From assembly GCA_007134695.1 (NCBI GenBank), contig SLKI01000008.1:62001-126000 (forward strand): a stretch of DNA of 64,000 nucleotides, read 5' to 3'. The position numbers were made by a program, and so were the translations under genes. Source of the stretch: Balneolaceae bacterium (GTDB lineage Bacteria > Bacteroidota > Rhodothermia > Balneolales > Balneolaceae). The notes below the pieces were generated by a model. The model was not told where the DNA came from. It ran no database searches and worked only from the letters and a program-made list of their open reading frames with translations. Shown here piece by piece: positions 1-64,000 of the stretch. How positions within the stretch are numbered: position 1 is the first letter of the stretch; every line of letters starts with the position of its first letter.

Positions 1-2
1 TG

Positions 3-38
3 GACGAATTTGCGTCGGATGTAACCGAAGGATTGTAA
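3..38 (+). CDS. 3' end of an upstream gene (partial, unidentified)
   Basis: An open frame enters from the window edge and ends at the TAA at 36-38, six bases before the acyl-CoA reductase start. Only eleven codons are visible (ending DEFASDVTEGL), too few to identify. In Bacteroidetes-like genomes a small 4Fe-4S ferredoxin gene often precedes this reductase, so a ferredoxin is a guess from context, not something the sequence shows. Confidence 0.4.
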   Translation, partial: DEFASDVTEGL

Positions 39-44
39 ACGGTT

Positions 45-1223
45 ATGAATCATCAATCCGAATCAATAAAAAAGCGAGCCGACCGGGTTGCCGATGCGGT
101 CGAAAAGTGGCTGAGCCCGGGTAACACCGAGCTGGCCGCTGCAATCGACCGGACGGTGGAGGAGAAGTTGTTCAGCCGCCAGGATATTGAGTTTCAGTTG
201 CGGGCCCTCAGGCAAACCCTCACGCGCAGTGAGTTGAGGCGGTGGGTAGGAGAGCGGCAACCGGGAAGCGGGGAAGCTTTCGCCGGTGGGAAGGCATCCA
301 CCGTTGAAAAAAGTTCTGCGGGTGAAAAAGATTTCGCCGGTCAGGAACACTCCGAAGGCGGGAAAGCCCTCTGCCTGCACGCCGGGAACCTGCCTCTTGT
401 CGGGGTTCAGGACCTGCTCGCCGTTGCCCTTTCCGGGTATCATTATACGGGAAAAGTCTCCCGTAAAGATCCCTGGCTGCTCCCCACACTTATCGACAAG
501 CTCCGGGAGGAGGAGGTGCTCTCCCGGCCCGAAGTGTCGGCAGATCTGCAAGAGTTGAGCGGTGCTGAAGCCGACCGGGTGCTGTTTGCCGGTTCGGGAC
601 GCTCCGTGGAGAGGGTTAGAGATGAGATTAAGAGGCTCGGACTGGCTCGAGGCGGAGCAAGATTTCTGGTTCGTACCGCCCACTATTCGATGGCAGTGAT
701 CCGATCGGACTCACCCGTTACGATCAACAGCCTGATGGAATCTGTACTCCGGTTTGGAGGAAAGGGGTGCCGGTCGGTTGCCGTCGTGTTCGCCCCGTTC
801 GGGCTCAACTCCGGGGTTTGCGACCTGACCGACTACGCAGAAGCGTTTTGGGTGAAAAATCCGCAGCACGATCAGCCTCCGGCGTCACTGCGATATCGAT
901 ATGCCTACAACAAGGCGGCGGAACATTGTCAGATCTGGCTGGAGGATTTCCTGTTTGAGGAAACCCGGATGAGGCCGGAGGAGTCGTTTGTTCTTCACTG
1001 GCTGCAGGGAGGGATCGATGAGGCGGTGGAATTTATCCAGGAATTTGGAGGCGGCTTGCAAACGCTCTATCTGGACGATCCGTTGATGGAGGAGAATGCC
1101 GGCGACATTGTCGTCCCGGGTTTAACGATTCGTTCGGAACCGCTTAAACGTGCCCATCAGCCGCCCGTAGACTGGCAACCGGACGGGGTGGACCCGCTGG
1201 AGTGGCTGCTCACCGAAGTATAG
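45..1223 (+). CDS. LuxC-family acyl-CoA reductase
   Basis: Probable NADPH-dependent acyl-CoA reductase of the LuxC type, part of the aldehyde dehydrogenase superfamily, reducing fatty acyl-CoA or acyl-enzyme to aldehyde. The central motif AGNLPLVGVQDLLAVALSG followed by GKVSRKDPWLLPTL (about residues 114-148) matches the nucleotide-binding part of the Bacteroidetes form, where similar proteins read HNIPLVGFHDFLSVL. VLFAGSGRS (about 179-187) and VVFAPFGLNSG (about 249-259) fit the Rossmann and catalytic-side segments. At 392 aa it is slightly longer than usual because of a Gly/Ala/Glu/Lys-rich low-complexity stretch at about residues 73-108. It starts 6 bp after the preceding stop, so it is probably co-transcribed with that gene. 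No luciferase genes are present, so light production is not implied. The family is clear; the physiological substrate is not. Confidence 0.75.
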   Translation: MNHQSESIKKRADRVADAVEKWLSPGNTELAAAIDRTVEEKLFSRQDIEFQLRALRQTLTRSELRRWVGERQPGSGEAFAGGKASTVEKSSAGEKDFAGQEHSEGGKALCLHAGNLPLVGVQDLLAVALSGYHYTGKVSRKDPWLLPTLIDKLREEEVLSRPEVSADLQELSGAEADRVLFAGSGRSVERVRDEIKRLGLARGGARFLVRTAHYSMAVIRSDSPVTINSLMESVLRFGGKGCRSVAVVFAPFGLNSGVCDLTDYAEAFWVKNPQHDQPPASLRYRYAYNKAAEHCQIWLEDFLFEETRMRPEESFVLHWLQGGIDEAVEFIQEFGGGLQTLYLDDPLMEENAGDIVVPGLTIRSEPLKRAHQPPVDWQPDGVDPLEWLLTEV

Positions 1224-1310
1224 GGTGTTAAATTCCGGTAAAGTGCGGCGAAATCGAGCAGAAATTTTGTTACCTTTTCGCCTTGCAAAACAGGAACGCA
1301 ACCCGCATTT

Positions 1311-3902
1311 ATGCACGCTTACAACCCCTCGAAGATCGAGAAGAAATGGCAATCCTACTGGCTGGAAAACAAAACCTTCCGGACTCCGGAGGATGAGGAG
1401 AAACCGAAGTATTACGTTCTGGATATGTTTCCCTATCCGAGCGGCGACGGCCTTCATGTAGGGCACCCGGAGGGATATACGGCAACCGACATCGTTGCCC
1501 GCTACAAGCGGATGAACGGCTACAACGTACTGCATCCGATCGGGTGGGATGCGTTCGGCCTGCCTGCCGAGCAGTATGCGATCCGAACCGGAACCCACCC
1601 GAAGCAGACGACGGAGCGAAACATCGGCCGTTTCAGGGAGCAGCTTCAGATGCTCGGGTTTTCTTACGACTGGGACCGGGAGGTCAACACCACCGATCCC
1701 GATTACTACAGGTGGACTCAATGGATTTTTTTGAAACTCTATGAGATGGGGCTGGCCTACCAGGATGAGGTGCCGGTCAACTGGTGCCCCGATCTCGGGA
1801 CCGTTCTCTCCAACGAAGAGGTGATCGACGGCAAGAGCGAAGTGGGAGGCTTTCCTGTCGTTCGAAAGCCGATGCGGCAATGGATGCTCCGCATTACCGA
1901 ATATGCCGACCGGCTGCTTGAAGACCTGGAGGATCTTGACTGGCCCGAATCGACCAAAGAGATGCAGCGCAACTGGATCGGCCGCTCGATCGGAGCCGAT
2001 ATCGAATTTGAGATCAAGGGGCATGACGACTCTCTTCGGGTCTTTACCACACGCCCCGATACACTTTTCGGAGCCACCTACATGGTGCTTGCACCGGAAC
2101 ATCATCTGGTCGAAGAACTTACGACGAACGAACAGCGTGATGATGTCGAAGCCTACAGGGAGGAAGCGGCCAAAAAATCGGATATCGAACGACAGGAGAT
2201 GAACAAGGAGAAAACCGGCGTTTTTACCGGTTCGTATGCGATTAATCCTGCAAGTGGAGAGGAGATTCAGATCTGGGTTGCCGATTATGTTTTGGCTCAC
2301 TACGGAACTGGTGCGATTATGGCGGTACCGGGTGAGGATGAACGGGATTGGGAGTTTGCCGAAAAATATGGCTTGCCGATTATCCGGACGGTGGAGCCGC
2401 CCGAAGATTTTGATGGTAAAGCGTGGACCGGAGAGGGCAAGTCGATCAACAGCGGCTTTCTCGACGGCCTTGAAATCGAAGAGGCCAAATTAAAGATGAT
2501 CGAGTGGCTCGAGGAGCAGGGAAAAGGTCAAAAGAGCGTCAACTATAAACTGCGCGACTGGCTCTTCTCCCGGCAGCGCTACTGGGGCGAACCGTTTCCG
2601 ATTGTTCATGTCGACGGAGTGCCCAAACCGCTCCCGGAAGATGTTCTGCCGGTTACCCTGCCGGAGGTGGACGATTTCAAGCCAACCCGGACCGGGGAGC
2701 CTCCGCTTGCCAGGGCGAAGGAGTGGGTTGAGACCACCGACCCGGAAAGCGGTAAGCCGGCACTGCGCGAGACCAACACGATGCCGCAGTGGGCCGGCTC
2801 CTGCTGGTACTACCTGCGCTATATCAGCCCCGAATTTGATGGAGGCCCGGTCGAGAAAAAGAAGGAGAACTACTGGATGCCGGTCGACCTCTATGTCGGC
2901 GGATCGGAACATTCGGTGCTTCATCTGCTATATGCACGATTCTGGCACAAGGTGCTCTTCGACTGCGGTGTCGTATCTACCGATGAACCGTTCCAGAAGC
3001 TGGTTCACCAGGGGATGATCCTGGGGGAGATGGAGTATACGGCCTGGCGTCGGGGAGGAGAGTATCTGGCCCCGGACAGCCCCAAAATCGAAGAGGAGGG
3101 TGTCGAACGGGTACGACTCTCCGAGACTGACGTAGAGAAGCGAGGTGAGAAATTCTACCTGAAGGGAAGTGACGTCGAGGTGGAGGCGCGTGCTTACAAG
3201 ATGTCGAAGTCGAGAGGCAACGTCATCAATCCGGATGATATCGTCCGGCAGTACGGTGCCGATGCCCTGCGGCTGTATGAAATGTTCATGGGACCGCTCG
3301 AACAGGTCAAGCCCTGGAGCACGCGCGGTGTCGAGGGTGTTTATCGCTTCCTCAACCGTGTGTGGAGGCTGATGATCGATGAGAAGAGCGGGAAACTCCA
3401 TTCTCACCTGTCCGATGAGCAGCCGACCCGCGATCAACTGAAAGCGTTGCACGAAGCGATCAAGAAAGTAACCGAAGATATCGATGAGATGCGGTTTAAT
3501 ACGGCGATCTCTGCTCTGATGGTATTTGTTAACGAAGCAAACCAGTGGGAGAATCTGCCGAAGGAGGTGCTTGAATCGTTTCTGCTGATTCTCTCTCCAT
3601 TCGCTCCGCATCTGGCCGAAGAGCTCTGGAGCCGTCTCGGCCATGAAAAATCACTGGCGTATGAGCTGTGGCCGAAAGCTGAAGAGGATTACCTGAAGTC
3701 CGAGACGGTGATGTACCCCGTCCAGGTCAACGGAAAAGTAAGAGGGGAGATCCATGTCGATGCTGATAAGGCGAAACAAAAGGAGCTCGTCCTGGAAGCG
3801 GCGAAGGCGGAAAAGAATGTCAGCCGCTACCTGGAGAGCGGCGAACTGGTCAAGGAGATCTTTGTCCCCGGCAAGATCGTCAACCTGGTGGTGAAAGAGT
3901 AG
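1311..3902 (+). CDS. leuS: Leucyl-tRNA synthetase
   Basis: Charges tRNA(Leu) with leucine in the cytoplasm; class Ia synthetase. The HIGH-type motif HVGH is at residues 49-52, and KMSKS at residues 630-634 is followed by RGNVINPDD. Between them is the CP1 editing domain (about 220-420), including [15 protein letters not shown] and [15 protein letters not shown]. The C-terminus has the anticodon-binding helical domain and the small tRNA-binding end (VNGKVRGEI to the stop). The length of 863 aa is normal for bacterial LeuRS. The ATG start gives the expected N-terminus [14 protein letters not shown]. It lies 87 bp after the acyl-CoA reductase and converges with gltA. Confidence 0.97.
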
Positions 3903-3924
3903 ATGGGTTAACCACGAAACAGGC

Positions 3925-3949
3925 GGGATGGGTCGGCAACCCATTTCCC
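3925..3949. terminator. Possible bidirectional terminator between leuS and gltA
   Basis: A GC-rich stem-loop in the 57-bp gap between two convergent genes: GGGATGGGT pairs with ACCCATTTCCC around a short loop, with a two-base bulge. There is no clear T-tract on either side, so intrinsic termination is uncertain; the convergent position is the main support. Confidence 0.35.
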
Positions 3950-3959
3950 GAAATATCCC

Positions 3960-5129
3960 TTACCGATCCTCAACAGGCGTCCACTCCAGATTTTTCTCTC
4001 CTGTATAGAGTGCACGCGGACGGATCAGCCGGTTGTTTGCCGCCTGTTCGAGAAAATGAGCGGTCCAGCCGGTCACGCGGCTCATAGCAAAGATGCAGGT
4101 ATAGAGATCGGGTTTGATGCCGATCGAGTAGTAGACGGTGGCTGAGAAAAAGTCGACGTTGGGGTCGATATTCTTTTCACTTTTCATCGTTTCGAGGATC
4201 GCTTCGGACCATTCGTACAGCTTCGTATAGCCGGTCTCTTCCGAGAGCGCTTTCGACATCTTGCGAAGGTGGACGGCGCGGGGGTCGAAGGTTTTGTATA
4301 CCCTGTGGCCGAAACCCATGATCTTCTCTTTTTTCTCCAGCTTGTCTTTGATAAAGGATACCGGATCAGCTTCATCACCCTGCTTGTCCAGTTCCAGAAG
4401 CATATTCATCACAGCGGTGTTGGCTCCACCGTGCAGCGGGCCCTTCAGTGCTCCGATCGCTCCGGCTGCCGCCGAATAGATATCCGACTGGGTCGAACAG
4501 ATGGTCCGGCAAGTAAAGGTCGAAGCGTTCATGCCGTGCTCGGCGTGAAGGATCAGGCAGAGATCCATCGTTTTTACAGCCTGTTCGCCCGGCTCCTCGC
4601 CGTTCAGCATATAAAGAAAGTTGTAAGCGGTGCTGCCGCGGTCGATCGGGTCGATCATCTCCTTGCCGTTTCGGACTCGGGCGAACGCAGCAATCACAGC
4701 CGGCATTTTCGCTGTCATGGCGATCGCACGGTTCAGGTTGTCCTGCTCTCCGTCTCCGCTTCCCTCGGGAGCGTAATCGGACAACATGGAGGTAGCTGTC
4801 CTCAACACAGCCATCGGTTCCGCCTCTCTGCTGGTAGACCGGATATACTCTTTCACCGGCCTGGGAAGCGCTCTCTCTGCGGCAAGTTGATTTTTCAGCT
4901 GATCGAGTTCATCCGATGTCGGAAGCCGGTCGTACCAAAGCAGAAACGCTACCTCCTCGAATGAAGCGTGCTCGGCAAGTGTGTCGATATTATAACCGGC
5001 ATAGATCAGCTCACCCTTCTGTCCGTCGATCGAACTCTTTGATGTTGTGAAGGCGGTAATTCCTTCCAGACCCCGATTCAAATGCGGGTAATCCTGAGTA
5101 TCGATATCCTCTAAATTCTGCTTGTTCAT
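3960..5129 (-). CDS. gltA: Citrate synthase
   Basis: Condenses acetyl-CoA and oxaloacetate to citrate, the entry step of the TCA cycle. The catalytic triad of the family is visible: His233 in GPLHGGAN, His275 in GFGHRVYK and Asp326 in NVDFFSATVY. The HAEHGMNASTF motif is at 195-205. The 389-aa length fits the short citrate synthase type found in Gram-positives and many FCB bacteria, without the longer N-terminal domain of the E. coli enzyme. The start is the ATG giving MNKQNLEDID. It is on the minus strand, 126 bp downstream of mazG, and converges with leuS. A 2-methylcitrate synthase activity cannot be excluded from sequence alone. Confidence 0.95.
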   Translation of the reverse strand: MNKQNLEDIDTQDYPHLNRGLEGITAFTTSKSSIDGQKGELIYAGYNIDTLAEHASFEEVAFLLWYDRLPTSDELDQLKNQLAAERALPRPVKEYIRSTSREAEPMAVLRTATSMLSDYAPEGSGDGEQDNLNRAIAMTAKMPAVIAAFARVRNGKEMIDPIDRGSTAYNFLYMLNGEEPGEQAVKTMDLCLILHAEHGMNASTFTCRTICSTQSDIYSAAAGAIGALKGPLHGGANTAVMNMLLELDKQGDEADPVSFIKDKLEKKEKIMGFGHRVYKTFDPRAVHLRKMSKALSEETGYTKLYEWSEAILETMKSEKNIDPNVDFFSATVYYSIGIKPDLYTCIFAMSRVTGWTAHFLEQAANNRLIRPRALYTGEKNLEWTPVEDR

Positions 5130-5255
5130 GCTGGCTGTTTAATGTTTGATGAGTTCAGATTAGCTGCGCCCGGAGCAGCTTTCACGCTATCCCTTTGAGG
5201 CGGGACAAGGTAAGAAAAAAGGGGGTGAATTTGAAGCGCACTGGCCGCCCGCCGA

Positions 5256-6026
5256 TCAGAGGCCTTTCGATTTTGCTTCGTCCCAAAGCTTGTCCATCTC
5301 TTCCAGTGTGGACTCTTCGGGAGTTCGGTTCTCTTTCTTGAGAGACTCCTCGATATAACGGAAACGCGACTCAAATTTCCGATTTACCTGCCGGAGAGCA
5401 TCTTCGGCCTGAATGTCGAGCAGCCGCCCCACATTCACCAATGAGAAGAGCAGATCGCCAAACTCATCCAGTTTTTCCTGCCGGCCCCCATTTTCTGCAA
5501 CTGCTCTCCACTCATTAAGCTCCTCCTCAAACTTTTCCCAGGCCAGCTTCCAGTCATCCCAGTCGAACCCGACATTTCCCGCCTTCTCCTGCATCCGCCG
5601 GGCCCGGATGAGCGCGGGCAAACTCTCCGGCAGATTGTCGAGCAGGGACTTTTTCCCCTCTTCTCTTTTGATCGTCTCCCAGTTTTCGGCCACCTGGCCT
5701 GCATCGTTTACCTCTCGCTCTCCAAAAACATGAGGATGCCGGCGGATCAGTTTCTCCATCAATGTTTCGATCACATCTTCGATCGAAAAGGCGCCTCGTT
5801 CCCGGGCCATCCGGCTGTGAAATATCACATGAAGCAGAAGGTCACCGAGCTCTTGTTTCAGCTCTTCATCATTTTTCTTATCGATCGCTTCGACCGCTTC
5901 ATACGCTTCCTCGATCAGGTTGTCTTTGATCGACTCGTGGGTCTGCTCCCGATCCCAGGGGCACTCTTTGCGAAGAATCGTTACAAGTTTGACCAGTTCG
6001 TCGAAATCCCGGCTTGGTTTCATCAT
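5256..6026 (-). CDS. mazG: Nucleoside triphosphate pyrophosphohydrolase MazG
   Basis: Hydrolyses (d)NTPs to monophosphate and pyrophosphate, clearing non-canonical or excess nucleotides. Residues 1-120 hold the first MazG domain: CPWDREQTHESI, then the metal-binding EEAYEAVEAI and ELKQELGDLLLH. A second, more diverged MazG-like repeat covers about 160-240 (EFGDLLFSLVNVGRLLDIQAEDALR). The 256-aa length is typical of the two-domain form. There are two adjacent ATGs (6024-6026 and 6021-6023). Just upstream (6036-6137) is a cluster of ~20-bp tandem repeats that probably separates its promoter region from the preceding gene. The same-strand run also includes maf, another nucleotide house-cleaning enzyme. 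Confidence 0.95.
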   Translation of the reverse strand: MMKPSRDFDELVKLVTILRKECPWDREQTHESIKDNLIEEAYEAVEAIDKKNDEELKQELGDLLLHVIFHSRMARERGAFSIEDVIETLMEKLIRRHPHVFGEREVNDAGQVAENWETIKREEGKKSLLDNLPESLPALIRARRMQEKAGNVGFDWDDWKLAWEKFEEELNEWRAVAENGGRQEKLDEFGDLLFSLVNVGRLLDIQAEDALRQVNRKFESRFRYIEESLKKENRTPEESTLEEMDKLWDEAKSKGL

Positions 6027-6035
6027 ACTTTCGTG

Positions 6036-6137
6036 TCGGCAGATCAGGTTGATGGTATCGGATCAGACTGGATGATGTCAAATCAGGTTTGATGATGTCG
6101 GATCAGGTTTGAATATGTCGAATCAGATTGATGGTTG
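6036..6137. repeat. Five imperfect ~20-bp tandem repeats upstream of mazG
   Basis: Consecutive units start near 6036, 6058, 6078, 6098 and 6118 and follow the pattern TCGGATCAGGTTTGATGATG. The third and fourth differ from it at a few positions; the first is 22 bp and the last is more diverged. The block fills most of the 132-bp gap between the end of the secreted-protein gene and the mazG start. It could bind a regulator or simply be slipped-strand duplication; nothing in the sequence decides between these. Confidence 0.8.
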
Positions 6138-6158
6138 GGTCAAGTAATCTAAATCGGG

Positions 6159-7427
6159 TCAGGTCTCGAGCTCCTGCTTTTCTGCAGCAGGAAAGAGAAT
6201 GTTGTTCAGAATCAGCCGATACCCGGGGCTGTTCGGGTGGAGGCTCAGGTCGGTCGGCGGATCGTTGACCCGGTGGGTGTAATCTTCCGGATCGTGTCCC
6301 CCGTAAAAGGTGAATGTACCCTCCCCGTAGTTGCCGTGCAGATATTTCACCTGATCCCGGCCTGGGGATTCCCCGAGGATAACGACGTGATTCTTGATTT
6401 TATCTTTCTGAAACGCGGTGGTCTGCCCATAGAATCCTTTGATGCTGCTCACATGGTTTTGAGTAAGCATAGTAGGAACCGGATCCCACTTGGCGGAAAA
6501 ATCGAACAGGGTAAAGTAGTCGAGGCTTTCACTGATGCGGTCGAGATCGATCGGGACGTCGATATCCCCGTGTTCATAGATATAGGGATCGGTGTTGATC
6601 CGGAAATTTTCAAAGGCAAAGGTTCTGGAGTAGTCCAGTCCTTCATTGGCATCGGGGTCAACAGGGTCGCCGTCGAACTGCTCCGGAACGATATCTACAC
6701 CTGCTGCCGACAGTGCGATATCGAGAGTGTTGGTTCCCGAGCACATGGCAAACAGAAATCCGCCTCTTCCAACATACTCCTGAATTTCGCCGGCGACAGC
6801 CAGTTTCAGATCACTCACCTTGCCAAATCCAAGTTCATCGGCCATCCCCTCCAGAAACTGCACCTCTTCGATATACCAGGGCATATTGCGGTAGGTTGCC
6901 CAAAATTTGCCAAACTGTCCGGTAAAATCCTCATGATGGAGGTGGAGCCAGTCGTACTGCTCCAGCTCTCCGGCAAGCACTTCCCGGTCGTAAATCCGAT
7001 CATAGGGTACTTCGGCATAATCGAGCGCCAGGGTCACGGCATCGTCCCAGGGCATCGACTGCGGCGGTGTATAGACGGCGATCTGCGGTACGGTTTCCAG
7101 GTTGACGGAAGCCATATTGACCCCGGGCTCTTCCACTTCCCGTACCAGCTGTTCAGCCTCCGCCTCGCTGATCACTTCAGTCCGGACGTTCCGGACGCGG
7201 CTCTTCCGAATAATCTCATGAGAGTTAGTCGTCAGAAAACTTCCTCCGCGGTAGTTGAGCAGCCATTGTCCGGACGCCCCCTCTTTGATCTGGTTAAAAA
7301 TAACTCCGTACGCTTTAAGGTGGTCGCTTTGTGAGTCATCCATCGGAATCAGGACGCGCTCCTGTGCAATTAAACCGGTTGGTGCCACCATCAGAAAAAT
7401 CAAAAACAAAACTAATTTATGTGCCAT
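6159..7427 (-). CDS. Conserved secreted protein of unknown function (often labelled 'asparagine synthetase B')
   Basis: The protein starts with a Sec signal peptide (hydrophobic to about residue 20, likely cut after LIAQ). The mature N-terminus RVLIPMDDSQSDHLKAYGVIF and WLLNYRGGSFLT (about 55-66) are hallmarks of an FCB-group family that databases often call asparagine synthetase B. I see neither an N-terminal nucleophile glutaminase Cys nor an ATP-pyrophosphatase PP-loop, so that label looks unsupported. Segments such as YDWLHLHHEDFTGQFGKFW, GGFLFAMCSGTNTLDIAL and FTFYGGHDPEDYTHRVND suggest a Rossmann or glutamine-amidotransferase-like fold with a possible nucleophilic Cys in CSGT, but this is inference. 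It overlaps the TPR gene by 11 bp, implying co-transcription. Confidence 0.7.
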   Translation of the reverse strand: MAHKLVLFLIFLMVAPTGLIAQERVLIPMDDSQSDHLKAYGVIFNQIKEGASGQWLLNYRGGSFLTTNSHEIIRKSRVRNVRTEVISEAEAEQLVREVEEPGVNMASVNLETVPQIAVYTPPQSMPWDDAVTLALDYAEVPYDRIYDREVLAGELEQYDWLHLHHEDFTGQFGKFWATYRNMPWYIEEVQFLEGMADELGFGKVSDLKLAVAGEIQEYVGRGGFLFAMCSGTNTLDIALSAAGVDIVPEQFDGDPVDPDANEGLDYSRTFAFENFRINTDPYIYEHGDIDVPIDLDRISESLDYFTLFDFSAKWDPVPTMLTQNHVSSIKGFYGQTTAFQKDKIKNHVVILGESPGRDQVKYLHGNYGEGTFTFYGGHDPEDYTHRVNDPPTDLSLHPNSPGYRLILNNILFPAAEKQELET

Positions 7428-9447
7428 CTGTCCGATTATTTCCTGATTGAAGATCCAAATGGGTCATTATGTGTAATTCACTCAGCTGTTCCAGGGATCT
7501 TAGTTTCTCTCTGGCGTATGGAGCGTAAAATCCCTGGGGAAATTCCATGATAATCGCTTCATAGAGTGATTCAAGATCTGATTGAGACTCTGGCCAGTCG
7601 GCCTGATCGACCCACCCTTTCTCACCGATCCGCTCCCGCACCTTCAAAAACTCTTCTCCGTTAAACGCACTCCCTCCGGCAGTTTCGAGCCCTTGACGCC
7701 CCCCGGCCTCCATCAGCATTTCGGCCATCACAGCTTCTTCCCAGAGCATCCGCTCCCGGAGCGGGGAGGAGGGGAAGTTACGGTTATGCCGGTACACTGC
7801 CGGAAAAAGCAGGGGAAGATGTCGGATGTCGCTTCGTGATGCCAGTTCCGCAAGCGCGTTGTCCACAAGAGGGGTCTGGTAATTCTCCTCCAGGTCCAGC
7901 CAACTCTCAAAGGCTCCTGTAAAATCTCCCTTGTGAAGTTGTTCAAGTACTTCGGCAAAAGCCGACAGTTCTCGGCCGGTCGTATCCGATCTCAGGCCCT
8001 GCTGGATCCACATTCGCAGTTTGAGGGCGTCATTCGCATAGAATGACACTTCTTGCCGTTCGAGAGCTCTGAGTTGTATCTGTGCAAACTCAAACTCTCC
8101 GGAGAGAAAATCTCCGAAACTTGCGTAGTACCGTGCACGCTCGGCCAGATCTGTATCACCCTCCGCCCTTCCTGCACGGGCAAACTCCTGGCGCGCAACG
8201 TCATATCGCCCCTCCATCAACGCTGAGCGACCATATAGATAGTGGATCTCCCCTTGATAGCTTTCTGCATCATCCGATTCGAGTCTTTCGGCCCACTGAT
8301 CTGCCAATTCCCGATCCCCGAACTGCTCCAGTGCAAGCTCTGCACTTCGAACCATCACCCGCCCCCGGCGTTCATAGTCGGGGTAGAGGTCGAGCAGTTC
8401 CATCCCCCCGTCGTAGGCTTTTCTGTAAAGCTCCTCTCTGTGTTGCAAAGATTCCAGATTATGGCTGTCCAGATAATCGGCCCACATCTTCCAGGTCCGG
8501 CTGAGCTCATCCAGGGCCCGGCTCCTGACCGAATCGTCGGAAAGTTCGGTGTAGAAGTGAAACGCTTCGGCTGCCAGTTCAAATTGGCGGCTGGAGAGAA
8601 ACCGGGATCCGAGTGACCAGAGTGCATAATTGATCACCGGAGAAGCGGATTCGAAGCGGTGTGCAGCGTTATATGCACGTTCGAACTGTTCAGTTTCGGT
8701 TAAAAGCCAGATATATAGCTGATGCAACTGGTGATAGGCTTGGTGTGACTGGTCCAGCTGCAGGATACGCTCCTCAAACTCCAGTGCTGCAATCCGGTAG
8801 AGATTGTCATCTGATGCGCGGAGCAGCTGCTGCTGAACAAAGCTCAATTGGTTTGGGTTTCGTTCAATCAGTCGAAAGTATTCGGCCATCGCCTGGCGAA
8901 AGTTTCCCGACTGCATGTGTGCATTTGCCAGTTCGTTGATAAAGAGGGTTTCGTCATCAAACGATTCTCGCGCGGAATTGTAAAGCCGGACCGCTTCATC
9001 AAACTCTCTGCGTTCTATTAGTACATTCCCAAGCTGAAAATAGATCTGCATATTCGTTTCCGCATCTTCCGCCACCTGATTCCAGACCTCGAGCGCCTGT
9101 TCTCTTTCACCGGTCAGGTGGTAGATCGCACCTTTTCTGATCATGAGTGAGCTTGAATGAAAACCGGCCTCGATACGTGCTTCGATCTGATGAAGGGCCT
9201 CCTCGTACCTTTTAAGATAGATAAGCGCCTCTACCAGATGGTCAAAAAAGATGGAAGCCCCGGGATGTTCACGGTGCAGCTCCTCCAACATGGGCAGGGC
9301 TTCTTCATATTCCTGTTGCTGGATCAACCTGTTGACTGTCTGAAAATCGGCCTGTTGTGCCTGGAGGAGGTGCGATGACAGGAAACCGGTCAGCGTCATA
9401 AACAACACTGCGAATATACCTGAACGCATCACAGAGAATGTTTTCAT
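7417..9447 (-). CDS. Secreted tetratricopeptide-repeat protein
   Basis: An exported scaffold-type protein with a signal peptide (about residues 1-30, ending SHLLQAQQ) and a long helical repeat region. TPR-like signatures (for example QEYEEALPMLEELHREHPG, KRYEEALHQIEARIEAG and REFDEAVRLYNSARESF) run through about residues 35-480. The C-terminal 150 residues are less repetitive. I place the start at the ATG 9445-9447; the preceding in-frame TTG adds one residue. It lies 9 bp after maf and overlaps the following secreted-protein gene by 11 bp, so maf, this gene and that gene look like one transcript. A role in envelope complex assembly is plausible but not shown. Confidence 0.85.
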   Translation of the reverse strand: MKTFSVMRSGIFAVLFMTLTGFLSSHLLQAQQADFQTVNRLIQQQEYEEALPMLEELHREHPGASIFFDHLVEALIYLKRYEEALHQIEARIEAGFHSSSLMIRKGAIYHLTGEREQALEVWNQVAEDAETNMQIYFQLGNVLIERREFDEAVRLYNSARESFDDETLFINELANAHMQSGNFRQAMAEYFRLIERNPNQLSFVQQQLLRASDDNLYRIAALEFEERILQLDQSHQAYHQLHQLYIWLLTETEQFERAYNAAHRFESASPVINYALWSLGSRFLSSRQFELAAEAFHFYTELSDDSVRSRALDELSRTWKMWADYLDSHNLESLQHREELYRKAYDGGMELLDLYPDYERRGRVMVRSAELALEQFGDRELADQWAERLESDDAESYQGEIHYLYGRSALMEGRYDVARQEFARAGRAEGDTDLAERARYYASFGDFLSGEFEFAQIQLRALERQEVSFYANDALKLRMWIQQGLRSDTTGRELSAFAEVLEQLHKGDFTGAFESWLDLEENYQTPLVDNALAELASRSDIRHLPLLFPAVYRHNRNFPSSPLRERMLWEEAVMAEMLMEAGGRQGLETAGGSAFNGEEFLKVRERIGEKGWVDQADWPESQSDLESLYEAIIMEFPQGFYAPYAREKLRSLEQLSELHIMTHLDLQSGNNRTDGT

Positions 9448-9456
9448 CAAAACAAG

Positions 9457-10083
9457 TTATGAATCAAACTCTTCACCGAAGAGTGCAGTTGCGGTTTCCG
9501 GGAAAACGGACTTCAGTGTCTGATAAAATCGATGTACGGGAAATCCGACCACATTATTGTAATCCCCCTCGATTCGGGAGACAAATTTCAGGCCCCAGCT
9601 GTCCTGGATTCCGTAGCTTCCCGCTTTATCGAGCGGTTCACCGCTCCGAACATACAGATCGATCTCCTCCTTCGCTAACGGAGCGATCTCCACTTTGGTC
9701 TCTTCGGCGAATCGTTCCACCTTGTCGATTTCTCCACTGCTGCCTGTTAGAATCAGGCAGATGCCGGTGATTACACGATGTGTCGAAGCGCTCAACATAC
9801 TCAGCATCTCAACTGCTTCATCAGAATTAGCGGGCTGACCCAGTATTTTGCCCCGGTGTTCTACTAGCGTGTCGGCCCCGACGATGAGGGTATCACTCTT
9901 GCCGTAAGCAACCGCTCGGGCTTTCTCTTCGGCTAGCTTCAATACGGTTGCAGAAGGCCCTATTTCACGACTGTTTTGCTCTTCAATTCCGCTCGGCTCA
10001 ACAGTAAAGGAGAGTCCCAGCCGTTCAAAAAGCTCTTTACGTCTTGGACTTGCCGATGCCAGGATCAATTCGGGTTTTTTCAT
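9457..10083 (-). CDS. maf: Maf-family nucleoside triphosphate pyrophosphatase
   Basis: A house-cleaning enzyme that hydrolyses dTTP, UTP or modified nucleotides to monophosphates. Family motifs: LILASASPRRKELFERLGL near residues 5-23, the catalytic-Asp segment IVGADTLVEHRGKILGQP (about 66-83) and THRVITGICLI (about 101-111). KAGSYGIQDSWGLKFVSRIEGDYNNVVGFPVHRF near the C-terminus is also typical. The length of 208 aa is normal. The ATG is 78 bp from the divergent DUF3098 gene, so the gap probably holds two back-to-back promoters. Confidence 0.94.
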   Translation of the reverse strand: MKKPELILASASPRRKELFERLGLSFTVEPSGIEEQNSREIGPSATVLKLAEEKARAVAYGKSDTLIVGADTLVEHRGKILGQPANSDEAVEMLSMLSASTHRVITGICLILTGSSGEIDKVERFAEETKVEIAPLAKEEIDLYVRSGEPLDKAGSYGIQDSWGLKFVSRIEGDYNNVVGFPVHRFYQTLKSVFPETATALFGEEFDS

Positions 10084-10161
10084 TGTCGATTTTTACGGTT
10101 AAAACAGAAATGCTAACTTAATGCAAGCGCTTCAGATAGTAAACATTTTCAAGCAACAATT

Positions 10162-10422
10162 ATGTCGAAAAAAAGGACCGGCAGACAAAGAAGGAGGCAG
10201 ACGGAGAAGAAGCCGATGCTCTTTTCCTCTATGAATTATAAATTGATGGGGCTGGGTGTGCTGTTGATCATCGTCGGGTTCACAGCCATGAGGCTCGAAA
10301 ATGAGGTGCATGGATTTATTTCACTCTATATCTCGCCTGTTGTGATCATTGCAGGATATTTGACGGTGCTGGTTGCCATTCTCAAAAGAGAACCGGAAAA
10401 GGATCCGAAACCGGCCGGGTAA
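10162..10422 (+). CDS. DUF3098 small membrane protein
   Basis: An 86-aa protein with a very basic N-terminus (residues 2-18, Lys/Arg-rich) and two hydrophobic segments (about 28-43 and 54-72) typical of the DUF3098 family of Bacteroidetes-like bacteria, whose function is unknown. The KLMGLGVLLIIVGF segment is characteristic. It is the first gene of a plus-strand run with the DUF92 protein and the dicarboxylate symporter. The end overlaps or abuts the next gene depending on which start that gene uses. Confidence 0.8.
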   Translation: MSKKRTGRQRRRQTEKKPMLFSSMNYKLMGLGVLLIIVGFTAMRLENEVHGFISLYISPVVIIAGYLTVLVAILKREPEKDPKPAG

Positions 10423-10426
10423 AGGT

Positions 10427-11242
10427 GTGGACCGCCTGTTAAACGCTATCGCACTGTTTCTGGTAATCCTTCTCTTTATTCTTGAAGGTACAACGACAGA
10501 CCATATCCGAATTCTTCTGGCATTTGTCCTCTCCTTACTTCTTTCAATGACTGCGTTTTTGTGGGGATGGTTTTCGCTGGACGGCTTTTATGCCGCTGTG
10601 GTAACCGGTACCGCCCTGCTAGGGCTCGGGGGATGGATTACAGCTCTTCTGGTTCTGCTGTTTTTTATCTCTTCCAATCTGATAACACGATCGATACCGG
10701 CCGGAAATCCGGTGACTGGCAATGAGATCAGGCGGGACGGCCTTCAGGTATGGGCCAACGGGTTCTGGATGGTTCTGTTCGCCATACTCTTGTTTCTGTT
10801 TCAAAGTGAACTGTTTCAGCTGTTGATCGCCGTGGCGATCGCTTCGGTGACCTCCGATACATGGGCTACGGAAGTCGGCAGTAGGAGAGGAGGGAAAACT
10901 CTCTTGATCAGTCGTTTGATTGAAGTGCCTCCCGGAACGGATGGAGGGGTCAGTTTTCACGGTACTTTGTTTGCACTGCTTGGTGCCTTGCTGATCGCTG
11001 CAGCCTATCTGGCGTTTTCATTTCAGGCATCTCTTTTTAACTTTTTTCTCGTTTTATTTTGCGGTTTTTCAGGTTGTATCGCAGATTCATATCTTGGTGC
11101 CGTTTATCAAACCGGTCAGCGGTACCGGTATTCCCGGATCTTCCGTTACGCCCGCTCCCGCAGGGAACAGAATCATTTGGTCAACTGGGCAGCAACGGGG
11201 ATCGCATGTATCATCGCCCTGCTCATAATACAATTGGCCTGA
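10427..11242 (+). CDS. DUF92 family integral membrane protein
   Basis: A polytopic membrane protein (about 6-7 hydrophobic segments) of the DUF92/TIGR00297 family, which includes a plant phytyl-phosphate kinase (VTE6) relative; its bacterial function is not established. Family segments include SVTSDTWATEVGSRRGGKTLLIS, GTDGGVSFHGTLFALLGALL and FSGCIADSYLGAVYQ. I prefer the GTG at 10427-10429, giving MDRLLNAIALFLVIL directly before the first membrane helix (271 aa). The alternative ATG at 10373 adds 18 basic residues and overlaps DUF3098 by 50 bp. It ends one base before the symporter ATG. Confidence 0.8.
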   Translation: MDRLLNAIALFLVILLFILEGTTTDHIRILLAFVLSLLLSMTAFLWGWFSLDGFYAAVVTGTALLGLGGWITALLVLLFFISSNLITRSIPAGNPVTGNEIRRDGLQVWANGFWMVLFAILLFLFQSELFQLLIAVAIASVTSDTWATEVGSRRGGKTLLISRLIEVPPGTDGGVSFHGTLFALLGALLIAAAYLAFSFQASLFNFFLVLFCGFSGCIADSYLGAVYQTGQRYRYSRIFRYARSRREQNHLVNWAATGIACIIALLIIQLA

Positions 11243-11243
11243 A

Positions 11244-12548
11244 ATGAAAAAATGGTATAAACGACTTCACTGGCAAATCATCATCGGACTTGTACTGGGC
11301 CTGGTTTGGGGACTTATCTCCAGTGCCGCTGGATGGACAGACTTTACAACCAGCTACATCAGGCCTTTCGGTACCATATTTGTCGATCTGCTCAAGTTGA
11401 TCGCTATTCCGCTGATCGTCGCATCACTGGTTGTGGGGGTCACCAGTCTGAACGATACGGCAAAGCTCTCCAGAATGGGCGGCAAGACGATCTTGATCTA
11501 TATGATCACTACAACGTTTGCCATAACCATCGGCCTGGTGGTCGTTAATGTAATGCAACCGGGGTTAGCTCTGCCGGAGGAGACTCGTTTCAGCCTGATG
11601 GAGAGTTACGGCGGGGATGTGGAAGGGCGCGGTGAAGCGGCTCAGGAAGTCCTCGAACGGAGTCCGCTTCAATTTATGGTCGATATTGTACCGGAAAACC
11701 TGATCGAAGCGACGTCGGACAACGCCAATATGCTTCAGGTCGTTTTTATTGCAATTCTCCTGGGAATCGGCCTCATCAATATACCTGTACAGGAGGGGAG
11801 GGCCCTGATTAATGTTTTCGAAGCTCTGAACGAGGTGATCATCAAGATCGTCGATTTTATCATGAAAACCGCACCCTATGGTGTCTTTGCACTGATGGCT
11901 GCGGTAATAGTCGACTTGGCCGGAGATGACCTTACACAGGCGCTGACACTCCTGAGGGCGCTCGGTTGGTACTGCCTGGCGGTGGTGATCGGCCTGGTTC
12001 TGCATGTGCTGATCGTCTATTCGAGTCTTTTTAAAATCTTCAGTAAAATGAAACTGAGGGACTTTTTCAGAGCGATTCAGCCCGCGGTTCTCCTCGGTTT
12101 CAGTACAAGTTCAAGTGCTGCCACTCTGCCGGTGACCATGGAGAGGGTAGAAAAAAATCTTGGGGTAAACGAAGAGGTATCCAGCTTTGTGCTGCCGGTC
12201 GGTGCCACCATCAATATGGACGGAACCAGTCTCTATCAGGCGGTCGCAGCAGTTTTTATTGCACAGGCTCTTGGCCTGGATCTTACGATCGCCGAACAAT
12301 TGACTATTGTCCTGACAGCAACTCTTGCTTCGATCGGAGCGGCAGGAGTTCCGGGGGCCGGTATCATCATGCTGGTTATCGTATTGCAGGCTATTCAGGT
12401 ACCGGTTGAAGGTATCGCGCTGATTCTGGGAGTCGACAGAATACTGGATATGATCAGGACTGCAGTTAATATTACAGGTGATGCGGCGGTATCGGTAGCT
12501 GTTGCTTATACGGAAGATCTGCTTGGTGATCTGCATTTTGACGACTGA
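11244..12548 (+). CDS. Dicarboxylate/amino acid:cation symporter (DAACS family)
   Basis: A Na+ or H+ coupled transporter of glutamate, aspartate or C4-dicarboxylates in the inner membrane. It has about eight hydrophobic helices plus the two re-entrant hairpins of the GltPh fold. The serine-rich hairpin GFSTSSSAATLPVTMERV is at about residues 289-306, the NMDGTS motif follows in GATINMDGTSLYQAVAAVF, and a second hairpin lies around ASIGAAGVPGAGIIML. C-terminal DRILDMIRTAVNITGDA carries the substrate-binding Asp/Arg/Asn positions. At 434 aa it is the usual size. It is encoded immediately after the DUF92 gene. Substrate choice between glutamate and dicarboxylates cannot be decided. Confidence 0.92.
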   Translation: MKKWYKRLHWQIIIGLVLGLVWGLISSAAGWTDFTTSYIRPFGTIFVDLLKLIAIPLIVASLVVGVTSLNDTAKLSRMGGKTILIYMITTTFAITIGLVVVNVMQPGLALPEETRFSLMESYGGDVEGRGEAAQEVLERSPLQFMVDIVPENLIEATSDNANMLQVVFIAILLGIGLINIPVQEGRALINVFEALNEVIIKIVDFIMKTAPYGVFALMAAVIVDLAGDDLTQALTLLRALGWYCLAVVIGLVLHVLIVYSSLFKIFSKMKLRDFFRAIQPAVLLGFSTSSSAATLPVTMERVEKNLGVNEEVSSFVLPVGATINMDGTSLYQAVAAVFIAQALGLDLTIAEQLTIVLTATLASIGAAGVPGAGIIMLVIVLQAIQVPVEGIALILGVDRILDMIRTAVNITGDAAVSVAVAYTEDLLGDLHFDD

Positions 12549-12673
12549 GTGCGGGAGGTAAATCCAGTTCGAAAAAAATTGGCTGGATTGGCAAAAATTC
12601 AGAGAGAAATCTGGTATGACAGGTACAAAATTGTTTTATTATCCTTATAAAAGGAACTATTGCCTGTGTGCCT

Positions 12674-15073
12674 ATGGGAAAATGGCTACGATGCCCTGCT
12701 GAATTTATCGTCATTTTGACCTTGATTCTGTTGCCGTTTCTGTTTGCAACACAGGCATCGTATGCCCAGCTCCGATTTGAAGAGCCTGTTCCGCTGATTA
12801 TCGAAATTACCGACGAAACCGATCTCTCCAGCCGCAGTTACTGGAATATCGGCACCGGTGATCTGGAGATGCTTTCTCTTTTCGGTATCCCGAATCCGGA
12901 TTCGGAATCAGGGGAGAGGCAACTGTTTCGACTCAGAGTTACAAACGATACCGATCAAATTATTGAGTCTTTCAACCTTCATCTCTCCCTGTTTACTGAT
13001 TTGGAGGAGCTGCCGGAGCTGGAACTCACCTGGAGAGGAGAGGAGATGGACGAATCGAGAAGGTTCAGCGGTCTGAGCTCGCAGGCTGCAGGTCCAGACG
13101 TCAGACACCCGGTCGATATTTTTGAAAATATTGGCTCCGTCATGCTGGAGCCGGGAGGAGAGCTTCTGCTGGCCATGGAGGTACCGGGCTCTGCAGCTTT
13201 GAGCCCGGCCGGGGGGCGGCTGGGAGTTCAACGCCTCGAACTGGTTCCTGAGCCATTCGAATTCAGCCGGGAAGTTGTTGAAGGGGATCTGCTGGTAACT
13301 GAGATTCTGCCGAGCGCGAGACAAGGCGAAAACACTTTTCAATTTGTCGAACTATATAACAGCACTCATCTGCCTGTAGATCTCAAGGGCCTCAAATTGC
13401 GAACCCCATCCGATCAGTACCGCATCAGGGAAACCCTCTATCTGGAACCCTACGAAACGGTGCGGCTGGTGAGTGAGCAGCCGGCGGATGAAGTTGAAGA
13501 ATTCGGTCGGATACTCACAGATCTACATCTGCCTCCGGAGGGTGGCAGGATCGATTTGATTTGGGACGGCCACACTGTTCTGGAAGCTCACTATGGGGAA
13601 CTGCCCGGAAGCGGACTCTGGCAGCTCGAAAATGTAGAAAGAGGAATTGAAGGATTGCTGACTTCAGATGATTTCCGGCTGGAGGAAAGGCCGGAGGATC
13701 CGGGCTCAACGGTTGCAGCCACAAGTTCGGGAACCAGAGAGCTGCTCTACGGCTTTCAGCCAGAAGTCGGTAACAATTGGATCGCTGTGAGCCCGCCCGG
13801 CCGTATAATTAACTATCTGGACCCGGAGGTTAGCTACTGGAACGGTATGGACCCTGCAGAGAACCAGGTAAGATTGAGAACCGGACTGGGGATTTTGACA
13901 GAAAATCGTGGAGATCAGGGTCTGGGCAGAGGTTGGTACAGCGTTGGCCCGGAACGGCCGGTTTCGTTCACTCTGGAGCTGTCGGAACTCGGCACCGGCT
14001 GGATGATTCTGGGTAATCCATATGCGGCTGAAATGCCTCTTGAAAGAATTGTTCCGGATAATAGCGAATTACTGGATCGGGCACTACAGGTTTGGGATCC
14101 GCAAACGCAGTCGTTTTATCTACATGACCGGACTCAACCGCTTCAACCCTGGCAGGCATTCTTCATCAATCGGGATGGGATGGAGAGAATTCAATTTATC
14201 GGGCCGGATGAAGCGGCGGCTACCGGATCGGCGGAGTCTGAAAACCGATCGCGAAAGATTAACCTGGAGTTGAGAAGCCCGGATGCCCCGAATGGCCGTT
14301 TAACCGACCGGGCCCTTCAACTACTTTTTACCGAGGGTTACGAAGCGAGAGGGGATCGGTATCGGAGTGAGAAGCTCTGGCCGATCTTCCGGAATGAGGA
14401 GCAGAATAGTGCCTCAATACTCTATTTTATCGGGCAGGGAGATGAGGCCAGTACATTGCTGGCCAGAGAGGTACAGCCGTATCAACTTGAACGCCCGGTT
14501 GAATTGCATATCGGCCATGCAGCTTTGAACAGCGGAAACCGGCACACACTGCACTGGGATGATTTTGAAAATATTCCGGACGATTGGGAAATTACATTAA
14601 CCGATCTCGAAACCGGAGTCGTCATCGATATGCGCCAGGAGAATCAATACGCTTTTGAATCCCCTTCGACATGGAATGAGATTCCGGAATTTTCCGAAAC
14701 TCCTTCGATTCACCCGGTGCAGCTGGATGAAAATCGGGAGAGGTTTGTATTGTCGATTCAGCCCGAACCCGAGATTGAAGAGGTTGTGGCTGAGCAGGAG
14801 GAGAGTCGTGACCGTGTAGAGTTGCAGCCGAACTTTCCGAATCCCTTCTATCCTGCTACAACAATCCGCTATTATCTTCCGGAAGAGGCACATATTGTTA
14901 TTACTGTGTATAACGTGGTTGGCCAGCCGGTAGATCAGCTCTATGACGGAGTTCAGTCAGACGGGGAGCATGATCTCATCTGGAATGCCACCGGATACCC
15001 CAGTGGAATTTATATCGTCCATCTCGAACATGGCAACCGTGTTTACACCAGAAAAATAACGTTGATCCGGTAA
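12674..15073 (+). CDS. Secreted lamin-tail-domain protein with T9SS type A sorting domain
   Basis: A large exported protein. The signal peptide covers about residues 1-32 (ending ASYAQ). A lamin-tail-like domain is visible at about 200-300: EGDLLVTEILPSA, FQFVELYNSTHLPVDLKGLKL and PYETVRLVSEQPA. The last ~80 residues form a type IX sorting domain: LQPNFPNPFYPATTIRYYLPE, the VYNVVGQPVDQLYDG strand, and GIYIVHLEHGNRVYTRKITLIR at the very end. This predicts transport across the outer membrane by T9SS with removal or anchoring of the C-terminal domain. I place the start at the ATG 12674-12676; the GTG two codons earlier is possible. The middle (about 330-680) resembles no family I recognise. Confidence 0.85.
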   Translation: MGKWLRCPAEFIVILTLILLPFLFATQASYAQLRFEEPVPLIIEITDETDLSSRSYWNIGTGDLEMLSLFGIPNPDSESGERQLFRLRVTNDTDQIIESFNLHLSLFTDLEELPELELTWRGEEMDESRRFSGLSSQAAGPDVRHPVDIFENIGSVMLEPGGELLLAMEVPGSAALSPAGGRLGVQRLELVPEPFEFSREVVEGDLLVTEILPSARQGENTFQFVELYNSTHLPVDLKGLKLRTPSDQYRIRETLYLEPYETVRLVSEQPADEVEEFGRILTDLHLPPEGGRIDLIWDGHTVLEAHYGELPGSGLWQLENVERGIEGLLTSDDFRLEERPEDPGSTVAATSSGTRELLYGFQPEVGNNWIAVSPPGRIINYLDPEVSYWNGMDPAENQVRLRTGLGILTENRGDQGLGRGWYSVGPERPVSFTLELSELGTGWMILGNPYAAEMPLERIVPDNSELLDRALQVWDPQTQSFYLHDRTQPLQPWQAFFINRDGMERIQFIGPDEAAATGSAESENRSRKINLELRSPDAPNGRLTDRALQLLFTEGYEARGDRYRSEKLWPIFRNEEQNSASILYFIGQGDEASTLLAREVQPYQLERPVELHIGHAALNSGNRHTLHWDDFENIPDDWEITLTDLETGVVIDMRQENQYAFESPSTWNEIPEFSETPSIHPVQLDENRERFVLSIQPEPEIEEVVAEQEESRDRVELQPNFPNPFYPATTIRYYLPEEAHIVITVYNVVGQPVDQLYDGVQSDGEHDLIWNATGYPSGIYIVHLEHGNRVYTRKITLIR

Positions 15074-15188
15074 AAAATTGGATGGAATCCTTTTGAGTTG
15101 AGATGAACTCATTATATTTATAGATGCAAGAAGAGAACTGAAAAGGTGAAAGTGCGACACAGAATCAAACGTTAGACGAGTTATTTTG

Positions 15189-16007
15189 ATGCAATACAAA
15201 TCTGTTCAAGGAGTTGAGGTTCCGGAAATCGGTCTGGGAACCCATAGATTGTTTGGAAATGAGTGTGAAGGTGTAATACGCAGTGCTCTCGATATGGGTT
15301 ACCAACATATCGATACAGCCCAGATGTATAAAAATGAAAGCGAAATCGGGCGTGCAGTCAGTCAGTCCGGCGTAGATAGAGAAGATCTGTTTATTACGAC
15401 CAAGGTATGGCATACTAACCTGGAGCATGATGAAGTACTCCATACGGTAGAAAATAGTCTCAGAGAGCTTCAGACCCCTTATGTGGACCTGCTACTGATT
15501 CACTGGCCCAACCATCGTGAATCGCTTCAGGAGACATTTGAAGCGATGCTGATTCTCCGGGATCAGGGAAAAGTGCAAAATATCGGTGTCAGTAATTTTA
15601 CAATGCCGCTGATGCAGCATGCGCTTGAAGAGTTGAGGGTTCCCCTGTTTTGTAATCAGCTGGAATTCCACCCATTTTTAGGTCAGTTTGATATGCTCGA
15701 TTATTCCTACGACAAGGAGTTTATTCTGACCGCCTATAGCCCTCTTGCCCAGGGGAAAGTATCCGATAACGAAACCTTGCAGCGTATCGGTGAAGTATAT
15801 GATAAAACCCCGGCACAAATTGCTCTGAGATGGCTTATAGAACAGGAAAATGTTGTGGCAATTCCCAAAGCTTCCTCCGATGAACATTTAAAGGAGAATC
15901 TGGATCTCTTCGATTTTGCATTGAGCGACGATCATTTTGAAGAGATCGACAATCTGGATAAATCAAAAAGACTGGTCAATCCAACCTTTGCACCAAACTG
16001 GGACTGA
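15189..16007 (+). CDS. Aldo/keto reductase
   Basis: An NADPH-dependent reductase with a TIM-barrel fold, probably acting on small aldehydes or ketones (2,5-diketo-D-gluconate reductase/YeaE-like). The catalytic tetrad is intact: Asp42 and Tyr47 in HIDTAQMYKNE, Lys72 in TTKVW and His105 in LLIHWP. NADPH-binding residues are suggested by IPKASSDEHLKENL near the C-terminus. The 272-aa length is standard. The ATG at 15189 is preferred over the preceding in-frame TTG. It stands alone between the T9SS protein and a 705-bp gap, and its 3' end is followed by the AT-rich region. Confidence 0.93.
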   Translation: MQYKSVQGVEVPEIGLGTHRLFGNECEGVIRSALDMGYQHIDTAQMYKNESEIGRAVSQSGVDREDLFITTKVWHTNLEHDEVLHTVENSLRELQTPYVDLLLIHWPNHRESLQETFEAMLILRDQGKVQNIGVSNFTMPLMQHALEELRVPLFCNQLEFHPFLGQFDMLDYSYDKEFILTAYSPLAQGKVSDNETLQRIGEVYDKTPAQIALRWLIEQENVVAIPKASSDEHLKENLDLFDFALSDDHFEEIDNLDKSKRLVNPTFAPNWD

Positions 16008-16138
16008 GGGGCTGTAGGCACATAAATGAGAGAAAGAGTGCAGACCTCACTTACCGATACTTTATTCATAGTCTGTTCGTATACAAAAATAGAATACCGG
16101 AAACCGGTTCTCTATGCTTTCAAAGGCAATATCAGGTC

Positions 16139-16516
16139 TTGTTATATACATAATTAAGTACATTAATTAAAATATAAAGTTTACAAATAAATAGTATTCA
16201 CATAAATAAATAAATAAATCAAACCGGGAGGGGCACTACTCAATACTCAAGAACAGACTGTCTAAGTTTTCAGCGTGATATTTTTGAAAATGTGGAAAAC
16301 TCAAATAATCGTGGAAAACTTGTCGCTCTAAATATTAAGACTCTTAAATTATTGAAATTTAACAAATAAAAAGGAGAATGACTTTGTAAAACATGGATGA
16401 AATTAACAGAATCCGAGTGTGAGTTCATTCATTACAGCCGCTTTGGGAAAGTCCCATTGCAGTCAAAGAGATAGAATGATTTGTCAATGTGGATAACTTG
16501 ACATTGTTGTGGAAAA
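16139..16516. other. AT-rich region with four DnaA-box-like sites (candidate replication origin)
   Basis: This lies in the 705-bp gap (16008-16712) between the aldo/keto reductase and nrdJ. From 16139 to 16220 the sequence is almost all A/T, with a TAAA microrepeat. Four sites in the same orientation follow: TGTGGAAAA at 16291, CGTGGAAAA at 16310, the exact DnaA consensus TGTGGATAA at 16488, and TGTGGAAAA at 16508. They form two pairs spaced 19 and 20 bp, about two helical turns. An unwinding element next to oriented DnaA boxes is the layout of bacterial origins. Against it: no dnaA, rpmH or gidA nearby, and no switch of gene strand at this point. It could instead be a DnaA-regulated promoter for nrdJ. 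Confidence 0.35.
16203..16219. repeat. TAAA tetranucleotide microrepeat
   Basis: About four uninterrupted copies of a TAAA/AAAT tetranucleotide inside the AT-rich part of the intergenic gap. Short and easily generated by slippage; its interest is only as part of a possible unwinding region. Confidence 0.7.
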
Positions 16517-16576
16517 AAAGATGAATTTTTTCTTGCCGTCATACAAGTTCACAAATATATTAGAGTCACTTCTGCC

Positions 16577-16618
16577 CCTGTACACGCAATCGAGATTCTT
16601 CTCGATTGCGTGTACAGG
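16577..16618. repeat. Perfect 19-bp inverted repeat with 4-nt loop, upstream of nrdJ
   Basis: The left arm CCTGTACACGCAATCGAGA (16577-16595) and right arm (16600-16618) are exact reverse complements around the loop TTCT. The centre is 115 bp before the nrdJ ATG. No T-run follows, so it is not a typical intrinsic terminator. It could be a strong RNA hairpin in the nrdJ leader, a binding site for a dimeric or tetrameric regulator, or a structural site near the putative origin. It does not match the NrdR box pattern. Confidence 0.9.
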
Positions 16619-16712
16619 AGCGGCTTAGTATTGCGAAATAAAAAATCATTCAGGAAGCTGGTTCTCAGGATCGACCTTTTAACCATCTGACACAAGACAA
16701 CGGGATATCATC

Positions 16713-19700
16713 ATGAAGTTTAAACGATTTTATACGAAGTCTGATTGGGATTCACCTTATGGGGAAATGAAGTTCGTTTCACGAAAATCAGAGATAAAAA
16801 ATCCCGACGGTTCTCTCGTTTTCAGGATGGATGACGTGGTGGTTCCTGAAAGCTGGTCCCAGGTTGCTACCGACATTATAGCCCAAAAATATTTCCGTAA
16901 AGCGGGTGTTCCCGTCGAATTGAAGAAAATCAAGGAGAAGGGAGTGCCTGAATGGCTTCAGCGCTCAAAAGCCGATGAAACCGCACTGAAAAAGCTGGAT
17001 GAAGAGGAGCGTTATACGCATGAACGTGATAGCAGGCAGGTTTTCAACCGGCTTGCAGGCTGCTGGACCTATTGGGGATGGAAACATGACTATTTCGATA
17101 CCGAAGAAGATGCAAGGGTTTTTTATGAAGAGCTATGCTTCATGCTCGCTAATCAGATGGCTGCTCCCAATAGTCCGCAGTGGTTCAATACCGGCCTGAA
17201 CTGGGCATATGGTATCAACGGGCCTTCTCAAGGACACTATTATGTTGACGCAAAAACAGGTAAACTTAAAAAGTCGGAAGACGCCTATTCCCATCCTCAG
17301 CCACACGCTTGCTTCATACAGAGTGTGGGTGACGACCTGGTCAACGAGGGAGGCATTATGGATCTGTGGGTGCGCGAGGCAAGGCTTTTTAAATATGGGT
17401 CGGGAACAGGATCCAACTTTTCAGATCTGAGAGCCGAAGGGGAATCACTGAGCGGCGGAGGTCGTTCTTCTGGCTTGATGAGTTTTCTGAAAATCGGTGA
17501 TCGTGCTGCAGGGGCTATAAAGTCTGGCGGAACAACACGCCGGGCGGCTAAAATGGTGACTCTCGACCTCGATCATCCGGATATTGAAGAGTATGTTAAC
17601 TGGAAGGTGCGCGAAGAACAGAAAGTGGCGGCAATTGTTGCCGGTTCAAAAGTAACGCAGAAACACCTGAAGAAGATCATCCGGCTTTGCCACCAGCCGG
17701 TGGAGATCGACGGAAAGCGTGTGAACGGTTCGGTCAGCAGAGATCCCCTGAAACACAAGGAACTCGGAGAAGCGATCAGGCAGGCTAAACGGGATCAGGT
17801 ACCGCTCAATTATATCGAACGGGTCGTCCAGCTTGCAGGCCAGGGATTCACCGATATTAAATTTGACGTGTATGACACTGACTGGAACTCGGAAGCATAC
17901 ATGACGGTCAGCGGCCAGAACTCCAACAATTCGGTTCGTGTGCCCAACGCGTTTATGAAAGCGGTAGTGGATGACGATCAGTGGAACCTTTATGGCCGAA
18001 TCGAGAAAAGAAAGGCGAAAGAAGAGGGCAGAGAACCGCAGCCGATGAAAACTCTCCAGGCAAGAGAGTTGTGGGATCAGATCGCCTTTGCTGCCTGGTC
18101 ATGTGCCGATCCCGGAACCCAGTATCACGATACGATCAATGAGTGGCACACTTGTCCGGAAGATGGCCCGATTAAGGCGAGCAACCCCTGTTCGGAGTAT
18201 ATGTTCCTGGATAATACGGCATGCAATCTCGCCTCACTCAACCTGATGAAATATTTCGAGGATGAGCAGTGCAGCCGTTTCGACGTCGAATCGATTCGAT
18301 ACGCATCACGGCTCTGGACAGTGGTGCTGGAAATTTCGGTACTGATGGCTCAATTCCCATCCAAAGAGATCGCCGAACTCTCCTATATCTTTCGCACTCT
18401 TGGGCTTGGGTACGCTAATCTCGGAACCGCACTGATGGTTCAGGGAGTGCCCTACGACAGTTCGGAAGGGTGCGCCATGGCAGGTGCGATCACCTGTATG
18501 ATGCATATGTCTTCTTATGCAGCGAGTGCGGAGATGGCTTCCGAACTTGGGCCATTCGAAGGGTATGAGCGAAACAGTGAACATATGCTGAGAGTTCTCC
18601 GTAATCACAGGCGTGCCGCCTGGAATACAGATCACGACGATTATGAGGAGCTTACGATTAAACCGATGGCGATCAATCCGGTGGAGTGTCCAGACTACCT
18701 GCTTAAAGCGGCTCGGGAAGATGCCGACCGTGCTGTAAAAAAAGGGGAGAAGTATGGTTACAGGAATGCTCAGGTCACCTGCATAGCTCCGACAGGTACG
18801 ATCGGGCTGGTGATGGATTGCGATACAACCGGAATCGAGCCCGATTTCGCCCTGGTCAAATTCAAAAAACTGGCTGGAGGCGGATACTTTAAAATCATCA
18901 ATCAGAGTGTCCCGCTGGCATTGAAAAATCTCGGTTACTCTCCTTCACAAATCGATGAGATTATTCGATATGCGAAGGGTTCGGGATCACTTGAGGAGTG
19001 CCCTCATATCAATCCGGACAGCCTGATGGAGATCGGATTTACCGAGGAGAAGATCAAAGCGGTAGAGGAAGCCCTGCCAGGCAGTTTCGATATTAAATTC
19101 GCCTTCAACCAGTGGACACTGGGAGAAGATTTTTGCAAAGAGGTGTTGGATATCACAGAAGAGCAGCTTTCCAACTATGAGTTCGATATGCTGCGCCATC
19201 TCGGCTATACCCAGGATCAGATCCGGGAGGCCAACGACTTTGTCTGCGGAACTATGACGGTAGAGGGGGCGCCTCATCTGAAGGATGAACATCTGCCTGT
19301 CTTCGATTGTGCAAACAAATGCGGACGAATTGGAACCCGGTTTATCGCACCGGAAGGTCATATCAGAATGATGGCAGCTGCACAACCCTTTATTTCCGGG
19401 GCCATCTCAAAGACGATTAATCTGCCGAACGAAGCGACGGTTGACGATATCAAAGATGCTTATATGCTCTCCTGGGAGCTGATGCTCAAAGCAAACGCAC
19501 TCTATAGAGACGGTTCAAAACTCAGTCAACCGCTCAACTCCATGAGTGATGTATTGGAAGAGCTGGATGAACTGGAGGAAGATGTGGAGACGAGCAACCA
19601 GCAGGAGAAAGTGGTCAAAACGGCCGAAAAAATCATTCACAAATATGTAGCACGGCGTCAGCGGCTTCCTTATCGCCGCTCCGGTTATACACAAAAGGTG

Positions 19701-20300
19701 AAGATCGGCGGTCAAAGTGTCTACCTGAGAACCGGTGAATATGACAATGGCCAGCTTGGAGAAATTTTCATCGATATGCATCGTGAAGGTGCGGCTTTCC
19801 GCAGCCTGATGAACTGCTTTGCTATCGCTATTTCACTGGGACTACAGCATGGAGTACCGCTTGAGGAGTTTGTTGATGCATTCGTATTTACAAAATTTGA
19901 ACCAAGCGGAACCGTTGCAGGCAGTCCCCACATCAAAATGACGACCTCTGTCATCGATTATATATTTCGGGAACTGGCGGTTACCTATCTGGCACGAGAA
20001 GATCTCGCCCATGTTCCACCGGAAGAGATTGTCAAACGGAAACTGCGTCCATCGGAAGAGGATGAACTGGCGGAAGAGGTTGCCAGACAGGTAGAAACCA
20101 AAATGAAAAATCCGGTAAAAGAACCGGCGGGCAATCAATCACTGACCGGTGAAAAAACGGTATCCGAAACTGATTACGACCGGGCCAAGCAGCTCGGTTA
20201 TACAGGCGACTCTTGCCCCGAATGCGGCAGCATGACAATGATCCGTAACGGAACATGCCTTAAGTGCATTACCTGCGGATCAACTACCGGCTGCTCTTGA
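16713..20300 (+). CDS. nrdJ: Adenosylcobalamin-dependent (class II) ribonucleotide reductase
   Basis: Reduces ribonucleotides to deoxyribonucleotides using an adenosylcobalamin radical, independent of oxygen. At 1195 aa it is the large NrdJ type. NSPQWFNTG (about 150-158) begins the catalytic barrel. [22 protein letters not shown] (about 229-250) matches the nucleotide-binding region. [21 protein letters not shown] (about 491-511) contains the Asn-Cys-Glu active-site signature, and [23 protein letters not shown] (about 690-712) holds the second catalytic part. The final residues carry CPECG and the [11 protein letters not shown] tail, the redox Cys arm that re-reduces the active site. It implies a need for B12 supply or salvage. 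No NrdR box was recognised. It follows the hairpin and DnaA-box region and ends at a good terminator. Confidence 0.97.
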
Positions 20301-20331
20301 CGGCAGGATGAAAGCTTGACTAGTCACCTCC

Positions 20332-20370
20332 AGCCCGTTCGGTCGAACACCGGACGGGCTTTTTTATTTT
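20332..20370 (+). terminator. Rho-independent terminator after nrdJ
   Basis: A 12-bp stem, AGCCCGTTCGGT pairing with ACCGGACGGGCT (one G-U pair), around the loop CGAAC, followed by a run of T residues from 20360. It lies about 30 bp after the nrdJ stop. Confidence 0.9.
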
Positions 20371-20479
20371 CTATTCGCTGCCGCTCATTTCAGTAAAAGA
20401 AACCGGATTGCGAAGCCTCGCCGGTTTTGGAAGAAAATTATGACTCACCTATATTGAGCCGAAATGTTAAACAAAACGC

Positions 20480-20521
20480 ATTGTCACCTGCCATCATAAA
20501 ATTGTCACCTGCCATCATAAA
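20480..20521 (+). repeat. Exact 21-bp tandem duplication before the S10 peptidase start
   Basis: Two identical 21-bp units beginning ATTGTCACCTGCC occupy 20480-20500 and 20501-20521, ending one base before the ATG I assign to the peptidase. In the peptidase frame they would read LSPAIIK-LSPAIIN, but this probably lies in the untranslated leader. Confidence 0.95.
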
Positions 20522-20522
20522 T

Positions 20523-22082
20523 ATGAGGAAGATGAACCGAAATCGAACTGTTCAACTCGCCCCGAAATTCAAATTTTCAACTTTAACTGCCTGGTTCTCC
20601 GCTTTTTCATTGCTGTTAGCCGTTATGATTCTGCCGAATGACAGCGAAGCTCAAGAGAGGGTCCTCGAAGCAGAAAGCAGTGTCACGTCGGAACATGAAG
20701 TGACAATTAAGGGAGAACGAATCCAATATACAGCCACAGCCGGCACCCAGCCGGTCTGGGGTAGTGACGGCGTTGCAGAAGCGTCGCTCTTTTATGTCTA
20801 TTATGAACGACAGGGGGTAGAAGATAAGTCCAGAAGGCCGCTCGTCTTCTCATTTAATGGGGGGCCCGGGTCAGCTTCAGTCTGGATGCATATCGGATAT
20901 ACCGGCCCCAGATTTCTTGAAATCGATGAAGAGGGGTATCCGATCCAGCCCTATGGAGTTGTTGAAAATCCTCATTCCATCCTGGATGTAGCCGATATCG
21001 TATATATCGACCCCGTCAATACCGGCTTCTCAAGAATTCTGGACCCGGATGCGGATCGTTCAAACTTTTTCGGGGTGAATGCCGACATCCGTTATTTGGC
21101 AGACTGGATCGATAATTTCGTCTCCAGGCATAACCGATGGACTTCTCCGAAATATTTGAAAGGGGAGAGTTATGGCACGACCCGTGTAGCAGGGCTGGCC
21201 AACCGGCTCCAAAATTCTCACTGGATGTATATCAACGGAGTAATTCTGGTCTCACCGACCGGCCTGGGCCTGGAACCACCAGCAATGAGCCCCAGGTCAG
21301 AAATACTGAAACTGCCCTATTACGCGGCCACAGCCTGGTATCACGAAGCACTGGATCACGATTTGCAGCAGCAGGATCTTTATGATTTTATGCCCGAAGT
21401 GGAAGAGTTTACGATAGAAACCTACCTTCCGGCGGTTGCCCGCGGAGGAAGCCTGAGTGAAGAGGAGAGAGCTAATATCGCCGAATCGGTGTCAAAGTAT
21501 TCCGGAATCGACAAGCAACATGTGCTCGATTACAACCTGACGATTCCGACATCGTTTTACTGGAAAGAGCTGTTAAGAGATCGCGGTCAGACAGTAGGCC
21601 GACTGGACTCCCGATATCGCGGAATCGACCGAAGTGACGGAGGCGAACGTTACGATCACGATCCTGCGCTCACCTCCTGGAACCATACGTTTACACCGGC
21701 GATCAATCACTATTTGAGAGAGCACCTCGGGTATGAAACCGACTTGCAATATAACATTTTCGGACCGGTACACCCCTGGGACAGAAGCAACAATACAACT
21801 GGTGAGGATCTGCGGCGTGCCATGGGGCAAAATCCCTGGATGCAAGTCCTGGTTCAGTCCGGCTATTATGATGGTGCCACAGACTATTTTTCAGCCAAAT
21901 ATGTGATATGGAATATGGACCGAAGCGGAAAGGTACAGGATCGTCTCCATTTTGAAGGGTATCGAAGCGGCCATATGATGTATCTGCGGCATGAAGACTT
22001 GGAGACCTCGAACCAGCATATCCGCGAGTTTATTCTCAACAGCATACCGGAAGAGGGTACACCGGCCATGTATGAAAGATAA
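20523..22082 (+). CDS. Serine carboxypeptidase, peptidase family S10
   Basis: Removes C-terminal residues from peptides; exported. From the ATG at 20523 it is 519 aa with a basic N-terminus and a hydrophobic signal segment at about residues 17-36 (LTAWFSAFSLLLAVMIL), followed by SEAQ as probable cleavage region. The oxyanion-hole motif FSFNGGPGSASVWMH and catalytic Ser216 in GESYGTTR are present. The probable catalytic Asp454 is in YYDGATDYF and His484 in RSGHMMYL. A longer reading from a TTG at 20427 would add 32 residues before the signal peptide and run through the 21-bp duplication; I reject it for that reason. It converges with the bactofilin gene (29 bp apart). Confidence 0.9.
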   Translation: MRKMNRNRTVQLAPKFKFSTLTAWFSAFSLLLAVMILPNDSEAQERVLEAESSVTSEHEVTIKGERIQYTATAGTQPVWGSDGVAEASLFYVYYERQGVEDKSRRPLVFSFNGGPGSASVWMHIGYTGPRFLEIDEEGYPIQPYGVVENPHSILDVADIVYIDPVNTGFSRILDPDADRSNFFGVNADIRYLADWIDNFVSRHNRWTSPKYLKGESYGTTRVAGLANRLQNSHWMYINGVILVSPTGLGLEPPAMSPRSEILKLPYYAATAWYHEALDHDLQQQDLYDFMPEVEEFTIETYLPAVARGGSLSEEERANIAESVSKYSGIDKQHVLDYNLTIPTSFYWKELLRDRGQTVGRLDSRYRGIDRSDGGERYDHDPALTSWNHTFTPAINHYLREHLGYETDLQYNIFGPVHPWDRSNNTTGEDLRRAMGQNPWMQVLVQSGYYDGATDYFSAKYVIWNMDRSGKVQDRLHFEGYRSGHMMYLRHEDLETSNQHIREFILNSIPEEGTPAMYER

Positions 22083-22111
22083 GATTAGGGTGACGGCAGG
22101 GCCGGCCGGGT

Positions 22112-22648
22112 TTACCAGAAATGGTCACCGTAAGGGTCCGGTTTCCTGCTCTCATCTTTTTCATCCTCTGTTGCCGAGCTGCCGTTTTCCACCCCATCTT
22201 TTTTGATTGAATCGGAAGTTTCGGGTGTAGGGGTAGACGAAGTGTCTTTTGGTTTAGCATTTTTGGCAACTGGCGTCTCTACAACAGCTTTTTCGTGACG
22301 GTTATCCGCCAAGTGGTTAACGGCAGCTTCAAATTGGCAATAAGCCCCCTCTTCGATTTCAACTGAATGGGAACTGATCGAACCATACAGATAAGCTGTA
22401 CTGAAGATACGGGCTTTTTTTTCAACCCATACATTACCTTCGATACGACCGTAAAGTACCAAATCTCTCGCTTTGACATTCCCTCTGATTTCTGCGTCCT
22501 GATCGATGACCAGTTTGCCGTCGCATTCGACGTTCAGCGCCACTTCTCCTGAGATCCGGCTGCTGGACGGCAGATAGAGTTTATTTTCCCGGATTCGGGT
22601 GCCTTTTGCAAGCAGAGTAACTGCGTTCTGCCTCTCCAATTTCTTCAT
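22112..22648 (-). CDS. Bactofilin-type polymer-forming cytoskeletal protein
   Basis: A self-assembling beta-helical filament protein that positions cell-shape or envelope machinery at the membrane. The bactofilin core is at about residues 30-110, with the six-residue strand rhythm visible in SGEVALNVECDGKLVID, IRGNVKARDLVLYGRIEGNVW and YLYGSISSHSVEIEEGAYCQF. It is flanked by a short N-terminal segment and a long, probably disordered tail rich in Glu, Lys, Pro and Thr (about 120-178). It sits 101 bp downstream of the actin-like ATPase gene on the same strand, so co-transcription and joint function are likely but unproven. M23 peptidase genes, frequent partners of bactofilins, are not adjacent here. 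Confidence 0.9.
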   Translation of the reverse strand: MKKLERQNAVTLLAKGTRIRENKLYLPSSSRISGEVALNVECDGKLVIDQDAEIRGNVKARDLVLYGRIEGNVWVEKKARIFSTAYLYGSISSHSVEIEEGAYCQFEAAVNHLADNRHEKAVVETPVAKNAKPKDTSSTPTPETSDSIKKDGVENGSSATEDEKDESRKPDPYGDHFW

Positions 22649-22749
22649 CGCACTTTTTTATACTTCTTCACAGGAGCCGCCTCACATGGGATCCTGTGAT
22701 CCATTTTTGAATAGTATATCTTCCTCTGAAACCTGTCGAAGAGTCCGGA

Positions 22750-23778
22750 TCAGATTCCCGCACTGGAATCAATCACGCTGACGGTTGTATTGGCATTGCC
22801 GATATCGATACCGACAGCTGCTGCAGCAGAACCACCCTTGTTACGGGAACGGATGCAATAGCCCCGGCTAGTAACCGTGGCTGGATTTTCAGCCACTTCA
22901 ATATTGACAAAACTGTCGAACTCTCTTCGGAAACTGTCGACCAGTTCCGGATAATTTGCACCCCCGCCAATCAACAATATGGTATTGGCACGATCAAAAT
23001 CGTCGTCACTCCAGGTATTTCTCATAAGGGGAGAGATCACATCCTCATAGTAATGAGCCAGTGCCTGCCGCCGAATCTCTGTAAGATCGATACGCTTTCG
23101 GTTGAGAATTATATTACCGGCCTGAAATGCCGTATCGAATTGCTGCTCCGTGCGCAAACCTACATAATAATCCCGCATCAGCCGCTTCATGGCCCAATCG
23201 ATTGCATAGCGCAGTCCGTTTCCGGAAGCTTCGGTTCGCTGAATAACTCCTTTGTCGGTACTAAGGCCGATTTCCGTCGTACCGTAACCCATACTCACCA
23301 TAAAGAAATTTCCGGTCCGCTGATCTTCGCCGCTTCGCATGGCAATAATACCGCCGATCAATTCCGGAATCACTTCGACCCGGTTTACCGAGATCGGCTG
23401 AACCAGATGATCACTGCCGCCGAAGGGCCGGGTATCGTATGTGACAGATTCTATGCTGTTGAAAAACTCAACTGCGGGTTTTTTGTTGATATTGATCGTC
23501 GAGTATGGGAAACCGGTTGTAATAACCATCGGTTCCTTTACAAAGTTTGATGCGGTCAACAGACTTGCTTTGGCCAGCAGTTGATAGTCGAGCTCATCAA
23601 CAGAACTGTTGATCGCTTTGTGAGGATTTTTACCCTCTACCAGGGCCAGGTCCCCGATAATGTAATCTTCCTCACCTTCACGGATCTTCATACCGGTAAG
23701 TTGATCACGTGAAACGTTCTGTAGTTCGGATCCCTGACTCTGGATCAGGCTGGGGAAAGTCGTCGTTCGGATTCGCAT
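22750..23778 (-). CDS. Actin-like ATPase with circularly permuted motif order
   Basis: A member of the ParM/Alp/Ta0583-like actin family by pattern: FPSLIQSQG (8-16), EEDYIIGDLALVEGKNP (36-52), MVITTGFPYSTI (84-95), VIPELIGGIIA (136-146), phosphate-2-like VSMGYGTTEIGL (161-172), adenosine motif ILLIGGGANYPELV (267-280) and the usual C-terminal ENPATVTSRGY (297-307). The canonical first element is missing at the N-terminus. Instead it is at the end: after the linker NKGGSAAAA (313-321) comes VGIDIGNANTTVSVID (322-337), a perfect phosphate-1 motif with Asp325. Upstream codons reach a stop 12 codons before the ATG without encoding such a motif, so it is not a mis-set start. The phosphate-2 Asp appears replaced by Ser162. 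The 342-aa length equals a normal family member. Bactofilin follows. Confidence 0.85.
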   Translation of the reverse strand: MRIRTTTFPSLIQSQGSELQNVSRDQLTGMKIREGEEDYIIGDLALVEGKNPHKAINSSVDELDYQLLAKASLLTASNFVKEPMVITTGFPYSTININKKPAVEFFNSIESVTYDTRPFGGSDHLVQPISVNRVEVIPELIGGIIAMRSGEDQRTGNFFMVSMGYGTTEIGLSTDKGVIQRTEASGNGLRYAIDWAMKRLMRDYYVGLRTEQQFDTAFQAGNIILNRKRIDLTEIRRQALAHYYEDVISPLMRNTWSDDDFDRANTILLIGGGANYPELVDSFRREFDSFVNIEVAENPATVTSRGYCIRSRNKGGSAAAAVGIDIGNANTTVSVIDSSAGI

Positions 23779-23825
23779 GGCTCGTTTTCGTACGGTATTA
23801 CAGTTAGTCAGTCAATTTGCATGGT

Positions 23826-23870
23826 AATTAAACATTCGGGTGATGATCTGCCCGTCTCCTATGTTTAATT
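23826..23870. repeat. 10-bp inverted repeat upstream of the actin-like gene
   Basis: AATTAAACAT at 23826-23835 is the exact reverse complement of ATGTTTAATT at 23861-23870, with 25 bp between. It lies 48 bp upstream of the actin-like ATG, in the 238-bp gap to DUF445. It may be an operator or chance in AT-rich sequence. Confidence 0.5.
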
Positions 23871-24016
23871 GGATGCAACCGAAGTCTGAATATGATGGCC
23901 AGCTTGTTTAGATATTACAAGCAAGCAATCTGTTGCACCCGATAATACAATAATTCGCTTTTTTTTAAAAATCCAACTGTCTTTCATGGAGTTACTAAAA
24001 TTCAGTCGTTAAACTA

Positions 24017-25210
24017 TCAGTTCGAACTATTTACTTGTGAATCTGATCCTTGCCGTAAAAACCTGTGGATGATCCTGTCAGCCAGGTAAACGGATCCTCC
24101 CAGAAGCGTTAAAAAGAGGAGGCTTAGTTGTGGCTGCCAGATAACCAGGCCTCCGATAGTACCGAGCAGAGCTCCCAGGTATTGAATATATTTCAGCTGT
24201 TCGTTAACTGCCCGAAGGATCATCTTTTCCAGGTTACCGTGATCAAACTGCATAAGACTTTGTTTAACGATCGAATGTACATCCAGACGGTTGATCAGTC
24301 GATTGAGCAGAGCCAGAAGCTGACGATCGATCTCCTCACCATGTCTGTGCAACTCTTCCGGCAGAGTATCGAGTGTCGAGTCGAGATGATAGAGCTCCTT
24401 CTCAATGATGGAAGGTAATCGGTCCAACGCCTGTCCAACCAGATCTGCCAGTTCGACTCCCCGAATCATGCTGTAGGTTTTAAAAGCGGTTCGTTCAACA
24501 ATTCGGTTTTCGAGAGCAAGATCAATTTCTTCAGCCAATTTCTTAGAAAAGGTGCTTCGAAATTGACGATTACCAAGTATTGTTTCGGTATAATCGATGA
24601 GCCATCGTTTCAGATCCCGTCGAAATTCGGGCTGTTCCACTATTTGTCCGATTCTGACAGCACCATACTCTCTGTACCGTGTAATCATACCGGAGTCACG
24701 GAGATTTGATTTGATAATTTCCGGATTGATCAGATCCTCCGATACGGCTGTAGCAAGTCTTCGGGCTACACGCTCTTTTTGTGCTGGCAGTAATCCCTGA
24801 CCGAGGATCGGACGTTTCTCCGATGGCCGGAACAGCATCGTAATGGCAAGCCAGTTGGTCAGAAAACCGATCAGCCCGCTCACCGAGACAATTCGCAATA
24901 AACCGTCGAGAGGATAGGAATTTCCGATTATCAAGATTCGGCTGTCGTTGAAATCCCAAAAAAATGAAGCGAGAAATGAGAAAGCCAGAACCCAGGGAAG
25001 CATTGATAGAAGGGTCAATCCCAAACTGTACCTGCGTGAGGGAGCAGGTTCGGTCGAACTATCCCTTCTGTTTGCTGTTATTAAAGGATCGGCCGGTTGA
25101 TATTTCCGGATCAATCTTAAAAATTTACGTATAAAAAGGCCGGTTACACGTAAATTTTTATTTGCAGCGCTCGAATTGCCGCTTCCTGAACTTTGTTGTT
25201 TTGTACTCAT
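24017..25210 (-). CDS. DUF445 family membrane protein
   Basis: A membrane protein of the DUF445 (YjiN/YheB-like) family of unknown function. After a hydrophilic N-terminus (about 65 residues) there are two membrane segments (about 66-90 and 108-128). They are followed by the family signature IGFLTNWLAITMLFRPSEKRP and GLLPAQKERVARRLATAVSEDL. A long helical, probably coiled-coil region covers about 170-340 (domain repeats of LADLVGQALDRLP and KQSLMQFDHG type). A final hydrophobic hairpin (about 345-385) completes it. The 397-aa length is normal. It lies 149 bp after ybeY on the same strand. Confidence 0.88.
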   Translation of the reverse strand: MSTKQQSSGSGNSSAANKNLRVTGLFIRKFLRLIRKYQPADPLITANRRDSSTEPAPSRRYSLGLTLLSMLPWVLAFSFLASFFWDFNDSRILIIGNSYPLDGLLRIVSVSGLIGFLTNWLAITMLFRPSEKRPILGQGLLPAQKERVARRLATAVSEDLINPEIIKSNLRDSGMITRYREYGAVRIGQIVEQPEFRRDLKRWLIDYTETILGNRQFRSTFSKKLAEEIDLALENRIVERTAFKTYSMIRGVELADLVGQALDRLPSIIEKELYHLDSTLDTLPEELHRHGEEIDRQLLALLNRLINRLDVHSIVKQSLMQFDHGNLEKMILRAVNEQLKYIQYLGALLGTIGGLVIWQPQLSLLFLTLLGGSVYLADRIIHRFLRQGSDSQVNSSN

Positions 25211-25359
25211 AGATGCAGCACTTCTTGTGCAGGAACTCCATTATTCAGCTATTTGACCCCTTAGTTCAGTCTTATGACTGGACGATGCGGATTTTACTAT
25301 CGGCCGCTATAATGCACACGAAGGAACCGGAGCGAAAGTTTCATGAGGATGACACAATT

Positions 25360-25818
25360 CTATGGCATATAATCTTCTTCGATCAAGCGCATCTCCTTTT
25401 TTTGAGTTTCATCTGCATCCTCATAGCCGGCCAGATGCAAAAGTCCGTGAATGAACACCCTGTAAAATTCGGAATCAATTTCTGTGCCCAACTCCCCGGC
25501 CTGTTCATAAATTCGGGGTACACAACAGTAGATTGAGGCTTCCATCTCTTTACGGTCGGTCCGATCATCATAACGAAATGTGAGAATGTCGGTTACATAC
25601 TCCTTGTTCAGGTGCTCCCTGTTTAACTCTACAATAGCTTCTTCTCCTACAAATATCAGTTCAAGAAATGCAAAATGGATCTCTTCACCGGTTTCCACAT
25701 TAGCCAGAATCTGCTGAAATGTGCTGGAATCGACCGGAATTTCTAATTGATCGGGGTTGTGTATAACCGGCAATTTTTCAGGACGATCGGTAAAGCCAAA
25801 AACAGGAAAACGGCTCAT
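25360..25818 (-). CDS. ybeY: Endoribonuclease YbeY (rRNA maturation factor)
   Basis: A metal-dependent single-strand RNase for 16S rRNA 3' end maturation and ribosome quality control. Family motifs: LNREHLNKEYVTDILTFRY, and the metal-binding HGLLHLAGYEDADE, where two His residues are conserved and the third position is Asp, as is usual for Bacteroidetes-like YbeY. I prefer the ATG at 25816-25818 (MSRFPVFGF), which has GAGG about 10 bases upstream (152 aa). The ATG at 25843-25845 would add nine residues and overlap the preceding gene by 20 bp. Confidence 0.9.
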   Translation of the reverse strand: MSRFPVFGFTDRPEKLPVIHNPDQLEIPVDSSTFQQILANVETGEEIHFAFLELIFVGEEAIVELNREHLNKEYVTDILTFRYDDRTDRKEMEASIYCCVPRIYEQAGELGTEIDSEFYRVFIHGLLHLAGYEDADETQKKEMRLIEEDYMP

Positions 25819-25825
25819 CCCAACC

Positions 25826-26284
25826 TCAATCAAAACTGAAGTCATCCATGCCGGATGTCTCGGTCAGCGAAAGGGCGACGCCGCACATCATCAGATCTTC
25901 AGGTAGCTCAGTGAAGTCTCCTTTCAATACATCATCGCTGACATTGGCATAGAGACTGCATCCGGCTCCCTGCTCGACGATCAGACCCGAAGTCATTCCT
26001 CTGGCTTTTCTGAAAAAAGTAACCTGCCGAAGCATCTCACTGGCGATAAAAGCTGTACAGTTATGCAGCTGCAGAAAGGTGTTGGCAGCATATACTGAAA
26101 CCATATTCATCTTTTCACCTTCAACTTCCAGGCCGAGGTGAATTTCCAGAGCCAGCCGACGGTTTTCCTCTTCATTTTTGAGTTCAAACCGATAAACATC
26201 ATTTCCGAGTGGTTTTGGCTCTGCCTGTAAAACATTACCAATCGACTCGATATTCTCTTTCGTAAAGTGGTGGATCATCTTCAT
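25826..26284 (-). CDS. Conserved protein of unknown function
   Basis: A 152-aa acidic soluble protein that I do not recognise. It has no signal peptide or membrane segment. Features include an alternating strand pattern in RRLALEIHLGLEVEGEKMNMVSVYAANTFLQLH (about 43-75), several Cys (positions about 76, 107 and 134), and an acidic C-terminus ending DDFSFD. It sits 8 bp upstream of ybeY and 89 bp after the DUF2723 gene on the same strand, so it may belong with ribosome or translation functions; that is only guilt by association. Codon use and composition match its neighbours. Confidence 0.75.
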   Translation of the reverse strand: MKMIHHFTKENIESIGNVLQAEPKPLGNDVYRFELKNEEENRRLALEIHLGLEVEGEKMNMVSVYAANTFLQLHNCTAFIASEMLRQVTFFRKARGMTSGLIVEQGAGCSLYANVSDDVLKGDFTELPEDLMMCGVALSLTETSGMDDFSFD

Positions 26285-26373
26285 ATTACTTGGAAAAAAG
26301 CTGCGTACGATTGCTGTACTCCTGCAACCGGTCGATTTCGATCAACTCCAATATACAATACCAGAAGGTAACT

Positions 26374-29300
26374 TTAAATCTGTTCTGCCGGACGATCTTC
26401 CTGTTCGGGAACCGGTATGGCCAGATTGAAACGATCAATCTGTTCGCGATTGGCTTCTCTCGAATCGGGCATCGGTACCCGGCCTTCAGTCATCAGGTTG
26501 ACTTCCATTGCCAGTTCACGAGCCATTTCATCCCGATCGGTTTTAAAGTAAACACCTTGTAATATCGTTAACTGGCTTACAGCAAATGAGATCTCATCAA
26601 CTACCTGTCGAACTTCATTTTCGGTTCTTTCGATCCGATTCTGCAGTTGACGCTGTCTTTCGGTGCGGCCTCGGGCTCTTGCGTCCGCTATATCCTGTTC
26701 AAGCCCGGCAATTCTATTTTCCAGCCGATCCAGTTTTCTAAGATCCCAATCCATCTTGTGCAAAATCTGACTCTTGGAAAATTCGGCCAGTTCAACAGCA
26801 CTTTCGGGAGCTCCCCAGAGAGCATAACGATAAGCGAAAAGAGATGGTAGTGTCCAGTCGCTCTCTTCCGGCCGAAACGGAACATGCTCCTCTCCATATT
26901 CCAGCCAGTAGATCGCCTCTTCAAGCCGGTTTCTTCGAACGAGTTCATCGGCTAATTGTGAAAAGCCGTAACGGTAATTGAGCAGCATCCTTCGAATATT
27001 CTCATCAAAATAGACATCAGGATTATTCCACTCCTGAAATCTGAACCGTTTGAGCCGATCGATATGTACATCAGGGTCGACATAACCGAAGCTGCCTACA
27101 TCCCGTCGTTTCGGCACCACTCGAAATGCTTTTCCTTCGAACTGAAAATAGGGGTGAAGCCCTAGCTGTCCTTCCCGGGATACGGTATTGGCAAAGTAGA
27201 TCGGCCTCATCCAATCGCTGTTTTCAAGTAACTCCAGAATCAATTCGTCCTGTACCTGAAGGAAGTATCGGGGATTACCTTCTGCGTCCTGACCTGCAAA
27301 GCGACCCTCCAGCTGCCATCGTACTGCATCATCCAGTGAGTCAGCCGGAATCGTAAATGGTATTGCGCTTTGCAGCTGATTTTCAAAGACTTCATCAAAT
27401 ACAACTCCATCTATCCCGGCAAGGTCGTTTGCGGTCAGATCTCTTGCCGCCGATTCCCCGCCTGCCAGGTTTTTACCTCCCAATCCATCCTCTTCTCCAA
27501 ATACTGTTCGAAGGAGGGCATGATTGACGGGAATCACTTGTTCTCCGGGGTCATGCAGATCGAGTTCCGATGTAAGGCGTTCAATCTCTTCGTCGGTCAG
27601 TCGAATCGGCAGGGGGGATGATTCGTGAGTGTGACGATCTCTGAGCTGTTTGATATACCAGTCGGTGTTTAAAAGGCTCAGGTTGACGACTCGAACGTCG
27701 GTCCGTACTCCTTCCACTTCTTGTAAATACCAGAGCGGAAAGGTGTCATTATCTCCGTTGGTAAAGAGGATGGCATTGGGCTCAAGGGAGTTGAGCAGAT
27801 TGTAGGCGTAGTCTCTGGCCACATAGTTGTTACTCCTGTCATGACTCGGCCAGTTCTCTTTGGCCATCCAGAAGGGAACTGCCAGAAACATAAGTCCGAG
27901 TGTGATATATGTAAGCTGAGGTTTTCTCCCAAACCAATCCTTGAGCAGTTCTACAACAGCAGTTGCCCCCATCCCGATCCAGATGCTGAACGCGAAAAAA
28001 GAGCCGACATAGGCGTAGTCGCGCTCCCTTGGTTCCATAGGGCTTTGATTCAGGTAGAAGATGATGGCCAGTCCGGTCATGACAAAGAGCACAAGCACGG
28101 AAAAGGCCCGTTGCCAGTCGTTCCGAAAATGGTAGAGCATACCCAGCAGTCCTAACAGCAGAGGCAGGTAAAAATATCCTGAATTTGCCGGATTTTGAGA
28201 GTGCGGTGTCTCCCCGAATCCGGAGTACCAGCTGCTGTCCTGTATATCAGATTCTCTGCCGATAAAATTCCAGTTGAAGTAACGCAGGTACATATGGTAG
28301 ACCTGGTACTGCCAGAAAAATTGCCAGTCGCTGTCGAAATTGGCGTAATAGTCCAGATGTTGGGCTCTCCCGGAGTGTCGGCGAGGGAAAAACACCTCGT
28401 TGTCCCGGTCGATGCGCCCAGTCCGATTGTCGTAAGTCGGTCCTCGCAGCAGCGGAACATCTCCATACTGTTCGCGCTTCAGATAGCTGACAAAGGCTTC
28501 GATGGTAGAGGGGTCATTTTCGTCGATGGCAGGCTCGGCCTGAGACCGAATATAGACCATGGCATAACTCGAATATCCAATCAGAATGACAGCATAGGAA
28601 AGGGCTACAAGATTGGCCGTGCGAAGCCCCTTCTTTTGTGTGTAGTGAATGGCATAAACCACTACAGCGATCACAAAAACCATGAAAGTGGCCGGACCGA
28701 CGAGGCCATATGTCATCTGTTCGATTTGACCGGCCATGTGCGGCAGGTTGACAATGGTAAAGGGGTAGACTAGAAGAAATGCCAGGCAGGCAAGTGCACC
28801 CATCAATGTGAAGGAGATAAACGTAAAATCCTTTTTTTTGAAATAGATGATGAGAGCTACAAAAAAGAGGGCCAGCAGATTGAGAAGATGAACACCGATA
28901 CCCAAACCAAAAATATAGGCGATCAGCACCAGCCAACGTTCTGAACGGGGTTTGTCGTGATTTTCTGACCACTTTAGAGCCACCCAGACGACAAGAGCCG
29001 TAAAAAACATCGAGGAAGCGTACATTTCGGCTTCTACGGCATTGAACCAGTGTGTGTGAGTAAAGATGAAGGTGATTGAGCCAAACAAACCTCCGGCGTA
29101 GAGTCCGATCTGGTCCATCAGGTCCATTTTGTCGGCAGGGCCGCGCCACTCCTCAATAAGTCGAACAATAACCAGGTAGAGCAGCATGATTGTGAATGAG
29201 GAAGCGATCACACTGATCATATTAATACTTAATGCAACATATTCGGCGGGCACGAACATTGAGAAGAGTCGCCCCCACAAGGCGAAAAACGGAGATCCGG

Positions 29301-29472
29301 GCGGATGAGCAATCTGCAGTGTGTGGGATATGGCGATATATTCGGCCGGGTCCCAGAAACTGGCTGTGGGTGCAACGGTGAGAGCATACACAACAAAAGC
29401 CGTTATAAACGATACGACGGCAAAAAAGATGTTTCGTGTGCGATGATACTCAAAAAATGTCAAAATCTCCAT
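26374..29472 (-). CDS. DUF2723 membrane protein, putative glycosyltransferase (PMT-like)
   Basis: A large integral membrane protein of the DUF2723 family of FCB bacteria, related to protein O-mannosyltransferase/GT-C enzymes, perhaps moving sugars onto exported proteins. The N-terminal signature is clear: VAPTASFWDPAEYIAISHTLQIAHPPGSPFFALWGRLF (about 31-68, the Asp-Pro-Ala-Glu and His-Pro-Pro-Gly are typical). It has about a dozen hydrophobic helices to residue 530, including MEPRERDYAYVGSFFAF. A periplasmic part (about 540-870) has NAILFTNGDNDTFPLWYLQEV, and a coiled-coil/TPR-like C-terminus (about 870-1000) follows. At 1032 aa it is of normal size. Enzymatic activity is inferred from the family, not demonstrated. 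Confidence 0.88.
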   Translation of the reverse strand: MEILTFFEYHRTRNIFFAVVSFITAFVVYALTVAPTASFWDPAEYIAISHTLQIAHPPGSPFFALWGRLFSMFVPAEYVALSINMISVIASSFTIMLLYLVIVRLIEEWRGPADKMDLMDQIGLYAGGLFGSITFIFTHTHWFNAVEAEMYASSMFFTALVVWVALKWSENHDKPRSERWLVLIAYIFGLGIGVHLLNLLALFFVALIIYFKKKDFTFISFTLMGALACLAFLLVYPFTIVNLPHMAGQIEQMTYGLVGPATFMVFVIAVVVYAIHYTQKKGLRTANLVALSYAVILIGYSSYAMVYIRSQAEPAIDENDPSTIEAFVSYLKREQYGDVPLLRGPTYDNRTGRIDRDNEVFFPRRHSGRAQHLDYYANFDSDWQFFWQYQVYHMYLRYFNWNFIGRESDIQDSSWYSGFGETPHSQNPANSGYFYLPLLLGLLGMLYHFRNDWQRAFSVLVLFVMTGLAIIFYLNQSPMEPRERDYAYVGSFFAFSIWIGMGATAVVELLKDWFGRKPQLTYITLGLMFLAVPFWMAKENWPSHDRSNNYVARDYAYNLLNSLEPNAILFTNGDNDTFPLWYLQEVEGVRTDVRVVNLSLLNTDWYIKQLRDRHTHESSPLPIRLTDEEIERLTSELDLHDPGEQVIPVNHALLRTVFGEEDGLGGKNLAGGESAARDLTANDLAGIDGVVFDEVFENQLQSAIPFTIPADSLDDAVRWQLEGRFAGQDAEGNPRYFLQVQDELILELLENSDWMRPIYFANTVSREGQLGLHPYFQFEGKAFRVVPKRRDVGSFGYVDPDVHIDRLKRFRFQEWNNPDVYFDENIRRMLLNYRYGFSQLADELVRRNRLEEAIYWLEYGEEHVPFRPEESDWTLPSLFAYRYALWGAPESAVELAEFSKSQILHKMDWDLRKLDRLENRIAGLEQDIADARARGRTERQRQLQNRIERTENEVRQVVDEISFAVSQLTILQGVYFKTDRDEMARELAMEVNLMTEGRVPMPDSREANREQIDRFNLAIPVPEQEDRPAEQI

Positions 29473-29768
29473 AGAGTGTTGTGATCAGAGATTGTCAGAC
29501 CCCGCTTGACCAGAATGGATTCAAAACGGATTCAGTAATTTGATGTTGCCTATCCGGTAATGCGTTTGAAAGGGCAAAAGATACCGAAACGGGATCTGAA
29601 TCTGCAATTAAATCGCAAGCCCAGCTGCCGCGGCCCGTCGAGTCCATCGTAAACTCCAGAATAAGCTCTGCCAACTGGAAAAGCTGATCAATTCGGTTTG
29701 CCTGAAAGTTGAAAAATGATTATTAACAGCCGTTGATCTATTAACCGAAAATCCTATTCCAGACTTTT
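29473..29768. other. Divergent intergenic region, no feature recognised
   Basis: A 296-bp gap between the divergent DUF2723 and NSS transporter genes. I found no ORF of plausible composition, tRNA, or strong hairpin. It should hold the promoters of both genes, but I cannot point to convincing -33/-7 elements. Confidence 0.6.
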
Positions 29769-31268
29769 ATGGCCCGGAGTACCGGAGGAAGTAAAGAGCG
29801 CTTCATGACCAAATGGGGCCTCATTATCAGTGTTCTTGGTATTGCTGTAGGTACAGGTAACATCTGGCGGTTTCCGAGGATCGCTGCACAAAATGGAACA
29901 GAAGATGGAGCGGGGGCTTTTCTGATCGCCTGGATTATTTTTCTGTTTCTCTTCTCTATTCCGCTGATTATTGCCGAGTATGGTATAGGCCGCAATGGGC
30001 GGAAGGGTGTGATCGGCTCCTTTATCAAGATGGTAGGAGAGAAATATGCCTGGATGGGTTCATTTATCGGTTTTGTTGCAACGGCCATCATGTTCTATTA
30101 CAGCGTGGTGGCAGGGTGGTGTCTCTACTATCTGCTGGAATCGATCTTTGCTACACTGCCTGATAGTGTAGATGAAGCGACCATGGTCTGGGAAGGATTT
30201 CAGGCCTCGATGCTGCCTTCTGTTTTTCATCTGCTAATGATCGGTTTGGGCGGACTTGTGATTTTGAAGGGTGTGAAATCGATCGAACGTATCAATAACC
30301 TGCTGATACCATCCCTCGTGCTGGTATTGATCATTTCGTTGGTGAGGGCGGTTACTCTTGAAGGCAGTGGCGAAGGTATACGATACCTCTTTACACCTGA
30401 CCTCTCCACATTGAAAAATCCGCAACTGTGGCTCGAGGCGCTTACGCAAAATGCCTGGGATACCGGGGCCGCCTGGGGTCTTATTCTGACCTACGGAGCC
30501 TATATGCGTAAGTCGGACGATATAACCATCAGTGCTTTTCAAACCGGAATCGGAAATAATCTGGTTTCCCTGATGGCAGGGGTCATCATATTCTCAACTG
30601 TATTTGGAATCCTCGGATCCGATATGAGCGACGGAGAGATTCTGGACGTAATGCAGACCTCGGGGCCTGCCGGCACAGGCCTGACTTTTATGTGGATGCC
30701 TCAACTGTTTAATGAAATGGCAGGAGGGAAGATCTTTTCCATTCTATTCTTCCTTGGACTTACATTTGCCGCATTCAGTTCTCTGATTGCAATGATAGAA
30801 CTTGCTACTAAGGTTTTTGTTGATATGGGGATACTTCGTAAATACGCCACAATCGGTGTATGTTCCGCCGGTTTCCTGTTCGGGCTGCCGTCAGCTATTA
30901 ATCTTGACTTTTTTGCAAATCAGGATTTTGTCTGGGGGGTAGGGCTGATGGTCTCCGGAGCGTTTATCTCCTTTGCTGTAATCAGTTTCGGGCCTGACAG
31001 ATTCAGAAAAGAGCTGGTCAATACCGCAGAGAGCCGGTGGAAACTCGGCTATTGGTGGACTTTTATTATCAAATATGTTGTCCCGGTTCAGGTGGTTTCT
31101 CTGCTGGCCTGGTGGATCTATTTGAGTGCGGCGGTATACGCTCCCGATACCTGGTATAATCCGTTGAGTCCATTTTCTGTTGCTACGGTATTTGTTCAGT
31201 GGGGTGTGGTTATGGCACTCTTCAAGTTGTACAATCACCGAATCGCAGAGAAGACCTACCTGGATTGA
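29769..31268 (+). CDS. Sodium-dependent transporter, NSS/SNF family (copy 1)
   Basis: A Na+-coupled symporter of amino acids or related solutes (LeuT fold), inner membrane. TM1 contains the Na+-binding motif GIAVGTGNIWRFPRIAA (about residues 24-40). About 12 membrane segments follow over 499 aa, with GAAWGLILTYGAYM (TM6 region) and GLTFAAFSSLIAMIELATKVF (TM8 region) typical. A second family member lies at 44385-45758; the two are diverged, so substrates probably differ. It is transcribed away from the DUF2723 gene and converges with the PH-domain gene. The substrate is unknown. Confidence 0.92.
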   Translation: MARSTGGSKERFMTKWGLIISVLGIAVGTGNIWRFPRIAAQNGTEDGAGAFLIAWIIFLFLFSIPLIIAEYGIGRNGRKGVIGSFIKMVGEKYAWMGSFIGFVATAIMFYYSVVAGWCLYYLLESIFATLPDSVDEATMVWEGFQASMLPSVFHLLMIGLGGLVILKGVKSIERINNLLIPSLVLVLIISLVRAVTLEGSGEGIRYLFTPDLSTLKNPQLWLEALTQNAWDTGAAWGLILTYGAYMRKSDDITISAFQTGIGNNLVSLMAGVIIFSTVFGILGSDMSDGEILDVMQTSGPAGTGLTFMWMPQLFNEMAGGKIFSILFFLGLTFAAFSSLIAMIELATKVFVDMGILRKYATIGVCSAGFLFGLPSAINLDFFANQDFVWGVGLMVSGAFISFAVISFGPDRFRKELVNTAESRWKLGYWWTFIIKYVVPVQVVSLLAWWIYLSAAVYAPDTWYNPLSPFSVATVFVQWGVVMALFKLYNHRIAEKTYLD

Positions 31269-31334
31269 CGGACCACGCAGTTAATAGCGGATCATTTCAG
31301 GAATGCCGAAAATAGATTTGAGACCCGCTATACT

Positions 31335-31934
31335 TTAATTCCTGTCGATTTTGTTCTCGATCGATCGAAGTGAATCTCGGATCTCTTTTAATATTTGAAG
31401 GGTTTCGGCACTGGCAGAGTCTGAAGAATTACCGGAAGGGCTGCCCCGATAGATCTCCGTAACTTCGTCTCTTTGGTCGAGGACCCTTGCCCGAAATTTA
31501 TGAGCCTCGACGATTCCAGTCAGTGACAGATCAGCCTCGGAATATGCACTCTGTCCGGCTGTTTCAACCTTCAGGGTACTCAACCCGAACTTTCTGAGAA
31601 TCGGCCCTTCACTGAATGTCAAATCCTGAATTTTGTCGAGCGGAATCGTGCGCTCCTGGTGGAACCAAACCCCCTTTTTAAACTGGAGAGAGCGACTCGT
31701 CAGTTTACACTCCAGGTTGTCAAAATATCTGTCCAGATATCTTCTGCCGAAAAATAACCAGAAAGGCAAAATCAACAGTCCGACAATTGTGATCGTGCAA
31801 AGTGCAACTACCGAGTAATTGATGTAGGAGCGTAACCTCGGGTCAAATTCAGCTACCTGAAGAACTCGTGCTCGGCGTGCTTTTTTTTCGGTTGGTTCTG
31901 CGGTCTGGTCTTCACTATTCATTATTCGATTCAT
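31335..31934 (-). CDS. PH-domain (YdbT/bPH2-type) membrane protein
   Basis: A 199-aa protein with two membrane segments (about 40-80: SYINYSVVALCTITIVGLLIL and the FWLFF stretch). A bacterial pleckstrin-homology-like domain follows (about 85-150), recognised by LTSRSLQFKKGVWFHQERTIPLDKIQDLTFSEGP and LSTLKVETAGQSA. The C-terminus has a short helical region LQILKEIRDSLRSIENKI that could be a coiled coil. The start overlaps msrB by up to 20 bp; the second Met (31920-31922) would reduce this to 8 bp. Function of such proteins is generally unknown. Confidence 0.8.
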   Translation of the reverse strand: MNRIMNSEDQTAEPTEKKARRARVLQVAEFDPRLRSYINYSVVALCTITIVGLLILPFWLFFGRRYLDRYFDNLECKLTSRSLQFKKGVWFHQERTIPLDKIQDLTFSEGPILRKFGLSTLKVETAGQSAYSEADLSLTGIVEAHKFRARVLDQRDEVTEIYRGSPSGNSSDSASAETLQILKEIRDSLRSIENKIDRN

Positions 31935-32346
31935 TTATTTCAAATTCAAGAGCTGTAGAGTTGATACAATATCTCAACCCTGTTGGTTCGGGCCCGTCTG
32001 TAAAGAGATGGCCCAGATGAGAATGACAACGGGAACAGATCACCTCGGTTCGTTCCATCCCGTGTGACATGTCGGCTCTCTCTGCAACCGCATCGGATTC
32101 TATCGGCCGGTTAAAGCTGGGCCATCCTGATAAGGATTGAAATTTGCTTTCGGATTTGAAAAGCGGATTTCCGCAACCGGCACATCGGTAGAGTCCACTC
32201 TCAGAGTGGAGATAATACTTGTTCCGGTAGGGTTTTTCGGTCCCTTTCTTGCGCATGATCCGAAACTGTTCAGGTGTGAGTTTTTCTTTCCAATCCTCAT
32301 CACTCCAGTTGAGATACGCACTTCTATTTTCACCGTATTGATTCAT
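31915..32346 (-). CDS. msrB: Peptide-methionine (R)-S-oxide reductase
   Basis: Repairs methionine-R-sulfoxide in proteins. Zn-binding cysteine pairs: Cys55-x2-Cys58 (YRCAGCG) and Cys104-x2-Cys107 (ICSRCHSHLGH). The catalytic Cys127 is in LRYCINSTALEF, and SGWPSF (73-78) is present. Length 143 aa is typical of the stand-alone MsrB. A resolving Cys in the usual position is not obvious, which is common in this family. It overlaps the PH-domain gene by up to 20 bp, so the two are probably co-transcribed; the 106-aa membrane protein gene lies 56 bp upstream on the same strand. Confidence 0.96.
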   Translation of the reverse strand: MNQYGENRSAYLNWSDEDWKEKLTPEQFRIMRKKGTEKPYRNKYYLHSESGLYRCAGCGNPLFKSESKFQSLSGWPSFNRPIESDAVAERADMSHGMERTEVICSRCHSHLGHLFTDGPEPTGLRYCINSTALEFEINESNNE

Positions 32347-32402
32347 AACAGATCAATGCTGCGGTTTGTAATGATTGGATTGACGATAAAGTACAATAAA
32401 TA

Positions 32403-32723
32403 TCAAATCTGCTTCATTCCAAAATAGGCCAGTCCCCATATAACCAGCCATCCAGCTGCTAACAGGTACCATCCGAAAATGGAAAGAAGAAGTACATTCA
32501 GGCAGTAGAGTAAGTGATAATAAATTCTGGGTATTGAGGGCTTGTTTTTATTAACAATTGCCCGGAGTTGACGGCTGAACAGATAGAGGCTTCTGCTCAG
32601 TAACATCAGTAGAGTATATGCGGCCAAAAGCCATATCATCCATTCCTGATCTGTATAAACGGTCACAGCTATAAAGAGTGTCACTGCAAGGTCAACGACA
32701 ATTTCCTTTATCTTCATTTTCAA
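32403..32723 (-). CDS. Small membrane protein of unknown function
   Basis: A 106-aa protein with three or four hydrophobic segments (about 8-22, 28-45, 70-85 and 88-102), separated by a basic loop LRAIVNKNKPSIPRIYYH. I do not recognise a family. It is encoded between the cold-shock gene and msrB on the same strand; composition is like its neighbours, and it has no antisense alternative that looks better. Confidence 0.65.
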   Translation of the reverse strand: MKMKIKEIVVDLAVTLFIAVTVYTDQEWMIWLLAAYTLLMLLSRSLYLFSRQLRAIVNKNKPSIPRIYYHLLYCLNVLLLSIFGWYLLAAGWLVIWGLAYFGMKQI

Positions 32724-32778
32724 TTGAGTACAGGTAAATAGTCTCTAAATGTATCAGGTATATGGAGTGGGAAATTGG

Positions 32779-32814
32779 CAAAAAAAAAGCACCGCCTGTT
32801 GCAGTGCTTTTTAT
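32779..32814. terminator. Rho-independent terminator after the cold-shock gene
   Basis: On the minus strand AGCACTGC pairs with the GCGGTGCT side around a short loop, followed by a run of eight T; the plus strand also shows GCTTTTTATT. It lies about 30 bp downstream of the cold-shock gene stop and upstream of the small membrane protein, so it should separate the two transcripts. Confidence 0.8.
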
Positions 32815-32843
32815 TGCTCCAATTGAAATCCGTGTAGCAGGAC

Positions 32844-33059
32844 TCAGTCCAGGCCGATCACCTCGACTGCATGAAGACCTTTGTCTCCTTCCGCCACTGT
32901 AAATTCCACTTTCTGACCTTCTATCAATTTTTTGAATCCATCCGCCTGAATTTCGGAATAGTGGACAAAAACATCTTCACCGTCTTCGCGGGTGATAAAT
33001 CCATACCCTTTGCCATTATGAAACCACTTGACAGTTCCTACTTCACGTTCTTCACTCAT
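32844..33059 (-). CDS. Cold-shock domain protein (CspA family)
   Basis: A single OB-fold RNA/ssDNA chaperone of 71 aa. The RNP1 motif KGYGFI and RNP2 motif DVFVHY are both intact (about residues 17-22 and 29-34), with [11 protein letters not shown] in front. The ATG at 33057-33059 is followed by MSEEREVG, a common start. The unusually long (about 180 bp) AT-rich space to the TonB receptor gene may include a structured 5' leader, as is known for cold-shock genes, but I could not identify a specific structure. It ends at a strong terminator. Confidence 0.95.
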
Positions 33060-33240
33060 AATACTATAACTTTGATTCGTATTTAACTCGACATTACAAT
33101 CATCAGGTCAAAATATCCTTTAAGATTGCAATGATTTGGCAGAAAATAGCTTCTTGAAACCAGATTAGCAATTGTTAAAGAAATATTTGCAAATTCAATC
33201 ATAAAACCCCCTCCATACGCTTGCTGCAAGCATAAATCAC

Positions 33241-35304
33241 CTAATTGAGCTGCAGACTGATGCCAGCCTGAAAACTGCGGCTGCTTCCCGGTTCGTAATA
33301 TCTGCCACCAAAGGCATTGATCGCAACAGACGTGTTGTAACGGGTATCCATCAGGTTGTAGAACGAAACGAACGGGTTCAGGTTCCAGCCGTCGAAACGG
33401 AGACCGTTATAGCTCCAGCGTGCATTGACAAGTTGATAGGAGTTGTTGACCGAACTGTTTGCACTGTCGGTATAATAGGTCGACACCAATTCAAAATCGG
33501 TGCCCAGCGTGTGATGGCCCAAATGAAGTGAAACGGTGGCGCCAAGACGATGTGGAGCTACTCCGGGAATTTTATTGCCTTCGAACTGCCCATCCTGAAA
33601 ACGGGCATCTGTCCAGCTGTATGCAAATTCGAGATGGACTCGCTGCAGCGGCAGCAACCGAAGATGTGCTTCCGCACCTCTGTGGAAAGTAGAACCCTCA
33701 TTGCGAAACAGGGTGGGTCCTCCATCGACCTCCTCAAAAGGAACAATCAGATCATTCACTCCAATCATATAAAGAGTCAGATCGTATTCCAGGTTATAAC
33801 TTTCCAGCAGTCCGCGTACTCCCATCTCACCGCCTACGGTTCGCTCCGGATCCAAATTGGGATTAAAACCGGTACCTCCTCCAGGGCGGTTTTTGAACTC
33901 CGTTGTGGTAGGGGATTCAAATGAAGTACTGAAGTTTGCGTAAATCCGTGCGTTGGAAAGATGATAACTGATTCCAATACTGGGGCTCAGGGCAGTAAAC
34001 ACTCTGCGTTCATCGTCCGCTTCCATCACCCGGTCGGTTGCCACATCGATCGAATCGGAGCGAAACACCATTCGATCGCCTCGCAACCCTGCATTAATTG
34101 AAAAATCCCCGATATCGAACACTGCTTTAGCGAAGAGGGCATAACTGCTGACGTTGTCAAGTTGTCGGATCGAGTAGTCTCCACCCGGAGAACCATTGAT
34201 ATTCTCCCTCTGGCTGCGATCATCTCTTTGCCATCGAAAGTCCGTTCCCGTTTGCAGATCAAACGGCAGATTGTCAAAATCATAGGTTATACGACCTCCA
34301 CCGGCAAATCGATCAACTTCGATATAGCCGACTGCAGGTAAAAGCGGATTCTCCAGATCTCTGTAAATCCCGTGCAGAGAGGTTGTCATAAGGCCAGAAT
34401 CAAAATTTGAATAGAACGCTCCTGAAAGCATCAACTGGTGGAAGGTTTTACCGGCTTGCGAATCGACAAAGGGCGGCCAGGCATTGGCAGGATTACTTTT
34501 CGCATCTTCCTTGTTGAGTGAGCCGGGATGTTGAGCTTCAGGCATTCCGGAGTAGATCAACCGCAGATCGGCTGTTGATCTATCCCCAAGGTCAAATCCT
34601 GCAGAGATCCCTGAGCGAATCAGGCGGGCACGACTGTGGTCTCTGAAACCGTCTGTTTGGTAGTAGGAACCCCAGCTGCCAAATCGTACTTCTCTGAACT
34701 GCTGCTGCCATCTTACTTCATGTTTCATCGTTCCGAATGAGCCGGCATAACTTCTGAGCATCAGTGCCGGAGCATCGGGCTGCATACGGGTTCTCATATA
34801 GAGTACTCCGCCACTGCTGTTACCCCAGAATGTTGCAGAAGGCCCTCGCAGCAGTTCCATAGATGTGACCATCGCCGGATCGACCATATTCATGATAGTC
34901 TGACCATCCGCAACGGTCAGGGGGATGTCGTCCAGTACAACCTGTATACCTCTGACTCCGAATTGAGAGCGCCAGCCCATACCTCGAACGGTCATCCTTT
35001 CTCCCAAAGCATGATTTTCCCGGTTACTGATCCAGATTCCCGGCAAGGTAAATGTGATTTCGTCGAGTGTAGACGCCCTTCGTGCAGCCAGATCGGTTAA
35101 ATCCCTTCGGTGCGCCGTAACCGAAATGGAAGCTCTGTCCAGGGTTACTGAAGAGTGGGTTGCTTCTACAGTCAGCGGCTCCAGCATGACAGAGAGTGAA
35201 TCTGCCTGATCCTGTCCGAAAATAGCCGTCGGGGTGCCGGAAATCAGAAGTAGAAGAAATGGAATTGTAAGGCCGGAATAGTGTAAGAAGCGCCTGATTT
35301 TCAT
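33241..35304 (-). CDS. TonB-dependent outer-membrane receptor
   Basis: A 22-strand barrel receptor for siderophores, vitamin B12, metals or oligomers, energised by TonB. The signal peptide is at about residues 1-31 (ending AIFGQDQAD). The TonB-box region is followed by the plug domain (about 50-175), with ITFTLPGIWISNRE, MTVRGMGWRS, GIQVVLDDIPLT and MELLRGPSATFWGNSSGGVLYMRT. Then the barrel runs to the end (for example FSTSFESPTTTEF, NLDPERTVGGEMG and YNTSVAINAFGGRYYEPG). The 687-aa length lacks the CarboxypepD-like domain of SusC types. The pattern is closest to iron/cobalamin-type receptors; the ligand is unknown. It is divergent from the DUF2752 operon with a 263-bp gap. Confidence 0.93.
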   Translation of the reverse strand: MKIRRFLHYSGLTIPFLLLLISGTPTAIFGQDQADSLSVMLEPLTVEATHSSVTLDRASISVTAHRRDLTDLAARRASTLDEITFTLPGIWISNRENHALGERMTVRGMGWRSQFGVRGIQVVLDDIPLTVADGQTIMNMVDPAMVTSMELLRGPSATFWGNSSGGVLYMRTRMQPDAPALMLRSYAGSFGTMKHEVRWQQQFREVRFGSWGSYYQTDGFRDHSRARLIRSGISAGFDLGDRSTADLRLIYSGMPEAQHPGSLNKEDAKSNPANAWPPFVDSQAGKTFHQLMLSGAFYSNFDSGLMTTSLHGIYRDLENPLLPAVGYIEVDRFAGGGRITYDFDNLPFDLQTGTDFRWQRDDRSQRENINGSPGGDYSIRQLDNVSSYALFAKAVFDIGDFSINAGLRGDRMVFRSDSIDVATDRVMEADDERRVFTALSPSIGISYHLSNARIYANFSTSFESPTTTEFKNRPGGGTGFNPNLDPERTVGGEMGVRGLLESYNLEYDLTLYMIGVNDLIVPFEEVDGGPTLFRNEGSTFHRGAEAHLRLLPLQRVHLEFAYSWTDARFQDGQFEGNKIPGVAPHRLGATVSLHLGHHTLGTDFELVSTYYTDSANSSVNNSYQLVNARWSYNGLRFDGWNLNPFVSFYNLMDTRYNTSVAINAFGGRYYEPGSSRSFQAGISLQLN

Positions 35305-35567
35305 AATCCGTCTAACTTTTTAAAATAGTTACCGTAATAAATAATGTGAAAGTCTGATGCGGGTTATGAACCGGTATCCAGCTATGGATCATAACGTTTT
35401 CAAATATGCAAGGAATTGAATAAACTTATTCGGCATGTTTATCTCTTAGCTGTCAGTTCAGCCTGTAAACAGTTCGAAAAATCCGTCACAGGTAAAATCC
35501 CGTACTTCCTGAAAAGTAACCAGAGTCTTCAGAAATCACCATAACGGCAACAGGAACTGTCGGACGC

Positions 35568-35867
35568 ATGAACAAATTAAAAAACCTGACGCAAAAACAT
35601 CTGGAAATGACGGTATTGCTGGCTGGCCTTGTTTTACTGGCTTACCTGGACCCGGCAGTTAATGGAAGGTCACTATGTCCGCTCGATCGTCTGGACCTGT
35701 TTTGTCCGGGAGAGGGTCTGGGACGTTCCATATCCTACCTTTTCAGAGGTTTGTGGAGTGAATCTGTAGCGTCACATCCAGCCGGCGTCGCAGCACTTCC
35801 TTTAATTGGTTTCAGAATTGTACACCTGTTTCGTAAAAACATTTTAAGTAATCCTCAATCAAAATAG
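35568..35867 (+). CDS. DUF2752 small membrane protein
   Basis: A 99-aa protein with two hydrophobic segments around the DUF2752 hallmark: SLCPLDRLDLFCPGEGLGRSI (about residues 37-57), where the family usually reads CP...CPGCGxxR. The second Cys of the CPGCG motif is replaced by Glu here. Function unknown. First gene of a plus-strand operon with the TM2, HD and mltG genes (6-bp gap to the next). Confidence 0.8.
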   Translation: MNKLKNLTQKHLEMTVLLAGLVLLAYLDPAVNGRSLCPLDRLDLFCPGEGLGRSISYLFRGLWSESVASHPAGVAALPLIGFRIVHLFRKNILSNPQSK

Positions 35868-35873
35868 ACCCCC

Positions 35874-36236
35874 ATGGCCAGCCTGTTTGAACATCTGCCG
35901 GAACTGGAAGGAGACGAAGCGATTTATATACAGCGAGTACTCGAACCGATGAATGATGAGTCTGCCCGTTCTTTCACTACAATTTACAGAGCGCGAAGAA
36001 AAGATCCGATAACGATTTTGATACTAGCTTGTGTCGGACTCTTTGGCGTTGCAGGTATTCACCGTATCTTTATCGGCCAACCGGGAATGGGTCTGCTATA
36101 CCTTTTTACTGCCGGACTCTGCTTTATCGGAACGATCGTCGACATTATCAACTATAACAATTTGGCGTTCGAATACAATCAGAAGGTGGCCCGGGAGGTT
36201 ACACAATTGATGAATCGATATAATCCTCAGGAATGA
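35874..36236 (+). CDS. TM2-domain membrane protein
   Basis: A 120-aa protein with a hydrophilic N-terminus (about 45 residues) and the TM2 domain: two membrane helices joined by a short loop with the DRF-like HRIFIGQPGMGLLYLF motif (about residues 62-77), then IGTIVDIINYNN. Function in bacteria unknown. Its stop overlaps the start of the HD gene (ATGA, 4 bp), so translational coupling is likely. Confidence 0.88.
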   Translation: MASLFEHLPELEGDEAIYIQRVLEPMNDESARSFTTIYRARRKDPITILILACVGLFGVAGIHRIFIGQPGMGLLYLFTAGLCFIGTIVDIINYNNLAFEYNQKVAREVTQLMNRYNPQE

Positions 36237-36775
36237 TTGACCGTACAAAGAGTGAAGAACTGTTACAAGCCTGGATCGAAGGTGACAATTTAAGACACCA
36301 TTGCCATATGGTAGCTTCAGCAATGGAAGCTTACGCGAGAGAACTTGGTAAACCGGACGAAGAAGTAGACCTCTGGTGGACGGCCGGGTTACTACATGAT
36401 CTCGATTGGGAGAAACATCCGGAAGATCACCCGTCCGTTGCTGTTAGCAAAATACTACCGGAACAGGGATATCCGAAGGAGTTGATTCAGGCTGTGGAAG
36501 CTCATGCACCGGACCGAACAGGCCGGGAGCCCGAAAGTGAACTGGAGCGGTATCTGTTCGCCTGCGACGAACTATCCGGTTTTATGCATGCAGTATCTCT
36601 GGTTCGGCCAAACGGGTTCAAGGATATGAAAGTCAAATCGGTCAAAAAGAAACTGAAAGATCAGAGTTTTGCTGCCAATGTTCCCCGGGAGGATATTCGC
36701 AAAGGTGTTGAACTGATCGGGAAGGAGCTGAACGAACATATCCGGTTTCTGATCGATCAATTTTCCGATCTGTAG
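36233..36775 (+). CDS. HD-domain hydrolase
   Basis: A metal-dependent phosphohydrolase of the HD superfamily, 180 aa. Metal ligands: His22, His23 or His25 in RHHCHMVAS, His55-Asp56 in GLLHDLDWEKHPEDHP, and later His/Asp in VEAHAPDRTG. This set matches stand-alone HD proteins acting on nucleotides, though no substrate is known. It sits in an operon between the TM2 and mltG genes (4-bp overlap, 15-bp gap). Confidence 0.88.
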   Translation: MIDRTKSEELLQAWIEGDNLRHHCHMVASAMEAYARELGKPDEEVDLWWTAGLLHDLDWEKHPEDHPSVAVSKILPEQGYPKELIQAVEAHAPDRTGREPESELERYLFACDELSGFMHAVSLVRPNGFKDMKVKSVKKKLKDQSFAANVPREDIRKGVELIGKELNEHIRFLIDQFSDL

Positions 36776-36790
36776 AGAGGTTCAGTGTAG

Positions 36791-37876
36791 ATGGGCTGGT
36801 CGACTCATATCGCTCAAAACGACACTCTGCGGCTCGTTCTTTTTGGCCTTGCAGTCTTTTTGCTATTCTATCTGGCTCGAGACCTTAGGATCAATAACGC
36901 CGAGAGTATCATTGTTCCCGATGAGACAGTCCTCTTTCTGGATGAACCGACTGACCTGGATGGTTTGATCGGCCGATTTGCAGATCTTGAAACAGAGTTT
37001 GACGAATCTGAACTACGCTGGGCCTCTAATCTGCTCGGCTGGAGAAATTTCAATGCCGGCCGTTACGAAATTGGGGGAAACCATAGTTATGGAGAACTCC
37101 TCTCGAGGCTTGCTCTCGGCTTACAGGATCATACTCCGGTCATGATTCGCCCCGGTATCTCAATTGAACGCCTCTCTTCGGACCTTGGCCGTCAATTAAG
37201 GGCGGATTCCGCTCAATTTGCCGCAATATTCGCCGATACAAGCCAGCTGGTTCGTGATACCGGCCTGGAACCGATGGCGCTCTTTTCAAGAATGCTGCCC
37301 GATACTTACAATATCTTTTGGACGGCCGAACCTGCCAGGGTCATTTGGAGGATCTTACAGGAATTTGACCAGAGAGTTAGCCGGAACTACTCCGACCGGC
37401 TTGATGAGAGCAGATTTTCATTAGATGAGTATTTGATTCTTGCTTCTATTGTCGAATGGGAAGCCAGAGAGAGGGGGGAGAAACCGCGCATTGCCGGCCT
37501 TTATTTCAACCGGTTGCAACGAAATATGAGACTCCAGGCGGATCCTACGGTCATCTATGCACTTGGAGAGCACAGACGGTTACTATTTGAAGATTATCGG
37601 ATCGAACATCCCTACAATACATATCTGATCGATGGATTACCGCCCGGCCCGATCACAAATCCGGATATACATTCTATCCGGGCTGTACTGAATCCAGAAA
37701 GCCATAACTATCTCTATATGGTAGCCAGCCCTGAAGGAGGACATGTATTTACCGAAACGTTTGCAGAGCATCAGGTTGCCAGTGCCGAGTGGCGGCGCTG
37801 GATTCGAGAGCAGTACCGAATTCAACAACAGAGGATGAGAGAGATGTCGGAAATGGAGGCAGGAGACCGTCCCTGA
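36791..37876 (+). CDS. mltG: Endolytic murein transglycosylase MltG
   Basis: Cleaves nascent glycan strands and so sets their length, anchored in the inner membrane. The N-terminal membrane helix is at about residues 14-29 (LVLFGLAVFLLFYLA). The LysM-like part is followed by the YceG domain with catalytic Glu222 in ILASIVEWEARERGEKP, then FNRLQRNMRLQADPTVIYALG and GLPPGPITNPDIHSIRAVLNPE. The catalytic motif is normally SIVEKEA; the W for K change is next to the Glu and may be neutral. The length of 361 aa is normal. It is the last gene of the DUF2752-TM2-HD operon. Confidence 0.95.
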   Translation: MGWSTHIAQNDTLRLVLFGLAVFLLFYLARDLRINNAESIIVPDETVLFLDEPTDLDGLIGRFADLETEFDESELRWASNLLGWRNFNAGRYEIGGNHSYGELLSRLALGLQDHTPVMIRPGISIERLSSDLGRQLRADSAQFAAIFADTSQLVRDTGLEPMALFSRMLPDTYNIFWTAEPARVIWRILQEFDQRVSRNYSDRLDESRFSLDEYLILASIVEWEARERGEKPRIAGLYFNRLQRNMRLQADPTVIYALGEHRRLLFEDYRIEHPYNTYLIDGLPPGPITNPDIHSIRAVLNPESHNYLYMVASPEGGHVFTETFAEHQVASAEWRRWIREQYRIQQQRMREMSEMEAGDRP

Positions 37877-37895
37877 ACAAGTAGTATTGATGGGA

Positions 37896-39752
37896 TCAAT
37901 CTTCGATACTTTCGTCAGTCTCATCGGTCGTGGGACCGTATAACATCACTTCAGCTCTGTAGGTTAGCGGGATAACCTCCACCATCCGATTAATTTGCGA
38001 CTGTTCGAAATGGATCTGAATCGCTTCTCCCTGGAATAACGGGGCTTCCCGAATCATCCGAACAAGGTAATCAGGATTACCGGCCCTTTCCAGGGCATCG
38101 AGCAGAAAAGCGGCGGTGTCGTAACCAATCTTTGCAAAACGGTCAGGTTCAAACCCAAATCGTCTTTCAAAACCTGTCGAGAAGATATTTTCCCGTGTAT
38201 TGTCGAGCTGTAAACGACGGAGCCCATTTTGATCGTTCTGATCAGGAAAAACTTCAATCTCAGCTGCAGTTCTCTCGCCGCGAGTAACTGACTGATATGG
38301 CTGAGAATAGAAGATCGGGAAGTTTCGAAGCTGAGAGTCGGTATAACGTGCCTCTCTCCACTCCTCGGATCCCAAGACCAACAGATCGGTTTGCATCGCT
38401 TCCAGATCGGTCATGAGAAGCTGGATCAAAGTTGATGCCGCTTGGCCGGTGAATGGAGCATAAACACCGTCGATCGGTACATAACCCAGGGAATCGGCAA
38501 GTGTAGTATCTGTTGTAAAGATCTCCGTCACTTCTGAGATATCATATCCCATTTCAGCAAAATCTTTCTCAATATAGTGCTCGACATGCGCCCCCAGCCG
38601 TTCCACTTCATGCCGGAATGCCAATGCCGAAGAGCGTCCAAGTGTACCGGACTCTACCAGAATGGCAAGAGTATCCAGGCCGGCTTCTTCGACAGCAAAA
38701 CGGGCCATTCTCTCTCCATGTCTGGCAAATGTCGGGTTCACCTGGAAAGTATAGTTATGCCCAAGATTTATTTCATCGGAATTGGCCAGAGGCGTCAGCA
38801 TCGGAATCTCAAACGATTCGGCAAATCGGGACATCTCTGCCGCCTCCTCTGAATATAGCGGTCCGATCAATGCATCTACCCGTTCATTCCAGTAGAGCTG
38901 ATGGAAAATTCCCGGTATCGAATCGGGATCGGCATCTGTATTACCAAACCGCAACTCCACTTTACGGTCGGTATTTCGTTCGTTAAACCATTCAGCTGCC
39001 AGGACCATGCCAAAATAGAGGTTCCGGGTGATCTCAAACTGGGGGTGGTCACTGTCAAAAGAGGGGAGAGCCACTCCAACCCTGTAGATCATCCCTTCCG
39101 GGGCTCTGACAGAGTAGGGAATCGAATAAACGTAATTTTCCTTGGGCCCAAGCTGATTTCGCAACGATTCGACCGCTTGTTCCTCAATTTGCAATCCGGA
39201 GAGTTTTTCCAGTTCACTCAGCATTGCTTCGACCATTTCATAGTTTGTACGGCCGATTGCGGACCGAATAAGATCGTACCGAATCTGAATTTGGTTGGTA
39301 CTCCGAAACACTTGGTGCCTCTGCCTGTCGGAGAGATAATTCAGAATTTGATGATAAAAGTTGCGTGAAGAGCTGCGAATACCTGCACGGTCCGGGCCCG
39401 ACGCCAGATCAGAAAGGATTTGAAGAGAACGGGTTAGGTTGCCCTGATGAAACTCATTGATTGCCAATGAATAATACGCTTCACTTGATATTAAATCTGA
39501 TTGACTGTTTCGTGCCAGATTTAGAAAGTGACTGGATTTCAGGTACTCACCGAGTGCCAGGTAGTTCTTTCCGGTGAAAAGCAGTACGTCATCGGTCTGT
39601 TCCAGTTCCTGCAGCAATTCGAGTGAAGCTTCATACTCTTCATTTTCATACAGTGCTGCCGCATCATCCAGCGACTGTGCATCTACTGCAATCGGCAGTA
39701 AGAGTAAATAGCAAAAAAGGCTCAGATAAAGGGTTGGGAATTTTTTAGCCAT
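37896..39752 (-). CDS. Secreted periplasmic-binding-fold protein with N-terminal TPR (LppC/LpoA-like)
   Basis: An exported protein of about 618 aa with signal peptide MAKKFPTLYLSLFCYLLLLPIAVDAQ. It then has about 180 residues of TPR-like helices (YENEEYEASLELLQELEQTD and SEAYYSLAINEFHQGNLTRSLQIL), and a type I periplasmic-binding-fold domain to the C-terminus. The latter shows YRVGVALPSFDSDHPQFE, VDALIGPLYSEEAAEMSRFAESFEIPMLTPLANSDEI, and LGYVPIDGVYAPFTG. The arrangement recalls penicillin-binding-protein activators (LpoA), but the FCB-type role is uncertain. I take the ATG at 39750-39752; an earlier Met at 39785 would put 11 residues before the signal peptide. It follows guaA by 64 bp. Confidence 0.8.
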   Translation of the reverse strand: MAKKFPTLYLSLFCYLLLLPIAVDAQSLDDAAALYENEEYEASLELLQELEQTDDVLLFTGKNYLALGEYLKSSHFLNLARNSQSDLISSEAYYSLAINEFHQGNLTRSLQILSDLASGPDRAGIRSSSRNFYHQILNYLSDRQRHQVFRSTNQIQIRYDLIRSAIGRTNYEMVEAMLSELEKLSGLQIEEQAVESLRNQLGPKENYVYSIPYSVRAPEGMIYRVGVALPSFDSDHPQFEITRNLYFGMVLAAEWFNERNTDRKVELRFGNTDADPDSIPGIFHQLYWNERVDALIGPLYSEEAAEMSRFAESFEIPMLTPLANSDEINLGHNYTFQVNPTFARHGERMARFAVEEAGLDTLAILVESGTLGRSSALAFRHEVERLGAHVEHYIEKDFAEMGYDISEVTEIFTTDTTLADSLGYVPIDGVYAPFTGQAASTLIQLLMTDLEAMQTDLLVLGSEEWREARYTDSQLRNFPIFYSQPYQSVTRGERTAAEIEVFPDQNDQNGLRRLQLDNTRENIFSTGFERRFGFEPDRFAKIGYDTAAFLLDALERAGNPDYLVRMIREAPLFQGEAIQIHFEQSQINRMVEVIPLTYRAEVMLYGPTTDETDESIED

Positions 39753-39816
39753 GTTGAATGATAACGTCGTTACATCTACCATCATCTGTAACCTGAAGCT
39801 TCAAGGATTGTTTCGC

Positions 39817-41367
39817 TTATTCCCATTCGATCGTTGAAGGTGGTTTTGAGCTGATGTCATAGACGACCCGGTTAATGCCCTGAACTTCGTTGATGATCCG
39901 GTTGGAGACTCTCGCCAGAAAATCGTATGGGAGATGAGCCCAATCTGCTGTCATGCCATCTACACTTGTAACTGCCCTCAGGGCCGCACAGTTTTCATAC
40001 GTTCTCTCATCTCCCATCACTCCTACCGATTGGACCGGTAGAAGAACCACCAAAGCCTGCCAAACCTGATCATAGAGTCCATTTTCTCTAAGCTCCTGAA
40101 TAAAAATCTCATCTGCCTCTCTCAGCAGATCGAGTTTCTCTCTGCTCAGATCACCGAGAACCCGGATTCCCAGGCCGGGACCTGGAAAGGGGTGTCGTTT
40201 TATGAAATGATCCGGGATACCAAGCTCTCTGCCGACCGCTCTGACTTCATCTTTGAAAAGCTCTCTGACCGGTTCAATAAGTTCGAGTTTCATCGTTTCG
40301 GGAAGCCCTCCCACATTGTGGTGTGATTTGATCGTCGAAGATGGCCCTTTAAACGATACGCTTTCGATCACATCCGGATATAGGGTTCCCTGGGCAAGAA
40401 ATTTATAACTGGTATTGTCCTGAATCGATTCTTCAAATAGATCGATAAAGGTATTGCCAATAATTACACGTTTCTCTTCCGGGTCGGATACACCTTCAAG
40501 TCTTTCCAGAAATCTGTCAGCGGCATCAACTCCGCGGACAGGCAGTTCGAGAGTATCGGTGTAGGTTGTTAAAACCTTTTCAAATTCATTTTTTCGCAGA
40601 AGGCCGTTGTCAACAAATATACAAGTTAATTGATCGCCAATAGCCTTGTGAATCAATGTTGCAACTACAGTAGAGTCCACACCTCCGGAGAGGGCACACA
40701 GAACACGATTATCTCCGACCTTTTCCCTGATTGAACGGATTTCGGTTTCGATAAACGAAGCCGAAGTCCAGGTGCCGCGACAACCGCAGATCGATTTGAC
40801 AAAATTTTCAAAAATCAGGTCTCCATCGTGTGTGTGGACAACTTCGGGATGAAATTGCACTCCATAGACAGGCCTGGTTTTATGTTGAACTGCCGCAACC
40901 GGTGCGTTATCGGTATGGGCTATCACATCAAACTCTTCCGGCAAATTCATGATATGATCCCCATGGCTCATCCAGACCGTCGATTTGTCCTGCACTCCTT
41001 TCAGTAGATCGTCATCCCGGTCAATAGTGATGTGAGCACGTCCGAACTCCCGTTTACCAGCCTTTTCAACACTGCCCGGCAACATGGAGTGAGAGATAAT
41101 CTGAAGTCCGTAGCAGATCCCCAAAATCGGCAGGTCAAGCTGAAATAATTCCTGATTCAGCTGGGGGGCTTCATCGTCATAGACACTGAGAGGGCCTCCC
41201 GAGAGAATGATGCCGGAGGGAGGCAGATCGCTGAATTGATCAAGGTCGACGTTATAGGGATGAATCTCGCAGTAAACATGCAACTCCCGCACCCGGCGGG
41301 CAATCAGTTGCGTATATTGGGATCCAAAATCAAGGATCAAGATCCACTCTTCATGATGAGAATGCAT
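39817..41367 (-). CDS. guaA: GMP synthase (glutamine-hydrolysing)
   Basis: Converts XMP to GMP with glutamine and ATP. The glutaminase domain (about 1-195) has the nucleophile Cys85 in GICYGLQI, and His173 and Glu175 in QFHPE. The ATP-pyrophosphatase domain carries the P-loop SGGVDS (227-232). The dimerisation domain follows with [13 protein letters not shown] and the C-terminal PPSTIEWE. The 516-aa length is typical. It is encoded on the minus strand 84 bp after gcvH. Confidence 0.98.
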
Positions 41368-41451
41368 ATAAGAATACCGTTTTAATTCATCAACAAACCG
41401 GAAGGAAATCGATACCCGAACTTCCGACCCGTCACTTTAGGGAATGGATCG

Positions 41452-41832
41452 TTAATCGATGATCTGCAGATATTCGTCTGATGAAAGCAGATTCTCGAGT
41501 TGAGATGCATCACTCATCTTCAGTTTAATCAGCCAGCCTTCACCATAGGGATCGTTGTTGACCAATTCCGGGTCGTCTTCAAGGCTTTCATTGATCTCGA
41601 CAATCTCACCGGCTACCGGAGCGTAAAGTTCCGAAACGGTTTTGACGGCTTCGACTGTACCAAAAACATCATCCTGATCAAACCCGGACCCCACTTCCTC
41701 AAGCTCAACGAAGACGATATCTCCAAGTTCACTTTGGGCAAAATCGGTTATACCCACCGTTACAGTTCCGTCACCATTGTCGCGAACCCATTCATGCTCC
41801 CGGGTATATTTCAGTTCTTCCGGATGTTTCAT
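41452..41832 (-). CDS. gcvH: Glycine cleavage system H protein
   Basis: A lipoyl carrier that shuttles the aminomethyl group between glycine decarboxylase and T/L proteins. The lipoylation Lys64 is in FGTVEAVKTVSELYAP, and the N-terminus is KYTREHEWVR. At 126 aa it is standard length. It is only 15 bp after accC and upstream of guaA; the other gcv genes are not in the window. In such genomes GcvH can also act as a lipoate relay, which its place in an acyl-CoA operon might fit. Confidence 0.96.
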   Translation of the reverse strand: MKHPEELKYTREHEWVRDNGDGTVTVGITDFAQSELGDIVFVELEEVGSGFDQDDVFGTVEAVKTVSELYAPVAGEIVEINESLEDDPELVNNDPYGEGWLIKLKMSDASQLENLLSSDEYLQIID

Positions 41833-41847
41833 AACACCAAATTGAAT

Positions 41848-43194
41848 TTATTCAGGTTTGTATTTGAACTTTGACTCCAGATAATGTGTATTGAAATTCC
41901 CGTTGATAAAATTCTCATCATCCATCAGCTGAAGATGGTAGGGGATCGTCGTATCAACTCCTTCAATAATAAACTCCTGAAGCGCTCTTTTCATTCGTGA
42001 GATCGCCTCCTTGCGGGTTGGTGCACTGACGATCAGCTTTCCGATCATAGAATCGTAGTGCGGAGGAATACGGTATCCTGCATATGCGTGAGTATCGACG
42101 CGGACACTGTGGCCGCCAGGCATATGGAATGCTGTGATTGTTCCGGCCGACGGCCGAAAGTTTTTTGCCGGACTCTCCGCGTTGATTCTGCACTCTATTG
42201 CATGACCGCGCATTTTCAGAGGTTTTTTCTTCAATTTTTCTCCGGCGGCAACACGAATCTGTTCCGCAACAAGATCACACCATGTAATCTCTTCTGTTAC
42301 CGGATGTTCTACCTGAATTCGGGTATTCATCTCCATGAAGTAGAAATTCCGGTCTTTGTCGACCAGAAATTCGATGGTACCGGCTCCTTCGTAATTGATC
42401 GCTTCACCGGCCTTTACGGCAGCCTGTCCCATCTCTTCCCGTAATTCCGCCGTCATGACAGGGGATGGAGCTTCTTCAAGGATTTTCTGGTTTCGGCGCT
42501 GGAGCGAACACTCTCTTTCTCCAAGGTGGATAACATTCCCGTGTTGATCACCTACAATCTGTATTTCTATATGACGCGGATCCTGAACAAACTTTTCGAT
42601 ATAGACGTCCGGGTTGTCAAAGGCTCCAGCCGCCTCACTTCTGCAGGTATCGAATGCCTGTTTGAGTTTCGACTCCTCATGAACGATTCTCATGCCTCGG
42701 CCGCCTCCTCCAGCAGAAGCCTTGATGATCACCGGATAGCCGATCTCATCACATATCGTTTTGGCTTCTTTAAACTCCCTTACAATTCCCTCCGAGCCGG
42801 GTACTACCGGTACACCGCTGTTGAGCATTGTGGCTTTGGCGGTAGCCTTATCGCCCATTTTGGAGATCATATCGGGAGAGGGACCGATAAACTTCAAGTC
42901 GTGTTCACTGCAGATTCGGGAAAATTCGGCGTTTTCCGAGAGAAATCCATAGCCGGGATGAATCGCTTCGGCATTGGTTATTTCAGCGGCGGCCATGATC
43001 GAAGGGATCTTCAGATAACTCTCCTTGCTGGACGGCGGTCCGATACATACAGCTTCATCGGCAAACTTCACATGAAGGCTGTCCTGGTCTGCAGTGGAGA
43101 AGACTGCAACGGTTTTGATACCCATCTCCTTGCAGGTTCTGATAACCCGCATGGCAATTTCACCCCGGTTGGCAATCAGAATTTTATTAAACAT
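41848..43194 (-). CDS. accC: Biotin carboxylase subunit of acetyl-CoA carboxylase
   Basis: Carboxylates biotin on AccB with ATP and bicarbonate, starting fatty-acid synthesis. ATP-grasp motifs: the Gly-rich loop [11 protein letters not shown] (about 160-170), [16 protein letters not shown] (about 202-217) and [16 protein letters not shown] (about 287-302, with the catalytic Glu and Arg). LLRNs seen: [19 protein letters not shown] at the start. Length 448 aa. It follows accB by 13 bp and precedes gcvH by 15 bp, so accB-accC-gcvH are surely one transcript. Confidence 0.97.
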
Positions 43195-43207
43195 TCAACT
43201 GACTGAT

Positions 43208-43702
43208 TTAACCTTTTTTTATGATGAAGAGGGGTTGGTCAAATTCGACCGGCTGGGCATCCTCGACCAGTATTTTCTGAATAGTACCACCAAACTCCGC
43301 CTCGATCTCGTTCATTATTTTCATCGCTTCTACAATACAGAGCGTGTCGCCCTTTTCAACTTTGTCTCCGACCTCGACAAAAGGGTCTGATTCGGGTGAG
43401 GGGGCGCGGTAGAATGTACCGACAATGGGAGACTTGACCGTATCACCATCAACTGAGTCCTCTTGATCCGGCCCTGCAGAGGTATCGGCAGGAGAGTGAT
43501 CCGGTGAGTTTGCAGTGGAAGGCGGGGGTGCGGGTGCCGGCGATTGGGCAGGGATCTGGTAATGATATGCCGGAATTTCGCCGGGTGAGGCTGAAGCCTT
43601 CTTTTTTACGCTGATTTTAAAGTCTCCCTCTTCAATTGAGACTTCATCTACGTCGCTTTCGCTAATCAGGTCAAGTATGTTTTTAACAAGTTTTAAATCC
43701 AT
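43208..43702 (-). CDS. accB: Biotin carboxyl carrier protein of acetyl-CoA carboxylase
   Basis: The biotin carrier of acetyl-CoA carboxylase. N-terminal dimerisation segment, then a Pro/Ala/Ser-rich flexible linker (about 38-88), then the biotinyl domain with Lys128 in [14 protein letters not shown] and the preceding [13 protein letters not shown]. Length 164 aa is normal. It lies 7 bp after efp and 13 bp before accC. Confidence 0.96.
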
Positions 43703-43709
43703 GGATCGG

Positions 43710-44288
43710 TCAATTGGTCTTTACTCGTTCGATATATTCTCCGGTTCGGGTATCCACTTTAATCTCATCACCTTCGTTGACAAAGAGGGGCACCTGTATA
43801 ACCGCTCCGCTTGCGAGAGTAGCCGGTTTGCTGGCACCTCCCTGCGCTGTATCGCCGCGAATACCGGGTTCTGATTTTTCTACCCGGGTAGTAATGTGAT
43901 TGGCCGGCTCTGCATAAAGTACCTCTTCCAGTTCGGCATCTACAACCAGTGTGCAGGTATCACCTTCGCTGATAAACTCCGGTTTCCTCATTTTAGACTT
44001 TTCAAGCGGAAACTGTTCATAGGTTTCCTGGTTCATAAAGTGCCACAACCCGGTATCGGAATAGAGAAATTGAGCTGCACGGCGTTCGACACGAACTCCC
44101 TCGACTTTCTCACCGGATCGGAATGTCTTTTCAATATTCTTGTCGTTGGTGATTCCTTTCAGTTTGGTCCTTACAAAAGCTCCGCCCTTTCCGGGCTTGA
44201 CATGCTGGAACTCTACGATCGAATAGATCTCTCCGTCAATTCTGAGATTGACTCCGGGACGGAAGTCTGATGTATCGATTTTGGCCAT
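43710..44288 (-). CDS. efp: Elongation factor P
   Basis: Rescues ribosomes stalled at polyproline. Three OB-like domains over 192 aa; the tip loop [12 protein letters not shown] has Lys34 at the usual modification position. The modifying enzymes EpmA/EpmB are not in the window, so its modification state is unknown. It is the first gene of the efp-accB-accC-gcvH run. Confidence 0.97.
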
Positions 44289-44384
44289 GATTTTAATCCT
44301 TTAAAAATTGGAACAGAAAATAGGGGTAGATCCGCTCGATAACAACTTCGAATCGACGGCAAGCGTTAAAAATCTTCCGCCGGT

Positions 44385-45758
44385 TCAGGCAAATAGTGTT
44401 CCAATTAGTTCATAGGCTGTAACCACCAGAACCAGTCCGATCAGGATCGGGCAGATATAACGGACAAAGAAGGTCCATACCGGCCAGAACCAATGTTCGT
44501 CAAGTCCTTCAAAGCCGCTTCGGATCTCATGTCGGGCATTCTCGGTCTTCCAGACATATCCCAGAAACAGACAGATCATTAAACCACCCAGCGGAAGTCC
44601 CAGATCACTGAAGACGTAATTGAGGATATCAATACCGCCGGTGTTAAAGGAGAGTATGATGGAAATGATAGTGACCGTTCCGCCGATCAGAAGAGCTGCC
44701 TTCTTTCTTGGCATTCTGTGCTCATCGATCGTGTAGGAAGTAGGAACCTCAAGTAGTGAAATCGAAGAGGTCAGTGCGGCGATGCTGAGCAGGAAGAAGA
44801 AGGTAGCACCGAAGATCAATCCGATCAGTCCTCCCATTTCGTGAAACAGTTCGGGCAACACCTGGAAGATAAGGGCTATTCCCGCTACAAGATTACCGTC
44901 ATCGTCGAAAATTACCATACCTTGTGATTGTGCGATGTAGATGGTCGGCATCACCAGCAATCCGGCCAGAAAAGCAATTCCTATATCAAACACAGTGACA
45001 TAACCGGCTGCTTCCGGGATGTTTTCCTTTTTACTCAGGTAGGATCCGTAGGTGATCAGAGCCCCCATTCCGAGAGACAGAGAGAAAAATGCCTGGCCCA
45101 GAGCCGCCAATATCAAATCGGGAGTGATGGCCGAGAAGTCGGGTACAAGATAGACTCTCAATCCTTCGCTGGCACCCGGCTGAAACAGAACATATCCTAT
45201 AAGTATCACGATAATTACAACCAGCATCGGCATCAGCATCCGGACCGCCCGTTCGATGCCGTCGCTGACTCCGCCGAGTATTATACTGATCGTCAAACCC
45301 ATGAAGATGATCGCCAGAATTGCATTCAGCCAACCGTTATCGGTATCGGCAATAAAGCTTGCCAGATCATACCATCCGGCATAAAAGAAGATCTGCTCAA
45401 AAAAGTAACTGATCGTCCAGCCTGCAATTACGATGTAGAAGGAGAGGATTGCGATTCCGCAAAGCACCATCCAGAATCCGACGATCGGAAAGAAACGGCT
45501 GTTACTCAGCGCCCGAAATGCTCCTACGGGATTTTTCTGTGAGCTGCGTCCCATCGACATCTCCGCCACCATCACCGGATACCCGATAATAAAGACCAGC
45601 AGCGCATAAATGAATAGAAACGCTGCACCTCCATTTTCGGCCATTACCGTTGGAAAGCGCCAGATGTTACCCAGGCCGACGGCGGAACCGGCAGCTGCCA
45701 GTATAAAGCCGAGTTTTGTGTTCCAGTTACCCCGTGCCGATGTATCGATAGCTGCCAA
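44385..45758 (-). CDS. Sodium-dependent transporter, NSS/SNF family (copy 2)
   Basis: A Na+-coupled LeuT-fold symporter of 457 aa with about 11 or 12 membrane segments. TM1 has LAAAGSAVGLGNIWRFPTVMAENGG (about 20-44), the standard Na+ site. The SLSLGMGALITYGSYLSKKE and SLLEVPTSYTIDEHRMPR segments match the bacterial NSS family (YhdH/MhsT group). It is shorter than and diverged from the 29769-31268 copy. Its gene follows the pullulanase gene by 132 bp on the same strand. The substrate is unknown. Confidence 0.94.
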   Translation of the reverse strand: MAAIDTSARGNWNTKLGFILAAAGSAVGLGNIWRFPTVMAENGGAAFLFIYALLVFIIGYPVMVAEMSMGRSSQKNPVGAFRALSNSRFFPIVGFWMVLCGIAILSFYIVIAGWTISYFFEQIFFYAGWYDLASFIADTDNGWLNAILAIIFMGLTISIILGGVSDGIERAVRMLMPMLVVIIVILIGYVLFQPGASEGLRVYLVPDFSAITPDLILAALGQAFFSLSLGMGALITYGSYLSKKENIPEAAGYVTVFDIGIAFLAGLLVMPTIYIAQSQGMVIFDDDGNLVAGIALIFQVLPELFHEMGGLIGLIFGATFFFLLSIAALTSSISLLEVPTSYTIDEHRMPRKKAALLIGGTVTIISIILSFNTGGIDILNYVFSDLGLPLGGLMICLFLGYVWKTENARHEIRSGFEGLDEHWFWPVWTFFVRYICPILIGLVLVVTAYELIGTLFA

Positions 45759-45890
45759 TTGTCTGAGGTTAGGTTAAGGATTGAACGATCATCGTGCCGG
45801 GAAATACGACACCTGATGCCGATATCGTGTTGACGTCTGCTTCAGGCCGGCAGTTCCCGGTAAAACCCGGGGTAAAATATTTTTATTACA

Positions 45891-47876
45891 CTAATGTCGC
45901 AACTTTCTCAGAAGTAATACACTCATTGGGGGTAACTGCACGGTACCGCTGATAAATTCGATCGGTTTAACAGAGGCGAAACGGTTATTAACCAGTAACT
46001 CCCAGACCCCTGACGGAAGTGTTACCTCAAGCGGATGATGCTGTGTTGCATTGATGGTATAATAATAATTGTACAGGTCTCCGGCACTTCTGCCGTCGAT
46101 AAATGCGCATAGATGGAGTGGATCGCTGTAACGATCAAACTGAATAAATTGGGGGTCACTTTTCTTTAATGCATCAGACATGGTGCGAACCTGTATCATA
46201 CCGCGATAGAAGGTGAACAATTCTTTGTTGAGATCGACCTCCTCAAAAGCGATCCAGTTGGTTTCGTCATCCTTATTGTAACTGTTCTCGTCCATTCTTC
46301 CAGTTCGCTCCTCATGGATTGAGCTGCCGGCAATGATCTTGGATCTGGCAAACTCCTGCCCGCAATGAATCATCGCTATGCCAGGGGTAACCATCAGTGA
46401 AAAAATTCCCAGCTTGGCGATCTTCATCTCATCTTCTCGCAGTTTCAGATGCCCGGCATGGTCTTCAACTACCGGATTTTCTCCCTGATACCGGACAGCT
46501 ATACGGATAAAATCCCCAAGTGTATAACCGTCGTGGCTTTCGAGATAGTTGACGGCATGTTTCGAACTTTGAAACAGCCCGGATTCATCCTTTCTGATCG
46601 TTCCTCTGAACCAATTTTCAAGTTGATTTCTGTCGCTGTTGTGGTGCCAGTCGGAAAAGATGAATCCGCAGTGGCGGGTCGGGTCTGAACCTTTGATTCC
46701 GTTTCTGAACCGGTCGTTCCACGAAGACCAGCCGTGATTGGAGAATAGCCATGGTACGTATCGGCCTCCCCAGGGTTCGGCAATCAAAACGGTGTGCGGA
46801 TTAACCTGACGGGCGGTTTCCGATATAGCATCCCAGCTTTTTTCATCGATCAGCCCGGCCAGGTCGAATCGAAATCCGTCGATATGAAATTCCTCAATCC
46901 AGTAGCGTATCGAATCGACTATCAGCTTCTGAACGTGGGGATGCTCACTTTGGACCTCATTGCCGGTACCACTTCGATTCATCAGCTTGCCTTTTTCATC
47001 ACGGCGAAGAAAGATCTCCTTCATATGATGACAAAGAGGGTTGATGTCGAAAAGCGATGTATGATTATAGACCACATCCATGATGACGGCAATTCCTTCG
47101 CGATGCAGAGCTTTGACCAGGTCTTTCAGCTGACGGACCGCATCATCGCTTTGTCCGATCAGCTGATCCAGTCCCGCCGGCGAATCGACCGCATAGAGTG
47201 ATTCCGGAGCCATGAAAAAGGAGGTCATATAGCCCCAGTAATTTCGGGCATACGGGTTCCAGGTGTTGTGGAACCCTTCGGCGGTTTTTCTTTTCCAGGG
47301 TGGTTCGGGAGGCGGAAATTTCTGGAGCGGAAGGAACTCTACCGCATTGACTCCGAGTCGTTTGAGATAGGATATTCCTCCGGGGTGATCATTGTTAAGC
47401 CATCTGCGATAGATACTTTCATTCTGTTCTTGCGGCAGGGCGACCAGATCTTTGATATGCGTTTCGTAAATGACCAGGTCTCTCGGGTCGTCGATCCGGA
47501 TCTGCGAATCGCCTTCCCAATCGTAATGATTGTACCGGATCAGCGATTTTGCTTCTTGTCTGTAATGGTTGTAAACGGTTACATGCCGGCTGTAAGGGTC
47601 TGCGAATGGTTTGCCGGAATAGGGGGTATGCGGATTCTGATTCTTTGAATACCTCACCTTGTACTGATACCAGAGTCCTGAACAGTCACGAGGCAGCTCC
47701 AGCTGCCAGAGTTCGCCATCTTCCGATTCCATCCTGTGTTGTTCAGGAGTATCGGATTCAAATTTATCGTAGAGCAGGCAGACAGCACTTTTAATTCCCG
47801 GCATAAGCAGCCGAAAACAGGTACTCTCCTGACCGGATATACAGCCCAGTTCAGTGTCGGCGTGAGGGAACTTCAT
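45891..47876 (-). CDS. GH13 alpha-glucan-debranching enzyme, pullulanase/isoamylase-like
   Basis: Hydrolyses alpha-1,6 (and perhaps alpha-1,4) bonds in glycogen or starch. N-terminal CBM48/early-set domain (about 10-110), then the GH13 barrel: region I DVVYNHTS (267-274), region II GFRFDLAGL with nucleophile Asp338, region III IAEPWGG with acid/base Glu367, and region IV YLESHDG (about 447-453) with the transition-state Asp. The WNPYARNYWGY segment resembles the YNWGY motif of type I pullulanases, though not exactly. No signal peptide, so it is probably cytoplasmic and acts on glycogen. 661 aa. It ends 132 bp before the NSS gene start and begins 9 bp after metG. Confidence 0.9.
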   Translation of the reverse strand: MKFPHADTELGCISGQESTCFRLLMPGIKSAVCLLYDKFESDTPEQHRMESEDGELWQLELPRDCSGLWYQYKVRYSKNQNPHTPYSGKPFADPYSRHVTVYNHYRQEAKSLIRYNHYDWEGDSQIRIDDPRDLVIYETHIKDLVALPQEQNESIYRRWLNNDHPGGISYLKRLGVNAVEFLPLQKFPPPEPPWKRKTAEGFHNTWNPYARNYWGYMTSFFMAPESLYAVDSPAGLDQLIGQSDDAVRQLKDLVKALHREGIAVIMDVVYNHTSLFDINPLCHHMKEIFLRRDEKGKLMNRSGTGNEVQSEHPHVQKLIVDSIRYWIEEFHIDGFRFDLAGLIDEKSWDAISETARQVNPHTVLIAEPWGGRYVPWLFSNHGWSSWNDRFRNGIKGSDPTRHCGFIFSDWHHNSDRNQLENWFRGTIRKDESGLFQSSKHAVNYLESHDGYTLGDFIRIAVRYQGENPVVEDHAGHLKLREDEMKIAKLGIFSLMVTPGIAMIHCGQEFARSKIIAGSSIHEERTGRMDENSYNKDDETNWIAFEEVDLNKELFTFYRGMIQVRTMSDALKKSDPQFIQFDRYSDPLHLCAFIDGRSAGDLYNYYYTINATQHHPLEVTLPSGVWELLVNNRFASVKPIEFISGTVQLPPMSVLLLRKLRH

Positions 47877-47885
47877 ATCAGGAGA

Positions 47886-49934
47886 TTAGAAGATGGGTGA
47901 ACCGACTTCGGCATCAGTCGACAGAAACTGGAGCTTCCCGTCCTGTTCCTCAGCCATCAATACCATACCGTTACTCTCAATTCCCATCATCTTTTTGGGC
48001 TCAAGATTTGCAACTACACAGACTTTACGTCCGATCACTTCATCCGGATCATACTGCTTACGTATACCGGCAAGGATCGTACGGATTTCAAAACCCAGGT
48101 CGACGGTCAATTTGAGCAGTTTATCCGCTTTCGGGATCTCTTCGGCATTTGTGATCCGGCCGACTCTCAGATCGATTGCAGAAAACTTGTTGAAATCGGT
48201 ACGCTTTTTCAGCGGAGTATAGCTTTCTTCAGATTCGCTATCACCGGCTGCCTCTGCAGCTTCTGCCGCGCGTCTCTTCAACCTTTCAAGTTCCTTTTCA
48301 ATTACGTCATCTTCAATTTTAGTGAACAATATATCCCCGGAAGAGATCTTGCGGCCCGGCTCGATCATCGAGTCATCCAGATCGTTCCAGGCTGCTTCAC
48401 CTGAAATACCGAGCTGATCACGCAGAGTACTCATCTTGTTGGGAAGTACAGGTGTAAAAAGAATCGAGAGGGCAGCGGCGATCTGAACCGAGACATGAAG
48501 CGTATTGGCACAGGATTGCGGGTCCTCCTTTCTGGTTTTCCAGGGCTCGGTTTCTGTAAAATATTTATTACCGATGCGGGCCAAATTCATCGTTTCTGCA
48601 ATAGCCTCACGTAAACGGAATTTTTCATATGCCTTCCCGATCTTCTCTCCGGAGGTTTTGATCGACTTGAGAGCTCGTAAATCTTTTTCATTTGGATTCA
48701 CCAGGGGTGGGACCTTCCCGTCGAAAAAGCGTTCGGTAAATGATAAGGTTCGATAGAGAAAATTGCCGAGTATATCGGCCAGTTCGCTATTGACCCGAGT
48801 CTGAAAATCCTGCCAGGAAAAATCGGAATCTTTTGTCTCTGGCAGGGTTGTTCCCAGTACATACCTGAGAAGATCGGGTTCAAAATGTTCCAGATACTCC
48901 TCCAGCCAGACGGCCCACCCTTTGGAGGTCGAAAGTTTTCGTCCTTCAAGGTTTAAAAATTCATTCGCAGGGACATTTTCGGGCAGCACATAATCACCAT
49001 GCTTGAGCAGCATCAACGGAAACATAATACAGTGAAAAACAATGTTATCCTTTCCGATAAAGTGGATTAATTCAGTTTCATCATCCTGCCAGTAGGTTTT
49101 CCACAACTCCGGGTCACCCTGCTCTTCGGCCCACTCCTTGGTCGCCGAAATATACCCTATAGGGGCATCGAACCAGACATAGAGAACTTTGGTTCGGGCA
49201 CTCTCCAGGGGGACCGGTACACCCCACGACAGATCACGAGTTACTGCACGGTCGCTGAGGCCCTCTTTCAGCCAGCTCCGGCACTGGCCCAGAACATTGG
49301 GCTTCCAGTTTTTCCGGGAATCGATCCACTTCTCGATCTCGGGCTGCAGATCACCCAGCGGCAGATACCAGTGCTCGGTCTCTTTCAGTTCCGGTTTATT
49401 GCCGGTCAACGTACTTCTCGGCTCTTTCAGTTCGAGCGGGGAGAGAGAGCTGCCGCACCTTTCACACTGGTCGCCGTGAGCTTCTTCATAACCGCAAGAG
49501 GGGCAGGTCCCTTTTACATATCGGTCCGGGAGAAACATCCCGGTTTCCGGGTCACAAAGTTGTTTCTCCTTTTTTTTCCGGAAGATCCCTTTCTCATTGA
49601 GAGTGAGGAAAAACGCCTGCGAAGTTTTGTGATGAACCGGTGAGCTGGTACGGCCGTAATAATCGAAATCGATCCCGAATTCCCGAAAAACCTTTTTGTT
49701 GCGCTCGTGATATTCATCAACGATCTGTTTCGGAGAAACTCCCTTTTTGTCGGCTGTGATCGTGATGGGAACCCCATGTTCATCGGATCCGCAAATATGG
49801 ATCACATCGTCACCGCGAAGTCTGCGATATCGGGTATATAGGTCGGCGGGCAGATAGGCGCCTGCCAGATGTCCGAGATGAATCGGGCCGTTGGCATAGG
49901 GTAATGCAGAAGTGATCAGTGTACGTTTGCTCAT
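47886..49934 (-). CDS. metG: Methionyl-tRNA synthetase
   Basis: Charges tRNA(Met). HIGH-type motif HLGH in ANGPIHLGHLAGAYLPAD (about residues 13-31); a zinc-knuckle of the CxxC...CxxC type (TCPSCGYEEAHGDQCERCG); KMSKS-type loop KLSTSKGWAVW, the form common in Bacteroidetes-like MetRS. The C-terminal part (about 575-682) is an EMAP/Trbp111 tRNA-binding domain (FSAIDLRVGRI and PKKMMGIESNGMVL-like segments). 682 aa is the standard long dimeric form. It is 9 bp upstream of the pullulanase gene. Confidence 0.97.
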   Translation of the reverse strand: MSKRTLITSALPYANGPIHLGHLAGAYLPADLYTRYRRLRGDDVIHICGSDEHGVPITITADKKGVSPKQIVDEYHERNKKVFREFGIDFDYYGRTSSPVHHKTSQAFFLTLNEKGIFRKKKEKQLCDPETGMFLPDRYVKGTCPSCGYEEAHGDQCERCGSSLSPLELKEPRSTLTGNKPELKETEHWYLPLGDLQPEIEKWIDSRKNWKPNVLGQCRSWLKEGLSDRAVTRDLSWGVPVPLESARTKVLYVWFDAPIGYISATKEWAEEQGDPELWKTYWQDDETELIHFIGKDNIVFHCIMFPLMLLKHGDYVLPENVPANEFLNLEGRKLSTSKGWAVWLEEYLEHFEPDLLRYVLGTTLPETKDSDFSWQDFQTRVNSELADILGNFLYRTLSFTERFFDGKVPPLVNPNEKDLRALKSIKTSGEKIGKAYEKFRLREAIAETMNLARIGNKYFTETEPWKTRKEDPQSCANTLHVSVQIAAALSILFTPVLPNKMSTLRDQLGISGEAAWNDLDDSMIEPGRKISSGDILFTKIEDDVIEKELERLKRRAAEAAEAAGDSESEESYTPLKKRTDFNKFSAIDLRVGRITNAEEIPKADKLLKLTVDLGFEIRTILAGIRKQYDPDEVIGRKVCVVANLEPKKMMGIESNGMVLMAEEQDGKLQFLSTDAEVGSPIF

Positions 49935-50041
49935 CGATCAGATTTTCATTTTTCAGGTGTTCAAGTATAGGCAGATTTTAACTTTCTTCAACACGAGGCC
50001 GATCAACTCTGTTCGCCCGGCCTTCACTCCAGGAGTTCCGG

Positions 50042-50599
50042 CTACCTGGTATGATTTGATTCAAATTTTTCGAGTAGTGCATAGAGTGCAATTCCTGCTG
50101 CTACCGATACGTTGAGCGAGTGTTTTTCGCCGAACTGTGGAATCTCAACAGCCGAATCGGCCAGTCGAAGCAGCTCTTCATCTACCCCGGTCACTTCATT
50201 ACCGATCAACAGGCAGACTTTACTTCCACCAGGTTCAATTTCCGTCAGCATTCGGCTTTGATGTGTCTGTTCAAGGGCCCAGATTTCAAAGCCGGAGGCT
50301 TTCAACTGCTGAATCTCTTCGGCCGGCTTCTCGACTGAATGCCAGCGAACACTTTCTTCGGATCCCAGGGCGGTTTTACTGATTTCGGCCCGGGGCGGTC
50401 TGGGAGTGTAGCCGGAGAGCCACAATTCACCAATTCCAAATCCATCGGCTGATCTGAAGAGGGCGCCAACATTATGGAGGCTTCGTATATTGTGTGCCAT
50501 CAAGATCACTCGCTCACCCAGAGGGGAGGTCCTGCGCCGATTTAGAGCAAGGATTTCTCGTGTGGACCTCTTTTCAAATTTCATGTCCGGATTTTTCAA
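50042..50599 (-). CDS. TrmH/SpoU-family RNA methyltransferase
   Basis: A SAM-dependent rRNA or tRNA 2'-O-methyltransferase with a knotted SPOUT fold. Motif 1: NVGALFRSADGFG (about residues 42-54). Motif 2: LLIGNEVTGVDEE (about 133-145). Motif 3: SLNVSVAAGIALY (about 163-175). The 185-aa length is the short, single-domain form (TrmL/TrmH-like). Target unknown. Divergent from greA across a 119-bp gap. Confidence 0.92.
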   Translation of the reverse strand: MKNPDMKFEKRSTREILALNRRRTSPLGERVILMAHNIRSLHNVGALFRSADGFGIGELWLSGYTPRPPRAEISKTALGSEESVRWHSVEKPAEEIQQLKASGFEIWALEQTHQSRMLTEIEPGGSKVCLLIGNEVTGVDEELLRLADSAVEIPQFGEKHSLNVSVAAGIALYALLEKFESNHTR

Positions 50600-50718
50600 C
50601 TCTGCGGTTGGTTAACACTTGTGAACATCCTATTTTTACGCCGTTCGGAACTTGATGAAAAAGTTAATGAAATATAAGGCGAACGTTTAGTACAGATTGA
50701 AGAGGTGGCAGACTATTT

Positions 50719-51189
50719 ATGCGAAAAAATTATCTATCCAGAGAAGGGTATGAAAAACTGGAAGCCGAACTGAAGGATCTGAAGTCGAGAGGGCGCAAAG
50801 AGATCGCCGAAGAGATTTCTGAAGCGCGGGCCAAAGGCGATCTGAGTGAAAATGCCGAGTATGATGCGGCAAAAGAAGCGCAAGGAATGCTTGAAAAGCG
50901 TATTGCAGAACTGGAAAATACGCTGGCAAAAGCGAGCATTATTGATGACAAGAATATCGACTCATCCAAGGCCTACCTGCTGTCGACAGTAACGATCTAC
51001 AACCACAAAACGGAGAAAGAAACCTCCTACACACTGGTTAACAAAGAGGAGGCCGATTTTAAAGCGGGTAAGATCTCGATCGATTCACCGATCGGGAAAG
51101 CTATACTCGGAACTTCCGAAGGAGATGTGGTCGACGTGGAAGTGCCTGCAGGAAAGATGAAAATTGAAATCAAAAACATAACACGCTAA
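50719..51189 (+). CDS. greA: Transcription elongation factor GreA
   Basis: Stimulates RNA polymerase to cleave backtracked transcripts. N-terminal coiled coil (REGYEKLEAELKDLKSRGRKEIAEEISEARAKGDLSENAEY and AAKEAQGMLEKRIAELE), with the acidic tip residues in DLSENAEY, and C-terminal FKBP-like domain (SPIGKAILGTSEGDVVDVEVPAGKMKIEI). Length 156 aa normal. It heads a long tightly spaced plus-strand run (4 bp to ugd). Confidence 0.97.
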   Translation: MRKNYLSREGYEKLEAELKDLKSRGRKEIAEEISEARAKGDLSENAEYDAAKEAQGMLEKRIAELENTLAKASIIDDKNIDSSKAYLLSTVTIYNHKTEKETSYTLVNKEEADFKAGKISIDSPIGKAILGTSEGDVVDVEVPAGKMKIEIKNITR

Positions 51190-51193
51190 TCGA

Positions 51194-52528
51194 ATGAACC
51201 TGGCTGTAATCGGTACAGGATATGTCGGTCTTGTTGCAGGAACCTGCTTCGCCGACAGTGGTAACAACGTCGTTTGTGTCGACATCGATAAGAAGAAGGT
51301 AAACCAGCTGAAGAAGGGAAAAATTCCCATCTATGAGCCGGGCCTGAACAGGGTATTCGACCGGGCGATCAGAGAGAAGAGGCTTCACTTTACAACCGAC
51401 CTTGAGTCGGCCGTCGAGCAGGCGGAGATCATCTTTCTGGCTCTGCCGACTCCGCCCGGTGCCAACGGGGAGGCGGACCTTTCTGCAGTACTTAAGGTGT
51501 CGGAACAACTTGGCGAACTTTTCGACAAATATGGGACCTACAAGATCGTCGTCAATAAAAGCACCGTCCCTGTCGGTACCGCCGATAAGGTGAAAAAGAA
51601 GATTGCGGAAAAAACCGATGTCGAATTTGATGTCGTCTCCAACCCGGAATTCCTTCGGGAAGGCGCAGCTGTGGAAGATTTTATGAAGCCGGAAAGGGTT
51701 GTGATCGGTACTTCCAGTGATCGCGCAGCGGAAAAGATGAAAACGCTCTATGAACCGTTTGTTCGCAGCGGCAATCCGATTCTTGTGATGGACGAGAAGA
51801 GCTCCGAGATGACGAAATATGCGGCCAATGCGATGCTGGCTACGAAGATTACTTTCATGAACGAAGTTGCCAACATCTGTGAACGTGTCGGCGCCAATGT
51901 CGATAATGTACGGATCGGTGTGGGAACCGATAGCCGTATCGGGAAACGGTTTCTGTTTGCCGGAATCGGATATGGCGGCAGCTGCTTTCCCAAGGATGTC
52001 CAGGCCATTCACTACACAGCCGCACAAAACGACTATGAGTTTAAAATCCTGGACTCCGTTATGAAGGTCAACGAACGGCAGAAGTTGTCGATCGTCGAAA
52101 AGATCAAAACCTATTTTAACGGTGAGGTCGAGGGGAAAACCTTCGGTATCTGGGGTTTGAGCTTCAAACCGGAAACCGATGACGTGCGAGAAGCTCCTTC
52201 GCTCTATATTACCCGGTCACTTGCAAAACTGGGCGCCAGGATGAAAGCCTACGATCCGGAAGCGATGGAGACGTTTCAGGAATCAGTCGAAAAAGAGACG
52301 CTCAGCATGATCGAATTTGTGGAAGACCAGGATCAGGCGATCGACGGCGTCGACGCTCTTGTGATCTGCACCGAGTGGAATGAATTTCGCCGGCCCGATA
52401 TCGACAAATTTGCACGAATGATGAAAGAGCCGCTTATTTTTGATGGCCGCAATCTCTATGACCTCCAACGGGCTGCAGATCACAACCTGAAGTATATCAG
52501 TGTCGGCAGGCCCTCCGTAAACGTCTGA
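51194..52528 (+). CDS. ugd: UDP-glucose 6-dehydrogenase
   Basis: Oxidises UDP-glucose to UDP-glucuronate with two NAD+. N-terminal NAD fold GTGYVGLVAGTCFA (about 7-20). The catalytic Cys264 is in GYGGSCFPKDV. Other motifs: VVSNPEFLREGAAVEDF and FGIWGLSFKPETDDVREAPS. Length 444 aa. The next gene (5-bp gap) converts UDP-glucuronate to UDP-xylose, so the pair forms a UDP-xylose route for exopolysaccharide or glycan modification. Confidence 0.96.
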   Translation: MNLAVIGTGYVGLVAGTCFADSGNNVVCVDIDKKKVNQLKKGKIPIYEPGLNRVFDRAIREKRLHFTTDLESAVEQAEIIFLALPTPPGANGEADLSAVLKVSEQLGELFDKYGTYKIVVNKSTVPVGTADKVKKKIAEKTDVEFDVVSNPEFLREGAAVEDFMKPERVVIGTSSDRAAEKMKTLYEPFVRSGNPILVMDEKSSEMTKYAANAMLATKITFMNEVANICERVGANVDNVRIGVGTDSRIGKRFLFAGIGYGGSCFPKDVQAIHYTAAQNDYEFKILDSVMKVNERQKLSIVEKIKTYFNGEVEGKTFGIWGLSFKPETDDVREAPSLYITRSLAKLGARMKAYDPEAMETFQESVEKETLSMIEFVEDQDQAIDGVDALVICTEWNEFRRPDIDKFARMMKEPLIFDGRNLYDLQRAADHNLKYISVGRPSVNV

Positions 52529-52533
52529 CTTGA

Positions 52534-53481
52534 ATGTCCGAAAAACGTGCATTGATCACCGGCGGAGCAGGATTTCTTGGATCACACCTCTGCGATCGCC
52601 TGCTCGATGAGGGTTACGAGGTGATCTGTATGGATAACCTTCTGACCGGTTCTACGTCCAATATTGAACACCTTTTCAGCCGGCCGGGTTTTCAGTTTAT
52701 CGAGCACGATGTGACCAATTTCATCTATGTCAAAGGGCCGCTCGGCCTGATTTTGCATTTCGCTTCTCCTGCTTCACCGAATGACTATCTCAATATGCCG
52801 ATTCAGACGCTGAAAGTCGGCTCGCTTGGGACCCACAAGGCACTCGGCCTGGCTAAAGAGAAAGATGCCAGATTTTTATTGGCATCAACCAGCGAGGTGT
52901 ATGGAGATCCCGGGGTACATCCGCAGCCCGAAACCTATTGGGGGAATGTCAATCCGATCGGAATACGAGGTGTCTACGACGAAGCCAAAAGATTTGCCGA
53001 AGCGATGACGATGGCCTACCACCGATATCACGGAGTGGAGACCCGGATTGCCCGCATTTTCAATACATACGGCCCCCGCATGAGGCTTGAGGATGGAAGA
53101 GCGCTCCCAACCTTTATGACGCAGGCGCTATGTGGTGAAGATCTCACAGTCTATGGCGACGGATTACAATCCAGGTCTTTCACCTATGTGGACGACCTTG
53201 TCGAAGGGATATTCAGGCTGTTGATGAGCGATTATCGCAAACCGGTCAATATCGGGAACCCGGAGGAGGTCACAATTCTGGAATTTGCTAAAGAGATTAT
53301 CGAATTGACCGGCTCCAAAAGCAATATTGTTCACAAAGAACTCCCGGCAGACGATCCCAAAGTGCGAAAACCGGATATTACTAAAGCCAGAGAAATTCTC
53401 GACTGGAGCCCGAAAGTAGATCGGAGCGAGGGACTTAAAAAAGCCCTGGACTATTTCCGGGAAGTTCTCGATAAAAATTGA
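52534..53481 (+). CDS. UDP-glucuronate decarboxylase (UDP-xylose synthase)
   Basis: A short-chain dehydrogenase/reductase making UDP-xylose from UDP-glucuronate. Rossmann motif [14 protein letters not shown] (10-23); catalytic Ser/Tyr/Lys with STSEVYG and Tyr148/Lys152 in [10 protein letters not shown]; and the family-typical [17 protein letters not shown] and [14 protein letters not shown]. 315 aa is the usual short UXS. Its neighbour ugd supplies the substrate. A related 4,6-dehydratase is less likely because of the UXS-like [11 protein letters not shown] end. Confidence 0.92.
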
Positions 53482-53487
53482 AGTGAG

Positions 53488-53958
53488 ATGAACAGCGAAA
53501 ATAAACGGCTGATCGATCTCTATCCATACCGTATCAACCGGAATCTGCCGGAATTTCTCTTGCTGAGACGGGCTTCCGGCAAAATCTACAGCGATCAATG
53601 GCGCATGGTGGGGGGCAAATGCAAAACCGGTGAGACGCGGTCAGAGGCTGCGCTTCGGGAGCTGCAAGAGGAGACCGGCCTGCTGCCATCCCTTTTCTGG
53701 TGTGTACCCACCATCAACCATTTTTATGAACCGCAAAGTGATGCGATCCATCTGATCCCGGCTTTTGCCGCCGAAATAGAGAGAGGAATGCAGATTGAAC
53801 TGGATGATGAACATGTTGAGTTTGGCTGGTTCTCATTGGAAGAAGCGGAATCCAGAGTCATTTGGCCGGAACAAAAAAGGATCATAGCTTGTATTTCCCG
53901 AATCATCAGAGAAGGCCATATTGCGAAAGATTGGATTATCGACACGCAACATATCTGA
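53488..53958 (+). CDS. Nudix hydrolase
   Basis: A nucleoside-diphosphate-X hydrolase of 156 aa with a perfect Nudix box (residues 43-65): G43, E49, R57, E58, E61, E62 and G64 all in place. Substrate undetermined; similarity to NTP or dihydroneopterin-triphosphate pyrophosphatases is only general. It begins 6 bp after the UXS gene. Its 3' end overlaps the start of the barrel gene. Confidence 0.93.
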   Translation: MNSENKRLIDLYPYRINRNLPEFLLLRRASGKIYSDQWRMVGGKCKTGETRSEAALRELQEETGLLPSLFWCVPTINHFYEPQSDAIHLIPAFAAEIERGMQIELDDEHVEFGWFSLEEAESRVIWPEQKRIIACISRIIREGHIAKDWIIDTQHI

Positions 53959-55142
53959 TTGCTATCTTTTATCTGCTTTTTCCCGGCACCCTTGCCGCCC
54001 AGCAAGACGACTCTTCGTACGATCTTTTTTTGCGGCCCGATCTATGGTACAACCGCGTAGATGGGGTGCGAATCGGTTCGATCGCGGAAGGGAGAGTGGC
54101 AGGAAGCGGCCATGAAGGAAGGCACCGCATCGATGCTGCTTTCTGGGTTGGAACACGCTGGCCCGACCTGCCCGTCTCTTACCGCTTTCGATACACGGAA
54201 CCTCTGAGCCGTTCGGCCGAAGGAAATGAATTTGCCGCCGGGGCCTTCAGCAGGATTCTCGAAGGTTTTCAGTCTCACGGTCTGCTACTCTCCAGGAGAT
54301 GGCAAATGGGCGAAGATTACCTCTCCTATTGGGAAGGGGTGATCGGATTTCGATTTCAGTACCGATTCGACCTGAACTATACACTTTTTCCGGAATTGTG
54401 GAGTGACGAATGGCACAAGATACTCTTTACCCGCCTGGAACATCGGCATTTCAACCGTGCCGGCCGATTTTCAATAGATAAAGATCTCCGTTTCAGCCCG
54501 GGAGAAACTTCTTTTCTGAATGGAGAGCTTTCGATAACCCAGCAAGCAGTACTTCCGGCAGGATTCGGCATATTGATACGCCTGTTCGGCACCTATTCGA
54601 CCGGAAACACGCCTCCGGAGTATCTTCATTTACTCAGCAACGGCAATGAAATCGGAACGTTAGAGAGCCGCCTGACCCGTTCGAGGGGAACATTACCCAG
54701 CCGCTGGGTAGAGGATGGCTGGATCCACCGGGCGGGCGGATCGAATCTTCGCGGTTATACTTCGTTCGATCTTGAAGGGTTACAAATGGACACTGCAGTT
54801 CTTCATAGAAAAGCAGCAGCCGTTAACATCGAGCTGGAAATTCCCAATCCGTTGCAGCATCAATTGAATCAAAATCCATACACACGAGATTTTCTTACTT
54901 TGCGAACCTATCTGTTTGGCGATATGGCTGCAGCAGACGATAATTCGGCGGGGGAGGGGAGCCTCAACCGGGCAAATGCAGGTGTCGGAATTCAACTTGC
55001 CGTCAATATTGCCGATTATCTCGGAAAACCCCGCGGGTTTTCATTGCGATATGAAGCTCCTTTTTGGCTTTCCGATCCGGGTGAAGATCCATCCTGGAAA
55101 TGGCGACATCTATTGGGAATTGGAGCTATATTTCCATTATAA
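53931..55142 (+). CDS. Outer-membrane beta-barrel protein (Omp85-like C-terminal barrel)
   Basis: An exported protein of about 403 aa if translation begins at the TTG 53931-53933. That gives a good signal peptide (HATYLIAIFYLLFPGTLAAQQ) right after the Nudix overlap. The in-frame ATG at 53862 would lie inside the Nudix gene and precede the signal with 23 irrelevant residues. The mature protein is rich in alternating aromatic/hydrophobic strands, has the LRGY motif in HRAGGSNLRGYTSFDL (typical of the Omp85/D15 barrel), and ends in GIGAIFPL, a barrel-type C-terminus. No POTRA domain is seen. Function uncertain; it is co-encoded with the lipoprotein that follows (2-bp gap). Confidence 0.7.
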   Translation: MDYRHATYLIAIFYLLFPGTLAAQQDDSSYDLFLRPDLWYNRVDGVRIGSIAEGRVAGSGHEGRHRIDAAFWVGTRWPDLPVSYRFRYTEPLSRSAEGNEFAAGAFSRILEGFQSHGLLLSRRWQMGEDYLSYWEGVIGFRFQYRFDLNYTLFPELWSDEWHKILFTRLEHRHFNRAGRFSIDKDLRFSPGETSFLNGELSITQQAVLPAGFGILIRLFGTYSTGNTPPEYLHLLSNGNEIGTLESRLTRSRGTLPSRWVEDGWIHRAGGSNLRGYTSFDLEGLQMDTAVLHRKAAAVNIELEIPNPLQHQLNQNPYTRDFLTLRTYLFGDMAAADDNSAGEGSLNRANAGVGIQLAVNIADYLGKPRGFSLRYEAPFWLSDPGEDPSWKWRHLLGIGAIFPL

Positions 55143-55144
55143 TC

Positions 55145-56908
55145 ATGATTCGATTTACACTACATCTCATCACCCTCTCACTGGTGCTTCTGTTTATCTC
55201 CCAGTGTACCTCGACACGCTGGGTAATTGTCGATCATCACGCAGTCGACCCGAGAGAGGAGCCGGTCAAGGTGGATTCCAGCTATTTTTTCCACCTCGAT
55301 ACTGAGCTGGATCCCGCAAATCCCTCCATTCGGCTCCATCTGCACCAGGTAGATAAACTTCAATACACCCGGCGGGTACTGATTGAGCGCACCATACAGC
55401 CCTATTCACCCAGTTGGGAGTTTGCTATCCCGTCGCTTCTCGGTTCCTCACTTCTGATGACAGCTGCAAACAGCGATCTTCTGGCTCCCGGTCTGTCCGG
55501 TAAACAATCGTTGGCCTTCAATACAGCCGGTACGGCACTGTTTCTCTTCTCTATAACCCATTTAAGGCCATCCGGGGAGGCGATCAGAACCGATGAAAGG
55601 AGATATCTTCGCGAAAGCGACAACATCATAATGTCAGATTCGACCGGGGAGTTCACCTCGGCGGAGCTGGACTTCAGGATATTGATCCGCTATGGCGATG
55701 AAATTCTGTATGAGAATCGCTTTGATTTTATTCCCGAGGAGGGCCGGTCGGTAAACCTGGCTCAACTATTTGGAAATCAAGATTTAACAGGATCCGAACC
55801 CGGGGTTGTGAGCATTCGAATCGAATCTTCAGAAGAGGTAATAACCGATGAGATCTCCATTCGTGATTTTATGCGCCCCATGTTTCGTATTACCAGCCCG
55901 ACGGCAGAACTTCGTAACAGACCGGTATATGACGATCGGCCGCCCCTCACTATTCTTGGTCCCCCGAGTGAATTGCAACTAGTCGAAGCGACGTCCGGGC
56001 AATGGGTGGAAGTGCGATTCGGCGGCTCCAGCCTCTATATTGCCGGAGATGCCGGTGAGGTCGTCTGGAGAGCAGATCGGGCGGTTGCTGATGCACAAGT
56101 AATAACCGTTGAAGAAGCACCATTTGGATCGATCAGTATTGAATATTCGGTTCCGGTTTTGAGGGAAGAATATGCCTCGGATGCTGCACTTGTATTGAGT
56201 AATCACCGGAACAACCAGGTCGGATTACGGCATCACCTCGAACGGGATTTGAGGCTGATGGAACTCTATTTCCGGGATGCGTTTCAAATCAGTCGTGACA
56301 GGCTGATCAACCGCTCTATTGAAAACCGGAGCAGCGCCGACCGGTTGATTTCCGACCTGGAGGTTGATCCGGAATCGACGCTTTTTATCTATTTGAGTGG
56401 TTTTGCCGAGGTTGAGACAACTGCAAGAGAAGAGGAGGAGGAGAGGCGGGTCTTGTGGATCCACCGCAGTGAAGCGGGTACGGAACGAGTCGACCTTGAG
56501 TCATTCCTGGTCCGGATCGCCGATAAAAGGCCCGGCAAAATTATACTGTTTGCAGATCTGGAATTTATTTTTCCCGAAAGCGGCAACAGATCTTCATGGG
56601 GAGATAATCATAACGGGGTTCTTCGGCAACTCGCCAGCCGAATCGAACAGGCTGTACCGAAATCCGCACTGATCTTCAGCAACCGGCCCGGCCAGACGAG
56701 CGGTCTCTTTGAAAGTGTGCAATTTGACAACAAATTCCACCATCTGTTTCCCTACTTCCTTGCAGAAGGACTTCAGCAGCGCCGAACCGGACTCGAAGAG
56801 CTTGTGCGTCATATCAGCAGCCAGGTCGATTTTACCAGCAGACAACTGCACGACCGGGCTCAGTCGGTCGAACATTTCGGTGATCTGTCAATAGATCTGT
56901 CGGAGTAG
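55145..56908 (+). CDS. Lipoprotein with degenerate caspase-like domain
   Basis: A 587-aa lipoprotein. Signal peptide with lipobox LFISQC (cysteine about residue 20). N-terminal half: mixed strands; LRNRPVYDDRPPLTI to VEVRFGGSSLYIAGDAGEV may be an SH3-like part (about 255-315). C-terminal half (about 325-560) follows the caspase (peptidase C14) outline: LSNHRNNQVGLRHHLERDLRLMELYF, then FIYLSGFAEVE where the catalytic motif is usually SGHG, then ILFADLEFIF where DSCHSG is expected, then ALIFSNRPGQTS and LFPYFLAEGLQQ. The His (position 420 is Phe) and Cys are both missing, so it should be inactive as a protease. It begins two bases after the barrel gene; I take the ATG at 55145 because it sets the lipobox correctly. 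Confidence 0.7.
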   Translation: MIRFTLHLITLSLVLLFISQCTSTRWVIVDHHAVDPREEPVKVDSSYFFHLDTELDPANPSIRLHLHQVDKLQYTRRVLIERTIQPYSPSWEFAIPSLLGSSLLMTAANSDLLAPGLSGKQSLAFNTAGTALFLFSITHLRPSGEAIRTDERRYLRESDNIIMSDSTGEFTSAELDFRILIRYGDEILYENRFDFIPEEGRSVNLAQLFGNQDLTGSEPGVVSIRIESSEEVITDEISIRDFMRPMFRITSPTAELRNRPVYDDRPPLTILGPPSELQLVEATSGQWVEVRFGGSSLYIAGDAGEVVWRADRAVADAQVITVEEAPFGSISIEYSVPVLREEYASDAALVLSNHRNNQVGLRHHLERDLRLMELYFRDAFQISRDRLINRSIENRSSADRLISDLEVDPESTLFIYLSGFAEVETTAREEEEERRVLWIHRSEAGTERVDLESFLVRIADKRPGKIILFADLEFIFPESGNRSSWGDNHNGVLRQLASRIEQAVPKSALIFSNRPGQTSGLFESVQFDNKFHHLFPYFLAEGLQQRRTGLEELVRHISSQVDFTSRQLHDRAQSVEHFGDLSIDLSE

Positions 56909-56911
56909 AAG

Positions 56912-57769
56912 ATGGATGCCTGGATCTATATCCTGCTCAGTTCATTCTGCTCAATTCTTGTCGCACATCTGTTAAAGTTTACAGAATATGAAAGACTTGA
57001 CACACTGCGTGTACTTGTCGTCAACTACTTTGCCGCCTCTTTAATTGCTCTATTGACAGTGGGAGGAGTGCCGGACATTGATCAGCAGGCCCGGTTAATC
57101 CCGATGATGTTTCTGGCAGTTGTGGTCGGAATCATTTTTATCGCCAATTTCTTCATCTTCAGCAAATCCACCCATCTGAACGGTCTCGGTATCAGTGTAG
57201 CAGCGATGCGGCTCTCTCTGATCATACCTGTTCTGCTCTCCACATTCTGGTACCTGGAGTGGCTTGAGTTTCGTGAGTGGGCTGGTGTGTTACTGGTATT
57301 TATCAGTCTGTTTCTACTGCTGCCAGAAAAAGGATCACTACTGAAAAGGCCGCTGCAGGCCGGGTGGCTGCTTCTGATGATTTTTCTGCTGACAGGGATC
57401 GGGGACTCCTCCTTTAAAATATTCGAAACCGAATACTATCATTTGTTACCCAAAGAAGCATTTATGGGGGCAGTCTTTCTGACGGCGATGGTCACCGGAA
57501 TACTTGTTCTGACTGCTCGCAACAACTGGGCCTTTACACGCCGCGAAGTGATCACTGGATGCCTTCTGGGGATCCCGAATCTTTATTCCACTCTCTTCCT
57601 CATCGAGGCTCTTGCTTTGATGCGCGGAGGTATTGTTTATACGGCAGCCAATCTGTTGACAGTTCTTGGAGCAACGCTTTTAGGAATCGTATGGTGGAAA
57701 GACAGGTTGACCAGTGTTCAATGGGGAGGGATAGTCCTGACCCTGGTTTCTATACTGTTGTTGATTTAA
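56912..57769 (+). CDS. EamA/DMT-family transporter
   Basis: An inner-membrane protein of 285 aa with about ten hydrophobic helices arranged as two EamA repeats (YFAASLIALLTV and LMRGGIVYTAANLLTVLGATLLGIVWWKDRLT). The second ends in the usual WGGIVLTLVSILLLI. Substrate unknown; drug/metabolite or sugar export is possible. It starts 3 bp after the lipoprotein gene. Confidence 0.88.
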   Translation: MDAWIYILLSSFCSILVAHLLKFTEYERLDTLRVLVVNYFAASLIALLTVGGVPDIDQQARLIPMMFLAVVVGIIFIANFFIFSKSTHLNGLGISVAAMRLSLIIPVLLSTFWYLEWLEFREWAGVLLVFISLFLLLPEKGSLLKRPLQAGWLLLMIFLLTGIGDSSFKIFETEYYHLLPKEAFMGAVFLTAMVTGILVLTARNNWAFTRREVITGCLLGIPNLYSTLFLIEALALMRGGIVYTAANLLTVLGATLLGIVWWKDRLTSVQWGGIVLTLVSILLLI

Positions 57770-57806
57770 GATCATAAGAAACGAATTGAAAACAATTAAA
57801 TGATCA

Positions 57807-58778
57807 ATGCAGATACTGGAAATAATTAAAGATAAATCCCGTAACTTTAACAGGCGTATAGTTTTACCAGAAACAGACGACCCCAGGGTACTTCAGGCTG
57901 CACAGATGGTTGTCGAATACAAGAGCTCCCGTCTGGTCCTTCTGGGAAGTGAAGGGGAGCTGAAAAGTGCGGGATACCCGGTCGATCATCCAGATATTGA
58001 GGTTCGTAACTGGGATAGCGAATTGGAGAAAGAACCCTTTCTCAATCTCCTGATCGAAAACCTCGGGAAAAAAGGCTTGACCCGGAACGAGGCGGATTCG
58101 ATGCTCACAGACCGGCTAATCTATGCCGGTTCTCTTGTGGCTCTTGGAAAAGCCGACGGTGCAGTCGCCGGGTCGGTTGCGGCAACCGCATCAGTAATAC
58201 GTGCCGGTTTGCGCACCATCGGGATTCATCCCGACTCAAAACTGGTCTCTTCACTTTTCCTGATGACCCTGAAACAGGGGCGCACGGTTACCTATTCCGA
58301 CTGTGGGGTCGTACCCTTTCCGGATACCGGCCAGCTGGCATCGATCGGAATCGATGCAGGAACCAACCATCAACGATTGACCGGGCAGGAGCCCAGAATC
58401 GCGTTTCTCTCTTTTTCAACCCACGGCAGTGCCGGTCATGAAAGTGCGGAAAAGGTGCGAAAGGCTGCTGAAATTGCACAGAAACTCCGGCCGAAGTGGC
58501 GAATCGACGGGGAGATTCAGTTTGACGCTGCATGGAGTCCCGAAATAGCCGACCGAAAAGCTCCCGGATCACCGCTCGAAGGTCAGGCTAATGTGTTTGT
58601 TTTTCCCAATCTGGATGCGGGTAATATCGCCTACAAAATAACGGAAAGAGTTGCCGGAGCCCTTGCGACCGGACCGATTATTCAGGGTCTGAATAAACCC
58701 TATATGGACCTTTCCAGGGGGTGCAGCGCCGCCGATATCGCTCATTCAGTTCATGTAGCTTCTGTGATGGGGGAGTAA
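57807..58778 (+). CDS. pta: Phosphate acetyltransferase
   Basis: Interconverts acetyl-CoA and acetyl phosphate. The 323-aa protein is the PTA_PTB domain alone, without the N-terminal DRTGG/regulatory part of the long form. Motifs: RIVLPETDDPRVLQAAQM, ADGAVAGSVAATASVIRAGLRTIG, DAAWSPEIADRKAPGSPLEGQANVFVFPNLDAGNI and QGLNKPYMDLSRGCSAADI. It is the last gene of the plus-strand run that begins at greA. No ackA is in the window. Confidence 0.94.
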   Translation: MQILEIIKDKSRNFNRRIVLPETDDPRVLQAAQMVVEYKSSRLVLLGSEGELKSAGYPVDHPDIEVRNWDSELEKEPFLNLLIENLGKKGLTRNEADSMLTDRLIYAGSLVALGKADGAVAGSVAATASVIRAGLRTIGIHPDSKLVSSLFLMTLKQGRTVTYSDCGVVPFPDTGQLASIGIDAGTNHQRLTGQEPRIAFLSFSTHGSAGHESAEKVRKAAEIAQKLRPKWRIDGEIQFDAAWSPEIADRKAPGSPLEGQANVFVFPNLDAGNIAYKITERVAGALATGPIIQGLNKPYMDLSRGCSAADIAHSVHVASVMGE

Positions 58779-58810
58779 ACTGATAAACTCTAAATTTACA
58801 AACCCGGAGT

Positions 58811-58951
58811 TCAGGCTTTAAGCTTCAGGCTCATATAGTTGCCGGCAATCGTTGCCATAACCAGGATCAATTGGAACAGGAGGCCTGTAAGGGCGATTTT
58901 TAACCGGATTGAATCTTTAGTAAGCGCTGAAAATTGCTTATATTTATTCAT
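58811..58951 (-). CDS. Possible 46-aa membrane protein (small ORF)
   Basis: A short minus-strand frame in the 221-bp gap between pta and sufB, starting MNKYKQFSALTKDSIRLK and containing one hydrophobic segment (ALTGLLFQLILVMATIAG). There is a GGA just before the ATG but no strong ribosome site. It is flanked by two copies of TTTACAAACCCG (58795-58806 and 58979-58990). Coding status is unproven. Confidence 0.35.
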   Translation of the reverse strand: MNKYKQFSALTKDSIRLKIALTGLLFQLILVMATIAGNYMSLKLKA

Positions 58952-58999
58952 TCCAAATAAGAATAGTATTACTGCAACTTTACAAACCCGATTCAGATT

Positions 59000-60442
59000 A
59001 TGAGTGAGACGAAAACACTGGAAGCTTTAATCGGTGAAGAGTATAAATATGGCTTCACCACCGACGTAGAGTATGATGATTTTCCCAAAGGACTGAATGA
59101 AGACATTATTCGTCAGCTTTCAGAAAAAAAGGGAGAACCGGAATGGATGCTCGAGTTTCGTTTGAATGCATACCGAATCTGGAAGGAGATGGAAGAACCG
59201 GATTGGTTCAATGCCGAGTATCAATCGCCTGACTTTGACAATATCCAGTACTATTCGTCTCCGAAGAGCAAACCGAAGGTAGATAGCCTGGATGAAGTTG
59301 ATCCGAAAATCCGGGAAACTTATGAGCGGCTGGGAATTCCGCTCGATGAGCAGAAACGACTTGCCGGTGTGGCGGTAGATGCCGTTTTCGACAGTGTTTC
59401 GATCTTCACCACATTCAAGGAGAAGCTCGCCGAAGCCGGTGTGATTTTCTGCTCAATCTCCGAAGCGATTCAAAATCATCCGGAGCTTGTTAAGAAATAT
59501 ATGGGATCGGTAGTGCCACCGGGAGACAATTTCTATTCAGCGCTCAATTCAGCCGTATTTTCAGACGGCTCTTTCTGCTACGTTCCGAAAGATACCATCT
59601 GCCCGATGGAACTCTCCACCTATTTTCGGATCAACAATATGGAGTCGGGGCAGTTCGAACGGACTCTGATTATTGCCGAAGACAATTCACACGTCAGCTA
59701 CCTTGAAGGGTGTACAGCCCCCATGTACGACAGCAACCAGCTTCATGCAGCTGTCGTCGAGCTGGTCGCCCTGGAGGATGCGGAAATCAAATATTCAACC
59801 ATACAGAACTGGTATTCCGGTGACGAAGAGGGGAAGGGAGGTATCTTCAATTTTGTGACCAAGCGGGGAATCTGCAAAGGAGACAACTCCAAAATCTCCT
59901 GGACCCAGCTCGAAACGGGTTCTGCCGTTACCCTGAAGTACCCCAGTGTAATCCTGAAAGGCGATAACAGTGTTGGTGAGTTTTATTCGGTGGCCATTAC
60001 CAACAAAAGACAGCAGGCCGACACCGGAACCAAAATGATTCACCTGGGGAAAAACACCAAAAGCACGATCATTTCGAAAGGGATTTCTGCAGGTGAATCG
60101 GATAACAGCTACAGAGGCCTGGTCAAGATTGGTAAACGGGCAGACAATGCACGCAACTACTCCCAATGCGACTCCATGCTGCTCGGCCAGACGTGCGGAG
60201 CTCATACTTTTCCATATATCGAATCTGCCAATGGAAGCGGAAAGGTTGAACATGAAGCGACCACTTCGAGAGTCGGCGAAGAACAAATTTTCTATATGAT
60301 GCAGCGCGGTCTGAGTGAAGATGATGCCATTTCGATGATTGTCAATGGATTCTGCAAGGAAGTTCTCAAAGAACTCCCGCTGGAGTTCGCTTCCGAAGCC
60401 AATGCGCTGCTGAGCATCAAGCTGGAAGGCAGTGTCGGATAA
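59000..60442 (+). CDS. sufB: Fe-S cluster assembly protein SufB
   Basis: Scaffold subunit of the SUF complex on which Fe-S clusters are built. Large right-handed beta-helix; hallmark pieces [85 protein letters not shown], and the C-terminal [27 protein letters not shown]. Cys254-type position in YLEGCTAP is present. 480 aa. First gene of sufBCDS. The promoter region (58952-58999) is AT-rich. Confidence 0.97.
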
Positions 60443-60493
60443 TCCGGCTAACCCGATCAAAAAACTTAAACTGAAATCAAATCTGGAAATACT

Positions 60494-61270
60494 GTGTTAG
60501 AGATTAAAAATTTACATGCAAACGTAGAAGGTGAGGAACAGGAAATTCTCAAGGGTGTCAATCTGACGATCAAACCCGGAGAGGTTCACGCCCTGATGGG
60601 GCCGAACGGCAGCGGCAAAAGCACGCTGGCCAAAGTGATTGCCGGCCACCACGACTACGAAATTACCGATGGCGAAATCCTGTTCGAGGGTGAGGACCTG
60701 AATGAACTTGATCCGGACGAACGGGCACATCTTGGCATCTTCCTGGCTTTCCAATACCCTGTAGAAGTACCGGGGGTGACCAACAACACACTCTTGAGAG
60801 AATCCTACAATACAATCGCCACATCCAGGGGCAGAGAAGAGCTCGATCCGATCGAGTTCGACGATTATCTGACCCAAAAACTGGAACTGGTCGATATGAA
60901 ACGTGATTTTCTGGAGCGTTCGGTCAATACCGGTTTCTCAGGCGGTGAAAAAAAGCGAAATGAGATCTTCCAGATGGCGGTTCTCGAACCCAGGCTTGCA
61001 CTGCTGGACGAGACCGACTCCGGGCTCGATATTGACGCACTGCAAGTCGTGGCCGACGGTATCAAGAAAATGCGCAACAAGGAGAACGCATTCCTGCTTG
61101 TAACTCACTATCAGAGAATGCTGAACTACATCGTGCCGGATATCGTCCACGTGATGATAGGTGGCAAAATCGTCAAGACCGGTGACAAAGAGCTCGCAAT
61201 GCAGCTCGAAGAGAAGGGATATGACTGGCTGGAATCTCTTGCAACTGTAAATGGAGAAAAAGACGCATGA
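60494..61270 (+). CDS. sufC: Fe-S cluster assembly ATPase SufC
   Basis: ABC-type ATPase of SUF. It starts with GTG (60494-60496). Walker [10 protein letters not shown] (36-44), signature FSGGEKKR (148-155), Walker [13 protein letters not shown] (168-179) and H-loop in [10 protein letters not shown]. 258 aa. It overlaps sufD by 4 bp (ATGA). Confidence 0.97.
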
Positions 61271-62589
61271 AGAGATCAATAAACAACAAATCCGTACTTC
61301 ATAAACTGACCGGAGAGGTCGAGAATGCCGATCACCCTCTCATGAAGCAGATCCGGGAGGAAGGGGTTCGCAAGCTCGAAGAAACCCGTTTTCCCACCTC
61401 AAGAGATGAAGAGTGGAGATTTCTCGATCTCAAACCGATTACACGTACCGACTTTGTCCCTTCCGATCAGGCCGGGAGCAAACCGATCGACAATCCGGAG
61501 CACTACTTTATTCCGGAATCGGATTCGTCAAGAATAGTTTTTGTCAACGGCCGGTTTGATCGTGAACTCTCCTCCGTCGACGGCCTGCCCGAAGATCTTA
61601 TTGCCGGCAATATCCGGGATCATCTGGACCATCCGGCGGTCAAATCGTACCTGAACAAGCTGGTTAATTACGAAGACGACCCGTTTACCAGTTTTAACTC
61701 CAGCTTTTTTAAAGATGGCGGATTCATCTATATACCAGAAGGAGTAACCGTTGACCATCCGATTCAGTTGCTGAATCTCTATTCGGACGCCGAAAAGGAG
61801 TATTTTGCAACTCCGAGAGTGCTGGTTGTAGCAGAGCCGGAAGCAACAGCAACCATCATCGAAGATCATATCGGGGTTGCCGGAAATAAATATCTGACCG
61901 TACCGGTTACCGAATTCAAGCTTTATCAAAAAGCGCATATCCATCACGTCCGGATTCAGCGTGATTCCCGGAAGGCGGTACATGTATCAAGACCGATTAC
62001 CTATCTCGAAAAGCATGCCGAATACCACTCCTATACCATTACTCTGGGCGGAAAGCTGACTCGAAATGAACCGAGAGTCATCCAAGAAGAGGAGGAGGTG
62101 AGCTTTACAGTTGACGGGCTGGTTTTGATCGACGGTGAACAGATAGCCGATACGCATTCGCTGCTGGATCATCGCTTTTCTCATGCAGAAAGCCATCAGC
62201 TTCACAAAGTGGTGGTTAAAGAGCATGCTCATTCGATCTTCAATGGCAAAATATTTGTCCGTCGGGACGCTCAGAAGATCGACTCCTTCCAGGAGAACAG
62301 AAATCTGCTTCTCTCTGAAGAGGGACAGGTTAACACCAAGCCGCAGCTTGAGATATTTGCCGATGATGTGCTCTGTTCACACGGGGCCACGATCGGACAG
62401 CTCGACCCGGAAGAGGTTTTCTATTTGGAGAGCCGGGGCATGACAAAGGAGAAAGCCAAAGAAGTTTTAACATATGCATTCGCATTGGAAACGATCGAGA
62501 ATATCAAGGTAGAATCTGTACATAAACTTCTGATTGAAGAGGTTAAACGGTACACTTCTGCAGAAAAATCCGAGACTGTATCTGCATAA
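61267..62589 (+). CDS. sufD: Fe-S cluster assembly protein SufD
   Basis: SufB paralogue of the SufBC2D complex, 440 aa. The N-terminus reads [29 protein letters not shown], typical of SufD. The C-terminus has [53 protein letters not shown], with the conserved Cys-Ser-His-Gly-Ala motif. The gene overlaps sufC by 4 bp and is followed by sufS. Confidence 0.97.
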
Positions 62590-62590
62590 A

Positions 62591-63838
62591 ATGGATCGAA
62601 CTGTTGAAAAGATATCGACCGGGGTCGATTTTGACCGCATCAGGGCCGACTTTCCTGTTTTAAAAAGGAAGATAAACGGCAGGCCCCTGGTCTATCTGGA
62701 CAACGCGGCTTCTGGCCAGATGCCAACTTTCGTAGCCGACCGGATCGACCGATACCACCGGCATGAACACTCCAATGTTCACCGTGGAATCCATTCGCTG
62801 AGCCAGCAAGCTACAGAGGCATACGAATCAGCAAGAGAGAAGACCCGGCAGCTGATCAATGCGAGTGAGAATGAGGAGATCATCTTTACAACCGGCACAA
62901 CCGATTCGATCAACCTGGTTGCCAACAGTTTCGGGCTCTCTCTGCTCAAGAAAGGGGACAGAATTCTTCTTTCTCAAATGGAACACCACTCCAACATCGT
63001 CCCCTGGCAGATGATTGCCGATAAAGCCGGGGCCGAAATCGATGTGATTCCACTTCTTGATGACGGCCGTCTGGATATGGAAGCCTATGAAGAACTGCTT
63101 GGTGAGCGGACAAAAATCGTTTCGGTGGTACACGTTTCCAATGCACTGGGAACCGTCAACCCGGTTGAAAAGATGACCGCCCTTGCCAGGCAGGCAGGAG
63201 CCGCAGTGGTGATTGACGGGGCGCAGGCTGTACCGCATCAGCCGGTAGATGTACAGCAGATTGACTGCGACTTTTACGCTTTTTCTGCTCATAAAATGTG
63301 CGGGCCGACCGGGTTCGGCATTCTCTTCGGAAGAAAGGAGCATCTCGAAAAAATGGGACCTTATCGTGGCGGCGGGAATATTATCGACAAGGTCACTTTC
63401 GAAAAAACCACCTATAACGTTGCTCCTTTTAAATTTGAAGCGGGTACACCGCCGATTGCAGCCGGTATTGGATTTGCAGCGGCAATAGACTACCTGAATT
63501 CAATCGGAATGAAACGGATTGCCGACCGGGAACAGGAACTGGTGGACCTGGCTCTCGAAAAACTGCGTAAAATAGAGGGCCTCCGGCTGATCGGTGACCC
63601 ACCTGAACGAGCTTCGGTGATCTCATTTGTTCTGGAAGGAATTCATCCGCACGACACGGGGACAATACTCGACAAACATGGAGTAGCCATCAGAACCGGC
63701 CATCACTGTGCACAGCCTGTGATGGAACGGTATGGAGTAACGGCAACAGCAAGGGCCTCTTTTTCGTTTTATAATAATGAAGAGGATGTCAACCGCCTGA
63801 TTGAAGGTGTTAAACAGGTAAAAGATTTTTTTAAATAA
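62591..63838 (+). CDS. sufS: Cysteine desulfurase SufS
   Basis: PLP enzyme that takes sulfur from cysteine for Fe-S assembly. Start at the ATG 62591, one base after sufD (the longer in-frame reading from 62534 lies within sufD). PLP-binding Lys235 is in SAHKMCGPTG, the reactive Cys373 is in RTGHHCAQPV, and the N-terminal substrate motif is YLDNAASGQMP. 415 aa is normal for the SufS class (HCAQ in place of the longer IscS loop). Confidence 0.97.
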   Translation: MDRTVEKISTGVDFDRIRADFPVLKRKINGRPLVYLDNAASGQMPTFVADRIDRYHRHEHSNVHRGIHSLSQQATEAYESAREKTRQLINASENEEIIFTTGTTDSINLVANSFGLSLLKKGDRILLSQMEHHSNIVPWQMIADKAGAEIDVIPLLDDGRLDMEAYEELLGERTKIVSVVHVSNALGTVNPVEKMTALARQAGAAVVIDGAQAVPHQPVDVQQIDCDFYAFSAHKMCGPTGFGILFGRKEHLEKMGPYRGGGNIIDKVTFEKTTYNVAPFKFEAGTPPIAAGIGFAAAIDYLNSIGMKRIADREQELVDLALEKLRKIEGLRLIGDPPERASVISFVLEGIHPHDTGTILDKHGVAIRTGHHCAQPVMERYGVTATARASFSFYNNEEDVNRLIEGVKQVKDFFK

Positions 63839-63853
63839 AACAGACGCAAAACG

Positions 63854-64000
63854 ATGCCGAAAATCAAAGAAATAGAACGTACACCCAATCCCGATGCCAT
63901 GCGTTTTGTGCTGGCCGAGCCGTTGACTAACGGTATCACAAAATCGTTCGAGTCCGCAACTGAAGCGGATGGAGATGAACTGGCCGAAGCACTGTTTGCC
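63854..64000 (+). CDS. NifU N-terminal/Nfu-like Fe-S protein (partial, runs off the window)
   Basis: An open frame starting MPKIKEIERTPNPDAMRFV and continuing for 49 codons to the end of the window. The ERTPNPDAMRFVL opening is that of the Scaffold protein Nfu/NifU N-terminal domain. It starts 15 bp after sufS, so it is probably the next gene of the suf operon. The gene is cut by the window edge, so its length and C-terminal domain are unknown. Confidence 0.85.
   Translation, partial: MPKIKEIERTPNPDAMRFVLAEPLTNGITKSFESATEADGDELAEALFA

Follow-up and report, generated by a model that had tools for sequence, protein, structure and literature searches.

The genome of a Balneolaceae bacterium harbours, next to a gene for a dedicated partner bactofilin, a gene for an actin-like protein which, according to its sequence and predicted structure, is circularly permuted. 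In canonical actins the phosphate-1 hairpin opens the chain, while in this protein, which we name cpALP (circularly permuted actin-like protein), it is located at the C-terminus. The conserved association of a bactofilin with a permuted member of the actin superfamily appears to be new, and the combination suggests a two-polymer cytoskeleton which was previously undescribed.

The gene pair

The window analysed here is a stretch of 64,000 nt (contig SLKI01000008.1, positions 62,001 to 126,000). A preliminary description had reported an actin-like and a bactofilin gene in tandem on one strand with a 101-bp gap, and this arrangement holds: both genes are on the minus strand, cpALP (342 aa) at 22750..23778 and the bactofilin gene (178 aa) at 22112..22648, separated by the intergenic region 22649..22749. 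The flanks had been described as convergent or divergent. This is right on the 3’ side, where a serine carboxypeptidase-like gene on the plus strand (20427-22082) is convergent with the pair, but not on the 5’ side, where a DUF445 gene on the minus strand (24017-25210) has the same orientation as the actin gene, at a distance of 238 bp. As judged by eye, the DUF445 gene is not prominent as a common neighbour in the related loci listed. A weak promoter-like match is present in the gap between the two genes (22739-22711); such sites occur in the region in about the number expected by chance, and terminator matches are likewise at about chance level.

The bactofilin matches PF04519 with its residues 11-104 (22337..22618, minus strand; E = 3.5e-18, 66.1 bits, cut-off 27.9) and is thus a member of this family. 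The classification of cpALP relies on its match to ALP_N (PF17989; E = 9.4e-8, 32.8 bits, cut-off 26.3), on an AlphaFold2 model, on Foldseek and on a check of the upstream codons. Its scores against MreB (PF06723; 16.4 bits, cut-off 27) and against the ParM family model NF010498 (25.6 bits, cut-off 417) are below the respective cut-offs.

Circular permutation of the actin-like protein

The window protein begins at the strand which follows the phosphate-1 hairpin, and the hairpin itself, VGIDIGNANTTVSV, is found at residues 322-335 of 342 (22774..22815, minus strand), a C-terminal instead of N-terminal position that is supported by conservation, predicted strands and rotation tests. The motif order phosphate-2, adenosine, phosphate-1 was found in all 36 distinct relatives with an intact C-terminal end (a 37th, L055, was left out because its end is cut by the contig), and none of them shows the canonical N-to-C order phosphate-1, phosphate-2, adenosine. 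In the same 36 proteins the phosphate-1 residues G323, D325, G327, N328 and T331 are invariant. The permutation had been overlooked in the preliminary description.

When the tail of the window protein was placed in front, its match to ALP_N, which without rotation starts at profile position 16 with the score given above, started at position 1 with 41.8 bits. Rotation also helped two distant members, from 34.7 to 42.8 bits and from 47.5 to 53.4 bits, so that the gain in the three proteins was 9.0, 8.1 and 5.9 bits; their unrotated matches start at profile positions 16, 21 and 18, and at position 1 once rotated. With truncated constructs, 43.9 bits were obtained with the real tail, 33.6 without a tail and 34.6-35.8 with five shuffled tails, one of which likewise extended the match, to profile position 3. 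ALP_N was detected at E<=0.1 in 12 of the 15 members of the actin family set. In 117 genomes of the class, all 11 ALP_N matches start at profile position 16-21 (this PF17989 search under-counts, the window’s own gene having been missed), compared to positions 1, 1 and 2 in three canonical plasmid proteins.

The reciprocal comparison was made with the family profile. Its rotated version scored higher than the unrotated one on PRTRC-D (66.2 vs 56.9 bits) and on a ParM-like protein of Polaromonas (42.5 vs 38.5 bits), with no gain on ParM/StbA of Alteromonas (36.7 vs 36.6 bits). In a PDB search, the profile aligned to BiP out of order, with profile positions 316-338 corresponding to BiP 18-40, 129-182 to 185-239 and 251-288 to 335-374, every stretch being weak when taken singly.

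Predicted fold and active site

The AlphaFold2 model, computed from the window protein and 14 relatives, has an actin-like fold (pLDDT 86.1, pTM 0.88) with C-terminal strands at residues 320-326 and 330-336. In space, the hairpin of this model would occupy the phosphate-1 position. A second member, L025, was modelled together with its bactofilin; its actin half is predicted to have the same C-terminal hairpin, and the bactofilin half of this prediction has a pLDDT below 50. The best Foldseek match of the cpALP model is pCBH ParM (E = 1.7e-13), and the nearest solved folds are pCBH ParM (6ixw/6izr), Dh-cParM1 (8x1i), Ta0583 (2fsj), CorM and BeeR. VIA-align gave Z = 26.2 for Dh-cParM1 (rmsd 3.0, 305 residues), 23.9 for CorM and 21.8 for BeeR. 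In line with a two-domain actin fold, Z was at least 20.3 in all 50 structural alignments shown. In each of these 50, the aligned range of the model stops at residue 312-320 and that of the target begins at residue 18-59. The aligner is sequential and the model after residue 312-320 is outside its alignments; an unaligned model end together with an unaligned target start is what would be expected of a permutation under such an aligner. A sequence search of the PDB with the window protein alone gave no match, while the search with the family profile did.

The adenosine motif LLIGGGAN (residues 268-275; 22954..22977, minus strand) retains GGG in 36 of 36 relatives, and Glu139 (23362..23364, minus strand), which we take to correspond to the catalytic Glu of ParM and MreB, is also Glu in 36 of 36. 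ATP binding by cpALP is therefore likely. The phosphate-2 motif FMVSMGYGTTE (residues 159-169; 23272..23304, minus strand) differs: alignment to the Asp of BiP and Dh-cParM1 places Ser162 at the position of the canonical Asp, and among the 36 relatives this position is occupied by Ser (32), Gly (3) or Asn (1). In actins the phosphate-2 Asp matters for the Mg/ATP chemistry, and judging from actin, Hsp70 and ParM its loss should weaken hydrolysis. Thus, ATP hydrolysis by cpALP may be weak, and a strongly dynamic filament should not be assumed. The dynamic, ATP-driven filament which had been proposed for this protein finds no support in the sequence.

Distribution and conservation of the pair

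The occurrence of cpALP is patchy. With the window’s genome counted in each case, it was found in 8 of 58 relatives by a single-sequence search, in 31 of 244 genomes of the class and in 24 of 395 genomes of the phylum, of which six do not belong to the class. The 36 distinct proteins have a median identity of 43%, and the lowest value is 34%.

A bactofilin gene adjoins cpALP or lies in the same gene row in 27 of the 36 cases, across families of Bacteroidota. It is located downstream on the same strand in 23 (with a gap of at most 440 bp in 22 and of 1012 bp in L013), directly upstream in one (L022) and beyond a TPR gene in three. Fodinibius halophilus and Aliifodinibius salipaludis, for example, have cpALP with a bactofilin, and Rhodohalobacter sulfatireducens has it without. 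The nine loci lacking a bactofilin belong to two clades, a Rhodohalobacter-type group with six and one other genus with three. Whole-genome search in eight genomes of these clades revealed one bactofilin without aromatic end in each of seven, and none in the remaining genome, which is 62% complete. Since bactofilin-bearing genomes of the class contain only one to four bactofilin genes, the pairing in 27 of 36 loci exceeds chance.

On the tree, the label paired or unpaired changes three times, and one change is due to L070, a locus too short to include its bactofilin, which is found in L073. The simplest history would thus be an old pair which was lost in two clades. The proposal that the two genes form one module is well supported by these data, because the pair is kept at actin identities down to 34% and the partner has a C-terminal end of its own type (see below). 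Its expected conservation in relatives was borne out where the actin gene is present, but the actin gene itself is scattered and the two clades mentioned above have it unpaired.

Two further observations were made on the family. Genomes of one family (f18; L049-L054, L080 and L081) contain two cpALP types, each with its own bactofilin, and two copies are present in three genomes. The permuted actin encoded at L048:1363-2748 has 461 aa, and both of its ends carry long extensions.

The aromatic C-terminus of the partner bactofilin

The tail of the bactofilin in the window ends with His-Phe-Trp (22115..22123, minus strand). An aromatic last residue was found in all 24 complete bactofilins which are adjacent to cpALP, Trp in 20 and Phe in four. 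The linkers of these 24 proteins do not align and their ends vary (HFW, KLW, IEW, VDW, LLF). By comparison, none of 59 control rows ends in Trp, Phe or Tyr. The controls comprise 11 rows from loci outside the class search, 26 rows from the 25 loci which gave the best-scoring matches in that search, and 22 rows from 20 places chosen by hand from the class list, with second and lower-scoring copies included. One place is present twice (two ORFs, L095 and L113), and with the 57 rows which are distinct by place Fisher’s test gave 4e-21, a value that ignores shared ancestry. Among the controls are a short bactofilin (L110, G005) whose genome gave no cpALP match, the second short bactofilin of a cpALP genome (L111, G024), and three bactofilins which lie in a cpALP gene row but are not adjacent to cpALP. 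The latter three, which are linked to M23 peptidase genes, end in Pro, Lys and Arg, suggesting that the aromatic tail is dispensable in some cases. We propose that the aromatic end is a contact to cpALP.

In the Fodinibius group the partners (L023:7032-7379, L024:7062-7406 and L025:7033-7389) have shrunk to 114-118 aa and have kept the aromatic end. The bactofilin profile has 98 positions, of which the L025 partner matches 34-96, roughly two thirds, and such short partners may not polymerise alone. Tandem bactofilin genes were also seen in loci without cpALP (L112:668-2239 and L113:655-2322); there, the longer protein (331-337 aa) ends with YSYLEN or YSYVGN.

Linkage to M23 peptidase genes

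In three Bacteroidota genomes, genes for an M23 peptidase, cpALP, a TPR protein and a bactofilin form a row which is followed by ATP-synthase genes (L072:5477-9304, L073:7484-11407 and L074:6450-10285). The bactofilins of these rows are ordinary and lack the aromatic end. The window genome contains an M23-bactofilin pair by its ATP-synthase genes (L084), without cpALP. M23-bactofilin adjacency has been reported for 226 species, and in Hyphomonas and Rhodospirillum such pairs are described as taking part in morphogenesis (PMC10945521). A second source gives self-polymerisation as a trait of the bactofilin family and names SpmX and PadC-ParA among the partners to which bactofilins bind with their C-terminal tails (PMC12364344). 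Taken together, the M23 linkage, the role of bactofilin-M23 pairs in morphogenesis and the partner-binding tails make a function of the cpALP-bactofilin module in wall or cell shape the best guess, in which we have modest confidence. For the cell-shape role suggested in the preliminary description the support is indirect and comes from these three gene rows.

The window genome has a strong MreB match elsewhere (464 bits) and two weaker matches to the MreB profile, and thus possesses a shape actin apart from the module. The idea that cpALP replaces MreB was rejected for this reason.

Comparison to known systems

With ParM-type proteins (pCBH ParM, Dh-cParM1, Ta0583, PRTRC-D) cpALP has in common the fold and the domain families ALP_N and MreB-like_C, and PRTRC system protein D can be aligned to the rotated family profile over almost the whole length. 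It differs from them by the C-terminal phosphate-1 hairpin, the lack of the phosphate-2 Asp, the chromosomal location and the bactofilin partner. Identity is 16-18% to these ParM-type structures and, in partial-length alignments, 22-27% to plasmid proteins. Searches of plasmid proteins retrieved distant canonical ParM-like proteins, while a search of phage proteins and a scan of viral contigs gave no relative of cpALP. Chromosomal ParMs are already known (PMC12270681), and the available portion of that source makes no mention of permutation or of bactofilin. Actin-like proteins with solved filaments, BeeR of Verrucomicrobiota and CorM of Anabaena (the latter known here by its PDB title), also serve for comparison. 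BeeR is described as a protein of unknown function with an additional disordered N-terminal extension, which is not a permutation (PMC11929497). No permuted actin was found in the open-licence literature searched.

In BacA-LmdC operons, which combine a bactofilin with an M23 peptidase, the bactofilin is a scaffold of wall remodelling. This arrangement is found at L084 as well, and at L072-L074 with cpALP inserted. In contrast to it, the partner of cpALP in the window is a second, dedicated bactofilin, which has the aromatic end and is encoded away from the M23 locus. A possible likeness to ParM-ParR (4a62, by its PDB title) is the binding of an actin-like protein by a C-terminal peptide present in many copies. 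Here the carrier of the putatively binding peptide would be a bactofilin, and the likeness is an analogy.

Proposed mechanism and alternative explanations

We propose that circular permutation of a chromosomal ParM-type actin transferred the phosphate-1 hairpin from the start of the chain to its end; tandem duplication, fusion and trimming are the probable route. The nucleotide site would then be closed by the chain’s own end. The bactofilin core may serve as a static scaffold, and its disordered tail would display the terminal Trp or Phe along this scaffold. Most likely, the tail would dock on cpALP, comparable to the C-terminal peptide of ParR on ParM, and docking may recruit or nucleate the actin at the bactofilin site. 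In this way the module would probably position cell-wall remodelling and thereby influence shape. As a whole, a module of a permuted, ParM-like chromosomal actin and a dedicated bactofilin, with tail docking and a role in shape, is the best explanation, and we consider its chance of being correct to be slightly better than even. The more specific proposal, that the permuted actin has retained the ability to polymerise and that the aromatic end captures it, resulting in a two-polymer cytoskeleton that organises wall growth in scattered Bacteroidota, is tentative and its chance is somewhat below even.

It is less probable, but deserves consideration, that the module is real but that the membrane or a third partner, and not cpALP, is bound by the aromatic tail, the contact between actin and bactofilin being elsewhere. 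The tail ends are indeed short and variable, and other bactofilin tails bind varied partners (PMC12364344). However, the aromatic end tracks adjacency to cpALP (24 of 24 against 0 of 59 rows) and is no general property of bactofilins. Replacement of the phosphate-2 Asp in all 36 relatives would also fit a non-polymerising, nucleotide-sensing switch which regulates bactofilin assembly, somewhat like FtsA does with FtsZ, and so would the shift of both chain ends to the nucleotide side of the fold, as it appears in the predicted structure. We regard such a switch as rather unlikely, since the closest folds include the filament-forming ParMs (6ixw/6izr, 8x1i), CorM and BeeR, and since Glu139 and the adenosine motif are invariant.

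A system for segregation of the chromosome or a replicon, with the bactofilin in the role of the ParR adaptor, is improbable. It would be in agreement with plasmid ParM/StbA and PRTRC-D proteins being the nearest canonical relatives by sequence, and with the link of bactofilin to PadC-ParA in Myxococcus reported in PMC12364344. Against it, Pfam revealed no ParR-like, DNA-binding adaptor gene among the five neighbours scanned, the two non-coding stretches searched for a parC-like array of direct repeats contained only a two-copy 11-nt repeat, and the association with M23 peptidase genes in three genomes suggests the wall instead. Finally, the C-terminal motif could be a chance look-alike or reflect a sequencing or start-codon error in an ordinary truncated actin, and the window genome is indeed a 2.71-Mb draft in 129 contigs. 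This explanation is already contradicted by the identical motif order in all 36 distinct relatives, whose sequences come from many assemblies; moreover, only 11 codons, without a phosphate-1 motif, separate the upstream in-frame stop from the start codon in the window, and the controls with shuffled tails and rotated profile speak against it. We consider it extremely improbable.

The existence of a conserved permuted actin would mean that the ends of the chain can be relocated within the actin fold in nature. cpALP would thereby offer a natural experiment on the part played by the phosphate-1 hairpin and by the chain ends in polymerisation and hydrolysis. Last, the aromatic end makes the proposed link between two cytoskeletal polymers testable by removal of a single residue.

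Follow-up and report, generated by a model that had tools for sequence, protein, structure and literature searches.

Actin is among the best-studied protein folds, and the closest described systems to the protein analysed here are the plasmid actins of the ParM/Alp type (pCBH ParM, Dh-cParM1, Alp7A), with which it shares the ALP_N domain, the adenosine and phosphate-1 motifs, its size and, as far as low-confidence models indicate, the actin fold. It is distinguished from them by a permuted chain and a replaced phosphate-2 aspartate throughout its family, the absence of ParR and parC, a bactofilin neighbour and an exclusively chromosomal location. MreB is likewise a member of the actin superfamily, with a phosphate-1 motif (DLGTANT) closely resembling the DIGNANT of our protein; in MreB, however, this motif is N-terminal, and the host possesses its own MreB besides. 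Among the archaeal actins, Ta0583 is recovered as a structure match and Volactin as a weak match after rotation of the sequence, but the motif order of both is normal. To our knowledge, no direct genetic tie between an actin and a bactofilin has been known, the two polymer systems having been studied apart. The nearest parallel to a chromosomal pair is FcmB/FcmC of Nostoc, in which a ParM-derived chromosomal actin is encoded upstream of a partner gene and FcmB provides a precedent for a role in cell shape separate from that of MreB; FcmC is, however, annotated as ParR-like and not as a bactofilin, and a permutation has not been reported (PMC12645912). Equally, bactofilins have been found in conserved operons with a functional partner, as in the bactofilin-M23 peptidase operons exemplified by BacA-LmdC, where the partner is a cell-wall hydrolase (PMC10945521), whereas the partner of the bactofilin described below is an actin. 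A study of chromosomal ParMs mentions neither a permutation nor a bactofilin (PMC12270681). The earlier note on this DNA knew of no cytoskeletal filament of this kind; likewise, our literature search recovered no published equivalent of permuted actins or bactofilin-actin operons, although this search was restricted to open-licence papers and the absence is thus not proven.

The features of the locus are collected below, with positions given in the window, i.e. the whole stretch of 64,000 nucleotides that was analysed.

Table. Coordinates of the actin-bactofilin locus and its motifs
Feature	Position	Strand	Basis
Circularly permuted actin-like ATPase (supported)	22750..23778	(-)	ORF of 342 aa with ATG start; ALP_N, MreB-like_C, Alp7A_C and ParM matches; homologues
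Phosphate-1 hairpin (beta1-beta2) VGIDIGNANTTVSVID, residues 322-337, relocated to the C-terminus	22768..22815	(-)	Conservation and rotation test
Variable linker from ancestral C-terminus to ancestral N-terminus, residues 312-321, around KGGSAAAA	22816..22845	(-)	Alignment
FPS motif, residues 8-10, start of beta3, 7 residues from the present N-terminus	23749..23757	(-)	ALP_N alignment from profile position 16
E139, catalytic-type Glu	23362..23364	(-)	Invariant in 22/22
Phosphate-2 motif FMVSMGYGTTE, residues 159-169, S162 in place of the usual Asp	23272..23304	(-)	Alignment, n=22
Adenosine motif GGG, residues 271-273	22960..22968	(-)	Invariant in 22/22
In-frame stop upstream of the actin ATG	23812..23814	(-)	Stop-to-stop frame 22753-23811
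Bactofilin, 178 aa, 101 bp downstream of the actin, same strand	22112..22648	(-)	PF04519
Charged low-complexity bactofilin tail ending ...PDPYGDHFW	22115..22336	(-)	Tail comparison
Terminal HFW, proposed actin-docking peptide	22115..22123	(-)	Aromatic-end statistics

In the Pfam search, the window actin matches ALP_N (PF17989) with 32.8 bits (cut-off 26.3) over residues 3-139, followed by pieces of MreB-like_C and Alp7A-like_C, while NCBIfam reports a distant match to ParM that starts at residue 61 and the MreB_Mbl model remains below its cut-off (16.4 versus 27 bits). The native protein covers positions 16-145 of the 148 positions of the ALP_N profile; the first 15 are missing, and VGIDIGNANTTVSVID follows RGYCIRSRNKGGSAAAA near the C-terminal end. 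As the earlier note had observed, no upstream start encodes a phosphate-1 motif: the open frame extends no further than 11 codons upstream of the ATG (353 aa from stop to stop), so that an N-terminal extension with a second phosphate-1 is not possible. A gene for a DUF445 membrane protein (24017-25210) precedes the actin in the same orientation and is not a conserved neighbour elsewhere. A scan for promoters and terminators gave results at chance level.

That the protein is a circularly permuted Alp/ParM-like actin is supported by several lines of sequence comparison. When the last 22 residues are moved to the front, the ALP_N score of the window actin rises from 32.8 to 41.8 bits and the coverage extends to profile positions 1-145, and an Ignavibacteria homologue likewise gains by this rotation, scoring 53.5 instead of 43.4 bits. 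In a truncated-body control, ALP_N scored 34.2 bits without a tail, 34.8-36.5 bits with five shuffled tails and 44.4 bits with the true tail. A PDB sequence search with a profile built from 20 family members pairs the body (profile positions 5-306) with residues 27-344 of the pCBH ParM chain, and the C-terminus with the N-termini of Hsp70 proteins (301-339 to 6-43, 316-339 to 4-27), the latter pairings being weak singly. Equally, the best site of a hairpin profile on the MreB, FtsA and DnaK of the host, where a canonical MreB and the other two proteins are present with normal motif order, is the phosphate-1 motif of each, with weak scores. The ALP_N-type order of phosphate-1, P2 and adenosine motif is not met, as phosphate-1 is C-terminal in the window actin and in all homologues, which bears out the original observation on this protein. 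The motif order is identical in all homologues that were read over their full length, namely 22 aligned loci with identities down to 37% that represent at least seven family-level groups within one phylum, and the N-terminal extension with the real phosphate-1 that would have refuted the permutation occurs in no member. The linker and the chain ends differ in length and sequence across the 22 aligned loci, as expected at the joint and the break of a circular permutation. A sequencing or assembly artefact, or an N-terminus lost by frameshift, can practically be excluded, the independent homologues, including those from single-contig genomes, all being in the same order.

Structure prediction had been proposed as a check. 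Two AlphaFold models, each from an input of four sequences, reached mean pLDDT values of only 55.3 and 56.1; with both models the top 50 Foldseek matches all belong to the actin superfamily (actin/Hsp70/PilM), the best being pCBH ParM (E 9.7e-10 and 1.0e-11), with Ta0583, MreB, Alp7A and Alp12 among the further matches. Both chain ends remain below a pLDDT of 50, so that the models are silent on the location of the moved hairpin and its position within the fold is inferred. The assumption of filament contacts made by the new chain ends found no support in the analyses; the chain is broken in the beta2-beta3 turn, an exposed loop of subdomain 1 in actin.

Homologues are patchily distributed, being present in 24 of 396 genomes of the phylum (12 of 172 genera) and in 8 of 59 near relatives; those records that carry a name are MAGs of Balneolales and Ignavibacteriaceae, and a scan of contigs with window-specific peptides retrieved three loci. 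The search for normally ordered homologues that had been suggested identified none: all 12 ALP_N matches in the 396 phylum genomes are permuted genes, no unpermuted sister exists among them, and all begin at profile position 15-21, so that this phylum, the only one sampled, yielded no Alp with the normal order. In the actin tree, members of one family (f1, f23) appear in two distant places, which suggests an old duplication or transfer. A plasmid or phage origin was ruled out, as plasmids, phages and four viral-contig scans contained no matches.

The relocated motif G-x-D-x-G-N-x-x-T is kept in all 22 aligned members with G323, D325, G327, N328 and T331 invariant, as are E139, the GYG and E169 of phosphate-2 and the GGG of residues 271-273. 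P9 and S10 of the FPS motif are invariant in the family alignment too. E139 presumably corresponds to E148 of ParM and Q137 of actin, judged by its spacing to phosphate-2 and by family knowledge. With phosphate-1, the catalytic-type glutamate and the adenosine GGG retained, ATP binding is expected and appears plausible, although this is an inference without binding data. On the other hand, the phosphate-2 aspartate, which participates in coordinating Mg and water in actin, Hsp70 and ParM, is replaced in 22 of 22 members (19 have Ser, two Asn and one Gly), the position of S162 being aligned with the phosphate-2 Asp of pCBH ParM in the PDB profile search. Hydrolysis would thus probably be slow or altered and filaments would be long-lived, as inferred in the absence of ATPase or polymerisation data. 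While the permutation proposed in the earlier reading is supported, that reading had overlooked this family-wide loss as well as the conserved downstream bactofilin.

The bactofilin of the window (PF04519, 66.1 bits, cut-off 27.9) is not an isolated neighbour. Of 29 actin loci, 22, from seven family-level groups, have a bactofilin gene behind the actin in the same orientation, and for most of these the gap measures between -3 and about 240 bp; some of the 29 loci are near-duplicates within genera. Because actin-carrying genomes contain only 1-4 bactofilin genes, adjacency by chance is estimated at around one in a thousand per genome (assuming about 3,000 genes), and genomes with two actins carry two actin-bactofilin pairs. 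On contig G187:C1, there are two permuted actins (L041, L042), both with a Trp-ended bactofilin behind them. Actin and bactofilin need not be paired, since seven loci from two genera (L029, L030, L031 and L081 in g19; L035, L036 and L082 in g35) have no linked bactofilin; no alternative Trp-ended neighbour was seen at those bactofilin-less loci for which genes were called. In three Ignavibacteria-type loci (L038, L039, L079), a TPR gene is inserted between actin and bactofilin. The order there is actin, TPR, bactofilin, small AtpI-like membrane proteins and an ATP synthase subunit a-like gene (names assigned by eye), and the bactofilin is the only one in each of these genomes. Most linked bactofilins, that of the window included, lack the MF-type N-terminal start of the unlinked ones in the same genomes. 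As linked proteins are located on long branches with weak placements in the bactofilin tree, a single origin is not claimed.

Linked bactofilins diverge strongly, yet have an aromatic end in common. Trp is the last residue in 15 of 22 linked bactofilins versus 1 of 68 controls, i.e. bactofilins that are unlinked or belong to relatives lacking the actin (Fisher p 5e-11), and an aromatic residue at or beside the C-terminal end occurs in 19 of 22 versus 2 of 68 (Fisher p about 2e-14); the p-values are indicative only, given the relatedness of the sequences and two duplicates among the controls. The ends observed are HFW, RFW, SLW, NIW, VAW, IEW, IDW/VDW, KLW, RLW, LLF/LIF/LFF and PWI, and the three linked bactofilins without an aromatic end are the Ignavibacteria-type copies beside the ATP-synthase-like operon. 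The sole Trp-ended control (L166, G055:C222, ORF 930-1475(-)), which ends in SHFW, stems from a genome with a non-adjacent actin and is possibly a further partner. A natural deletion is provided by genome G005, which shares its genus with three carriers: the syntenic site, flanked on either side by sequence of about 84% identity, contains no actin, while the bactofilin is kept with about 85% nucleotide identity (L164, G005:C4:154300-162500, near 3806-4352). Its last codon is AGG (Arg) versus TGG (Trp) in G024. The apparent tracking of actin loss by this Trp-to-Arg exchange may be considered suggestive but not proof, as it is one case in a fast-evolving tail.

Could the protein be a permuted but otherwise ordinary chromosomal ParM for DNA segregation, with the bactofilin a mere neighbour? 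Its closest relatives in sequence and fold are indeed ParMs, and chromosomal ParMs exist (PMC12270681), but this explanation remains very unlikely given that no conserved ParR-like or small DNA-binding neighbour gene was found, no iteron or repeat array was detected around the gene, no plasmid or phage member is known in the family and the adjacency to a bactofilin in seven family-level groups is far above chance. A ParMRC partition system as such was rejected, as neither a conserved ParR nor parC repeats or iterons were found beside the gene. A different role of the aromatic tail, namely as a membrane anchor that replaces an N-terminal targeting peptide, with actin and bactofilin merely side by side, would be in line with the MF-type start being present in most unlinked and absent from most linked bactofilins, MFSKQAKS being the known N-terminal membrane-targeting peptide of a bactofilin (PMC12448750). 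This is nevertheless doubtful: several tails end in an acidic context (IEW, IDW), unlike membrane anchors, the Trp is gone where the actin is gone (G005), and members of f12 combine an MF start with a terminal W.

Alternatively, the protein might be a non-polymerising member of the ASKHA proteins, be it a nucleotide-state sensor or a degenerate actin, that regulates the bactofilin polymer. The replacement of the phosphate-2 Asp in all members would fit, and filament contacts could not be assessed; on the other hand, phosphate-1, the Glu, GYG and GGG are strictly conserved and the closest relatives form filaments, which makes also this explanation an unlikely one.

The reading we prefer, to which we assign a probability of roughly 0.6, is that of a permuted actin, encoded on the chromosome and binding ATP, on which a bactofilin scaffold docks with its aromatic tail, the two probably forming an envelope or shape module; polymerisation and binding are inferred. 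The permuted order, which is shown at sequence level, would have arisen most simply once and in an ancestor: a short variable linker connects the former C- and N-termini, and the new opening of the chain lies in the beta2-beta3 turn, such that the phosphate-1 hairpin closes the chain and is predicted to complete the ATP site from the other end, its placement in the fold being inferred. The fast-evolving bactofilin would consist of a polymer core with a flexible charged tail and an aromatic end. The C-terminus of ParR docks on ParM, and in a similar manner the terminal aromatic peptide is proposed to dock on the actin. An actin polymer under nucleotide control and a bactofilin scaffold that needs no nucleotide may thereby each determine where the other lies at the envelope, alongside the normal MreB of the host. 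Organisation of the envelope or of cell shape is probably the role of such a module, as inferred from the known roles of bactofilins (PMC10945521, PMC12448750) and the shape role of FcmB (PMC12645912). The further-reaching proposal, that this is the first naturally permuted actin and that, in one composite cytoskeleton, a C-terminal aromatic peptide ties its ATP-regulated polymer to the beta-helical, nucleotide-independent polymer of a dedicated bactofilin, stands at even odds.

A natural circular permutation in the actin family has not been described in the open-licence literature searched. The permutation is kept across the phylum and the permuted actin is probably functional, which provides a natural test of the chain connections needed by the nucleotide switch and the filament of actin. 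Equally, the linked bactofilin would be the first such genetic tie known to us, with a specific, testable docking peptide as proposed here.
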